In this document: in pieces, positions 1-64,000 of the stretch
How positions within the stretch are numbered: position 1 is the stretch's first letter
Layout of the letters: the number at the start of each line of letters is the position of its first letter
Source of the DNA: Quercus robur
Taxonomy: Eukaryota > Streptophyta > Magnoliopsida > Fagales > Fagaceae
Assembly (NCBI RefSeq): GCF_932294415.1
Contig: NC_065535.1
Coordinates: 12,184,282-12,248,281 of the forward strand
DNA length: 64,000 nucleotides
Reading direction: 5' to 3'
Notes under the pieces: generated by a model
Told to the model about the DNA's origin: nothing
The model's database searches: none
The model's input: the letters and a program-made list of their open reading frames with translations, nothing else
Made by a program: the position numbers and the translations under genes

Positions 1-1840
1 AGTTATACTAATTAGAAAGTTGTCCATTTGTCTCCTAAACTAAATAAACAATTTAATTTTTTATTTTTACTAAACAAAAAAAGAGGCTGGCCACTTGTCC
101 TCACACCACATAAACTCTCACATTGTGCTGTATACTAGTGTGAGATCTCTTAGACACTAATAGGACTCCCCACTACTTGAACCTACAATTCTTAGACTCA
201 CAAGTGTGATTGGTTACAAGGGGTGAATGTGTGATAAGTCCTTTGATGGTAACAAAACAAAACAAATGACTTTATTCTTAAGAGAAATGTTAATAAGCAC
301 TGTAAGACATTCGTTAAGAATGATTATTGTGAGATTTAGTTAATAATAAATTGGTATAAATTGATAAAAAGATTACAAATACTATTGAAGATAAGTGAAA
401 CTAAAAAAATTAGCTCCATTAGCTCCGCGGCCTTATAAAGTTAATAAAAAATCTGATATAAAGCAAAATAATTTGACATAAAATAATTTCTTAACGGGTA
501 CTTTACGGTTTGTTAACACTATAATTCCAAAATGTGAATTAAAATTAGCGAGGCAGGTGGCTGGTGGCCTAATCATTGTTCAACTTCTTTAGTCTAAGGA
601 AGAAAGTACGAGACACAATTATAGTGTCTGACAAATCATTATTACCTCTAGCCCTCCATATTCTCTTAATAAAATCATCTGATACTTCACCACCTCATGA
701 TGGTTTACTACTTCCAAATCTTGTTTATTACCAAAGGACTTTAGATATGTTGTAATGTTTCTTGTCCTTTGCTCCTCGGTTTTATCCGTATCAAATTTTT
801 AGGCCATGCACTTGGCATGTATAAACGATGCAGCTCATAGACTTTATATAGGGTATGGACCACCCTCACATCACTATGATCTTCAAAGCTACAGAATCAC
901 ACATCCTTTGGGTTAAACCGACTAAAAAGACAAATTACAAGTTCAGCTTTTAATTTCAAAACCTAATTAGCATAAGTTTGGATAGGGCTGAAAATAAATT
1001 TCAGTCGCGGTTGGGTTTTTTTTTGTCGGTTTGGTGCATTGTTTACGGGACCTGTAAGTATGAAATTCAAATAAAAAATAAAAAATAAAACTTTAAAACT
1101 AAGTCTCACATGGCACTATTTATATTTAAAAATTATTTTGTTACACTATTTTCAGTTTTTAGAAATAAGCGATATTCATACAGACCCTTAATAGATGATC
1201 AAATCTTCTTGTTAATTATAAAGCTGTCATGTCATAATATATATGCGTGCATGGTAAATGTTTGGTATAACTAATACCTATAATCTCTCCCTCGAGTCAA
1301 TGATCACTTTGGCTTTCTCATCAGTTTTATTACCCCCATTTGATAAAGGTCCAATAAGATCCTTTTGTCCTAAATTTCATTATTTTCTGCACCATATATG
1401 CCTTTACTCTCACTCATTGTATGTACCATTTACCATTTACCAAACACCAAGACTTTGTACTACCTAAGTATTACCCTATTATGTGTTTAATAAGTCAGAT
1501 AGGCTCCACATGTTCATCAAATGCTTATCGTTGGCTATTCATCAAGTATTTTATTATGGGGCAAAAAGTGTCAATCAATGATCACTTTCACTTCCAAACC
1601 TTGATTAAAAAGTTTGATTCAGACATTAACAAACACCCAAATACTCTTTAAACTTTGTAGGTACGTTTTTAAACCGATTTTGGTTGAAGATAATCAAAGG
1701 AATCCAATAAACAATCTACCTTTTGAGGACAAGTGAAGCCCATACAAATGATTTGAGCACATGGGACTTGGCCAACATCTTAATTTTCACTCCTGAAATA
1801 TGCTGTTTCGTTTTGAGTCTCCCCACATAAGAATAAACTC
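1..1840. other. AT-rich intergenic DNA
   Basis: I see no supportable gene here. The two short plus-strand open frames near 1258-1651 have low-complexity translations with no family signature. The only recognisable item is a degenerate miniature element near 975-1189, listed separately. Confidence 0.6.
975..1189. repeat. MITE-like element, 'TTTGGAT...CAGACCC' family
   Basis: The stretch begins with a TTTGGAT-type end and closes with ATACAGACCC. Inside are a T-tract, a GTTTACGGGACC segment and a TTACACTATTTTCAGTTTT segment. The same succession occurs near 30329-30709 and 62061-62298, so this is one dispersed miniature family. Ends are diverged and no target duplication could be fixed. Transposon superfamily is not established. 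Confidence 0.45.
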
Positions 1841-1862
1841 ATGCTTGGAAAACCTCACCCTC

Positions 1863-1874
1863 TTTTTATATATC
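1863..1874 (+). promoter_or_regulatory. probable TATA box of the gene at 1955
   Basis: A TTTTTATATATCC stretch lies about 85 bp before the chosen start codon. This spacing fits a plant core promoter with a leader of roughly 55 bp. The box lies downstream of the more distal in-frame ATG at 1841, which favours the ATG at 1955. Confidence 0.45.
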
Positions 1875-1954
1875 CTCAATTCCTCAACAACCAAACGACA
1901 CCCATCATAGCATTTCACTTCCCGGAGGAGTCAAAGGGAGAGAAATACAATACA

Positions 1955-2338
1955 ATGCTCAGGCCTCAAAGAGAGAGCTTTGTCATACAAGTAACAAGTA
2001 GTTGTGAAGCTCTTCATCATCAAAACCCTCAAGCTGGCAGTACTGTCTCTCCCAAGTTAAACTTTTCAGCAATGAAACTCTTTAATCGTTTCCGTAAGAT
2101 TCTCATGCGACTGTTATTTTCACTTCCCTCTCGTGGGTCCTCAGCTTCATCAACAGGAATGGCTAATTCGGGACCTAAAAATTGTGACAAATTTGAGCCA
2201 CCAAAGACCTCATGCAGCTCATATTACTCGTCTCACTCGCATTACAACGAGGCCATTGCTGACTGCATTGAGTTCTTCAACAAGTCATCCTCGCAGGAAG
2301 GGATTTTGGATGGTTGTAATTCCGATGTTATGGTTTGA
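1955..2338 (+). CDS. small plant-specific protein, Josephin-like/DCIxF motif
   Basis: An intronless frame encodes 127 residues. The N-terminal half is serine-rich, with a basic segment around residues 45-60 (KLFNRFRKILMRLLF). The C-terminus has a conserved-looking block, EAIADCIEFFNKSSS. The same AxxDCIxFxNxSS end occurs in small plant proteins annotated as 'Josephin-like'. They lack the catalytic Josephin deubiquitinase domain, so the name gives no function. I chose the ATG at 1955 because it follows a TATA box by a normal distance; an in-frame ATG at 1841 lies upstream of that box. The family link is from memory and the role is unknown. Confidence 0.6.
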   Translation: MLRPQRESFVIQVTSSCEALHHQNPQAGSTVSPKLNFSAMKLFNRFRKILMRLLFSLPSRGSSASSTGMANSGPKNCDKFEPPKTSCSSYYSSHSHYNEAIADCIEFFNKSSSQEGILDGCNSDVMV

Positions 2339-2756
2339 CTTGACATGCTTAATTTGATGAAATAATATTGTTTACCATGTTTCAGTTTTCTTTTTTGTCT
2401 TATTAATTGCTTTGGTTCTAAGAGCATATTCATACAGAGAATGGAAATTAATATGACTTCAGTGTTTTAATTTGCTGTTTTATCTGCTAACTATTATCTT
2501 CTTTTCACCTAGATTAGATTAGAGAGGTTTCATGTTTGCTATGTTGTAAACTGATGATTGATAAAAGTAACCTTTTGAATACGAATATGTTTTTGCACGT
2601 ACTCTTAGTTGATTTGACTGATCTATACGGTTTTCATGTAGGCTTCAGTTGAATCAGTTATCTGGATATGATAATTGGTTTCACAGGGCCGGTTCAAGAC
2701 AAAGAGAGAAATAGACCATGAAGATGAAAATATTTATAGCATCCATATTGATTTTA

Positions 2757-3194
2757 GGTTAAAATGCAAAATTGCTCTAAGTTTTTTTAGATTTTATTTC
2801 AGTTCTCTAATTTTGATTTTATTCATTTTAGTACTTTAACTTTCAAATTTATTCGATTAAGGTTTTTCCATCAACTTTTGTTATATGTTTTCGTTCATTT
2901 CAGTACTCTAACTTTCAAATTTATTCAATTAAGGTTTTTCCATCAAATTTTGTTATATGTTGTGGTTAATTTTTCAATTTTTTTTTTAAATTTTTTGTTC
3001 AAAATTTTAAATTAAAAAAATTTAACTAATGATTAAAAAATATTTTCTAGATTTTTTTTCAAAATTTTTTAATAAAAGTTAATGAAAAGACTTTAAATAA
3101 ATTTGAAATTTAGAGAATTAAAATAAATGAAAGCAAAGTTAGAGAATTAAAATGAATTTGAAGAAATTTAGAGAATCAGTTTCGCATTTTAGCC
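2757..3194. mobile_element. Mutator-type foldback MITE with 9-bp target duplication
   Basis: The two halves are inverted copies of each other over about 130 bp: GGTTAAAATGCAAAATTGCT at the left, and the complement of AGTTTCGCATTTTAGCC at the right. Both arms hold repeated 'TCTCTAA...TTT' blocks. Flanks are TTGATTTTA (2748-2756) and TTAATTTTA (3195-3203), matching at 8 of 9 positions, which fits the 9-bp duplication made by Mutator-like elements. There is no coding capacity, so it is non-autonomous. It lies about 420 bp downstream of the small gene. Confidence 0.75.
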
Positions 3195-3678
3195 TTAATT
3201 TTAATAGCAAAAATATGGAATTATTGTTCTAAAACAAAAGGAATTATAAAAATAAATTAATAAGGGTTCTAGTATTGAAAAGGCAATTAAAATGTTGGGA
3301 GCAAGGCCATTTAATGGAAAAAATTCCATTTAATGGAAAAAATTGGCTCTGACTTTGATGCTTGAGTCAGTTAATCATTGGGCTGAGTGTGTCAATTTGG
3401 TGCTCAATCTGTTAGACATTTAGAACCTTTAGGTTAGCCCGTATCCAGCCCATTTTTTTGGGTCCCTTCATAATATGGCACTCGAGTGTCTTCTTATGCT
3501 AAGTATGCTAACCCAATTTTGGGCCCATTTTATTATGAGGGACCTCTAAAACTGGAACATGTATCCGTCATCTTGAAGTTGAGAACCAAGCCAGTGACGG
3601 CCTGAGGGGTATTGGGCCACCCCTATAGCCTACACGGTCGAAAAGAACTAAAGCCTTCTTCTTTTTTTATTTTTATTT

Positions 3679-3734
<56 letters not shown>
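3679..3734. repeat. (TA)n(GA)n microsatellite
   Basis: A run of about 12 TA units passes directly into about 16 GA units, immediately before the LARD insertion site. A shorter TATA...GAGAGAGA version recurs just after the element, at about 8463-8482. Confidence 0.95.
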
Positions 3735-3737
<3 letters not shown>

Positions 3738-3787
3738 ATTCTTAATTGGAAAAGAAGAATGAAAAAGCTTCTAGAGGTGATAGTTGG
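3703..3787. repeat. host flank repeat, copy A (partner at 8463-8535)
   Basis: The succession GAGAGAGATAAATTCTTAATTG - AAAGAAGAATG - GCTTCTAGAGGTGATAG recurs with small differences at 8463-8535 as GAGAGAGATAG - TTCTTAATTG - AAAAGAATGGAG - GTTCTAGAAGTGACGG. The LARD sits between the copies. The simplest reading is a short tandem duplication of host DNA that existed before the insertion. Confidence 0.65.
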
Positions 3788-4430
3788 TGTAGGGACACGT
3801 TTCGCGACGAACCGCAGTAGAGTTGGGTTCGCACGTGAAAGGGCCCAAACAATATCATTTGTAGAGAGTGGATTCGAAAGGCTAGGCCTTAGTTACCCAT
3901 TGGTGGTTCTGGTGGTGTTCATATGTGATTTAATCGCTTTCACCCTTGGAGTTTTTCTTCTGGAGATAGACTGGGAGTCCTTTCTTTTTTGGCCAGTCGT
4001 CCCAGCCCCCCCTTTCTTAGATTGCTTATTTTTTCTTTTATACTAGTCTGCATTCACTTTCCTTCGTCCACGTGTAGGGTCGACATTTCCAAGACTGATA
4101 CTTGTCTTGTCAATCCAAACCCAAAGTTGTTGGGAGTGGTTAATAAAGTTAAAGGATAAGGCTCTGTTAGGCGCAGAGATATGCATGGGGAAGATGGTAA
4201 AGACAGCCTTTCCTAGATATTTTAGATTTCCCTTCAAGTATGTCCCTTTACCGTTTTGCCCCTCTTCTTGGTGGATCTTTGGGTCAGCCGAGGACTACAC
4301 TGTCCTCGGCTGCTTCTCCGGGCCAATTGGGCCTTATTATTCTTGAGTTCGGGCCATGACCTTTTTCGGCTTAGGCCTTTGAACTCTCCATCAGCAAGTG
4401 GGCCTGGCCCATCAATTATTGGACCCCACA
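3788..4430 (-). repeat. 3' LTR of the LARD-like element
   Basis: On the plus strand it starts TGTAGGGACACG and ends GGACCCCACA. It is the 3' LTR because the PBS lies beside the other copy. The adjoining interior, read on the minus strand as TTTTGAGGGGCTAT just before TGTGGGG, is a plausible polypurine tract (about 4431-4446). The short open frames inside recur in the other LTR and are not genes. Confidence 0.85.
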
Positions 4431-4639
4431 ATAGCCCCTCAAAACCCTGCTGTCCGACATCATGGTTGGAGAGGGGGGTTTTGGTAATACCGAGCCTTTA
4501 TTATGGCTCATTTAATTCATCCCTTGACTGGTGCTGGCGACTCTTCACCTGCCCAGGGAATGTACCGGCCTACAAGACGTTTCCCTTGATTTGCGCACGA
4601 TGCGTTTATGCCGTTTGGTTATCTGAAGCGCGTCTTTAA

Positions 4640-5640
4640 TGTCTTCCCTTTACGAGGCCTCCCAGATTCAACGGCTTTTGATGGCGTGGGGGAATGAAAC
4701 GGACGCATTCATGTTTGCAGATTTCCTTGGAGATTTGAACGTATTATGTACTCTTTTCCTCGTCCCCTATATAAAGAGAGAAGACAAAAGCTTACTTTCT
4801 CATACTTGAGCCCCTCAGATTCCTCCCAAAGTCCACTTCTTCTCTCTGGTTATACCTTATTCGATAGAAAGTTCACCACAGTAGTCAGCCATGAATAGAC
4901 CACTTCATTCCCAAAAACACCATGTCCTAATAAAGCTCGAGATGGCTCGGTCAGGGCAAGGATGGCGGAGACTCAAGATTTGTCTCCCCTTCCTTTTAGC
5001 CAAAATCCGAAGCAGGGACTCGTCACATCTCACTTTCGGTGTGACCGAGTCAAAAACATCCATTATCACCACCCTCCGCTCTGCCATGAGCATATCTAAC
5101 ATGGCACCAGTGTGTTAGGAGTCAGGACTGGGGCAGGGACTAAGTGCCCCTGCTTCTTCCTCTCTTCGTTCACTGGCGCCTTTTTCTGCCTCTCTTTTCT
5201 TCTTCTTTCCACCACCAGATCCATCCTGGTGCTTTTCCTTCTCCCTCTTTTGCTCCTCTTTCTTTCTTTTCATCTCTTCCCTCTTCTTCTCCTCCTTCCT
5301 TTACTCATGTCCTCCATCTTCCTCATTCATCTCCTCCATCTTCTGCTCATGTCCTCCATCTTCTTCTTCCTTTGCGCTCCTTGATGACAAGAGCTTGCTG
5401 AAGTGCTTCCATGTGTTCCAATTCTTCTTCCTTCTCCTGATATGAGCAGTACTGAGGCAGAGATTGGAGAGACTTTGAAGGCGAGTTTAAAAGACACCTG
5501 ACTATTTACTTACCTGTATTGCGGATGCTATTGTTGCTTTGGCAGTTCATCTTTTGTATAGGCTTGTTTAAGCCCTTCTTTGTACGTTGTAATAATTTTT
5601 CATATTAATAAAAGTTGCTGTTACCTTATTTCGCATATTA
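4640..5640 (+). other. antisense transcription-unit-like segment in the LARD, copy 1
   Basis: Read against the element's own direction, this stretch has gene-like architecture. TATATAAA is at 4769-4776, ATG codons start at 4891, a long pyrimidine-rich (TCTTCC)n tract spans about 5150-5370, and an AATAAAA-type polyadenylation signal is near 5608. No intact reading frame with a known family is present. The TATA lies about 340 bp inside the 3' LTR, the same relative place as the antisense TATA of the Tat element (54007-54017). A diverged second copy is at about 6340-7100. Confidence 0.5.
4769..4776 (+). promoter_or_regulatory. TATA box, antisense to the LARD
   Basis: A perfect TATATAAA follows CCTCGTCCCC and precedes an AGAGAGAAGAC leader. 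It reads on the plus strand, opposite to the element. Activity is inferred from the motif only. Confidence 0.5.
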
Positions 5641-5980
5641 TGTTTTTATGTTTTTACGAGTTTACAAACGCTGCTCGGCACCATAATATAGCATTTGAAT
5701 CAATGATAACTAAGGCTAAAATGTTTGCTAATAAAAAGGTGTCACCATAACTTTAATAAAATTATTTAAAATAGCAAAGCCGACCAGTGAGGAACGAAAC
5801 TCACCTTAAAATTAGCCAAGATGAGGACTAAGTGCTCGATACGGTGTAGGAAGTAACTATCCGAGGACATGTCACTCGCCAAATGGACAGTTTCCTTAGA
5901 TTAATGAAAGTTGGGTCGTTTCGCCATCTTCTTGACACACTGGCTTTAACCTTTACAGTATTTGAGCCGAGAACCTCCCC

Positions 5981-7571
5981 TATTCGAGTAGTCGGTTTCC
6001 CAAAAGGCTTGAGTCCGAAGACTTCGTAACGTCTGGGTTCTGTCTAAAACTTAGATTTTTTCTCAGTACTTGGTTTCCCCATAGGCTTGAATCCGAGGAC
6101 CATGCAAGTCCTAGGTTCTGTCCAAAACTCTTTGGGTTCAGTTTCTCCCTTTCCTCAGATATTTCACGAGGTGCCGAGCAGGAAATTGTCCTCGGCAACG
6201 GTTATTCCTCGGCGTGGGCCATTGCCCTTGGGCCCCCATGCAGAACAAGCCTGGGCCGCGAATTCACTTGGCCCACAACTTAAAGGGTATTTATGTAGTT
6301 TTTGGTTACTCAGTACTTTTTGGCGTCCCAATGTTCGAGGTGCACCTTCCAGAGACTCCTTTAATCCCCTGGTTGCAGGTGGCGTTGGAGATTGAGCCAA
6401 AGCCATCTTGTCTGTAGCATTCCTTGGGACGCTGCGTGAATTAAATGCCACCACCTTATCTCTTTAAATAAATAGGAGAGAAAGTTACGTCATCTTCGCA
6501 CCAATTATTTAGTTTTCTCCCAAATCACAGCTCCTATACTCAATGCTGTCCTCCCTTAGCACAACATGTTTGAGGCGAGGGTTGGGAAGAAGGAACTCTC
6601 TCCGCCACGGAAGCGCCGTGCCCTCATGAGACTCAAAATAGTGAGGTATGGGCACAGGAAGCGCAAGTTCAAGAGAATACTCCATTTCGATCGAGGGGAA
6701 AGGATGTCTCTCCCCCTTTTAGTCAAAATCTGAAGAAGGTTCTGTTCATGCCAGAATCTTGGTGTGTCAGAAGAAAGATTCTCCGTCATCAGCGCCTCTG
6801 CCTTGTGGCGGGCAAATATTTAGAGAAAGCCCTTCAACTTCCAACTCCCTGCACCTTTCCTTCAGCGGTGTCAGGCTCAAGTTGGGTCTCTTTTGCTGTT
6901 TGAGTTGTGGGCATGTGAAAGCATTGAAGAAAAACAAGGTCTTGGAGCTGTAGCCAACCTCTCCTCTGATCTACTTCCTCAGCTTTATCTTATTCTCTTG
7001 TATCTTCCTTTCTTTTTGGTTATGTAGTGAGCTTTGACACAAACTGATTCCAGCTTTTTATTGTACGCTGTACTATTTCTTTGTTTTAGTAAAAAAATGG
7101 AAATTTCTTTGCTTGTTTTGAATACTGTTCCTTTGACAATACTGCTTTGTGAATGGGTGTGCTCCATGTGTGTTTCTCCTCGGCGGTATTTAAAGCAAGA
7201 ACCCGAGATAACGGTTGAACGTTCTGTAATAAGTGCGAGAACACTGTCTGAGAACGACAAATTCTGAATAATTCACCGAGGGAGTGACCGAACATTGCAT
7301 GACTTCGATTATGCTTTTGGAAACACGTTACTCCATTCCGTACTGGTCCCTTTAGTGTTGAGGATCCGAGGACAAACTAGAGAATCCATGTAACATAGTT
7401 TTTCCTTTTAAGTAGTTGGTTTCCCCAGAGGCTTGGGTCCGAGGACCATACAAGGCCTTGGTTCTGTCCAAAACTTGTATTGTCTTTTTAAGTAGTTGGT
7501 TTCCCCAGAGGCTTGGGTCCGAGGACCATACAAGGCCTTGGTTCTGTCCAAAACTTGTATTCTTCTTTATT
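5981..7571 (+). repeat. four copies of an 80-bp repeat in the LARD
   Basis: The unit AGTAGTTGGTTTCCCCAGAG - GCTTGGGTCCGAGGACCATA - CAAGGCC - TTGGTTCTGTCC - AAAACTTG occurs twice head-to-tail with an exact 80-bp period (starts 7411 and 7491). Two diverged copies lie near 5981 and 6067, with TCGGTTTCCC and TTGGTTTCCC starts. The identical pair suggests a recent local expansion. Confidence 0.85.
6340..7100 (+). repeat. antisense segment in the LARD, diverged copy 2
   Basis: The order of landmarks in 4640-5640 recurs here. There is a GGTGGCGTTGGAGATTGAGC segment (copy 1: GATGGCGTGGGGGAATGAA), a TTTAAATAAATAGG TATA-like box near 6473, GCCGTGCCCTCATGAGACTC (copy 1: ACACCATGTCCTAATAAAGCTC), and TCCCCCTTTTAGTCAAAATC (copy 1: CCCCTTCCTTTTAGCCAAAATC). 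It ends with TTGTACGCTGTA near 7065 (copy 1: TTGTACGTTGTA). This indicates an old internal duplication. Confidence 0.6.
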
Positions 7572-7794
7572 TATTTATCTTCCGAAGGTTTAGCTCCTCG
7601 AACAAGGTGGGGGAAGCTAAACTGATGTTTGAAGCCCCTAGACTTGCCCATGCCATTGACACTGTGAGACGTAGCCCCTAGTGGGAACTTATGTTGGAAT
7701 AACAACAATGTGTCGCCGGTCATAAAGGCACCCTCATAGACCCTTGCTCGACAGAAGCTCAACTTCACCACCGCTCGAGCTAACGCGCAAGCCT

Positions 7795-7814
7795 TTCCCA
7801 CAGACGGTGCCAAT
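7795..7814 (-). other. primer-binding site of the LARD
   Basis: On the minus strand ATTGGCACCGTCTGTGGG abuts the inner edge of the LTR. Many plant Tat/Retand elements have a TTGGCGCCGT-type PBS, resembling the 3' end of tRNA-Asp over its first bases. The site fixes the element as minus-strand. Confidence 0.7.
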
Positions 7815-8457
7815 TGTAGGGACACGTTTCGCGACGAACCGCAGTAGAGTTGGGTTCGCACGTGAAAGGGCCCAAACAATATCATTTGTAGAGAGTGGAT
7901 TCGAAAGGCTAGGCCTTAGTTACCCATTGGTGGTTCTGGTGGTGTTCATATGTGATTTAAGCGCTTTCACCCTTGGAGTTTTTCTTCTGGAGGTAGACTG
8001 GGAGTCCTTTCTTTTTTGGCCAGTCGTCCTAGCCCCCCCTTTCTTAGATTGCTTATTTTTTCTTTTATACTAGTCTGCATTCACTTTCCTTCGTCCACGT
8101 GTAGGGTCGACATTTCCAAGACTGATACTTGTCTTGTCAATCCAAACCCAAAGTTGTTGGGAGTGGTTAATAAAGTTAAAGGATAAGGCTCTGTTAGGCG
8201 CAGAGATATGCATGGGGAAGATGGTAAAGACAGCCTTTCCTAGATATTTTAGATTTCCCTTCAAGCATGTCTCTTTACCGTTTTGCCCCTCTTCTTGGTG
8301 GATCTTTGGGTTAGCCGAGGACTACACTGTCCTCGGCTGCTTCTCCGGGCCAATTGGGCCTTATTATTCTTGAGTTCGAGCCATGACCTTTTTCGGCTTA
8401 GGCCTTTGAACTCTCCATCAGCAAGTGGGCCTGGCCCATCAATTATTGGACCCCACA
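7815..8457 (-). repeat. 5' LTR of the LARD-like element
   Basis: It has the same length as its partner (643 bp), with about seven scattered substitutions and no length difference. The AGCCGAGGA...TCCTCGGCT inverted motif near 8313-8339 is present in both LTRs. Confidence 0.85.
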
Positions 8458-8462
8458 GCTGG

Positions 8463-8535
8463 TATATACATAGAGAGAGATAGTTTCTTAATTGAAAAAA
8501 AAGAATGGAGAAGGTTCTAGAAGTGACGGCTGACA
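8463..8535. repeat. host flank repeat, copy B
   Basis: Partner of 3703-3787; see that entry for the matching blocks. It is followed by a (TA)n tract at about 8537-8590. Confidence 0.6.
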
Positions 8536-8536
8536 T

Positions 8537-8553
8537 TATATATATATATATAT

Positions 8554-8586
<33 letters not shown>

Positions 8587-8590
8587 TTTT
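8537..8590. repeat. (TA)n microsatellite
   Basis: An almost pure TA run, interrupted once by AAATATAAA. Confidence 0.9.
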
Positions 8591-8823
8591 ATTAAATAGG
8601 GTTTATTACACACACCTTAATGCGCACACTTTTTAAAGTCGTGACTTTAAAGTTATAATTTTAGTTTTTTTAGTCAAGTAAAACAGTGTGTGAAAAAATA
8701 TTCATACCAAACATTTTAGTTCTTACATCACCATTTTTAGCATTTCATATTTGATTTCGTTTTCATATTAACTTGATAATTTATTTTCTATTTTCATTAG
8801 TAATCCGATGACAATAATCATTA

Positions 8824-10487
8824 GAGCATTCTCATCAAGGATCTCAAAAAATTTAGCATTTAACATCTTAAAAACCTACATTATTTATTTTAACAATTCA
8901 CTTTACAATACACCCAACATTAAAGATTTTATATTTTTTACCACTTTATTAAAATATTAATATTTTTATTATTTTATAATTATTTTTATTCTCAATCTCA
9001 TCTTTTTTGCTACCCACAAATCCATAGCCACTACCCACACCCGTTGCTACCAGCCACCACCGCCCACACTCACACCCACCGCCACCACCGCCACCCAACC
9101 CCTAATCACCAAAATCACAAACAAAAATAAACTCACAGCAAACCCACAGTCACCACCAGCCAACCCAACCCACAACAAACCCAACCCAATAAGCCCATAG
9201 TCACCACTAGCCACCATCACCCACCCACCTACCACCACCATAAACCCCAACCCAAAATCAAACCACCACTAGTCACCACCACTACAACCGTACCCACCCA
9301 CCATTAACCACCAAAAACCAAAACCCACTCACCCACCCACCTGCCACCACCGTAAACCCCAACCCAAAATCAACCCACCACTAGCCACCACCACCACAAA
9401 CCATACCCACCCATAACTAAACAAAACAAAACCACAACCTAGCCACCCCCTTCAACCTTCCTCCTCCAAATCACAAAAAACTACCATCACAAACACAAAA
9501 GCCAGCCGTCACAAAATTTCAACCATCACCAAATCCGATCCACCACCAAAATGTGACCCATGACCCATCGTGACCAGGCAACCCATAGTGCCGCCAGCGC
9601 ACTGTGACTCACCCACGAGAAACCGGTGAGAGAGAGAGAGGGACGAGCAAGAGAGGGCAAGGGTGAGAGGGCTAGAGAGAGGAAGAAAGAGAGAGAACAA
9701 GTGAGAAAGAAAGAAAAAAGAGAGAGAAGAGGGAAACCGGTGAAAGAGGGAAGAAAATGAGAAAGAAGGTGAGAAGAAAAGATGAATAGTGAAAGAGAGA
9801 AAATATACCTGTATATATTAAGTGGATTAAGAAAGTTAATTATTATTTTTTTTCCTGTCAAAAAAACCCCTAAATTAATTAACCAACAACTTAAAAATGG
9901 GGTTAAAATAGTAAATTGGCAATAGAAAGTTAGTTATTATTCTTTTTACTGTCAAAAATACCCCTACCTAAAACTTAAAAATAGGGTTAAAATAGTAAAT
10001 CAACAAAAATAATAAATTCCTACTTCTATGTTGAAATGCCTTCATGCTTCTAATAAACTCCTACTTTTATGTTGATTTAAATCCCTACTTCTACTCACTA
10101 ACTCCTTACAAAATATGATCACTCTTTTATTAGTTTTAAAACTCCTCTAATCTACAAAACTCACCCCACGTATTTTTTTTTTTTTTTTGTGTGATTGGAA
10201 AAAGTAGAAATCTCAAATTATAATAAATGCAAATTATTATTCTTTACCCAAAAAATAGAAGAGCCTCTGAGCACGCGCTCACTCAGAGGCTAGTTTTAAT
10301 TAAAATAGTATTATAATATTATTATATTTATAAGATTTGAGCTACAGTAGACTGTCATAGATAGCAGTCTACTATAGCTCAGATGCTAATAATTTTAAGA
10401 ATAACATCTTTATTGTAGTATGTTTTTTGGGAATAAGATGCTAAAAAATAGCATTTTTAACTTTTGAGACACTTGATGATAATGCTC
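8824..10487. mobile_element. PIF/Harbinger-type non-autonomous element with C-rich core
   Basis: The ends are inverted repeats: GAGCATTCTCATCAAGGATC at the left, and GAGCATTATCATCAAGTGTC as the complement of the right end, followed by TCTCAAAA in both. The element is flanked by TTA on both sides (8821-8823, 10488-10490). A 3-bp TTA duplication and GAGCAT ends are typical of PIF/Harbinger elements in angiosperms. The 1.66-kb interior has no transposase. It holds a C-rich (CCACC)n block at about 9010-9430 and a purine-rich GAGAGA block at about 9625-9790. Open frames over these blocks are low complexity and I do not call them genes. Confidence 0.8.
9010..9430. repeat. low-complexity CCACC/ACCCA block
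   Basis: Degenerate CCACCACC, CCCACCCA and AACCCA units, almost free of G on the plus strand. Parts recur: 'CACCCACCTACCACCACC(A/G)TAAACCCCAACCCAAAATCAA' appears near 9222 and again near 9336. It lies in the core of the Harbinger-type element. Confidence 0.85.
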
Positions 10488-10832
10488 TTATAGGAGTGAT
10501 ATGGATGAATGGATGACACTTTTCTGAAACTTAAAGTCATACTACTAATAAAAATTGACTTATGTGTATTGGATCCGGATGTGTAATATATTGCACGCTT
10601 ACATACAGGAGAAAAAGTTGTGAAGTATAATGTTGTGTATATAAGGTAAGTTATTACATGTCTCTCTTACTGAAAATTCATACTCTGCTCCGAATTTCAT
10701 TTCATTCCAGACCCACTTTACTGGCTAGAATTGCTTAGATAGAAACAAAAGTCTTACCAAAACAAAAAAAAAAAGTTTGTTATTATTCTTGGAAGCAAAG
10801 ATATTATATATGTTGAAAATTTTGAAATGCAC

Positions 10833-12834
10833 TTAGGGAACTCTTGGTAATGCAACTTCTGTGCTGCCTTTTTTCCTGGAAAAAAGCCCTCCTATCAATG
10901 GGATCAAAGGCTTTTTCTTCTTCTTCCTGAGGGAAGGGTGTCTCTCAAGTTTTTCAACACCTTGTGGTATTACAAGGTGTGCTAAGGAAGGAGGATTTGC
11001 AAAAGTCACATATCTTTTCTTCTGAAATTCCATTCCTTCTTCATTTGAAGTCTGTGTTTTGACCTCAAATTTTGTTGAATCTTCGACAACCTTGACATCT
11101 TCAATCTCAGTCTCAGTCTCCACCGGTTTCTCAGATTCACGTTGTTTTAATTGTTGGAGCTCTCGCCGTGTCCGATCAAGCTCTTCCTTCATAGAAGAGA
11201 GGCAATTTGCCATTACCATGCTTTCTTCTTTTGCTTTCTCAAGACTTTGTTTTGTCTCCTCTAACTCAGATGTAATACCAAGCCTTAGATGGTCATACCC
11301 ATTTTCACTTGCTCCATTCTGCATCTATATACTTAAGCAACTTAGTATGAAAATTGAACTTTCTAAAGATTAAGAGCTTGAATAAGAGTTTTTTAATGCA
11401 ACTATTGAAACAATAATGTTTAATTAAGGATACAAATACTATTCAATTCACTATTTTCTACTAGCTTAATGTTTTGGAAACAAACTTTACTAGGTTTATA
11501 GAATATTTTTTTTTTCTTTGTTGGTTAAGACTGATTATTAAAATGAAACTGTAGGTTAGCTTGTGATCTCTTCCAAGTATTTAGTCACACAGTTTACGTG
11601 GGGAGAATGCGTGTAATGTGATTTGGTATCTACTTATTGCAAGAAAAAGAGATTGATTCCCTAATAAAGCTTAAGTAAGTCTTACAATTATATTACTATA
11701 ATTATAGTACATTACAATGATATATTTCTCTACCTTTATTCCCTCACATAATATAAGAAAAGCCAAAAAAGCAGCTAAAACATAAGAAAAACTTCAATTG
11801 ACCCTATGCACAAGCAAGCAGATAGAGCAGTATAAAGAATGGAGTTTATTGATGGATGCTGATAGCCTCATATAATAGAAAAAAAAAAAAGGAAAATAAT
11901 TATCTCAATATGAAGTCCAAAAATTGTATAAATGCCTATCCTAAACTATAAATATTTTTAATCAACACCTTAATTTGAGATTAATTTGAAGACATCTATC
12001 CTATCATTCAAATTAGTATCAACATTTTATAAACTAGTGACTAGTGAGTACTAAATAGTGGAGCGTGTGCCTTCAAAATAAAAATTAGTGGAATGTGTAT
12101 TATGTCAAAATTAACAAATTAATTCTCATTAAATAAAAATATCCATACCAATCACAATACCATTTTGTTAGTTGGTGAGGGCCGATGCAAATTGATTTTG
12201 AATAAGAATGTTTAGTTCAAAATTTTATAATATATGATAAATATTACATGTAAATAACTCCAATAAACCTCCATAGGAAATGCCCATAGCCAAAATAATG
12301 AAATAATCGTTGACAGAACATTACATAGGACTATAAAACTTAAAGTACCCGAATATATTACAAAATGCAAAATCGGCCTTTATGCCCTATGAGATGGTAT
12401 TGAAGCTTAGATGGGCCAAAATTTGAAGAAGTGATCACATATTAAAAGTTCAAAAAAAGAAAAAAGAAGGTAAGCTTAACATAGCAATCCAACACAGATT
12501 AACTACTTAAAAACTAATCTAACATATACCAAAAAGCAAAAACTTTATAGTCTAGTAATATTACTTACGAGAGGTTTTGAATCTCCCTCTTCCATTATTT
12601 AATTATCGAATTATATATATTCATATATTTAAAAGAAGAGTAATCCATCATATCAAACTAGAGGGTGAATATATAATGAAGGGTCACCTCTTTGAGCTTG
12701 CTGGAATATACCTCTCCAGCTAAAACTTTCTCACCAAACAATGTGACAGCCTCTTTGACCGAGCGAAAGGGTGCTCTTGTGTCAATCTCTGCCCTTTTGA
12801 TCATCACAAGTCCTTCTTCCTTATCCATGTTCAT
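10833..12834 (-). CDS. WEB family protein (DUF827)
   Basis: Two exons, 12834-12688 and 11324-10833, encode 212 residues. The start ATG at 12834 is preceded immediately by an in-frame TGA; a second ATG lies two codons on. Exon 1 carries the family's N-terminal block ([20 protein letters not shown], residues 17-36). Exon 2 has a heptad-rich coiled coil around residues 60-115 ([34 protein letters not shown]). It ends with the basic-hydrophobic tail [19 protein letters not shown] near residues 185-203. WEB proteins include WEB1 and PMI2, which act in chloroplast photorelocation and cytoskeleton-linked movement. Short members like this one, resembling Arabidopsis At3g51220, have no settled role. 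The intron (1.36 kb) is AT-rich. The roughly 340 bp downstream to the Harbinger element hold nothing else recognisable. Confidence 0.88.
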
Positions 12835-15066
12835 TCACCTAAAGATGTAGAATATTGAATGAAATTTAAGGTGTAGAGAGAAGAATGCTCTTTTGATTTT
12901 GGTTCTGTGTGTGTATGTGTTTGAGAGAGAAAGAAAGAGAGAGAGAGAGAGGGATGAGTAGGAGTGATTTGGGTGTGCAAGGAAGGAGAGGAGAGAAGGG
13001 TGACAAATATCATGGGGACTTGGGGGGAGCTTCCTTTCTTCGCGTCCACTTCACTAGAATTCTGTTAGTACTTGCTAGCTTACGGTGCCTTTGAGTGGTT
13101 AAGGGTGCTCTTGGTTTTGTGGCCCATTGTGATAGGGACTCTGCACCTATACCCCAAGGTCCACTACTCTCACTTGGACTTTGCCATGTGGATTCCTCAT
13201 TATATCTCAATTGCATTTAGCAAAAGCTTATATTGAAAAGGCTAATGATAACCCATTACGTAAATATGATAGAGGAGAGGTGGTACTCTTCATTTGAGGA
13301 ATCATTTAAAATTTTAAATGATTGTACATTATTAATAGATAAAAATAAAATAAAATATTATCATATCACTTCCATTCCTTAGTGGGAAAGATATATGACT
13401 ATGAAATAAGGATTAAACGAAACAAAATTGACTAGGTGGTAGAGTGGTGGAAACAAATAAAGTATATTATTTAAGTTTAAAAAAAAATATTTTTAATATT
13501 TTATTTATGTTGGAGTTAGTAATTTATATTGTATATAATTGCGCATATTTAACGTGATGGTCACTTTACAAGTATAAAGTTTTTGTAGAATTGGAGGTAA
13601 AGGTCAGAGTTCAAGTCTCTAAAAGGAAGTTTCAGACACATATTTATTTAAATTAAGTTAAAGTAGAATTTATATCTTATATAAAAATAAAAAGTGTGAT
13701 CAATTGGTGAGGTGCAACTCGTTTCAAATAATAAATAATAAAAAACTGAATTGAGTCCAAGGTGTATAGCTCCTCATCATTAATTGTGGAATCTAAATAG
13801 AAGAATACTCCTTGAAAATGGTCCAAGTTGGGCAATGCATCATGTCGGCCTGGTTCATTACAAATGTGACAAACTTGGGTGGAGAGCTGGAGATGGCATG
13901 AACGTGTGATATATACCCACATAGCCCTTCAATATTTCTGTGATCTCTAATTTTTCATGACCAAATCTATAATATCTGCTGAGCCTCTTCAAGTCAATAC
14001 ATATTGCACAAGTCTTTGGGGCATTTGAGAAACAAGGTAGTCCAAGAAGGAATTAAACCGACCGGAGGAGAGTTGGAATAGGGTTGTTCAAAGAAAATTC
14101 CATGAGATGAGCACTGGTCAGATTTGTCCAAGAATCTTTTTGCAAACCACCTAACTCCCCAGTTTCAGTCACTCATTGGAGTAATCCAACAAAGGGAGAG
14201 AATAAAGATCAATTACCATGATTGCTAGAAATTGGAGAGAGAATTTGGTGCTTGCTTGTTCTATCAAAGTGAATAACAATGTCCCTATTCAAGTTGAGAC
14301 ACTTAGGTGGGTTGTCTCAATTACCATAAAACACAAGCTTATCAATATAAGTTTTGAAAGTGATTGCTAGGTTTGTATCCAAGGTCGACTTCCCCTAGCA
14401 ATTCAATTCCTAGAAGAATCAAAAAGTTTTTGCTTGAAGCTAAGTATTTAGCTAATAAGGCTGCTCATGTTCTAATTGCTCTCTAATGGACTTTTTTTTT
14501 TTGGCTTCTTTGATCCCACTTCAACTCTTTTTGTTTTGGAGGGAATAAGTCATTTTTTTTAGAGGAAAAAAAAAAAAAAAGCACTAGTAATACTTGTGTA
14601 TCAATTTCTAAAAATCTGACAAAATCGTTAAGCATAAACAAATAAGTAACAATATATCATCAATCATTATCATTGCTCGCAGTATTCTTTGTGTCATCCT
14701 TATAGATACGTTCTTCCAATCCAATTACCATTTTGCTAGGGGTGTGCATGGGTCGGGTTAAGGGGAATTTTTGACCCAACCCATCACATAAGTCCAACCC
14801 AACCCACATAGGTCGGGTTGAACTCATGGGTTGGACAAATTTTTATTTTTATTATTATTAAATTGAGTATAAAAAAAAATATAAATATTAATATATTAAA
14901 AAAACTCAAAGATTAGTATCAATGTAACTCCTTAAATGCAAACAACAATAATGATTAAACAACAATAGTAATTTACTAGGGTTTGTGTGAACTAATTGGT
15001 TTTTATGTAGGATAGGAAGAGTTGGTTATTTTAAAAAATTTATTTATTATATAATATTATATATAT
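12835..15066. other. intergenic DNA with WEB promoter and repeat remnants
   Basis: The first 150 bp contain a purine-rich GAGAGAGA tract (about 12922-12952), typical of plant 5' leader/promoter DNA of the divergent WEB gene. Beyond it are AT-rich unique sequence, a LINE relic near 14200-14500, and a 'GGGTCGGGTT...AACCCAACCC' inverted low-complexity patch near 14750-14835. No gene could be supported. Confidence 0.5.
14200..14500 (+). mobile_element. degraded LINE RNase H fragment
   Basis: Broken plus-strand translation gives IPIQVETLRWVVS, then NISFESDC, then KLSI/KYLANKAAHVLIAL. These resemble the RNase H region of plant L1-type LINEs (the E-S-D-C active-site block and the ANxAAHxLA end). 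Frames shift between blocks. The ends are not defined, although an AAAAAAAAAAAAAAA run follows near 14566. Confidence 0.4.
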
Positions 15067-15649
15067 TGTGCAGCCCTATGGTATTCGAATGCATTTGGGC
15101 TTCGGGATTCAACTTGACGACATGACCCATATTGCCCTTAGGCCCAAGCCTCAAGCCACGTTTAAGCTCATTGAACAAAAGGATCTTCATCAATTCTTAC
15201 CACGCTTCACATTCGAGATCTCATTTGGTGATCTGCTTCCCTAACAAGAAAGGGATTTCTTAGTTGCTCGGCAGTGCCGGATTATCATTGCCGAGTATAC
15301 CTCCTGAAGTGGGAACCATTTCCAAAGCCACTCTCACCTAAGATCAACGATATTGGACCGCCTGTTGCACTAACTCTGAAGGCAATCATAAACCCTCCAC
15401 TAGCGCTTGGCTATATATATGAGGAACTAAAGGAAAATGGGGGTGGTTGAAAGGTTGAGGAGGAGAGCTTAGAATTGAGAGCAAAAGAGAGTCACAAGAG
15501 TATAGGGAAAAAGAAACACGAAAGTCGGAGAGTTGCTGTTGGGTCTCTAAGTAAGAATCAACCAAGGTAGGAAATCCAAAGACCACATCATAAATAAATT
15601 GTGAACCCAAAGTTGAGTCAGCCTGTTTGTCACATTTTGGGTGAGCACA
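15067..15649 (+). repeat. candidate solo LTR
   Basis: The segment starts TGTGCAGCCC and ends GTGAGCACA. It has an LTR-like layout: GC-rich U3, TATA box (GGCTATATATATGAGG, about 15409), then an AGAGAGCAAAAGAG leader. Flanking 5-mers are TATAT on both sides, but both sit in TA-rich DNA, so this support is weak. No second LTR or internal domain is nearby, which suggests recombination to a solo LTR. Confidence 0.5.
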
Positions 15650-16606
15650 TATATATATATATATATATATAGAGTTAATATGTCCTCGTTAGTCAAATCC
15701 GTTCCCCACTAAAGAAATAAAGTCATGTTTTATTTCTTATTAGGCGTTAGCACAATCTTGATAAAAGAGTTTTTGAGGCATTTAAGTTTTGTTTTGAAAC
15801 TCTCTTTTTGAAATTAAAAAATAAAAAAATTGTTTGGACAAAATAGAGAGTTTTAGAAATTTGAAGATTAAAAAAATAATTCCACTATTTACATTTCATA
15901 TTTTATAAATCCATAGAAAACCCTTGTGTGTGTTTGTTTCTCAAAAAAAAAATTTCTAAAAAAACTATACCCTTAAATTGCTGAAAAATACGAACAACCA
16001 TCAACATTGCATCACTGCAAATTCTTCAACCCAAACCGGCAACAAATTTTATTCATGCGAAGAAAACAAAGAAAGTAAAAAAAAAAAAAAAAAAAGGTTT
16101 TCTGGAATCGCCAACAGTGTTTACAGACAGTGCGCGTATTATGCACGCAATCGCATGTGAGAATATCCGAAGATGAGTAAAATATATTAGGTTAAAAATT
16201 TGACCAGAACAAGAACAAAGCAGAGATGTTGCTGTGTTGTTCTTAAAAAAAAATGTTTGTTGTGTCCACATCGGCTGGTCCGCCCAAATTGTAGCTTTGT
16301 TCCCCCAAAACAAAAAATAAAAATAAAAAACAACAACAACAATTTATAACTGGAAGGTAACGACCAGTTTAGGTCGTTAGCAAAACCAAAACCGGTAAGC
16401 ATAAACCTTGTACAGTTCTACTAGCCTAGTATGTCTTTCTTTCTCAAATCTGTAGTATTTCTTTTTATAATACAAATTTGAAACCTTATTAATAATATTA
16501 AGTACTAGTACTACTCTACTTACTCTCCATCTCAACCTCGTTTTGACTCTCCGTATCTAATTTTCTTCGTAATACTCACCGTCGACAACAAGAACAACAA
16601 GAAGCA
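15650..16606 (+). other. hexokinase upstream region
   Basis: It contains a (TA)n tract at the start, AT-rich DNA and an A15-type run near 16078. The last 180 bp are pyrimidine-rich (CTACTCTACTTACTCTCCATCTC), a plausible leader. A TTTTTATAATAC box near 16461 is the best TATA candidate. I see no gene. Confidence 0.4.
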
Positions 16607-20777
<4,171 letters not shown>

Positions 20778-21099
20778 GGTGTGACAGCATCCTGATGACT
20801 GATTTATAGTATGGACATTTAATTTATCTCCAAGTCAGAAAAGTATCGAATTTAGTTTTGTATTGTAATATAATTTGTCATTGGGTTAATAATTAAGAGT
20901 GAAGAGAATAAGAGCAAAGAACACAATAAGAGTTTAGAAAATTGCTTCAAGGTTATAATGTAGCTGTATTTTTAGAACTCATGCACCATTTTCCTATGGT
21001 GCAATTTTGTGTATGTTTTATGCAGCAACCATTCCATTCTAGTTAACGATTGTATTCAATCACTGATTAAATTAGTTTAGTGTAATTCAATCCTGTCCT

Positions 21100-21900
21100 T
21101 GTAGCAGAACTCACATGGGATCCTTTTTTCACTTCTTGGTTCTCATATTCTTTACAAAATGATTGCGATGCTTTCACCAAATCTTCTGCATCAGTAATAA
21201 GAGAAATATTCTTTTGAAAAACAGTTTTTTTTTTCCTGTTCTTTTCCACACTGCTCTTTTATACAATATCACAATGACACCAAAAGTTAGACTCAAAAAA
21301 TACGTTATATTAGGAATGAATAGACCATGAAATAGAATTCTAGTGCTAATAAAATGAGTTTTAAGTATTAATTATTTTTCCCCCTCAAAAAAGAAAACGA
21401 AAAAAAAGTATTAATTATTTACAACATCTTCATGGAATATATATAAATTTACTTTCATGGAAAACAACTATTAATTTGACTCAAAGCATTATGATTCTCT
21501 ACCATCGTAGAGTCTCGACTCAAGTCTTTATAGATCTTGTGCCCTCACTTTTTCATTTCAAATAACAAATTACTATCTAGTTACTCTTTGTTTGAAAGCT
21601 TGGTATAACAAATCTTTTAAGACTTGGTTTTCACTTTATTCAATTGACATCTACAATGGGTTGACCTATTTTCATGATTATCTCCCTTTCTCCAAAGCTA
21701 ATCTTCGGACTTCGGTCAATTATAATTAGAGTTCTCATTAAACCCATTTATTCTAAGCTAATTGCAGGACCCCATATCTTTGTGCTCTGCAGCAGGACAA
21801 CTCAGATGATCTTAAAACTTTCGGACCAATCCTGTATGATATAGCTAATAGTTGCGGTATACTCTTAGCATTGCCTCACCTGTTGATATAGATTTAAAAA
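21100..21900 (+). pseudogene. partial hexokinase duplicate (intron 7 to exon 8)
   Basis: The stretch repeats, with divergence and indels, the hexokinase region from intron 7 through exon 8 (about 19500-19910). Shared blocks include TTGGTTCTCATATTCTTTAC (gene: TTGGTTCTCATATCCTTGAC), TTGAAAGCTTGGTATAACAA (gene: TTGAAAGCTAGGTATAACAA) and GTCAATTAT...AGAGTTCTCATTA. A pseudo-exon 8 at 21768-21845 contains GCAGCAGGACAACTCAGATG, identical to the gene. The pseudo-exon keeps its AG acceptor, but its reading is altered and no other hexokinase exons follow. About 300 bp of unrelated sequence (21220-21520) splits the copy. Confidence 0.85.
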
Positions 21901-22520
21901 AGAAGTTTATAAGATATCTCTGTCAGCTTGAAGAAAAGATTTAAACTTGGAAACCAACATAGAGGGTGCTAACCATGAATCAATATAAGGTTGTAAATGA
22001 TGGAGTGCTCATAAATAATTCGAGCTTGACTCGAGTAAAAACTTGTTCGTTTTTCTTTATTTAGCAAATGACTCACATGCATGTTAAAGTTTGGCTATTA
22101 AACGAGCAAAACTCAAACATAATAATGTATTCAGGATTAAGGTTGTGAATACAAGTATATATAAATATTATATGTTTATAACTTTATATATAAAAGTATA
22201 AAATATAATTATATAGATTTGATTTTGGATTGTGTAAATTTATAAGATAGTATCTCTTGTAACTCAATCGACATCTCCTGTTGTTTCTAACAAAGACATC
22301 TAGGATTTAAATTCTCCTTTTCCCATCAACTCCAATAATATTATATTTTTATAAATTCTTAAACGAATGTATCATTTATGGTTTTAAAAATCGAAACGGT
22401 CAAAGAACTAGAAAAAGGGATTGGTTCTTAATTTTTACTAGTTGGTTCAGTTTTTAAAACAGTGATGTCATTAACTCTAATAATAATATGATTAAATTAT
22501 GAAAAAAATTACTTATTAAG

Positions 22521-22648
22521 AGCATTTGCATTAGATGTTCTAAAAACTTTATATTTTAATACACCAAAAAATTACTTTACATATTTAAACATGACATTTA
22601 ACATTATACCTTACATCACATTTTATATTCTTCCATGCTACACATTAA

Positions 22649-22684
<36 letters not shown>

Positions 22685-22911
22685 CATTAAAATAATTTTG
22701 ACTCAAAACACATTCCAAAGCAAATGATAACTTTTTTTTTTTTTTGATCTTTTTTTATATTTTCCATAAAAGGGGATAAAATTTTTATTAAAATAATCCA
22801 TTAACGGGACCCATGAATTAAAAAAAGGAGAGAGAAAATTGAAAGTTGAATTAAAAAGAATTTTTTAGTTAATGACATTGTGCTAAATGCTAATTTTTTA
22901 GCACAATGTTC
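22521..22911. repeat. GAGCATTTGCATTAG-type MITE remnant
   Basis: The left end GAGCATTTGCATTAGATG and a diverged inverted right end (TTAGCACAATGTTC) enclose about 390 bp of AT-rich DNA including a TA microsatellite. The ends resemble the Harbinger-type element at 8824, but the target duplication is not clear. Confidence 0.4.
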
Positions 22912-22974
22912 TATATAGGTTTATTATGAAGTAATTATAGCGTCAACTCCTAATAATAACTCTCTGAAAAATAG

Positions 22975-23250
22975 ATTAAGATCCTCTAGATTTTCTAGAG
23001 TACTCTACCAAATAGATTTCCTTCAATCTTGATCATTCTTTAATGATTTAATGGTTTAGATTTTGCCATATCAGCATTCCACTAACAATAATCTTAATTA
23101 TTTTGTTTGCAATATTATTTTATTATTTTAAGAGTATTATTAGTGGAATGCTGACATGGCAGAATCTATATTTTTAAATCATAAAAGAGTGGTTAAGATT
23201 TAAAGGAATTTATTGGTAGAGTACCCTAAAAAATCTAGAAGTTCTGAATC
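22975..23250. repeat. foldback MITE with ~110-bp inverted arms
   Basis: The left arm (TCTAGATTTTCTAGAGTACTCTACCAA ... GCCATATCAGCATTCCACTAA) is the inverted counterpart of the right arm (TTAGTGGAATGCTGACATGGC ... TTGGTAGAGTACCC). The arms leave a spacer of only about 50 bp. It ends about 350 bp before the AP-2 sigma start codon. Family unknown. Confidence 0.7.
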
Positions 23251-23599
23251 CAAATGAAGACACCAGTAGGTATTTTTGATGTAAACGAAGATTGAACTCT
23301 CCTATTCGAAGATTGAACTCTCCTATTCAATTATTAAAGATTTTATTCAACCATAAGATAAAGAGAGATTCTAGATTTGAGCTAACCGAACCCACCAAAA
23401 TAAATAAAATTGGCACACCGTTGATTGGTCTGATTTTACATACGTTACAGTTTTTCACCCGTTGTCCCTTCTCGCAAGGACTTTGAACCTGCGACTGGTA
23501 TTTGAGCTGTGCCCTAGATTTTCGCTCTCTCCAAAATCCAAATCTATTTCAATTTCTAGCTCCTCTCTTTGCTTAATTTCCTTCATTTTTCATTCAAAA

Positions 23600-26500
23600 A
23601 TGGTAATCCAATTATCACTTTTTTCATATTTATTTGTCTTTGATTTTTCATTGTTCAAAGAAAAATGAGTTTCAATGTTGTTGATCATTTCGTTAAAATC
23701 TTTGTGAATTTGGCAGATCCGGTTCATTCTATTACAGAACAGGCAAGGAAAGACCCGTCTTGCCAAGTACTACGTTCCTCTCGAGGATTCCGAGAAACAC
23801 AAGGTCGAATACGAGGTATGATCTTCCTGTTTTGATTCTGAACTATAAATGTTTTTTGGATTTTTCTAGGGTTTTGAATTTGATGGGTTTTTGTAGGTTC
23901 ATCGATTGGTGGTAAACAGAGATCCCAAGTTCACGAATTTCGTCGAGGTGAAAATTCCCTATGCTTTGACTTTGTTACAGAGAAATTGTTGGGAAAATGA
24001 ATGGGGTTTAGAACTTTGATTCTCACATTTCATATGTTTGTGACCCAAGAAATTAAACACACTTCATTTATAGTTTGGCAACTAAGTTAAATCTGCTGAC
24101 TGAAAATTGTTTACTTCATTGCTTCTGTTAATCTGCAATTTGTCGCGATGTTGTATGATGTTTGATGGAATTGTGAGTTTCTTTCATGATTGTTATCAAT
24201 GTGTCAATTAGGCTATAGTTGGTTCAGGCAATGGCCGGGTTTTATGCTTTAATTTTCTTTATTGCGGCTTGTAGTTAATATGTCATGAAATTATTGCTAA
24301 GTGCTGATGATGTGATTATTATGCATTTTTACAGTTCCGCACTCATAAGGTAATCTACAGGCGCTATGCTGGGTTATTTTTCTCACTCTGCGTCGACATT
24401 ACTGATAATGAGTTGGCTTATTTGGAGTGCATCCATTTATTCGTGGAGATACTGGATCATTTCTTCAGCAATGTGTGCGAGTTAGATTTGGTTTTTAACT
24501 TCCACAAGGTTTGTTGCTTATCATGATTTTTCTGTGCAATTATCTGCGAAGCCTACTCGATGCTCATCTGCTTCTTGTATATGTCTATCATTCTAGTGTC
24601 TAGTACTTCATGCTGTTATAGAAGTATTTTCTGAAATAATATTTCCACCTAAAGAAGTATCTAGGAAAAGATGGAAAGTCCTACACAAAGAAGCATGTTT
24701 ATTGAATAACAGTATTGTGCATCTGAAAGTGTCATCTGAAATGGTGCTTTCTTTTTGGCCCAAGAAAGAAAAAGAGCCCTTTCTATATCTAGAAATATAA
24801 TTATTAAAAGAATGCTTTCAATACTATGATCAAAGGTTTTTTAGGAAGTAATGTTTTTATTTTTTAGACTCAGGTACCCAAAAAATAGGAGTGCTATTTT
24901 GATGACCATTTCTAATAAATGCAATAGAACTCCTGTTTGGAATAGTTCTTTTAGAGATAAATATATCATTGAATTGCTATTTCAAGTGGTGCCTTAAAGA
25001 GCCATCTTTCATGTATATTAAGAGTGCTATGAGCATTAAGTTCATGTCTTGTTGTACTAGTGATGAGTGAGCTCACTAAATTGATTTAAGATAAAGCCCC
25101 TTATTGTATGTTTTCTGTAGATGATATAGTTGTTGGGACCCCTGTACATCTGAGAAGTCCACCCCCCCAATTCTTCCCCAAACTTCAACGCTATCACACA
25201 TCTCCATAGCCTTGTCTCCTCCATCCCAAACTGCCATAACCATTTCCCCAACAAAGCTTTACTGAAAGAAGTGATTTTCCATATTCCTAAACCACCATTG
25301 ACCATAGGAGCACACACCTTATGCCAACCCACCAGATGCAGCTAGGGTGTATCACCCATCCCATCCCACAAGAAATCCCTTTGCAGTTTCTCAATCCTAT
25401 TAGTCACTCTTGTAGGAATAGTGAACAAAGGAAAAATGAGGAAAATTGTTTAATGATAGGGTAACCTGGATTGATGAAAAAAATGAGGGAGAGTCATTTG
25501 AGATGGTTTGGTCATATGTAGAGGAGAGTGATTAATGTACAAGTGAGAGACAATGATTTGATTCAATGATTCAAGTCAAGAGAATGAAAGGGTAGAGGGA
25601 GACTTGAAATAAAATTAATAGATGTGAGAAAAAAATGATATGTTAATAAGGAGGTAACAAAGATTATGACTTTGGATAGAATAGAATCAATAAAAAAAAA
25701 AAAAAATACATGTAGCCAACCTTGACTAATCTATTGAGGATTTATAGCCGACCCCAAAATTTTGGGATTAAGGCTTTTTCATTATGTTGACAAAGAATTG
25801 CCAAAAGTTTATGCTATTTGAAGAGTCATCTTTGCTTATATCACAAAGGTGCTACTTGAAATAGTGCTTCTGTGAAATAAACCTTGCAAACCATGAAATT
25901 ATTATTTCATATATCACGTAGCACTTATAATGTATCAGAATATGGCAATCAAGAAAGTTTGTTTTAAAACTGTGATGAAAGCATTAATTGAAATAATTTC
26001 TGAAGATAAGAAACAAATTCTGTATAATTTGTCATTTCTAAAGGTATTGTTTGAGTCTTAATTAGAATGGTAAAATAATGCTTTTAAGACACAAAAGGTG
26101 CTATTTTCACTTGTTATGATTCTTAATTAGATCTAAATGCTTTCAACATTGTGATAAAAGTATTACATTGACTAATCTTTGTCGACATAGAAATTCCAAA
26201 GTATATGAAATATTGGTTCCAGATGCTAGATGGTCCATGGAAATTTGCTAGATTTTATATCTTACCATGTGTGGAAATACTGACAATGAGTTAGCTAAGT
26301 TTACCCTGCTGATTAATTAGCATGTGTTGGTATCTAAGTCTCCATTGTTTTTTTTTTTTTGATAAACTTCAATATATGTTAACTAAGAAACTGAGAAACA
26401 AAGAGGGGCATCTTTCTTACAAGCATCTACTATACTAGGAGGAAGATTGCCCGAAATGAAAAAACAAGACAAATTAGACTCAATAGCAAACTTTGCAGTT

Positions 26501-28533
26501 ACATGGGCGGCATTGTTGCAAGGCCTGTTGACCCAAGCAAAAGAACAAGCAGGAAAGGACTCAGCAGCGAATAAAATGTCAGAAATCAAACTCTCAATTA
26601 CCCAATCTGGACAGCCCTTAAGTTTCAGGACCCCATCTAAGCAAACCTTACAATCACCTTCAAAAGTGACAGAGAACCATTTCTCGGCTAGCAAGCTGAA
26701 CTGCCCAAAGTAATGCTTCAGCTTTGGCTTGGAGAGGAGACCGTTTGGATATAACTTTAGCCCATACCTTTATAACAGCACCTCGGTAATCTCTAGCCAT
26801 GACAGCTAAGGCAGCTTTCGAATTGGAGATAGCTGCATCAAAGTTGATCTTGATTGTGCCCAATGGAGGTTTAGACCAAGTTTAAGGATGAAACAATAGG
26901 ACAGAGTGAGGTACTGGTTTGGGGAAAATGACAGCGCATTCTCCATTGTTGAAAAATGATTCTTGGCAGTTTTGTGATGCCCTTACACTATACCATAAAA
27001 TACAATCTCTAATTCCCTTCATGTTAGGTTAAGTCATGCTGCACAATGCATGTTCATATCCAAAACATCATTTCTCTTACAACCTGTGGGTCTTCGACTG
27101 TGTGGGGTCCACATGTTTGTGAGATAGATGATGTATATATCGGATGCACTAGATACCATTTCAAGTAGCCATAAAATATCTTTATGTTATATAAACTCCT
27201 GTTGGAAGTTACACGTGATCATGGAGGATATTGTTTGATCTGGAAAATATTACTTTATGTTCTACCCATACCCTCAGCTTGTCTGTTTTTGTGAGAAAAA
27301 AGAGGGGGGCAACAGATTGGGGTATAGTGTATATCTGTTCTTATCATTTCATCGGCAATAATTATTATAGTGTTCCTTCTTTTGCTTTTTCATGAAGGTT
27401 TATCTGATACTTGATGAATTCATTCTTGCTGGGGAGCTCCAAGAAACAAGCAAAAAGGTTTGCACATTCCTTCTCTCTTCCCCCCCCCCCCCCCCCCCCC
27501 CTTCTCTCTCTCTCTCTCTTTCTTGTTTTGGAGGCAACCACAAACATGTAGGGGTGGCAATATTTGACACAATACACTTTTTTGTGAGTTAGTGTTTAGT
27601 GTAAATGAGTCAATTTTGTCTTGACATGCTTAACTTGCAATTTGCTCAAATGGGCCCAGTTCATTATTTGTGTCAACACAAGTTGACCTATTTTGACACC
27701 ATCCTATTAACCCATATAGATAAATGTCATTTTATCAAACATAAATTTGAATTTTAAAAATATAGCTGAGTAATTAAAATAATTTTAATAGTTTTATAAT
27801 AAATTCTTCATTGAAACTCCAAAAGTCCTTAACCCTTTTACCCAAAACAAAGAAAAAAAACTCTCAATTCATTTTATCTTTTTTAGATTGTGTATTTCTA
27901 AATTAGGATAAAACTTCATTGGGTTGAGACAAGATAAGAACTTTTATTCTACTTATCAAAAAAAAAAGAAAAAAGAGGAGAACTTTTATTTTGTGTGCTA
28001 AACTTTAATTAATGTTATTATGAATTAGAATTTGTTTAGATTTTTTTGTTTGTAATTATTATTATTATTTGTTGACTTACAAAACTTAAAAATATGTTAA
28101 TTATTTTGGGTCATGTCCTTTAAATGTTCTTTAAATGGGTCGTATCCATGTCAATCGAAATACAACATGTTTATCCATGTTTAGCATGAACTAAGTATCA
28201 AATGTGTTACTAGGGTTGTGTCGTGTCATCCCACTTAATAAATCAACCATGTTAGGGTTCAAGGATTTTGTTTCGATTAGATTATTAAATGAGTTGGGAT
28301 AGGGTTGACCCATATAATATAATATATTTCGACATGACACAAACACAACCCACCCAACATGAATTGCCACCCTGTCAACCTTCCTTACAGAGTGGTTTTC
28401 TGATTCTCTCTTATAACTTAGATGCAATATCTGTATGCATAATATGACTGAAGAATTTGGTCATATCGCTAATTGTTGCATTGACTTGCAGGCGATTATT
28501 GAAAGAATGGGCGAACTGGAAAAGTTGGAGTGA
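23600..28533 (+). CDS. AP2S: AP-2 complex subunit sigma (AP17)
   Basis: Six exons join in phase to 142 residues: 23600-23602, 23717-23815, 23897-23947, 24335-24508, 27398-27457 and 28492-28533. The first coding exon is the ATG alone; the intron starts right after it. The protein is the small sigma subunit of the AP-2 clathrin adaptor, which helps recognise dileucine cargo at the plasma membrane for endocytosis. It starts [20 protein letters not shown], carries the block [20 protein letters not shown] and ends GELEKLE. Length and sequence match the family across its whole extent, a single longin-like domain. Intron 4 (2.9 kb) and intron 5 (1.0 kb) have grown through LINE, RTE and hAT-like insertions, all outside splice sites. 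Confidence 0.97.
25060..25440 (-). mobile_element. L1-type LINE fragment in AP2S intron 4
   Basis: Minus-strand translation gives [19 protein letters not shown] and [13 protein letters not shown]. This matches the plant LINE segment after the RT core (W..VC.P...[13 protein letters not shown]). Only about 90 codons remain open. No polyA end or target duplication was found, so it is an old fragment. Confidence 0.7.
25441..25790 (+). mobile_element. RTE-type LINE 3' end in AP2S intron 4
   Basis: The plus strand encodes, with breaks, [20 protein letters not shown], the conserved C-terminal block of plant RTE-type elements (LRWFGHVxRRP...APVRR). The tail GCCGACCCCAAAATTTTGGGATTAAGGCTTT is the usual RTE 3' end. 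It directly abuts the L1 fragment. Confidence 0.65.
26350..26939 (-). mobile_element. 5'-truncated L1-type LINE in AP2S intron 4, 11-bp TSD
   Basis: TCTCCATTGTT occurs exactly at 26339-26349 and 26940-26950. Between them lies a minus-strand LINE 3' end: poly(A) seen as a T-run from 26350, and an RNase H region ([39 protein letters not shown]). Only the last ~590 bp were inserted, as is common for target-primed reverse transcription. The RNase H frame is split into two overlapping frames. Confidence 0.88.
27480..27501 (+). repeat. C22 homopolymer in AP2S intron 5
   Basis: Twenty-two C followed by (CT)n, 23 bp after the exon 5 donor. Length may be inexact because such tracts assemble poorly. 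Confidence 0.85.
27550..28375. mobile_element. hAT-like non-autonomous element in AP2S intron 5
   Basis: The ends AGGGGTGGCAAT and (inverted) AGGGTGGCAAT are the common plant 'GGGTGGCAA' termini. Both sub-terminal regions carry GACACAA/TTGTGTC-like words, and the 830-bp body is AT-rich and non-coding. I could not fix an 8-bp target duplication, so the hAT label is tentative. Confidence 0.5.
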
Positions 28534-29431
28534 GACCTTATTCTGAGGAGTGTGTTATAGGAGTGTCATTTTTCATTTTTCTTTTTCTTTCCCTTTTTTT
28601 CCCCAGTTGGTTTCTATTTTGTTTACAAAATTCATACTGCGGCTTTCTTCTTGTAATATCAGAAAATTGTTCCTTGTTCATTTCTCTAATGTGTTTCTTC
28701 TTCTTCACTTTTCCCCATGTTGCTGTTAGTAACATGGGTGGCTGTAAGTCACATTCAATCAACAAAGGCAATATACATAAACGTAGCAGCACTGTGTGCA
28801 CTATCCAAATTCGTGTGTGTGTGTGTTTTTTTTTTCAGAATTGTATGGCCAGATTCAGCACCTTTGCAAAGTTGGTGCTATCCTGTGAAATTCTGCAGGT
28901 GAGGGAGTCGTTTTCCTGCTACGTCACTTTCACAGGTGTTGTCCTCATGATATGTCTTGACAAAATTTTAAAAGCAATGTCGATTTCACACTTTTTTTTT
29001 TTTTTGATAAGACGTCGATTTCACACTTATACATAGACATGGTACACAATTTTAGCTCAAGAAACTAAAGTTCACACTCATACATATAGTACACAATTTT
29101 AGTTAAAAAAAACTAGAATGTGTGCAATAAATATTTCCTGAACTTTAAAACTTAAACCTTTCTTTAGCCATGACTTTATGCTTGGTAGTTGGTTCTCTAT
29201 TTGAGGCAAACGGTTTTTTTCCCTCGGTTTATGTGATTCTTGAGATTTACCAGTTGGAAAAGAGAAAATAAATAATCAACAAATGAATAAGATGAATATT
29301 TTTTTTTTTTTTTTTGAATATGACAAGACATTTAAAAAACTGGAGCTTTGCAATTCTACTTTTGCCATATAGCCTGAATTAAAAATTAAAAAGAAAAACC
29401 TCCAATTAAACTAAATAAAATTTCACTTATA

Positions 29432-29999
29432 ACTATGTTATTATTAAACGTATAATTTTTATGCTTAACAACCTAACATAAACTCTGTTTAAAAAAATAA
29501 TATAATAAGTGTGTGTTTGGGAAGTAATGAAAATTATAAATTATTTCACTATTCAACTTATTTTTGTTATTATTTATGGGCTCTACTGCACTTTTTGGTA
29601 TTATTTATGGACCTTACTATTCTATTTCAACTAACTTTTACTTTTATCTACAGTATTTTTAGTAATAAGTTTTCAATTTCAGTAAAATAAGTGGTATTCA
29701 AACAGACCCTAAAGCACTATGTTATTATTAAACGTATAATTTTCATGCTTAACAACCTAACATAAACTCTGTTTAAAAAAATAATATAATAAGTGTGCGT
29801 TTGGGAAGCAATGAAAATTATAAATTATTTTACTATTCAACTTATTTTTGTTACTATTTATGGGCTCTACTGCACTTTTTGGTATTATTTATGGGCCTTA
29901 TTATACTATTTCAACTAATTTTTACTTTTATTTACGGTACTTTCAGCAATAAGTTTTCAATTTCAGCAAAATAAACGGTATTCAAACAGACCCTAAAAC
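29432..29999. repeat. 284-bp tandem duplication containing a MITE
   Basis: Units 29432-29715 and 29716-29999 run head-to-tail with about 95% identity. Each begins ACTATGTTATTATTAAACG and includes a miniature element from GTGTGTTTGGGAAG to TTCAAACAGACCC. Host flank and MITE were duplicated together, so the duplication came after the insertion. Confidence 0.9.
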
Positions 30000-30328
30000 A
30001 TTAAACTCAAAATCTAACTTTTTTTTTTTTTTTTTTTAATAATAAGATAAATGAATTAGAAGCAAATATTAAAAGCGACATGTAAAACCCAACACTCTAC
30101 TCAAATGTATCATATTTTGAAGAGCTCTACCTATTGTCGATAGCCGTTGGCATTCAAATTGGCTGTAAAAGTCGGCCTAGGTCGAGGGGTGGGTCAGGTT
30201 TCATATGTGGTTGGAGGGTTCTATGTGTGATTGTGAGTGTTATATAGTATACACCGTGAAAGTTTGTCTCTAATTTTTTTTTTCTTCTTCTCTACTTAGA
30301 GGTTAGAGCAAATATAAACATTACACTA

Positions 30329-30377
30329 AGTGTGCGTTTGGGAAGCGCAAAACGCGCTTCCCACGTCTTGCGTTTGC

Positions 30378-30415
<38 letters not shown>

Positions 30416-30709
30416 CGCCTCTTGTATTGTTTATGGGACATAAACAGTGCATTTAGGCAAGTGAACAATGCAACGAGCGTGAACAGTAACTTTTTAATTT
30501 GTTTTTTATATCATTTTCAGCAAAATAAGTGGTATTTATGAAAACTTATTATTCAAAGTGCTGTATATAAAAGTAAAAGTTAGTTGAAATAGCACAACAG
30601 TGCCCTTGAATAATACCAAAAAGTGCAATGAAGTCCATGACTAGTAACAAAAAAAAGCTGAATGGTGAAAAATTTTAATTTTTCATTGGTATCCAAACGC
30701 ACACTAAGA
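30329..30709. repeat. MITE, AGTGTGCGTTTGGGA ends
   Basis: The left end AAGTGTGCGTTTGGGAAG and the right end ATCCAAACGCACACTAAG are inverted repeats. The inside has a T38-type run and AACAGTGCA/TGAACAGTAAC segments shared with 62061-62298. A second, related left end (AGTTCGTTTGGGAAC) starts right after it at about 30711. Confidence 0.75.
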
Positions 30710-31790
30710 GTTCGTTTGGGAACAACTTATTTAGCTGAAACTGAAAACTTTTTGCTGAAAGTATTATGGATAAAATAGTACAATAGGATCCATGAATAGA
30801 ACCAAAAAATACAATAAAATCCATATATAGTAGCAAAAATAAATTAAAAAGTAAAAAAAAAAAACTAGCTTTTTAAGCTAATGCCAAAAGCAACCTAAAT
30901 TAGATAATGAAAAAGAATAAGATACTTTATTTATAAGAAATAAAAAATAGATATAAAAAAAGTAACTTTGAAAAAGAAAATTCAATAGTTAGAAGATGAT
31001 AGATTTAAATCTCAATTGTTTCTTTTGAAAATATCAAAAAAGTACTCATTGAACTAAAAGATTCTAGTCACTTATAAGGAGATGACATTGAATTCCAAAG
31101 ATTAGCAAAAAGGCATTCCCTGGTTGAGGTTTGTGATAAAATATATAAAAATAATAATTGATGAAATTCCTATTGTATCTTCCCTATTTTGACGGACTTA
31201 ATTGACCTTGAAAAGCTGTGTGGATCCTGACCACAACCTTACAAATTCTATCTTTGATGTTTGGAAGTACCAACCTGCACCGTGGAACTCATTACCAATA
31301 AGTTTGAATTTGGTACTTTCAATGTGTTCTAGTCCAATGAGTTGTTAGCTTGTTTAACCAGTTTGGTTCCAGTTTGCGTCAAAACTCAAAAGTCCAACGG
31401 ACCAACCCATGACCATGATCATGTTAATTAAAAACACATTTTCTTTTTCTTTTTCTTCTTTTAATTTTTATGAATGAAAAATGACTCATACATCGCGGAG
31501 TTATTATCCTGACTTACCCCAAATTTTATGGTATGGGACCACCAAAACTACTTGGGACTATCCAAATTAAAAACACATTCTTAACCTTGAAGTTTGGATT
31601 GTTTTTATTTTCACTATTTCCATTTCAAATTTTTTTTTTTTTAATGCTTCATGTTTAATTCCAGTTTTATATTGATCGTGATATTAATTTTTGTTAGTAA
31701 ACTAGCAGTGAAGTATTCTTCATGTTTAACAATTTCATTAAATACTAATTCTAAAATACTGTGAAATATATGATTTTTTATTTGTTGTAG

Positions 31791-32020
31791 AGTGGCTGGC
31801 AATTGGCAAACACAATTTGGCAGCATATGTAAGAATTGAATGGCAAACAAACACGCTCCAGGACCCACACTATGCAAAGGTGCTCGAAAAATTTAATGCT
31901 ACAAGGCAAAAGTGGCTTGAAAAATTTGTGACCGCTCCTTATCAGTTTGAGACTTTTATAGCAAGAAATAAAGATCATGCTTTAATATTCTCATCCAGTG
32001 CCGTCCAACCTAAATTCTAA
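31791..32020 (+). pseudogene. unrecognised coding-like segment after an AG acceptor
   Basis: A 76-codon frame follows a good acceptor (TTTATTTGTTGTAG) and ends in TAA. It has normal codon composition, unlike its AT-rich surroundings: WLAIGKHNLAAYVRIEW, then DPHYAKVLEKFNATRQKWL, then EKFVTAPYQFETFIARN. No upstream exon or partner was found within 3 kb. It could be the last exon of a lost gene, a transposon-borne fragment or chance. I do not recognise the family. Confidence 0.3.
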
Positions 32021-32204
32021 AGACAAAAATCACAAATTAGGCAAAGGGTGTAAAAGAATACATTGATTTCGAATATGGAATCTGTATATATTATCCTTTC
32101 AACAAGATGTTGGGAGGATATTTCTCGGTCAGTACAGGCCTAATTCCTCTATGAAACGACAAATTTCTATTGTTATATGGGATGGTACATCATCGATAAT
32201 TGTT

Positions 32205-32395
32205 GAGAAATGATATGTCTACAATATTTTCATAATATTTTTACAACAAATCTTAAGTGACAAGTTGTTATTGGTTGTTATTATTAGGACAAAAAAATAA
32301 TCTTAGTGTTAGATTCAAATTTGAACCAATAATAACTAACTATTTATGATTTTTTGTAAAACTATTGTAAAAATATTGTGAATATAACATCTCTC
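32205..32395. mobile_element. 191-bp Mutator-type MITE, exact 9-bp TSD
   Basis: ATAATTGTT flanks the element on both sides (32196-32204, 32396-32404). The ends GAGAAATGATATGTCTACAA and the inverted GAGAGATGTTATATTCACAA pair over about 45 bp. A relative in opposite orientation lies at 61217-61396, also with a 9-bp duplication. Confidence 0.88.
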
Positions 32396-32994
32396 ATAAT
32401 TGTTTCATTGTTCTACCATGTGTGATGGGAGTAATTCATATTTCATAGACTAAAATGACAGCATCCGAAAATTGTGTTCCTTTTTGACATTCCCTAACAG
32501 GACCCGTCTTGTGATTGACTGACTAACCTTCGATTCTTTTTTTATAACTTTCCTGGCCTTCTGTTTATTTCTTTAAGGAGCTAGCATTAAACTGAAGCCG
32601 TGTAGCAGTGAAGGTTAAAACAATAAGGGAAGCACCAATTGAACATAATCTTAACCATTCTATTTAGTATCATTGTTTGTAAAAGGACATGAATGTGGTA
32701 ATGCTCGTAAAAGGATTATTCTACAAAACTTAATCATCATCCTAGCAGCTGATAGGTCCAGGTTTTCACTCCGCCTAGAGGTCACAGCAAGTTTCCTCTG
32801 CTTGCCCGGAGTGCTCTTCTTTTCTGATCATTTGATATTCGGAAATTGTTATCAGTCAAACCTTGCATGTATCATCACTTATTCGATCATGCCAAAGTTG
32901 AGGCACCAAGTCCCAAGTATGAACAGAAAGAATTATCGAAATAATGTGTTACCCATCCTTATGTCCCATCAAAGAGTTGTCAATGCGACTCACA

Positions 32995-35900
32995 TCAAAG
33001 GCGCTCATTGCAGAGTAATTGCAATGGCAATGCACCACTGGCATGGAAGCCACCTCCAGTCTCTTCGTAGACAGAGGGGAGAAGGTGGTCTTGCCTTTTT
33101 ACCCGGGCATGGGGCAATGATGAAGTAATGTCCATGAGGTACTGCTGCTGTTGAGAGAATGGCGTGTATTTAGGGCCAAGTACTTCTAGTGGTGAAGGGG
33201 GTGGAGGAATATGGACGTTGGAACATGGGATCCGCATCTGAGTGTCTTGCCTTCCCTGTTGCCAGCTCTGAACTTGGGTCATGGATGTTGAAGTTCCCAC
33301 AGGCCTGTATTGAGCTGCCAGCTGGGCAGGCCAAAAGCGTTGATGCTGCTGTTGTTTTGTCAAGGCTGCAGGACTTGCATTAGGACCACATAGTGGACTG
33401 CCAAGATATAGAGGTAGCTGCAGCTGGACCTACAATCAAGCATTACAACATAATTTTAGAAATTTTATTAGCTAACATGGTGAGAGCTGCAACAGTTAGC
33501 AACAAAATCATAAATCATATGATAGAATGTAAGTTTCTGCTATTTGCAAGTTGGAGAATTTAGATGGGTTCATGTTACATAATTGGGCAATCCTATATTA
33601 ACTGTCCTATTTGTTGGTCCCTCTATGTAGAGCTTACATTTGATTCTCTCATTAAGTGGGTGAAAAAGTAAGTAATTCCATAAAGTGAGATCCATCGAGC
33701 TACTCAAAACCTTGTAACAAGTGCAGGGAAAAGGACATAATATTGGGAGAGTTGCAAAAAAATGTTTAACTTGCTCTATTGAAATCTCCTCCTACAAAAG
33801 AAAGAATAAAACCTGATGTGCTGCTGCTGGTGCTACTGAAAGCTGATCAGAGTAAGCAGAGGAGGTATAGCGACTTTGGGGCATAGAGAAAGGCATGAGA
33901 GTCTGCTTTTGTGCCAGAGATTGAAGATAAGGAACTTGGAATTGTGACGAAGAATCTAATCCATTTCCAGCTCTACTAACACTATTCTTAGCTTCCACCC
34001 CACCCCCTCCAGCCGACAGTGACAAGAAATCAAAACCCTGCCAGCAACCAGAGAATAAAAAAAAAAATTGTAATGGAACTACAGAAGAAACCATTGGTAA
34101 TTGCAATATAAGTTTACCTGCTGCTGTGAATTGTATGCCCCAGACGCCAGAGCAGCCTGGGGCTGATCTTGATGGAGCCGCTGGTGCTGAAGGCTACCAG
34201 TTTTAGCTTCAGATATATTTCTTTCAGTGGTTGAATTGCATACATTGCTAGGAGAAGCAATTGCATTTAATCTGTTATCTACACCTTGAAAGTTGTTAAT
34301 TGCCATAAGAACTCCTAGACTCGATCCTTCCTGTGGTCTCAATTGATTAGGTTGCAGTGGCAACCTCTCTTGGTTCTCTTGAATATTTAAAATCTGAATG
34401 AGATGACTTATGTGAAAATGAGTGGCACACCTCTTCCATGGCTTTTTGTTGACAACAACTTTTGAAACCTGCATAGTTAACCATAAACTAATCGGATGCT
34501 TAGTATGGAAAGAAACGGAGAGCTTTTCAAAGTTGTGAACAACAGCTAAGAGAAGCATACAAGATAAATATTCATTAATTAAGTCACATTCACCTTTCCA
34601 GTTAAAGAACCGTTTTCAAAAGACCTGTGTCTGGGGGCAAACGTAGCAGTGTCAAGCCAACCTGGAATTTTAGCATCTGAAGACCTGAGACAGATAAATG
34701 CATTAGGAGATGAGAACCAAAAATAAAAAAAGGTTACATGAATGGGTCAAAATCAAAGAGAATGTAAGAAAATTACTGCAAAAGACCATGACTCCCAACA
34801 CCATGTGACGCCTCAGAAGACAAGCCTGGCCACAATGCTGGACCTTTTGATAGAAGAAAAAGTATGATAGTGTCACAATACAACTCCAGAATGCCACTTT
34901 TGCAACTGAAGCAAAAATCCAAAAAATATGATAATGAGACCATCCAAGCAAGCTAATACTGTACCATTTTTCTTGGACTCCTTGATCACATTTTGTTCTT
35001 CTGGTTGACTTCCAATGGCTATGACCTATAAAGCAACCCAAAGCCACCTTTAACTTAAGATCTAGCTGACTAAAAGAACATTTAGTTAGACTAGGAAATT
35101 ACACTTACTGGCCCCAGTGCAATCTCTGGTTTCACATCAATTATTGGGGTCCCTGGTTGTGCGGGTGGCTTTAATCTGCAGAAGCATAAAACACATGGAA
35201 AGAATTATATCCAAGGAGTGTCATAAATAAGAAAAGATAAGAGAGCGCTAATACTAAATAATCTTTAAAAACTACCCACCTAGTATCCAAGCTTAGATCA
35301 GAATAGCGCAATGGATTTTCATTGCTACTTTCACTATTAGCCAAGAATGACATGCTGTTTAGATTCAATTGATGACCAGAACAATCTGATTCCATATTAA
35401 TTTTCTTGCTTTCGGGCAAAACAGGTTTTTCTTGAACACTGAGTTCATCCAAAGAATCTACTTTTGCAGTTTCTTTAGGTGAACTTTCAAAATTAGACGA
35501 CGAATTGGCAGCCTCGGCAGTTATCAAGGGGGTGGAGCTCAAGTTGTCATTTGTAACTGCAGAATCTGATAAAATACACAATTTAACAGACCACAACAAA
35601 GAGAAAACCAAGACTTAAGATTGTAGAAAGAACTTAATGAAGGAACCTTCCAATGTAGGCATTGGGCTCTCCTTTGACACTGGCATTGCTGAAGGTTTTG
35701 CTTCCATAGATTCACTGTCTAATTTACTCTTCTCACTTGCATCATTGTTTGGGAACATTCCAGCCAATGCATACAAGGTCTCCACAACTTCTTCCTCATC
35801 CTTTGTTATTGGCCCAGTGACAGTCTTTCTTGGGAACTTGTCTGAGCCACATTGTTTCTACAAAAAAAAAAAAAAAAATCCAAGTATATTAAAATTCAAA

Positions 35901-37314
35901 TTCTAAATCAAAAAAGCAAAAAGAAAGGAATTTTTCAATAGTGCCAAGATAGAGTGGACTAACCATGCTCAGCTTGGATTTCTTTGCTCCATTCTTTATG
36001 AATGATTCCACTCCACTGATTTTATGGTTCAGCTTCTTTGAATCTGGTAAAGGTTGAGAAATAGATTCGCGATTGCGCTTCTTTGTTGCTGTAAATTCAA
36101 AAAAGAAAATTCCCAAACATTAATCCCCCCAAAAAAAAGCCAGCAGTATATATATATATATATATTTTATAATAAAAATTAATTTATAAAAACTTTTGAT
36201 TCATTAAAAAGCTAAAGTATCTCTTTTAGAACAGAATTAAGCAAAATCTAAAACACCATTATACTAATTAATTTTAAAAGAATAACGTACCATAAAAGTT
36301 TCAGCATCAACATACTATTAAATAAGAATTAAATGAGAACATACAGAATCTTGTGTCTAGAAAAAGATAGAAAAAGCAAAAAGCTTCAGTTTTGCTTCAG
36401 TCCTAATCCACATACCAAAACAAAACAAAAAACTTCCCAGAACACCCACCAAAAAAAAAAAAAAACTACTCTAAAATTTAAACTTGAGACTACTCTAAGA
36501 GATTCACCAAATTAAACAAAAACCCACTTCAAAAATAGGATTACAGAGACTCAGACCCCAATTATATCCACAAAAAAAAAAAGGCTAAAATCTTCCATTT
36601 ACTACTAATTCATGACCCACATACCTGACCGTAGTTTTCTTGGAACAGAGGCATGATCAACGCCATTGCAGTCATCAAAAAACTGTAACAAAAAATTAAA
36701 AAAAAAAAAAAAATTGTTAAACATTAAAAAATAGGAGCAACAAGCTAGGACTAAACTTAACACAGTCATTAAAGATAATCGACCTTTTTGGGAACCTTAA
36801 ATCTCTTGCTAGAACCAATTATACTCAAAGAAGATTCTTCTTCTTCTAAGTGAAGCTCATCTTCATTATCAGACACGTGATCACAACCCATTTCGCAGTC
36901 TTGGTAATCGAAGCTCGAGCTTGTTGTTATAGTACCAGCAGCAACACTCAATTCTCTTAGCCTCTCTTTCTTCGCTCTTTCCGAATGTACAACTACAAAG
37001 TCCCCACCAACACAATCTTCCGACCCTTCAAAATCACACAAAACTTTTTTAAGAGAAACGATAACAATAATAGCTAAAGGACAGACACGCATAACCTGCG
37101 AAGCCTTATCACAAAGCCAAAGCAAAACAACAACGAATACGTAGACAACGACAAGTAAAACAAAAGGGTTTATTTATTTATTTTTGCTTTATTTGTATCT
37201 TCCCGTGGTTTCAAGTAATTTACCAGAGAAGTGCTTGTTGTTGTTGTTATTGTTGTGGGACCTGGTGAGAGAGAACCGACTAGCTCCACGCCTCACTTGG
37301 CGAGCTTTGTCCAT
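32995..37314 (-). CDS. unrecognised Q/S-rich, probably nuclear plant protein
   Basis: Thirteen exons join in phase to 769 residues: 37314-37224, 37025-36784, 36682-36625, 36088-35964, 35857-35647, 35565-35280, 35175-35109, 35025-34965, 34843-34777, 34684-34594, 34468-34118, 34037-33813 and 33429-32995. I do not recognise a catalytic domain. Seen in order: a basic N-terminus with an N6 run (21-26); an acidic stretch (SDNEDELHLEEEESS, about 87-101); a basic NLS-like TKKRNRE (about 132); a Ser-rich middle; ALWPGLSS (about 383-390); a compact conserved-looking block KKPWKRCATHFHISHLIQ (441-458); and a Gln-rich C-terminus with YLGSPLCGP and QWRF-like KQQQHQRFWPAQLAAQY. Composition suggests a nuclear regulator or scaffold. 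The donor of exon 9 (CA|GTAATT) was chosen because it alone keeps the phase. The frame is intact, so I consider the gene functional. Confidence 0.85.
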
Positions 37315-40300
37315 TTCTTCTTCTTAGCTATTAACAACAACAACATCATCATCATCTGGGTTTGTTTTGAAAACTGCTTTTATGGCTCACAATACCACAA
37401 CAAAAAAAACGCTCAAACCCAGATCTAACTATTCTTCAATATCACAAAGTTGAGAGTAAATTATATAGTTTCCCTTTGAAAATGTGAATGATGAGAAAGA
37501 ACGTAAAGAGAGAGAGAGAAAATGTATGAAGATAGAAGAAGTCTCTCTCTCTCTTGTCTTTTTTTGTGTATGTGTGTGGGTTTGTTTGGGTTTTGAGTAT
37601 TTAGCGAAAAGCTAGGCGGAAAGAGAAGCGAAAAAGTGGCGTTTGGGTTTTCCAAAGAAAGAGAAAAATCAACACACTTAGTTAGTTGCCAGATATCTCT
37701 CCGTTTCTATCTCAGACTCTTGTTTTTCGCTCTCTCTCTCTTTGCTTGGATTAGATATATAGATATAGCTATAGATATAGAGCTATAGCTCGTCGGTGAA
37801 AAACAACAACAGTGGTGGATTAAAGACAAAAAGCTAACGAAGAGACTCTCTGCACAAAAGAGAAAGAAGGAAAGAAAGAAAGTGCAAGTCGTTCCCTCGT
37901 GTTCAGAGAATCAGGTTCTTTGTAAATTAAAGCAGACCTACAGAGCCAGACACACAGAATGAGAGAGAGAGAGAGAGAAAAAAAATGGTCAGATATAGAA
38001 AGAGAAAGTTAAATTTAGCAGACCCCAAAAAAAAAAAAAAAAAAAAAGGATCTGGGTTTGAATAATGAAATCACATTAAATAAAATTAAATAATCCCCAT
38101 TTATGGTGGTATCTCCTAGAACCAAACCCATATCACTGAATCCCATTAATTCTAATATCAAATATTCCCAACTAACACACTCTTTCGCCGTGATTACACT
38201 GAGAGACTCTCTTACTTTCCTACGAAAAAAAACAAAATTCAGAACCACCCTTCATGTTAAATCCAACTCTGAATTATTAGATTAAAATAAACGATACTGA
38301 TGTGACACAAGTACGACACGAATACTACACTTCAAATGAAGTTTTCGTGCTCTTTAAATTATAAGGCAAGGAAATTTTAAAGAAAAAATGTGGAATTTGA
38401 AGTTGAAGTCCCAAAAGCTATGAAAGCTCTCACTCTCGCAAAAGACGGAAAAACCAAAGCTTTTTTTCTGAATTTCTGAATTCTTTTTCTCGCTCTATAA
38501 TAAAATCGGTTAAAAAGACAAAAAGAAAAAACCGTCTCTCTCGGTCTGACGTCATTCCGTGATCGACGGTGGAGATCGAGTGGTCCCTCACAGCCGTTAG
38601 ATCGCCACTGAGACAAATTGGGATTCCAATGTGTCATCCACGTTGGACAAAGCCTAATCCATTTCAGCTCTCTCGGTCCACGTTGGAGTAAAGTAAAGTA
38701 ATGCAAAGCAAAAGAATCAACGGTCCTGATTCATTTTTGTAAACCACGGATTGATTTGAACCGTCTGATTGGTTTCCTTTAATGGGATTGAGACAAGTCA
38801 TTTCATGCTTTTAATATCTCAGACCAGTAACTGAAAACCTAATCCATTCATCGACGGCTACTATCGCAAATCCTCCGGATCTTCGCCACGTGGCATAGCT
38901 CACTATCTCCCCGTACCCAAAAAATAAAAAATGTTGTTCTCTTCTCAAATCTCACTCCTCCTCTGCAAGAAAAATATTCTGTACTTTTTTTTATTTCCAT
39001 ACAATTTTTTTGCCTCTGATTTTTGCTTTTGTAAAATTTTTTGGGTCAAGAGGTTACATACTCAGAGCTCAATAATCGCTGTGAGAAACACGTACCAATA
39101 TCAGGTGCTATAACAATGCGCGAGTTTGCCGATTCAGTCAGTTTTTTTTTTTTTTTTTGAGCAACAGTCAGTTTAGTTTTGCTAGTAAAATTTGTTGTCT
39201 TAAATAAAAGATCGATACTGCTTATATAAAAAAAAAAAAAAAAATTGCTATCAGAGTAGATGTCAAACTATCTGTCTAAAAAAAGTGCGAGTTGATTCCA
39301 CGCGCCAATTGAAGAGTGAGCTTGAATGATACGAAAATGTTTGTGATTAATTTATGATATTTCACTTGTTAGACACTGAAATCTGCGACGTTACTTGTCG
39401 AAAAAGTTGTTAGCGACTCACGAGGAGAGGACAGGGCAGTCATAGCACTCGGCGATTAATAAGTAATGTTAGGGATACTTAGGTCTGTTTAGATACTTCT
39501 CAAAAAAAAAAAAATTTTCTGTTTAGTTGTTAAAAATTAAAAATTGAAAATTAAAAACTGAAAACATAAAAGTAAAATAATTTTTAAATATATGAATAGT
39601 ATTGTAAAATCTAGTTTTAAAGTTGTTTTTATAAAAAAAAGTATTTATGAGTCCCATAAACAGTGCACGACAAAACCCATCAAAAAAAGTTAGACGTTGG
39701 ACGTAGAGGCAATATCCAAACAATCACATAATATATAATTTTGTGCAATAATTCGTTATAGCACAATTTTGTGAATAGTCGGAGTGTGTCTCTACGCGGC
39801 CACCATCATCATATATCTTTTAATCATAACTCATCACGTGGCATGTTATAACACAAAATTATATATTTTAGTGTATGTTTGACAAAAATTATAAAACCAA
39901 CTTATTTTTGTTACTATTTATGAGTTCTATTACACTTTTTAGTATTATTAATGGATTCTATTATACTATTTCAGTTAGTTTTTATCTTTATTTACATTAT
40001 TTTTATCAAAATTTTGTTAATTTTAACAAAATACGCAAATTTCAAACAGACCGTGTCCATAGCGTTATTCGCAATTAATTGGTTAGATGATGGCGATTTT
40101 TTTATGGGATGTTATGATTTTGACTCTTTGGGTTTCTGCATTAAGTGTGGCAGTGAGGGAGTCATGTTTGCTGCGTGACTCGTAGCTCATTTTCTGGTAC
40201 GTAAACTTGAAATTACCAAAACAACCTTCATTTTTTCTCAGTGAGGCAATTATACCCATGTTAAATTTCCTTTTTCTTTCTCTCTTTTGGTTGGATGTAT

Positions 40301-41380
40301 GAAGCAAGTATAATCTTGATTTAGCAACAATTTACAATTTTCCATTGTGCTTATCTTAATTCAAATGTCTTGTAGCTTCCATCTCAAAAAAAAAAAAATG
40401 TCTTGTAGCTTTGGTCTTTTGCTGAATTTCGTTATGATCACTTTTTAAAGAACCTCAACTTTGCATAAAAATAAAGTTTGGTACAACACTCCATATTTCA
40501 ATTATTTGAATAATGTTACTCCATCAACACAACTATAAAGTTGTAAGTTTTAAAGCAATTGGTCCCATTATAAAGGAGGTCATCAATAAGCTAAAGCCTA
40601 TAGGTCAAGTGCTAGGTTTTACATTTTTTTGATTGATCCGGGAGATATATTTTTTGTATGAATATTGTGACATGGGCATTGTGATTTTTGTAAGCTGTCG
40701 GTAAGTGAGGTCTTCCTAGGGCAGAGACAGGAGAGTTTCTCCTTACAACAAATTCAATACCTTTCCTTCCCTTTTCTCACTCCCATGAGTGCCTATTTTG
40801 TTAAATGCCTTGGCTTTCCATTCCACCTTGATTGGGAAATTTGATGTTTTCTTCTTGATTGTCATTGTCAAATTGATGTGGTTAAGGTGGTCAGATCCTA
40901 CTACTAGAGTTAGAGGACATTTCTAGATATGGGACTATTGGCACTTGTTAGATTATGGTGTTTAGGCCCAAGTCCAGTTCAGCCCATTAAACTGAATGTC
41001 TAATTCCAGTTTAGTGTTTCGTTTTTCATTTTAAGTATTTTGTATGATATTTCTGATCTATCTATCAATTCTCATTTCCGTTCCCATTCTCCTTTTTAAT
41101 TATTTAAATTAAAATTTTTATTTTAATTCAAGCCCCGAGCTTCAGGCCCTAGTTCCAACTTTCACTGAAGTTGAATTCACTTTTATTATTTCTCTTTTCA
41201 ACCTCATTCAAATTTTAAAAATTGTTGTTTTATTGTACTATTAGTTATAGACTTCGGCCATATAGGTGGGCTTTATTTGAGCATTTATGTTGTGATTTAG
41301 TAACATACATTCAAACTTGACAAACAGGTCAGGTCAATTGGGTTTGTGTCATATCAAATTACTAGTAATATTCATGAGTC
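37315..41380. other. leader/promoter of the 13-exon gene and intergenic DNA
   Basis: Within 700 bp upstream are several CT/GA tracts (about 37507-37555, 37728-37741, 37960-37980) and an A24 run near 38028, typical of plant leader and promoter DNA. A G-box-like GCCACGTGGC lies at about 38886-38895. Miniature elements with 'GTCTGTTTAGAT...ATCCAAACAATC' and 'GTGTATGTTTGAC...CAAACAGACC' ends lie near 39483-39725 and 39868-40053. No gene is supported. Confidence 0.5.
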
Positions 41381-42185
41381 AATTTAACCTGATATTGGAC
41401 TTACACGAGTAAAGGTTTCGATTAACCTGTTTTCATGGGTCCAAAAACCCCTAGCTATACCCATATTTTTTCTTCGAGTTCGAGCAAGATACAGAACTCT
41501 ACTTGTACATAGCTTGGTCGGTGTCAAAGGAAGCGAGAGAGATAAGAAGGAGGGAGTGTATTGAGAGTTGTTAGTGAGTTCTGTAATACTTTGTGCTTTA
41601 CAAGTTGGCCTTGCTTGAGTCTTGCTCAACTTGGAGCACAAAACATTTGGCAAGGGATTTAATTCTATTATTATATAAAATTAGAATAAAAAAAAAACTC
41701 GAAAAATAATGTCCAGGTATGGTAAAGCCTGAAAAGTTTATGTAACCAAATATTAAGAGTTGAATCAAAACTATATATACAAAATAGGATTTTTTTGTCC
41801 CCATGCTTTTGGTCGGGCTTCTTTCTTCTTCCCAAGGCATATCATTTTCTTTTATAATTTTCTTTTTTTTTATTGGTTCTTGCTCTTTAGGCTTCTCATT
41901 GTGTGTTGGACAACGGAAGAGAGCGTAGCTGAATCCATATTTCTGTCATAATATGGACTAAAAGAAAAATGTCTATTGGGCTGGCTATCAAATGGGCCCA
42001 ATTATAGTCTGGATTAGTCTCTCCCAATTCGGATTTCAATACTACTAAAACTAGGCTAGACCCTTGTGGATTATCACGATATTTTCCTCTCCCACTAATA
42101 TAAAGTTTTTTTTTTTTTTTTTTTCCTAATAAAAAAGTTTCCTTGAGGCAGCCCAAGTTTCTTGGAATTCAGGGAAATTATTGCA

Positions 42186-42550
42186 TACTATCGGAGTATT
42201 ATAAATGCGTACTCCCTCCTCTCACATGAATGATGGATCATACTAATTAAATTTATGGTAGGACTCACCATTCATGTGAGAGAAAGAAATTATTAGGTCT
42301 ACTAGGAGAACTGTTGACGTGGTCCTCCCTAACCTCCCAACCAATAAAATACTGTTATTTATGCAAATGTGACATCATCTGGTAATTTTTATTTTTTATT
42401 CCTTGTGCTGATTAGGAAGCTCACACATACATTTGTATAGATGGTATCATCTCATTGGTCAGGGAGGACTACATCAGCAGTCCTTCTGGTGTAAATAATA
42501 ATTTCTTTGTGAAAAGGAGGAGTATGCATTTATGGTACTTTACTCTAGAA
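42186..42550. repeat. foldback MITE with TAAATGCGTACTCC ends
   Basis: The left arm ATTATAAATGCGTACTCCCT and the inverted right arm ACCATAAATGCATACTCCTC pair near the ends. The interior holds a second small hairpin (CTCACATGAATG...CATTCATGTGAG, about 42221-42281). No target duplication was fixed. Confidence 0.6.
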
Positions 42551-43157
42551 ATACCTAATAATTTTCCCAGAATTCAAAAGCCACAAAGTTTCCTTGAAGC
42601 AACAAAGTATTTTCTATCCAAGTGACTTGAATAGACAACATACAAATCGAATGAACCATGTGTTGCTTCAGGCTTGTCTAGCACCCTAACCTTAAAAAAA
42701 GTAATTTTCTGTAAAACTCAATTAATGAATCTGGAAACTCATCGAAATGTCTCACCCATAATTCCAGTAAACATAAATCCCCCCACCCCAAAGAAAAAAA
42801 AGCTTAACAAAAGCCATAAATTAATAAGAAAGAGGTGCCAAATGCTTGGGAAGTATCATGTTTGTTATATGGATGTGGAATTGTGGATTATTCTTGTGAA
42901 ACCCATTAATGAGTCCCACATCGAGGAATAATTCTTATAATACATTCAACTTTCACAATTACAACTATACAATTTATTTATTACTCTTTTTTAATTTTAA
43001 GCTTAAGCAACAAGTATCTTTGGTAATCACAAATAATAATAACCGCATGGTACTTTTTATTCTATTCTCTTAATTTGTAAGACATTTGATGCTTATATAT
43101 ATCATCCAAGATATGAGAGAAGCAGCACAGTAACATTAAGCAACGAAGTTTATAACT

Positions 43158-43423
43158 TTAAGGGCATTTGTGTCTGCCACCATGTGTAGTCATATTGGCA
43201 TAGCAGGGACACACATCATAGTTTCCAGAAGTGCCTGGAGGAACACAATCACAACGAGAACAACAAGTTCCACATGCCCTCTTGCATAGGTTTGGCCTCG
43301 AAGACAATTGGCACCTCGCATCACAAGCATCATCACAATCTGTGACCAAAGAGTAATGAAAATGTTTAATCAATTAATTATGTACTACTTGTTTATTTCA
43401 ATTACTTGGTGCTGACTGCTGAG

Positions 43424-43455
<32 letters not shown>

Positions 43456-43703
43456 ACTGAATGGATATTCCGTACCTATCTTTTGTGGAGGGGAAGGACT
43501 TGGGCTTGGGCTCTCGACCATGGTTGTGATCACCTAAAAAACATGTTATGCAAGAAATTCCTTGAATTAGTAAGAACGCCTGATGAACAGTGGTAAATTA
43601 AGGAACCGGAAATGAAAATTTTTACCTTTTGATAAGATTCAGCTAGGTGAAGAAGGAGAAGAGAAATGAGAATTGGAGCAATTAGTGTTTTAGAGATGGC
43701 CAT
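43158..43703 (-). CDS. GASA/Snakin-type cysteine-rich peptide
   Basis: Three exons (43703-43626, 43533-43476, 43339-43158) encode 105 residues. Exon 1 is a signal peptide with a Leu-rich core (SKTLIAPILISLLLLHLA). Exon 2 is a short Pro/Ser linker (ESPSPSPSPPQK). Exon 3 is the GASA domain with all twelve cysteines in the family spacing: CDDAC, ARCQLSSRPNLC, RACGTCCSRCDCVPPGTSGN, then CPCY and the end KCP. GASA peptides are secreted, disulfide-rich and often gibberellin-responsive, with roles in growth and defence (snakins are antimicrobial). The role of this member is not known. A TATA box is at 43822-43829, about 120 bp upstream of the ATG. Confidence 0.95.
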
Positions 43704-43821
43704 GGCTTGAAGACTTGGAAGATTGTTACTAAGGCTTTCTTTTGAAAAAAAACGAATATTCTAAAACTTAAAAGATTGGTAGTAAACTGATAAGTATGAA
43801 GGTGGATGAAAATGGGGGTTG

Positions 43822-43829
43822 TATTTATA
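43822..43829 (-). promoter_or_regulatory. TATA box of the GASA gene
   Basis: TATAAATA on the minus strand within CCCTATAAATACAACC, giving a leader of roughly 90 bp before the ATG at 43703. Confidence 0.75.
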
Positions 43830-44778
43830 GGGAAAGCATGTTAGAAACTGGGGTAATAAAGAAAGTCGGTGCGTTCTTACCGATGAAAGAAAGAGAGAGT
43901 CGGTGAATGAGAGGAACATTTTTCATGTTTTGCTGTGTACGAGAAAGAATTCTTGGAGGGCTCGCAAGTGCAACCAGTCATTGTCATTGTGGTTTTCAGC
44001 AATTAAAAAGATAATGCAGGTAACGGAAATCTAATAGTTTACCTTTTCTCATTTGTAGTCATATTTATTATCGAATCTAATCTAATATATATATTTTTTT
44101 TGAGAAGAAAATCTACTCTAACATTTTAAAATCCCTGTTGAAATTATGCCATTTGTGTATTATAAAAAAAATTGGGAATTATAAATAAATAATAATAAAA
44201 AAGTCCTTTGTGATGTTTAGAGTTTTCCGTGATTGACATGTGGCAATTTTTAAGCCTACTTAGAATTATAAGTCAATATTTGTTACACATCAAGTTTTTT
44301 TCTACAAATTATGTTCAATATGTATTCTATACTATCTCCTAAAAAATAGTAGGCGAAAACACTATTTAAGTCTTTACATTTTAAGGTTACAATCAATTTA
44401 GTCCTTACATTTTGGTAACAGTCAATTTAGTTCTTATATTTTGATAATAGTCAATTTGGTCTTTGTTATTTTTAACTTACAGTCAATTTGGTTTCTACCG
44501 TTAACTCATTAACAGAAATTGTCTACATGACAGACGGAGTGTATAGTTAGCGCACTTGAATCTTACACGGCCAATAAAATAATTTTTTAAAATTTTAATT
44601 AACATTAAAAAAGGTCCACATTAGCATTTGAATTACTGAAAGTCCATGTCAGAAAACAAAAACTTAAAATAAAAAATTCATATCAAACTCATCAAAAAGA
44701 ATAAAATACTTCATAAACAAAAATTAATTTAATCTTCATGAACACAAAAATAAATAAATAAATAAATAGGAAAAACAC

Positions 44779-45262
44779 TGAAGATGATAAAATATTGGGC
44801 CTGATGGCTTACCTTAATGGGCCTGACGGACTGGGTCCCTTGGGCCTGTGTGATGATGGTCCTAGCTTCGAAGGCCCATCACTGACATTGTAAGGGCCCA
44901 TGATCCGAAACGTCCATAGCCCAGAAAGACCCCATGATCCGGAAATGGGAATCCTTGCTCACCACGCTTAGGAGAATTGGGAGTAGAGTCCCACATTGAA
45001 AAGATGTGGAAACCAAAAAGGAAAAGTCAACCCTTTAACACTATAAAAGGCATAATACCCCCAGAAATCGAGGTACGCTTTAATTGACCCTCTCTAACGC
45101 TCTAAGTAAAACATAACAAATCTAACTTGACCGTCGGAGAGCCTTTGGCCGGCACCACACCGGTGCTCCCTGAAGGACGTCCGTCGATTGTTCTTGTCGT
45201 GCAGGTTCGATTCGAGTCGCGAGTACGGTGTGACCTATTGGTGACAATTTTCGACGTCATCA
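44779..45262 (+). repeat. 5' LTR of the Tat element
   Basis: Starts TGAAGATGATAAAATATTGG and ends TTTCGACGTCATCA. A TATA box (CACTATAAAAGGCATAAT) lies near 45040, so the sense transcript should start near 45070. Confidence 0.95.
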
Positions 45263-45282
45263 GTTGGCGCCGTGTGTGGGGA
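45263..45282 (+). other. primer-binding site of the Tat element
   Basis: GTTGGCGCCGTGTGTGGGGA abuts the LTR. The TGGCGCCGT core is complementary to the 3' end of plant tRNA-Asp; beyond it the match weakens, as is usual in this lineage. Confidence 0.75.
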
Positions 45283-45312
45283 AAATCGACGTTTCCTAGA
45301 CAAAAGAGTTAC

Positions 45313-46720
45313 ATGGTACTCACACGCTCGATGGCAACCACAAATGACGTCCAGGAAGAAGCCCCTACGACTGCCCTTGAGAGACAGGTCAAGACGCTCG
45401 CTGCAGCCATGGAGCGCCTCACCAAACAAAACCACGACCTGGTAGAGCAGCTGAATCAAAAGAGTGCGGCGGTGAATAGCCAAGGAGAAGATCAAGAAGG
45501 GAACAGTGAGGAAAGGAGAAATAATGACGGACAACAGGAGAGTAACGCCCCGAGCAAACAAGTGCGACGGGACGCTAGCATCCCATCAGTGACGGATACA
45601 GCTCCACAACCCATCATCGCGGAGATGCAGGCGATGAAGGAACAGATGGAAGTCCTGATGAACGCTCTCAAGGGGCGAGTGTCTAGCGATCTTGACGACC
45701 TTGTCAACCGGACTAACTCGCCATTTACGGCGTCCGTCAATTCCTTCCCCCTGCCGAGTAAGTTCCGCATGCCGAGTATGGACAGTTATGACGGAATCAA
45801 AGATCCACTCGATCACCTAGAGACCTTCAAGACCCTGATGCACCTTCAGGGAGTGGCAGACGCAATTATGTGTAGGGCATTCCCTACAACCCTGAAGGGC
45901 GCGGCAAGGATTTGGTTCAGCCGACTAACACCAAACTCAATCGGCACCTTCAAGGAGCTGAGCGCTCAGTTCACTACGCACTTCATCGGAGGGCATCGGT
46001 ACAAGAAATCAACAGCTTGTTTGATGAATATCAAGCAGAGAGAGGAGGAGACGCTACGGGCCTACATATCACGCTTCAATAAAGAAGCGCTATCGATCGA
46101 CGAAGCCGACGACAAGATATTGGTGGCAGCGTTCACGAACGGGCTGAAGGGGGGTAAGTTTTTGTTCTCCCTATACAAAAACGACCCAAAGACCATGTCA
46201 GAGGTGCTTTACAGGGCCACCAAGTACATGAACGCTGAAGACGCACTGTTAGCCCGAGAAGACAGACCCAAGAAAAGGGACAGACAAGAGGACCCTTGAC
46301 AGGACCAGGGGCGGAAGAGAGGACGGATGGGAGATCGAAGGGAGGAGAGACACCCAAAACCAATGGGCGGAAGGTTCACAAGTTTCACTCCGTTGACCGC
46401 CCCGATAGACCAAGTCCTAATGCAGATTAAGGACGAAGGATCCCTGACGTTTTCGGGAAAGCTGAAGAGTGATCCCAACAAAAGGTCCAGAGACAAATAT
46501 TGCCGCTTCCACCGTGACCATGGTCACGACACGGCCGACTGCTATGATTTGAAGCAACAAATCGAAACCCTTATCCGACAAGGGAAATTGAAGAAGTTCG
46601 TCAGTAAGGAGAGAGCGGATCAACCCCCACAAGAACAACACCCCCGCCGAGAGAACGAGCGACCAAGGCCCCCATTGGGGGATATAAGGATGATAATTGG
46701 AGGAACAGGTGCGGCCGGAT
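45313..46720 (+). other. gag region of the Tat element
   Basis: The segment includes an N-terminal coiled coil (LAAAMERLTKQNHDLVEQLN), the retrotransposon gag core (DPLDHLETFKTLMHLQG; RIWFSRLTPNSIGTFKEL; LMNIKQREEETLRAYISRFN) and a degenerate zinc-knuckle-like C-x2-H-x2-H-x-H-x4-C motif near 46500-46540. Gag forms the virus-like particle. Confidence 0.9.
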
Positions 46721-46849
46721 CGTCAAAAAAGGCTCGCAAAACATATCTTCGGATGGTACAGAATGTTCAATTGGCAGGCACAGTGCCGAAGATGGCAAGA
46801 AGGGAAGGCCCTATTATTGGGTTCTCGGAAGAGGATGCGAGACGCCTAC

Positions 46850-49800
46850 ACCATCCACACGACGATGCCCTCGTCGTCACCTTGCGGGCAGGCGACTACA
46901 ACATCCACCGAGTGTTGGTCGACAACGGTAGTTCGGCCGACATCTTGTATTATCCGGCGTTCCAACAAATGAGGATTGATAGGGAGCTGCTGATACCGAC
47001 AAACGCCCCACTCGTTGGTTTCGGAGGGAGTAGGATATTCCCTTTGGGCGCAGTCACGTTATCGGTGACAGTAGGAGATTACCCTCAACAAATCACCAAG
47101 GACGTAACATTCTTAGTGGTCGATTGCTCGTCAGCCTACAATGCTATTATCGGACGACCAACGCTCAACTCCTGGAAGGCGGCAACATCAACTTACCACC
47201 TGATGATCAAGTTCCCAACGGAGTATGGGGTAGGAGAGCTACGCGGAAGTCAAATTGCCGCACGAGAATGCTACGTAGCTATGATGGAGGTGGAAGACCA
47301 GATCCAGGCCTTGAACATAGAAGAACACCGAACGACGGCAGAACCTACAGAAAAGCTAGAGGAAATAACTCTCGACAGTTCCAATCCAGACCGAACCACC
47401 AGGATCGGAACGCTTGCCAAACCCGCAATCCGTCAAGAGCTCGTAGCTTTCCTGAGAAGCAATAAGGATGTGTTCGCCTGGAGCTATGACGATATGCCAG
47501 GAATCGATCCCTCGGTCATGGTACATAAGTTGAATGTGTTGCCCTCGTTTCCACCCGTCCGACAGAAGAAGAGAGTATTCGCCCCGGAACGAGACCAAGC
47601 AATCGCGGAAGAGGTCCGCAAACTCCAAGAGGCAAGCTTCATTAGGGAGGTCTACTACCCCGATTGGCTGGCGAATGTGGTAATGGTGAAGAAAACGAGC
47701 GGCAAATGGCGGATGTGCGTGGACTTCACAGATCTTAACAAAGCATGCCCCAAAGATAGCTATCCCCTTCCAAGGGTCGACATCCTAGTCGACTCGACGG
47801 CTCAACACCAGTTGCTAAGTTTCATGGATGCTTTCTCGGGTTATAACCAGATCCGCATGCACGAGGACGATCAGGAGAAGACTTCGTTTGTAACCAGCCA
47901 AGGACTCTTCTGTTACAGAGTAATGCCATTCGGCCTGAAGAATGCAGGGGCAACATACCAGAGACTAATGAACAAGATGTTTGCACAGCAAATCGGGAGG
48001 AATGTCCAAGTCTATGTCGACGACATACTGGTGAAGAGCCGGAAGGAGGAAGACCACTTGGAAGATCTGAAGGAAACATTCGGCACACTTCGATCCTACA
48101 ACATGAAACTCAATCCGGGAAAGTGCGCATTCGGTGTAACGGCGGGCAAATTCCTAGGATTCATGGTATCTCAAAGGGGGATTGAAGCTAACCCGAACAA
48201 AATCCGAGCCATAATGGAGATGGCCCCCCCGAGAAACGTGAAGGAAGTACAGAGTCTTAACGGCAAGGTAGCGGCACTGAATAGATTCGTGTCGAGAGCG
48301 ACGGACAAGTGTTTACCCTTCTTTCGAACATTGAAAAAGTCTTTCAAGTGGACGGACGAGTGTCAGCGAGCCTTCGAGGAGTTAAAAACCTATCTATCTT
48401 CACCACCTTTGCTGAGCCCCTCGCAACCAGGTGAAGAACTCTTCCTCTATTTGGCTGTCTCCACGGCGGCCGTCAGCGCGGCCTTAATCAGAGAGGACGA
48501 CAGGGCACAGAAGCCCGTGTACTACGCCAGCCGGGCGCTCCGCGGTGCCGAGGAAAGATACCAACCTATGGAGAAACTCGCTTTTGCGTTGGTCACGGCG
48601 GCTCGCAAGCTCAAACCCTACTTTCAAGCCCATACCGTGAACGTGATGACCGACAAGCCCTTGCGAAGGGCGCTGAGTAATCCTGAAGCCGCGGGTCGAC
48701 TGACGCTGTGGGCAATAGAATTAAGTGAGTTTGACATCAAGTACCGTCCACGTGTGGCCATCAAAGGACAAGCTGTAGCCGACTTCATAGCTGAGTTTAC
48801 GCATGACGCGGACAAGGGGGCAGAAGAACCCCCCAGTGGAACGTCTACACCGACGGATCATCCAATAAGCGAGTTGGAGGAGCCGGCATAGTATTGCTGT
48901 CACCTGAAGGAGACAAGATTGAATGTATGGTCCGTCTCGACTTCCCCATTACCAACAATGAAGCAGAATACGAAGCGGTAGCAGCAGGACTCGACCTAGC
49001 TAAAGCCGCCGGAGCTGAAAGTGTGGCCGTGCATTGCGACTCTCAAGTCGTCACCAATCAAGTAAACGGAGATTATGAATGCAAAGGGGAAAGGTTGAAG
49101 AGATATCTTGATCAAGTGAGGGCAAGAGTCGACGGGCTAAAAGCAACGTTCGTCCAGATCCCCAGGGGAGACAATGAGCTCGCTGATCGGCTAGCCAAAG
49201 CCGCTTCAGCAGAACATATGATAACACCGGGTAATGTACTTCCCTTTGTTCAAATCTTTCCGCTAATAGACCCCGACAACATGCAGGAGATACGCTCCGA
49301 AAGAAACTGGACTACGCCGATAGCTTCATACTTAAAGGACGGGATATTGCCTGAAGAGAAGGAGGCAGCGAGAAAGCTCAAAGTCCGAGCGGCAAGGTTC
49401 GTCTTGATAAAAGACATTCTTTACAAGAGAGGTTTCTCCCGTCCTTACCAAAGATGTCTCGGGGTTGAAGAGGCAGACTACGTGATGAGGGAAGTACACG
49501 AAGGAATATGCGGGAACCATTCTGGATCGCGGTCGTTGGTGTACAAACTGTTACGAGCTGGATACTACTGGCCGACCATGCAAAAGGATGCTGAGTCCTA
49601 TGTTAAAAGATGCGACAAATGCCAGAGGTTCAGCAATTTTATCGGACAGCCAGCTGAAGAGCTAACCCCCATAACGGCTCCATGGCCGTTCGCTCAGTGG
49701 GGACTGGACATCATGGGACCTTTCCCAACGGCGATAAGGCAGCTAAAGTTCTTGGTAGTGGGCATTGACTACTTCACGAAATGGGTAGAAGCGGAAGCCT

Positions 49801-50543
49801 TGGCCACCATTACAGAAAAGAACATTAGAAGTTTTGTCTGGCGGAACATAGTATGTAGGTTTGGTATTCCTAGGGTCCTTGTCTCAGATAACGGGAGGCA
49901 GTTCGATAACGGCCCCTTCCGTGATTTCTGCTCACAGCTAGGAATAAAAAACCACTACTCATCCCCCGCCCATCCTCAGGCTAACGGTCAGGTTGAGGTC
50001 ACAAACCGATCCCTGCTAAAGATTATCAAGACTCGGCTCGAGGGGGCAAAGGGCATATGGCCAGAAGAACTGCCAAGCATACTGTGGGCATATAGGACAA
50101 CGGCGAGGACTCCGACAGGAGAGACACCGTTTCGACTGACATACGGGAGCGAGGCAGTCATCCCAGCGGAAGTTGGGCTCACAAGCTACAGGGTTCACAA
50201 CCACGACGAGGGAAGGAATGACGAATCCATGAGGCTACAGCTGGACCTTATAGATGAGGTCAGGTCGGCAGCAGAACAAAGGATCGCTAGATACCAGGAT
50301 CGGATGTCCAGACATTTCAACTCCCGGGTCCGACAAAGAAGCTTCCAAGTAGGAGACCTCGTACTCAAGAGGGTCATGGGTACAACAAGAGACCCTACAC
50401 AGGGAAAACTCGGCCCCAACTGGGAAGGACCCTACAGAGTTACGTCGTGGAAAAGGAAAGGGACATACCACCTGGAGACAATAGACGGAGAAAAGCTACC
50501 ACATCCGTGGAATGCCGAGCACTTGAGGAAATACTACCAGTGA
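46850..50543 (+). other. pol region of the Tat element (PR-RT-RH-aRH-INT)
   Basis: Domains in order: aspartic protease (VLVDNGSSADIL, near 46914); reverse transcriptase with WRMCVDFTDLN (near 47707) and the catalytic YVDDIL (near 48014); RT-linked RNase H (YYASRALRGAEERY, MTDKPLRRAL); a second, archaeal-type RNase H (FPITNNEAEYEAVAAGLDLA, near 48940); and an integrase with a zinc finger (CDKCQRF), WGLDIMGPFP and SDNGRQFDN (near 49890). The C-terminus is typical (NWEGPYRVTSWKRKGTYHLE). The paired RNase H domains place the element in the Tat clade. Confidence 0.93.
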
Positions 50544-50762
50544 TAGCGACACGACAACCAGTTTCTCTTTTAAGACTTTTTGGCATTATTAACTTTTTTT
50601 GGCACTGTTTAACTACTTTTGCTACAATATTGTCGTGCCTTTTTTAAGCCCAAGGGGGCAGGCACTTTTCCATTACGCATTTCTATAATCAGATGCAATT
50701 TTGATCTTCTACTCGAATGTATGTCATTGCAATTGTCCACAAAGTTAACGGAAACGATAGAA

Positions 50763-51200
50763 GTCCACAAGATGGACGGATTATCCTACAGGGACGATCC
50801 CCCTAAGTCCACAAGGTGGACGGATCATCCTACAGGGATGATAACCATAAGTCCACAAGATGGACGGACGCAATATGAAGTCCACAAGATGGACGGATCG
50901 TCCTACAGGGACGGTCACCCGAAGTCCACAAAGTGGACGGATCACTAAGGTGATGAAACATAGGTCCACAAAGTGGATGGATCACTAAGGTGATGAAACG
51001 TGAGTCCACCAAGTGGACGGATCACTAAGGTGATGAAACATAGGTCCACAAAGTGGACGGATCACTAAGGTGATGAAACATAGGTCCACAAAGTGGACGG
51101 ATCACTAAGGTGATGAAACATAGGTCCACCAAGTGGACGGATCACTAAGGTGATGTAATTAGTCCACAAAATGGACAGATCACTAAGATGTTGAAATACA
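50763..51200 (+). repeat. 40-44-bp tandem repeats, each with a GTCCAC/GTGGAC hairpin
   Basis: About eleven units begin GTCCAC, at 50763, 50807, 50851, 50880, 50924, 50964, 51004, 51044, 51084, 51124 and 51162. From 50924 the period is exactly 40 bp (GTCCACAAAGTGGACGGATC - ACTAAGGTGATGAAACATAG). Each unit carries the 6-bp inverted pair GTCCAC-nnn-GTGGAC. They lie between pol and the antisense frames, where Tat elements commonly hold tandem repeats. Confidence 0.92.
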
Positions 51201-51605
51201 TGAAATAAAGTCCTTGAGATGGATGGACTGTCCTACATGAAATAAAGTCCCAAGGTGGACGGATATAATAGATGGACGTTTTCGCAAAGTGGACGGTCCG
51301 CGTAATAAACCTCTCAAAACAGACGGAAAAGGAAAATCCTCACCGATGTAAATGCTCAATCAACACAAGATAACAAGTCCGCAATGTGGACGGATCATCA
51401 CAGATTAACAAATATTCTCACAAAAATACTCCCTCAAGAAGGTAGACGGAGCTTTAAACAGAGCACCAAACAATTATAAAAAGCATGTGAACTTTAAGCC
51501 AAAAGCCCCAAAGGCAAATGTTCAATACAATTAAAAAGGACGGTTTGTCTTAAAAAATGAATAAAAAAGAAGGACGGATTGTTCACAAAATAAAGTACAT
51601 ATGCA

Positions 51606-53746
51606 TCAATCTTTCTTTTCTTCAGCAACTGGGACATCCTTCGACGGGGCGGACTCTCTGTCTCCTTGAGCAGCACCGTCTCCAAAAAGGTCCTCCGTAT
51701 TTTCGGAGGCGACGGGGAGGGCAGAAGTCTGGGCTTGGTCCTCAAGTTTGACCATTGTCAAGTCCAGCTCTGGATAAGCCTTCTTGACTTGACGGAGGGA
51801 ATCATCGAATCCTTGGAGGAAGGAGTCCGACAGCTCGCCCAAACAGGACTCCGAGCATCGGTACTCCTCGACGGCTGCCACTTTAGCCTGACGGAGCTCT
51901 TCTTTGAGTTGTTTTATCTCAGCTTCTTTATTCTCTATGACCGTCAGCGAAGTGGCCGTCTTCTCCTCCAGCTCCTTCCTCGCCTGCTCAGAAAGCTCCA
52001 GCTTCTTCTCCATCTTGGACCTCCATCTCTGAAGTTGTCCGAGCTCTTCCTCCGTCTGCTGCGCCTTCGCGCGCACCCGGTCCAAGGTACTCTCACGGTT
52101 GAGACACCGGTCAAGTAGTCCCTTCATCATGACCAAGGACTGCAAATAGAAAAGAGACCGTCACATAATGTAAGTAACAGGAAGAATGAAAAATAAAAAC
52201 TTATTTGACAAACATAACCAACCTGAGCGACGGCGAAGAGGCCCGTCTCCCCCATGGCCTCCGTCGAATGGTTTCCCAGGTCTTCATAGTCTTCTGCCGT
52301 GATGATGGACGACAGCTTCTCCAATGCATACTTGGAGTCATCACGAAGAAGGGAAGGAGGTCTCTCTTGCTTACCGTCTGGGACCGTCATCAATCCCTTA
52401 CCCTTCCCCTGCTTCGCTGGGGTGACGGCCTTGTTACCCTCAGCCATTAAGCCAACCACAGGTTCAAGAGAGACCTTTGGTTGCTTAAAGGGACGGTCGG
52501 ATTTTGTCGTCAGTTTCCTTTTAGGGACTGAAGCTGATGCCTTAGGAACCTCCTCGCCGGATTCCCTCTTCTTGACGGCTTGGGACTTGATCAAAGCTCT
52601 CCTCTTTGCGTCATCCATCTCTGCAAATAATGACGGATGAAATTAAAACAAAATAAAGCATAGTAAATGACAAAGTAAAGTTGACGGGCTTACGTTTGTG
52701 AACTCGCTCGTCGTATCTTATCGCTTCTTGGGTGGGCTCAGGACCGTCACAGTACCAATGAATGGTCCTCGGGTTCACCAACTTAGCCCAAGTCCTTTCC
52801 TCCGGCGTAGTTTTCTTGCAGACCTTTTCAAGGAAGCTAAACTCCTCGAGGCTGACTTGTGGGCGCCGTCTACCTGCAAAGAAAAATGATCAAGATATAC
52901 ACATATAACTGGACGGATATGAAAGGCAGTACAAAATTTAGACGGATGCATACGTGTCTGATTTATAACTGCCCAAGTTGTGTCGACGGGCATGTACTCC
53001 GTCTCCCCTGGATGGTTCATCCATCTGTCACCCTCCAGGAAGAAGTACCGACTCTTCCAGTCTCTATTTGAGTCTGGGGTCTCAAAGATCACCTTCAACA
53101 AGGGGCTCCGACTGGCAAAACTGTACATCCCCCTTGATCCAGAAATCTCGTCTGGACGGTAACAGTGAAGAAATTCACGGACCGTCAATTTCCTTTCCCC
53201 GTTTGACATTGCACCGTAAAGAATCTCCATGGCTATGAAGACCCTCCAGGCGTTAGGGGATATCTGGGTGACGGACAACCCCAGATACTGCAAGAGTTCC
53301 CTATGAAGTGTAGAAAGCGGGAATCGAAGTCCAGCCTTCAATGCCTGCTCGTACACTCCTACACCGTCTACCCCTTCGTAATAACACTTCTCCGACACAT
53401 ATGGTAGACGGATGGAGACATAGTCTGGGATTTGGAAGTTGGTCCTGAAGGTGCTGAAATGTCTCTCCCTGATGACGGATGTAAACCTATGCACAGTCCA
53501 CTCTGGCAACATGATGAACTGCCTTAGTCCATCAGCGCCTACAACGGACTCCAGTTGTTGATCCCCGTCGTCATCGGAACCCTCTACTTCGACTATCTCC
53601 ACATCCTCATTTGTTGAGGATGAAGAGGAGGCAGACGGACTCCTATCTTCGCCGGGGCTCTCTTGGTCTTTGTGACCGGACGGGTATACATCCTCGTATT
53701 CCGTCCCATCACGAACCACCGACTGGTTACTTGACGCACTAGACAT
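51606..53746 (-). other. antisense gene-like region (aORF) of the Tat element
   Basis: Three long minus-strand open segments lie in this region between pol and the 3' LTR. The first (near 52900-53746) has an acidic N-terminus (EIVEVEGSDDDGDQQ) and a folded-looking domain (FRTNFQIPDYVSIRLPY; RELLQYLGLSVTQISPNAW; FEtpdSNRDWKSRYFFLEGD). It resembles the gag-like 'putative plant transposon protein' common in plant genomes. The last (near 51606-52145) is a heptad-rich coiled coil (QQTEEELGQLQRWRSKMEKK). Extra antisense ORFs, probably spliced, are known from Tat/Retand elements. Function unknown. Confidence 0.8.
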
Positions 53747-54006
53747 TTCCTACAATTGACAATGAAACCTAAGACTGACGGGTTTGAAAGTGTTGACGGG
53801 TATGGAAAGCCTAACAACAACGCATGGACGGAAATGTAACTTGACTAGAGTAAATTAAAAGCACTTACCAAACTTAGCAGAGGATAGGTGACGGTTGGCG
53901 TAATCAACAGATATTTGTCCTCGACGGGCTGCTCTGACAAGGCTGACGGCTTCGCTCTGACAAATGTATTCTGAGTGAAAATTGAAAAATGAGAGAGTGA
54001 GGCGCC

Positions 54007-54017
54007 TTATATATATA
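54007..54017 (-). promoter_or_regulatory. TATA box of the Tat antisense unit
   Basis: TATATATATAA on the minus strand, about 260 bp before the first antisense ATG (53746) and about 300 bp inside the 3' LTR. A CACGTGGC-type box lies just upstream on the minus-strand reading (near 54080). Activity is inferred. Confidence 0.6.
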
Positions 54018-54295
54018 GGAGGTGCACGGAAGACGAAGCGACACTTCGATCCCATACAACGGCCATTCAGAGAGCGACACGTGGCATGCGTAATAAATGC
54101 TGACAGCCTGTCCGTACGTAACAACAGACTTGTACCCGTCATGTCTCCGTCAACGGGATGAATCTTACTATGACGGGTTGACCCATCTGGAACCGTCGTT
54201 CTATCTTGCCTGATTCCGTTATAGATTGACCGTCATACCCATACGTAAGGACCATCACCCCATTGATCCTTTGACCCAAAAGGTGACGGACCATT

Positions 54296-54312
54296 GGGGT
54301 GAAGGGGGCAAC
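54296..54312 (+). other. polypurine tract of the Tat element
   Basis: GGGGTGAAGGGGGCAAC directly precedes the 3' LTR start (TGAAGATG), the expected place for plus-strand priming. Confidence 0.75.
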
Positions 54313-54796
54313 TGAAGATGATAAAATATTGGGCCTGATGGCTTACCTTAATGGGCCTGACGGACTGGGTCCCTTGGGCCTGTGTGATGATGGTCCTAGC
54401 TTCGAAGGCCCATCACTGACATTGTAAGGGCCCATGATCCGAAACGTCCATAGCCCAGAAAGACCCCATGATCCGGAAATGGGAATCCTTGCTCACCACG
54501 CTTAGGAGAATTGGGAGTAGAGTCCCACATTGAAAAGATGTGGAAACCAAAAAGGAAAAGTCAACCCTTTAACACTATAAAAGGCATAATACCCCCAGAA
54601 ATCGAGGTACGCTTTAATTGACCCTCTCTAACGCTCTAAGTAAAACAGAACAAATCTAACTTGACTGTCGGAGAGCCTTTGGCCGGCACCACACCGGTGC
54701 TCCCTGAAGGACGTCCGTGGATTGTTCTTGTCGTGCAGGTTCGATTCGAGTCGCGAGTACGGTGTGACCTATTGGTGATAATTTTCGACGTCATCA
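54313..54796 (+). repeat. 3' LTR of the Tat element
   Basis: The same 484 bp as the 5' LTR, with about four substitutions and no length change. Confidence 0.95.
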
Positions 54797-55817
54797 AACA
54801 CAATTTGTAATCTTGAACAGTTGAACTCATTTAATCAAAATTCGTTATCTTAATACAAAATTTATGTACAGATTATTTAAAAAAACAATCAACTACATCA
54901 ATTCAACCAAAAATATATTTAAACATGTAATTCAACTAATGTACATATTTCAAACAATGTACAACCAAAACCCAGATTTGCAATAATCCACGTCTGGATA
55001 TGACAACCTAGATTCCCTAAACATTATCTTGATTTTCATTTTGAGAATATTTGGAAAAATCACAACATCAACGGGCACCTAAATTTCAACAGCTTCGTGC
55101 AATATTTGGAACAAGTGAAAGGGAAATGAAAACCCAAATCTGGGCATTTGTTCTTCTTTTCCTAACCAGCTTGTGACTCGGCCAAGAGAGAGACTTGCTT
55201 ATTGATTCCCTGAAATCAAATCGCACAAATCAACAGAAATCTAATCTTTTCTAACCTTCAATCTTCAACCCAAACCACAAAAATCCCTCACTTCTTTCTT
55301 TTTTTTTTCTTCTATTTTTTGGTTTCTCTCATCTATGCAAATCTCGTGACGGAGCGAGCACCACACCACCACAATTAGATCCAAACCCACAAATGCTGTG
55401 ATAGCATGAAGACTAGGTCTAGGTTGCAACTGGATTGAGTTTGCCATATGGGTAGCTGGGTTAGTTTTAATTGCGATGGATCTAATTTGTATGAAAAAAT
55501 TTCGGGTTTGTTGGTGAGAACTCATTGAACAGAGAAGATATGAGTTTTGATTTTGATGCATATGGGATAATCTATTTTTAATGTTAATTCAATTTTTTTT
55601 TAAAAATTATTTTATTGGCCATGTAAGATTCAAGTGTGCCTACTATGCACCCTGTCTGCTACGTAGACATTTTTCGTTAGTGAGTTAACAGTAGGGAGCC
55701 AATTAACTGTAAGTTAAAATTAACAAGGACTAAATTGACTACTACCAAAATGTAGGAACTAAATTAACTGTGACCTCAAAATGTAGGGACTAAAATGGTG
55801 TTTTTACCAAAATAATA

Positions 55818-56200
55818 TATACATGTAATATTCTTTACATGTTTAGTGCATGCCAAGTGTGGACGCGTAACTGTCTAAAGACTATGGTTGATCTTAAGCA
55901 TCAATCTCGACTATTGCTCTCAATGACTAAATCTCAAGTACCGGTCTCAATAACTTGTTCTATTTCTACATCTTGGAGCTACTATCTTAACCTGCATCCC
56001 TTAAGACAACTTAAGGGGATAACTAGTTGGCACTTGGTAGGTCTACAAATGGGCCAGCCTCAGACTAGCTGGTAGGTCTACTGCCAGGTTTTCTGCCAAA
56101 AATCTCATCTTAAGCTTAATAAATATCCCCACTCAGCATAAAGAAGGGGGAAGGAATAAGCTTTTTATACAATAGTCAATAGTTCTTTCATTTCTCATCT
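55818..56200. other. intergenic DNA, nothing recognised
   Basis: A short stretch between the Mutator-like element and the LINE. A 78-codon open frame at 55839-56075 has no family signature and I do not call it a gene. Confidence 0.5.
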
Positions 56201-56210
56201 TCTCCACTAG

Positions 56211-59115
56211 TTTTTTTTTTTTTTTTTGAAACATATAACAGAATTTCATTACTACGGACAACTGTCCAAGGAACTTACATCAAACAGAATCTGATGTTCT
56301 ATTAAGGGAGGAATATCCTCTACCCATATTACACTATCTTTCACATTTATTGCATTCTTAGCTAGCAAGTGCGCTGCTTCGTTAGTGTTTCTTCTAGTAT
56401 GCATAGCCTTCCAAGAGTTGAACTGCAGCAGAAAACGTTTCAGACCTTCGACAATCTTCAGAATGGGCAGAGCAGGAGGGTTGCAACCATTTAGAGCTTG
56501 TATAACTTGTTGGGAGTCTCCTTCCACCACAATATCTTTCAGTCCAAGGTCCCAAGCTAAATAAATACCCGCTTCCGTAGCTTTTGCTTTTGCTTCAATA
56601 GCCCTCAATGGAAGTTCAACTTTCTTGCACAAAGCTCCCATCATCTCCCTTTGGTCATTTCTAATAACCACCCCGAAACCACAAGAGCCCCTGTTGTTGA
56701 AGACCGCTGCATCTGTATTGACCTTGTATGTTCCTTTAGGAGGAAGACTCCAGTGCTTGAGTCTAGGAGCAAATGAAGCACCTATACAACGGACCGGTAT
56801 AGCAGAACACAGTTCAAGCTCATATTTTTGAGCTTCCCCTGCAATGGTTTTCCCCTGTTTACAAACTTCCCCATGCCGAACTGCGTTTCTGTTGTTCCAC
56901 AAACCCCATGCCGTGATAGCAAAAGCATCCCAATTCATCTCCCTCGGTGACTCAAGGAGCAATCAAACCATGTCAAGAAATTCCTTTGAGGGTTGGATAA
57001 GCTTGTCAAGCCTAAATTTTGTTTTAGCCCAGGTTTCCTTAGCAATAACACAACCCCACAAAGCATGGCTAGAAGACTCACTTTCACCACAAAAGTCACA
57101 CTTGTCCTCTGTTAACACCTTTCGGTGTAGCAGGCACTGCTTCGTGGGGAGCACATTCCTACAAGCTTTCCACATGAAATGCTTTATTTTATTCGGACAC
57201 TTTAAGTTCCAAACAACCTTCCAAATCGCTGTCATTTTGGAATTGTCTGAGCTGCCTGGGCTTTCCTTTCTTCCCTTGAGATCATCAAGGTATTTAGCTG
57301 CAACTTTATGTGCGCTCTTAACAGTGAAGATGTCGTTTGGGGACTTAGCCCACACCTGGGAGTCCGATGGGTTCATGGGGCTAATAGGGATGCTAAGGAT
57401 AGCCTTTGCTTTGTAAGGGAGAAAAGAGCGTCGTATCAAGGCGACATCCCACTCCGCTCGTTCCTGCACAATTAGGCTTGCCACTTTCACCTCACTATCC
57501 ATAGAGGTTCTTGGAGTTACTATTCTGGTTGAATCCGAGGAGGGAATCCATTTCTCCCCCCATATCTTAATGCTTCTCCCATTACCAACAACCCATTTGG
57601 TCCCCTCCTTTATCACAGGTATAGCAGCCACCATGCTTCTCCATATGTAGGAAGGATTTTTCCCCACTTGAGCTTCCATGAAGGAGGAATTAGCAAAATA
57701 CTTTGCTTTAAGAACTCTGTGGGTCAAAGAGTTTGGGCTTTGCTGTATTCTCTAGCCTTGCTTGGCTAGGAGGGCAAGGTTGAAGGCTCTCAAGTCCCTA
57801 AAATCCAACCCCCCCTCTGCCTTTGGTTTGCACAGCTTTTGCCACGACACCCAAGCAATCTTTCTTGCTTTGTCTTTCTTTCCCCACCAGAAACCACTCT
57901 CCATTGACGCTATCTCAGAGCAAAGAGAGTCTGGGAGCTTGAAACAATTCATGGTATATGTTGGTGTGGCTTGCGTAACCGCCTTTATAAGGATTTCCCT
58001 ACCCGCATTAGACAACAATCTCCCTTTCCAACCCGCTATCTTCCTGCCCACTTGGTCTTTAATACGATTAAAGGCCTTTTTCTTTTCTCTTCCAACCATT
58101 GGAGGTAATCCCAAGTGCTTTTCATGTTGTTTGACAATCTGAGCTCCAAAGGTATCCTTCAAAAAATTCTGAATATCTTCCTTTATGTTCTTGCTGAAAA
58201 ATAGCGAGGTTTTTTCCCTATTCAGCTTTTGTCCCGACTCCTTTTCATAGACTTCCAGTACCGAGGCTACTTGTCTGCACTCCTCCATAGTTGCTCTACA
58301 AAAGATGATGCAATCATCCGCAAAAAATAGGTGCGAAATTGAAGGGGCAAGTCTGCTCACAGCCACCCCTCTTATCAACCCCACGGCTTCCTTTCTCCTC
58401 AGCAGAGCTGTTAACCCCTCGGCGCACAATAAGAACAAATATGGGGAAATAGGATCCCCTTAACGCAGCCCCCTAGATTGAGTAATTGTGCCCCTTGGTT
58501 CCCCATTAATGAGTACCGAAAAAGATGCCGTGGTCACGCACATCATAATTAGCGAAATCCATTTTTCTTCAAAACCCATTTTCCACATCATCGACCCAAG
58601 ATAGGCCCACTCTACACGGTCATAGGCTTTAGACATATCCAACTTGATAGCCATGGACCCAACCTTCCTCTTTTTTCTTTTAGCAATAGAGTGCATGGTT
58701 TCGAAAGCCACAACTACATTGTTTGTTATAAGCCTTCCCGGTACAAAGGCGCTCTGTGCTTCATTGATCACATTGTGCAAAATTTTCTTCAGTCTATTCG
58801 CAAGGACCTTTGATATTAACTTGTAAATCACATTGCAGAGGCTGATGAGGCTGTAATCAGTTATCTTTTGGGGGGTTTTTGGTCTTAGGAATCATGCAAA
58901 TATAAGTATTATTGATACCCCTAGGCATTATACCTGTATTAAGGGCTTGTAATACACAATTTTGTACACTAGGACCAACAATATCCCAATATTTTTGGTA
59001 AAAGATAGGGGACATACCGTCGGGGTCCGGTGCTTTTGTTGGGTGCATTTGTTTGAGCGCACTCCAGACTTCCTCTGCCCTGAACTCCTTTAGAAGTGCC
59101 TGGTTCATTCTGGGG
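56211..59115 (-). mobile_element. 5'-truncated L1-type LINE with 10-bp TSD
   Basis: TCTCCACTAG occurs exactly at 56201-56210 and 59116-59125. Between them is a minus-strand non-LTR element whose poly(A) tail appears as a T-run from 56211. It begins inside the N-terminal part of the reverse transcriptase, so ORF1 and the endonuclease were never inserted. At 2.9 kb it is much shorter than a full plant L1 (about 6-7 kb). The clean target duplication and few coding defects make it young. Confidence 0.93.
56252..59108 (-). pseudogene. LINE ORF2 fragment: RT, zinc-binding domain, RNase H
   Basis: Domains in order: RT N-terminus (KQMHPTKAPDPDGMSPIFYQ, near 59050); RT core ([46 protein letters not shown] near 58330); an [11 protein letters not shown] block; the zinc-binding RT C-terminal domain (zf-RVT-like: MWKACRNVLPTKQCL, near 57180; CDFCGESESSSHALWGC); and RNase H (KVNTDAAVFNNRGSCGFGVV, near 56730; EGDSQQVIQALNGCN). 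One frame change lies between about 58857 and 58831. Three in-frame stops lie at about 58460, 57750 and 56963, where relatives have Gln, Trp and Trp. Each is explained by a single G:C-to-A:T transition. Confidence 0.9.
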
Positions 59116-60030
59116 TCTCCACTAGTTTTCTAACTTAACCATTTCAGCCTCCTTGGCTAACCCCATTGGTCTTGGTTGATCTGAGGTTTTGTTCTTTAGC
59201 AGATCATGACCGACGCCATTAAGAGTTTCAACACATGTAGTTCTCAAAGTAAAATTTTTTAATGCGGTTCCATTATGTCTCTCAAATTCCACCCACCTAC
59301 AGTATCTTTGTGAATGATACAAAGATATGCAAATCCCTTGCAATAGGGCTAGTGTCATTGATGGGTTATGAAATCTTTTTAAAATGCATTATTGTCAAAA
59401 TGAAGTTACGCAATTACAAGTATAGGGGTAATAGCTAGGATTTAGCCACCAAAAAAAAAAAAAAAAAAACAATAATTAACCAGAGGAGTGATCGAAAAGT
59501 ATTTGGAATTATATAGAAAAAATCATTTGGAATTATACGGATCAGTAGGCAATTTTTAAAGGATGCTTGGTAGAACTAGAAAGTTTTTTCTGGTGACCTA
59601 AGCCACAGATTGCTTTTTAGCTTTTTTATTTTATTTTATTTTTCACCGTCCAGAAACGTTACGTGAAAGTGGAGGACGTAAGGCGTGTCTCATTCAATTG
59701 ATTGAGGTGAACGAAAAACATTGGAATTAGGTGGATTTAACTCTGATAGTTACATTCTCACTGTGTTAATCAAATGGCATAGTAATTAAGAATATCATCA
59801 TGTCCATATTGTTCAGTTTTACAGCTGCTTAATTGAAGGATTTGATATTGACGAATCACCAAGTCTCGTAAAAGCAATAGTCCAAGACTATAGAAACTGT
59901 GCTAGCTAAAACTGTTACATCATAAATTTTACCTTGGATAATCATTCTTATAATCTTCTTAAAGCAAGTTAGGCTAAGGGCCAATTGGCTGGCTCTCCGC
60001 CATTCTAACAAACTATATAATATTTTTGAA

Positions 60031-60208
60031 TAATGCTAGAGATATAAACTATTTTACAAATTTTTTTAAAAAACTGTTGATGTGGGTGAGTGATTATTTG
60101 TAAATGAAAAAATGATATTAATGGTGGGTCTAAATGAAAACTAATAAGAGGTTGACCACATCAACATTTTGTAAAATTGTTGTAAAATAGTTTTTGGCTG
60201 TAGCATTA
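60031..60208. repeat. 178-bp MITE, TAATGCTA...TAGCATTA ends
   Basis: TAATGCTAGAGATATAAACT and the inverted TAATGCTACAGCCAAAAACT pair, followed in both arms by ATTTTACAA and GTTGATGTGG. The outer ends are palindromic TA-type, so the target site is ambiguous. Confidence 0.7.
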
Positions 60209-61216
60209 TGAACTTAATCTCTTATGTAATAAATATAAGATTTAAACTTGTTACTTATTACATTGGACAAAAAAATTGGACCGCACGTATAGGAAGATTG
60301 ATACATTTCTTACTCATTTGGAGACTTAATATAGTTCAAATAAAGTTGGTTGGAGAAAGGTATTAGAGTCAAGAAATGTATAGCTCGGCATTTGTGGTAA
60401 TATTTTGTAGATAAGGGAGACACTATCCACTTATGACATGGTAATTGGCAGCAAGATAGTGTTCTTTACACTAAATATGGGCAACAGGTGGTTTAAGAAG
60501 CTACAAGTAACATTAATTCTTAGATATATATCTAGTGTACATTGAGGCAAGATAGGTGAATTTGAGGTCAGAGACTATATCTGATAAACTGATTTAATAT
60601 TCAAAATGGCATTTTTCAAGTGGAATTGGTACATCCAAAATGGTATCCATACTTTAGTATGGTTCTCATCCATGCCTATTTTGCAATCAAAATTTTTTTT
60701 TTATTGCTCTTTTACAATGCAAATCCAGAAGAAAATGTTTTCCCACTGCTTGATGCAAAATCAGAAGGGAATATGTGTTTGCTGTGGGGGATTCAACAGC
60801 TGTAGAAGAAGTATTTCAAATCAACCATATGTAAAAAGTGGCTTGGTCTAAAGCAATATATCACATATGGATACACAGAAATGCCAGGGTACGTGGGGGA
60901 ATGAACTAGAACAAATGTTTGGGTCTATTTGAGGTTAAGCTTTTCTGATCTGTATGGTGAACTGGTGATGGACTAGAACAATGTTTTGTGGACAATATTT
61001 CAGCTCTCAGCAGAACAAATTGGGCTGAGATGTTATGGGCTTGGGATTCTGCAGGCCTCATTGGTGGAGAATAATTTATCCGCTGATCGAGTTGACTTGA
61101 GACCAGTACCTTCAATATCTATATCTGTTTAAGATAGTAGTTCATAGCTTGAGAAAATAATACAGCTAAAATATAGTTAAAAAATAGTGAATTTAATCTT
61201 CTAACTATTATTCTAA

Positions 61217-61396
61217 GAGAGATACTATGTCCACAATATTTTTACAATAAATCACAGGTAGTTTGTTGTTATTGGTTCAAATTTAAACCTAACACTAAGA
61301 TTACTTTTTTGTCCCAACAATACCAACCAGTAACAACTTGCTACTTAGGATTTGTTGTAAAAATATTATGAAAATGTTGTGGATATATCATTTCTC
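61217..61396. mobile_element. 180-bp Mutator-type MITE, exact 9-bp TSD
   Basis: TTATTCTAA flanks both sides (61208-61216, 61397-61405). The ends GAGAGATACTATGTCCACAA and GAGAAATGATATATCCACAA (complement) pair. It is the same family as 32205-32395, inserted in the opposite orientation. Confidence 0.9.
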
Positions 61397-61779
61397 TTAT
61401 TCTAATATCGAATTGACATGTGGGTTTAAACTCCTCTTAATAAGTGGAGTCTAACATGAGATTTTTAACTTTTTAAATAGGAATAAGTAGAATAGAGATA
61501 AGATAAAAATTCACGATTACCTACTCTAATACTATTATAAATTAAAAGTTGTTCCAAAAATTTAAAACTAATATGAAAATAATGAATTCAATCATTTAAC
61601 AATTATTTTAACACACACTCATGTGATGACCTAAATTTTCTATTAGTAAATAGCACAAAACAAGTGAGATTTTTTACTTTTGATGAGAGGTAGATAGAAG
61701 ATAGGATTCAAACTCACGGCCACCTACTTTAATACCATTTTTATCAATTCTCTTAAAATTAATTACCAAATTATAGGTT

Positions 61780-62020
61780 TTGAGTGGAGTTGTGGTGTTT
61801 TTTTGTGTTAAAACCTCCTTTCACTCTCTCCTGTGTGTGTGTTTGTTTCTAAAAAAAAAAAGAATGGGTAATTGTCCCACATTGCTTAAGAGAGTGTGTT
61901 GTGTGTAGTATAACTTGCTCCACCCTCTCTTAAAAATTACCATGACTTTTGAGTGGAGTTGTGGTGTGCCTTTGTGTTAGAACCCCTTTAACTCTCTCCT
62001 GTGTGTGTTTGTTTCTCAAA
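61780..62020 (+). repeat. ~170-bp direct repeat
   Basis: TGAGTGGAGTTGTGGTGT...TTGTGTTA and CTCTCTCCTGTGTGTG...TTTGTTTCT occur at about 61780-61850 and again at about 61950-62018, each followed by an A-run. The second copy lies just before the MITE at 62061. Confidence 0.75.
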
Positions 62021-62060
62021 AAAAAAAAAAAAAAAAAAGATAAAGCAGGTGGCATTATAA

Positions 62061-62298
62061 GGATGGGTTTGGATTCATGTTTCCCACTCAGCGTTTGCGT
62101 TTTTTTTTTTTTTTTTAAAGACCAGCGCCTGGTGCACTGTTCACGGGACATGAACAGTGCACCAAGACATATGAACAGTAAAAAAAAGAGTGAACAATAT
62201 TTTTTTACATATTTAAAAATTATTTTGCTACAATATTTTCAGTTTTCAGTTATCAATTTTCAGTTTTCAGCAAAATAAATTGTATCCAAACGGATCCT
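62061..62298. repeat. MITE, GGATGGGTTTGGATTC...ATCCAAACGGATCC
   Basis: Its termini GGATGGGTTTGGAT and ATCCAAACGGATCC are inverted. The inside has a T16-type run, an AGCGCCTGGTGCACTGTTCA segment with its partner TGAACAGTGCACC (an internal hairpin), and TTTCAGTTTTCAG repeats. Same family as 975-1189 and 30329-30709. Confidence 0.75.
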
Positions 62299-62622
62299 AA
62301 ATATATTGTGTTCTCATAAACGTAGACGCGTTGCCAAATCAAGTAAAAATTTTCAATATTGATTTCTCTCTATTTTTAACTAAATTTGCATGCACAAAAA
62401 TTATCCACAATTTCCTTATCTGCTATGCTTTTCCCCAATGAGGGGGAGTTGAGTCCTAAGTTCTAACTTCTTTAAAGGGCCGTGGACCTATGGCCAACTC
62501 TGTTGACAGACAAAAATCTAAACACCCACCAAATAACACGGCAAAATTAGTATTAAAAAATCTATTGGTGTCAAGCTTAGGACAATTGGATGACCCATTT
62601 GACCTTTCATTATTATTTTTAA

Positions 62623-64000
62623 GGCGAAAAGCACATTTTGGTCCTTATATTTTCACACGATTCCTACTTTGGTTCCTAAATTTTATTTTTATTGCTTTTA
62701 GTCCTTGTTTAGAAAAACGCCTTCTGTTTTAGTCCTTTCTGTCAGTGCCGTTAGGGCACTGACCTACGTGGCAAACGGAATTATTAAAATAATAATAAAA
62801 AATTTTATTTTGTCATTAAAAAATGCCAAGTCAGCATTTAAATTTAAAAAAAATTATTTATTAAATTTAACTAAATAAAAAAATAAAAAACAGAAAAAAA
62901 AAAAATCACATTAATTAAGATTGAAGTGTGTCTTGAGCAAGAACACCAAGAACACATACACAAACCCAGAAATTAAAATTCAAAAATTAAAATTTTCAAA
63001 ATCATCACATACACATGAAAGTTTGGAAATGTTCCAATCGGGGCCACGTTAAAGACAAAATAAACTGCAAAAACAACCCAAACACACACTGTACATGACA
63101 ACAACATAAAGGAAAAAAAAACCCAGTAATGCTTTAAACTTTAAAAAGAAAACCCAGATATAGATTCAAAAAAAAAAAAAAAATTAAGTACCCAAAGCTT
63201 CCAATTGGTGCTTCTTGCTACTGGAACCAGGCGGTCTGCCCCTAGCTTTCTTGAACGAAGTGGGTGGCGCTGATCCTCCAGAAGGAAGCGATGTTGGAGC
63301 CCAGGGAGGAGGAGTTGGAGCTGGATGAGGAGATGAAAACCCACCTCCACCACTTGACTGAGTCTGAGCTACAGGTACGGGCTAAGCCGTAGGAGTGAGA
63401 CCCAAAGCCATAGAGCCATCTGGGCCATACTTTTTGGGTCTCCCTCTTTTCTTCTTAGCTTACTCGCCGCCAGTCATACTCCCCATATTCACATTCACAT
63501 TCACAGCCCCACCACCACCACTTCCACCATCAAGCTGGTAAGTCGGTGATGTTGCTGTTGCTGCTGTTGCTGTCGTCGTAGCAGCTGTGGCATTTGTTGC
63601 GGTAGAGATGGGCTTGTAAACGGCGTTGCCGTCGGAACTAAAACCCAAGCGCATGTTCTGAACCAGTGGCTGTGCCGGCAGCGGCGACGACGACTGTTGC
63701 TGTTGTTGATGTTGTTGTTGTTGTTGTTGAAGTGCACCGACGACGGCGAAAATTTTAATTTTTGAATTTTAATTTCTGGGTTTGTGTATGTTTTCTGGTT
63801 GTTCTTGCTCAAGACATACTTCAATCTTAATTAATGTGATTTTTTATTTTTATTTCTGTTTTTTATTTTTTTATTTAGTTAAATTTAATAAATTATTTTT
63901 TTAAATTTAAATGCTGACTTGGCATTTTTTAATGACAAAATAAAATTTTTTATTATTATTTTAATAATTCCGTTTGCCACGTAATTTAGTGCCCTAACGG
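62623..64000. mobile_element. Pack-MULE with ~380-bp inverted ends (cut by window end)
   Basis: The left arm (62623-about 63000) starts GGCGAAAAGCACATTTTGGT, close to the other Mutator-like ends in this window. Its inverted counterpart starts at about 63750 and runs to the window end, where CCGTTTGCCACG...GTGCCCTAACGG pairs with 62749-62780. By symmetry the element should end about 125 bp beyond the window. Between the arms lies a captured AHL gene fragment in minus orientation. The right target duplication cannot be seen. Confidence 0.9.
63184..63750 (-). pseudogene. captured AT-hook (AHL) gene fragment
   Basis: The minus strand carries the N-terminal half of an AT-hook motif nuclear-localized (AHL) protein. 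In order: Q-rich ALQQQQQQHQQQQQSSSP, the family block MRLGFSSDGNAVYKPI, GGGSGG-type Gly runs, first AT-hook KKKRGRPKKYGPDGSMAL (near 63400-63450), a Pro/Ser linker, and second AT-hook KKARGRPPGSSSKKHQLEALG (near 63185-63250, written from its two halves). It stops before the PPC/DUF296 domain that AHLs need for trimerisation. In-frame stops at 63460-63462 (after GGE) and 63382-63384 (after PTA) break it; the frame closes at 63184-63186. Intact AHLs bind AT-rich DNA in the nucleus. This copy is a transposon-borne remnant. Confidence 0.88.

Follow-up and report, generated by a model that had tools for sequence, protein, structure and literature searches.

How did a stretch of AHL coding sequence with two AT-hooks come to lie between long, AT-rich inverted arms in the oak genome, and does it still do anything there? 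The arrangement occupies positions 62623..64000 of the 64,000-nucleotide stretch of Quercus robur DNA analyzed here (the window), and it is very probably a non-autonomous Mutator-like element (MULE) with long terminal inverted repeats (TIRs), about 1.5 kb in size, that would have moved in trans and contains a decayed AHL exon-1 fragment with the start of an intron, that is, a Pack-MULE. According to this model, about 750 bp of genomic DNA would have been taken up from a clade-B, type-II AHL gene, the cargo comprising much of exon 1, including both AT-hooks, and the beginning of intron 1, carried on the minus strand. A transposase acting in trans would then have moved the element, and the AHL piece would now be a decaying fragment with no coding role. 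If the element is transcribed, the read-through RNA would fold mainly into a hairpin of one arm against the other that feeds silencing. The sequence-only reading had also proposed a Pack-MULE with a captured AHL piece, and such a capture, of a fragment with two hooks within a MULE-like element that has long TIRs, remains the best reading. The arms and an AHL-like frame with both hooks are present; the right arm leaves the window at 64000.

Local alignment of 62748-62997 with the reverse complement of 63748-64000 gave 241 identical columns out of 254, the others being 8 mismatches and 5 gaps. The score was 439, whereas the left side after dinucleotide shuffling (500 replicates) averaged 31 and never exceeded 57. 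The left TIR (62623..62997, plus strand) is paired within the window over 62748-62997; its outer 125 bp (62623-62747), whose partner would fall beyond the window, is extrapolated to the GGCGAAAAGCAC end. The right TIR (63748..64000, minus strand) can be followed for 253 bp before the window edge stops it, and if the element is symmetric its end is predicted near 64125, about 125 bp past the window, which gives the predicted size of about 1.5 kb. Inverted arms had been claimed at about 380 bp each: the inversion stands, and the length on both sides is an extrapolation, with 253 bp of the right arm visible. MULE TIRs are typically 100 to 500 bp long and their target site duplications 9 to 11 bp (PMC3310237). 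The 253 bp visible on the right already amount to a long TIR of the Pack-MULE kind, with outer ends that lie beyond the pairing in the window. Flanking the left end is a candidate target site duplication, the 9-mer TATTTTTAA (62614..62622), which is AT-rich like the tomato target duplications described in PMC3310237 and of which a second copy would be expected beyond the right end. MULE arms are not necessarily identical at insertion, which keeps their divergence from serving as a measure of age.

The interior between the arms spans 750 bp (62998-63747) rather than the 567 bp given earlier. More than 567 bp was probably captured: past a GT, the rest of the interior is rich in T on the coding strand, as the beginning of an AHL intron would be. 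GC content was 0.267 and 0.206 in the two arms, 0.535 in 63184-63747, 0.301 in 62998-63183, and 0.376 in the window. The AHL exon-1 fragment (63192..63747, minus strand, with its exon end at 63192 an estimate) is a single frame with no frameshift and two in-frame stops. Read from 63747 to 63184, this frame passes through a Gln-rich stretch, a stretch with NMRLGFSSDGNAVYKP, hook 1, hook 2, and KKHQLEALG; we judge the NMRLGFSSDGNAVYKP-containing stretch upstream of hook 1 and the QLEALG ending to be AHL-like. Both hooks had been said to be encoded, and two RGRP hooks do lie in the one minus-strand frame, at 63427-63456 and 63223-63252. Hook 1 (63427..63456, minus strand), of type II, reads KKKRGRPKKY in the frame translation and scored 17.4 bits against Pfam AT_hook, just at the cut-off of 17.4. 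Hook 2 (63223..63252, minus strand), KKARGRPPGS, has the RGRPPGS core and scored 11.9 bits in the same search, under that cut-off.

Comparison with published motifs singles out the first hook. Table 1 of PMC11169806 gives, as motif 6, the type-II hook motif found in radish AHLs; scanned ungapped with BLOSUM62 in six frames of the window, it matched 63394-63456 with 16 of 21 identities and a score of 88, and the next place in the window scored 28. The radish type-I hook motif (motif 5) scored 24 at hook 2 versus 28 elsewhere in the window, so it did not single out hook 2. In type-II AHLs the type-II hook is N-terminal of the type-I hook, and where an AHL has both, its type-I hook varies more than in AHLs with a type-I hook alone; the family as a whole is specific to land plants (all according to PMC4209074).

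The search for a PPC (DUF296) domain covered radish AHL motifs 1, 2, and 3. We take motifs 1 and 3 to be parts of PPC; motif 2 is named as PPC in PMC11169806. These ungapped six-frame scans turned up no PPC-like stretch in the 64,000-nucleotide window; in them the three motifs reached at best 28 to 29 against self scores of 105 to 106, and the earlier statement that the piece has no PPC domain is borne out to this extent. In these terms the cargo at 62998-63747 is an AHL fragment, not an AHL gene.

Where the exon-like sequence runs out, the frame reads GAA GCT TTG G|GTACTT, with the GT at 63191-63190, and the following stretch (62998-63183) is 53% T on the minus, coding strand. We infer, from this base composition and the GT, that the exon ends at 63192 and that intron 1 starts at 63191, so that 62998..63191 (minus strand) would be the probable start of the AHL intron and the stop at 63184-63186 would be intronic. 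Intron sequence in the cargo, if this is correct, would mean that it was copied from genomic DNA and not from mRNA.

Could the fragment still make a protein? The two in-frame stops noted earlier were located in the AHL frame at 63460-63462 and 63382-63384, the third being the one at 63184-63186 in the presumed intron. Met codons of this frame occur at 63652-63654, 63484-63486, 63475-63477, and 63409-63411. The first three meet the stop at 63460-63462 ahead of hook 1; the fourth, the only one between the two stops, lies past hook 1 and is stopped at 63382-63384 ahead of hook 2; and no Met stands between that stop and the third at 63184-63186. From these positions it follows that no ATG in the AHL frame reads into either hook. 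Seven ATG frames on 62623-64000, four of them minus-strand and three plus-strand, reach at least 25 amino acids, and none contained a hook; the longest, 64 amino acids, ends at 63460, just ahead of hook 1. The suggested translation of a transcript into a DNA-binding peptide was accordingly rejected, as the hooks are out of reach of any ATG in their frame. Such a peptide is unlikely, and would need a non-ATG start or splicing.

An RNA-level role is a separate matter, and the leading alternative leaves the identity of the element unchanged and gives it a function, with a transcript from a promoter in a TIR regulating the parental AHL gene via small RNAs. It is compatible with a captured AHL piece in a Pack-MULE, and a review describes maize Helitrons, Pack-MULEs, and Sirevirus elements as siRNA reservoirs able to silence related elements and donor genes (PMC13317346). 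However, no ATG in the AHL frame reaches the hooks, and the AHL part falls in the loop of the predicted hairpin with the arms in the stem, and we consider a regulatory function unlikely. In the fold predicted for an RNA that reads through the element on the plus strand, the right arm is the partner of 243 of 250 positions in the left arm. Because this fold puts the arms in the stem and the AHL piece in the loop, arm-derived siRNA would be a more direct product than AHL-derived siRNA, and hairpin-fed silencing of the element itself is the likeliest predicted fate if it is transcribed. Putative small RNAs from the fragment against the parent AHL gene, as the sequence-only reading suggested, are possible. 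That a hairpin RNA gives rise to secondary small RNAs from the AHL loop which tune the parental gene is very improbable; if true, a family of chromatin proteins would have a regulator that is carried on a transposon.

The structure might also have arisen with no transposition at all, by a DNA-repair event in which an AT-rich repeat was copied in inverted orientation around an AHL fragment, one either present beforehand or taken in as filler. Inverted arms by themselves are no proof of transposition, and the right end of the structure lies beyond the window. This origin is nonetheless quite improbable, as the outer left arm resembles one end of a second element, at 44352-55808, which has a near-perfect 9-bp flanking repeat. 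The left end of the AHL element, GGCGAAAAGCACATTTTGGTCC, scored 73 against the right end of the second element, compared with a maximum of 46 in 300 mononucleotide shuffles; against its left end the score was 56, equal to the shuffle maximum of 56 and not significant by itself. The apparent likeness to MULE ends is one-sided, because only one of the two ends of the second element scores above shuffles. The 9-mers flanking the second element, AAAATAGTA and AAAATAATA, are identical except at one position, and a match of 8/9 or better occurs in 27 of 87,300 local 9-mer pairs. An origin in place, as a local AHL pseudogene with MULE ends or solo TIRs inserted separately on either side, could account for a fragment broken by two stops but is highly unlikely, given that the arms stand in inverted register, that their alignment breaks off at an identical arm base in each (62997 and 63748), and that the three motifs found no PPC-like stretch in the window, which ends inside the right arm.

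The captured AHL fragment in a Pack-MULE can be compared with known systems for its left end and cargo, the right end falling beyond the window. Like the Pack-MULEs of rice, tomato, and maize that illustrate transduplication, the oak element has long inverted ends and a captured gene fragment that is richer in GC, lacks a frame long enough to encode a transposase, and is comparable in size, at a predicted 1.5 kb or so. No stop-to-stop frame of more than 109 amino acids overlaps 62600-64000, so that, judged from ORF lengths alone, this interval holds no transposase-sized frame inside the element, and about 125 bp is all that the part beyond the window is predicted to add. Tomato Pack-MULEs have size peaks at 1000 to 1200 bp, with a minor one at 1300 to 1400 bp, and the predicted 1.5 kb is somewhat above them (PMC3310237). 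Among these, the PM-ZIBP family likewise consists of MULEs with a captured gene fragment, there from a zinc-ion-binding protein gene, and has AT-rich target duplications like the candidate 9-mer here; the members in the described part of the family span 944 to 1372 bp, and 13 of 14 copies have tandem TIRs, in contrast to the single TIRs seen here (PMC3310237). With type-II (clade-B) AHL genes the fragment shares two AT-hooks, a type-II hook followed by one of the RGRPPGS type, and an apparent intron start after hook 2, but it is without the N-terminus and PPC and has two in-frame stops. In place of the published consensus RGRPRKY (PMC11169806), hook 1 has RGRPKKY.

Gene capture as a general phenomenon is already well described in plants, and the oak element would be one more case. 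An AT-hook cargo may be unreported in Pack-MULEs, as a search of the open-access literature, with its broader results examined in part, found none. Exact scans of viral contigs and of prokaryote genomes for the 22-base left end came back empty, which is what plant DNA would be expected to show, and a search of 40000-64000 against Rfam gave no matches at the gathering score.

The structure at 44352-55808 is a second long-TIR MULE-type element, the ends of which align with each other (score of 137, shuffle maximum of 51), and by subtraction of its nested insert it would measure about 1.4 kb. The insert, at 44779-54796, is a young Ty3/gypsy-type LTR retrotransposon with LTRs identical at 482 of 486 positions, AACAC on both sides, and gag, reverse transcriptase, RNase H, and integrase domains. 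An antisense ORF within it (52778-53749) scored 25.3 bits against Transposase_28, just under the cut-off of 26.2, and a tandem array with a 40-bp period lies at 50884-51198 inside the same retrotransposon. At 56252-58891, on the minus strand, a retrotransposon-like frame is cut by in-frame stops into four stretches, of which the two scanned match reverse transcriptase (57755-58459) and RNase H-like RVT_3 (56255-56962); this is probably a broken non-LTR element. A piece of a hexokinase gene (Pfam Hexokinase_2) is located at 20403-20774.
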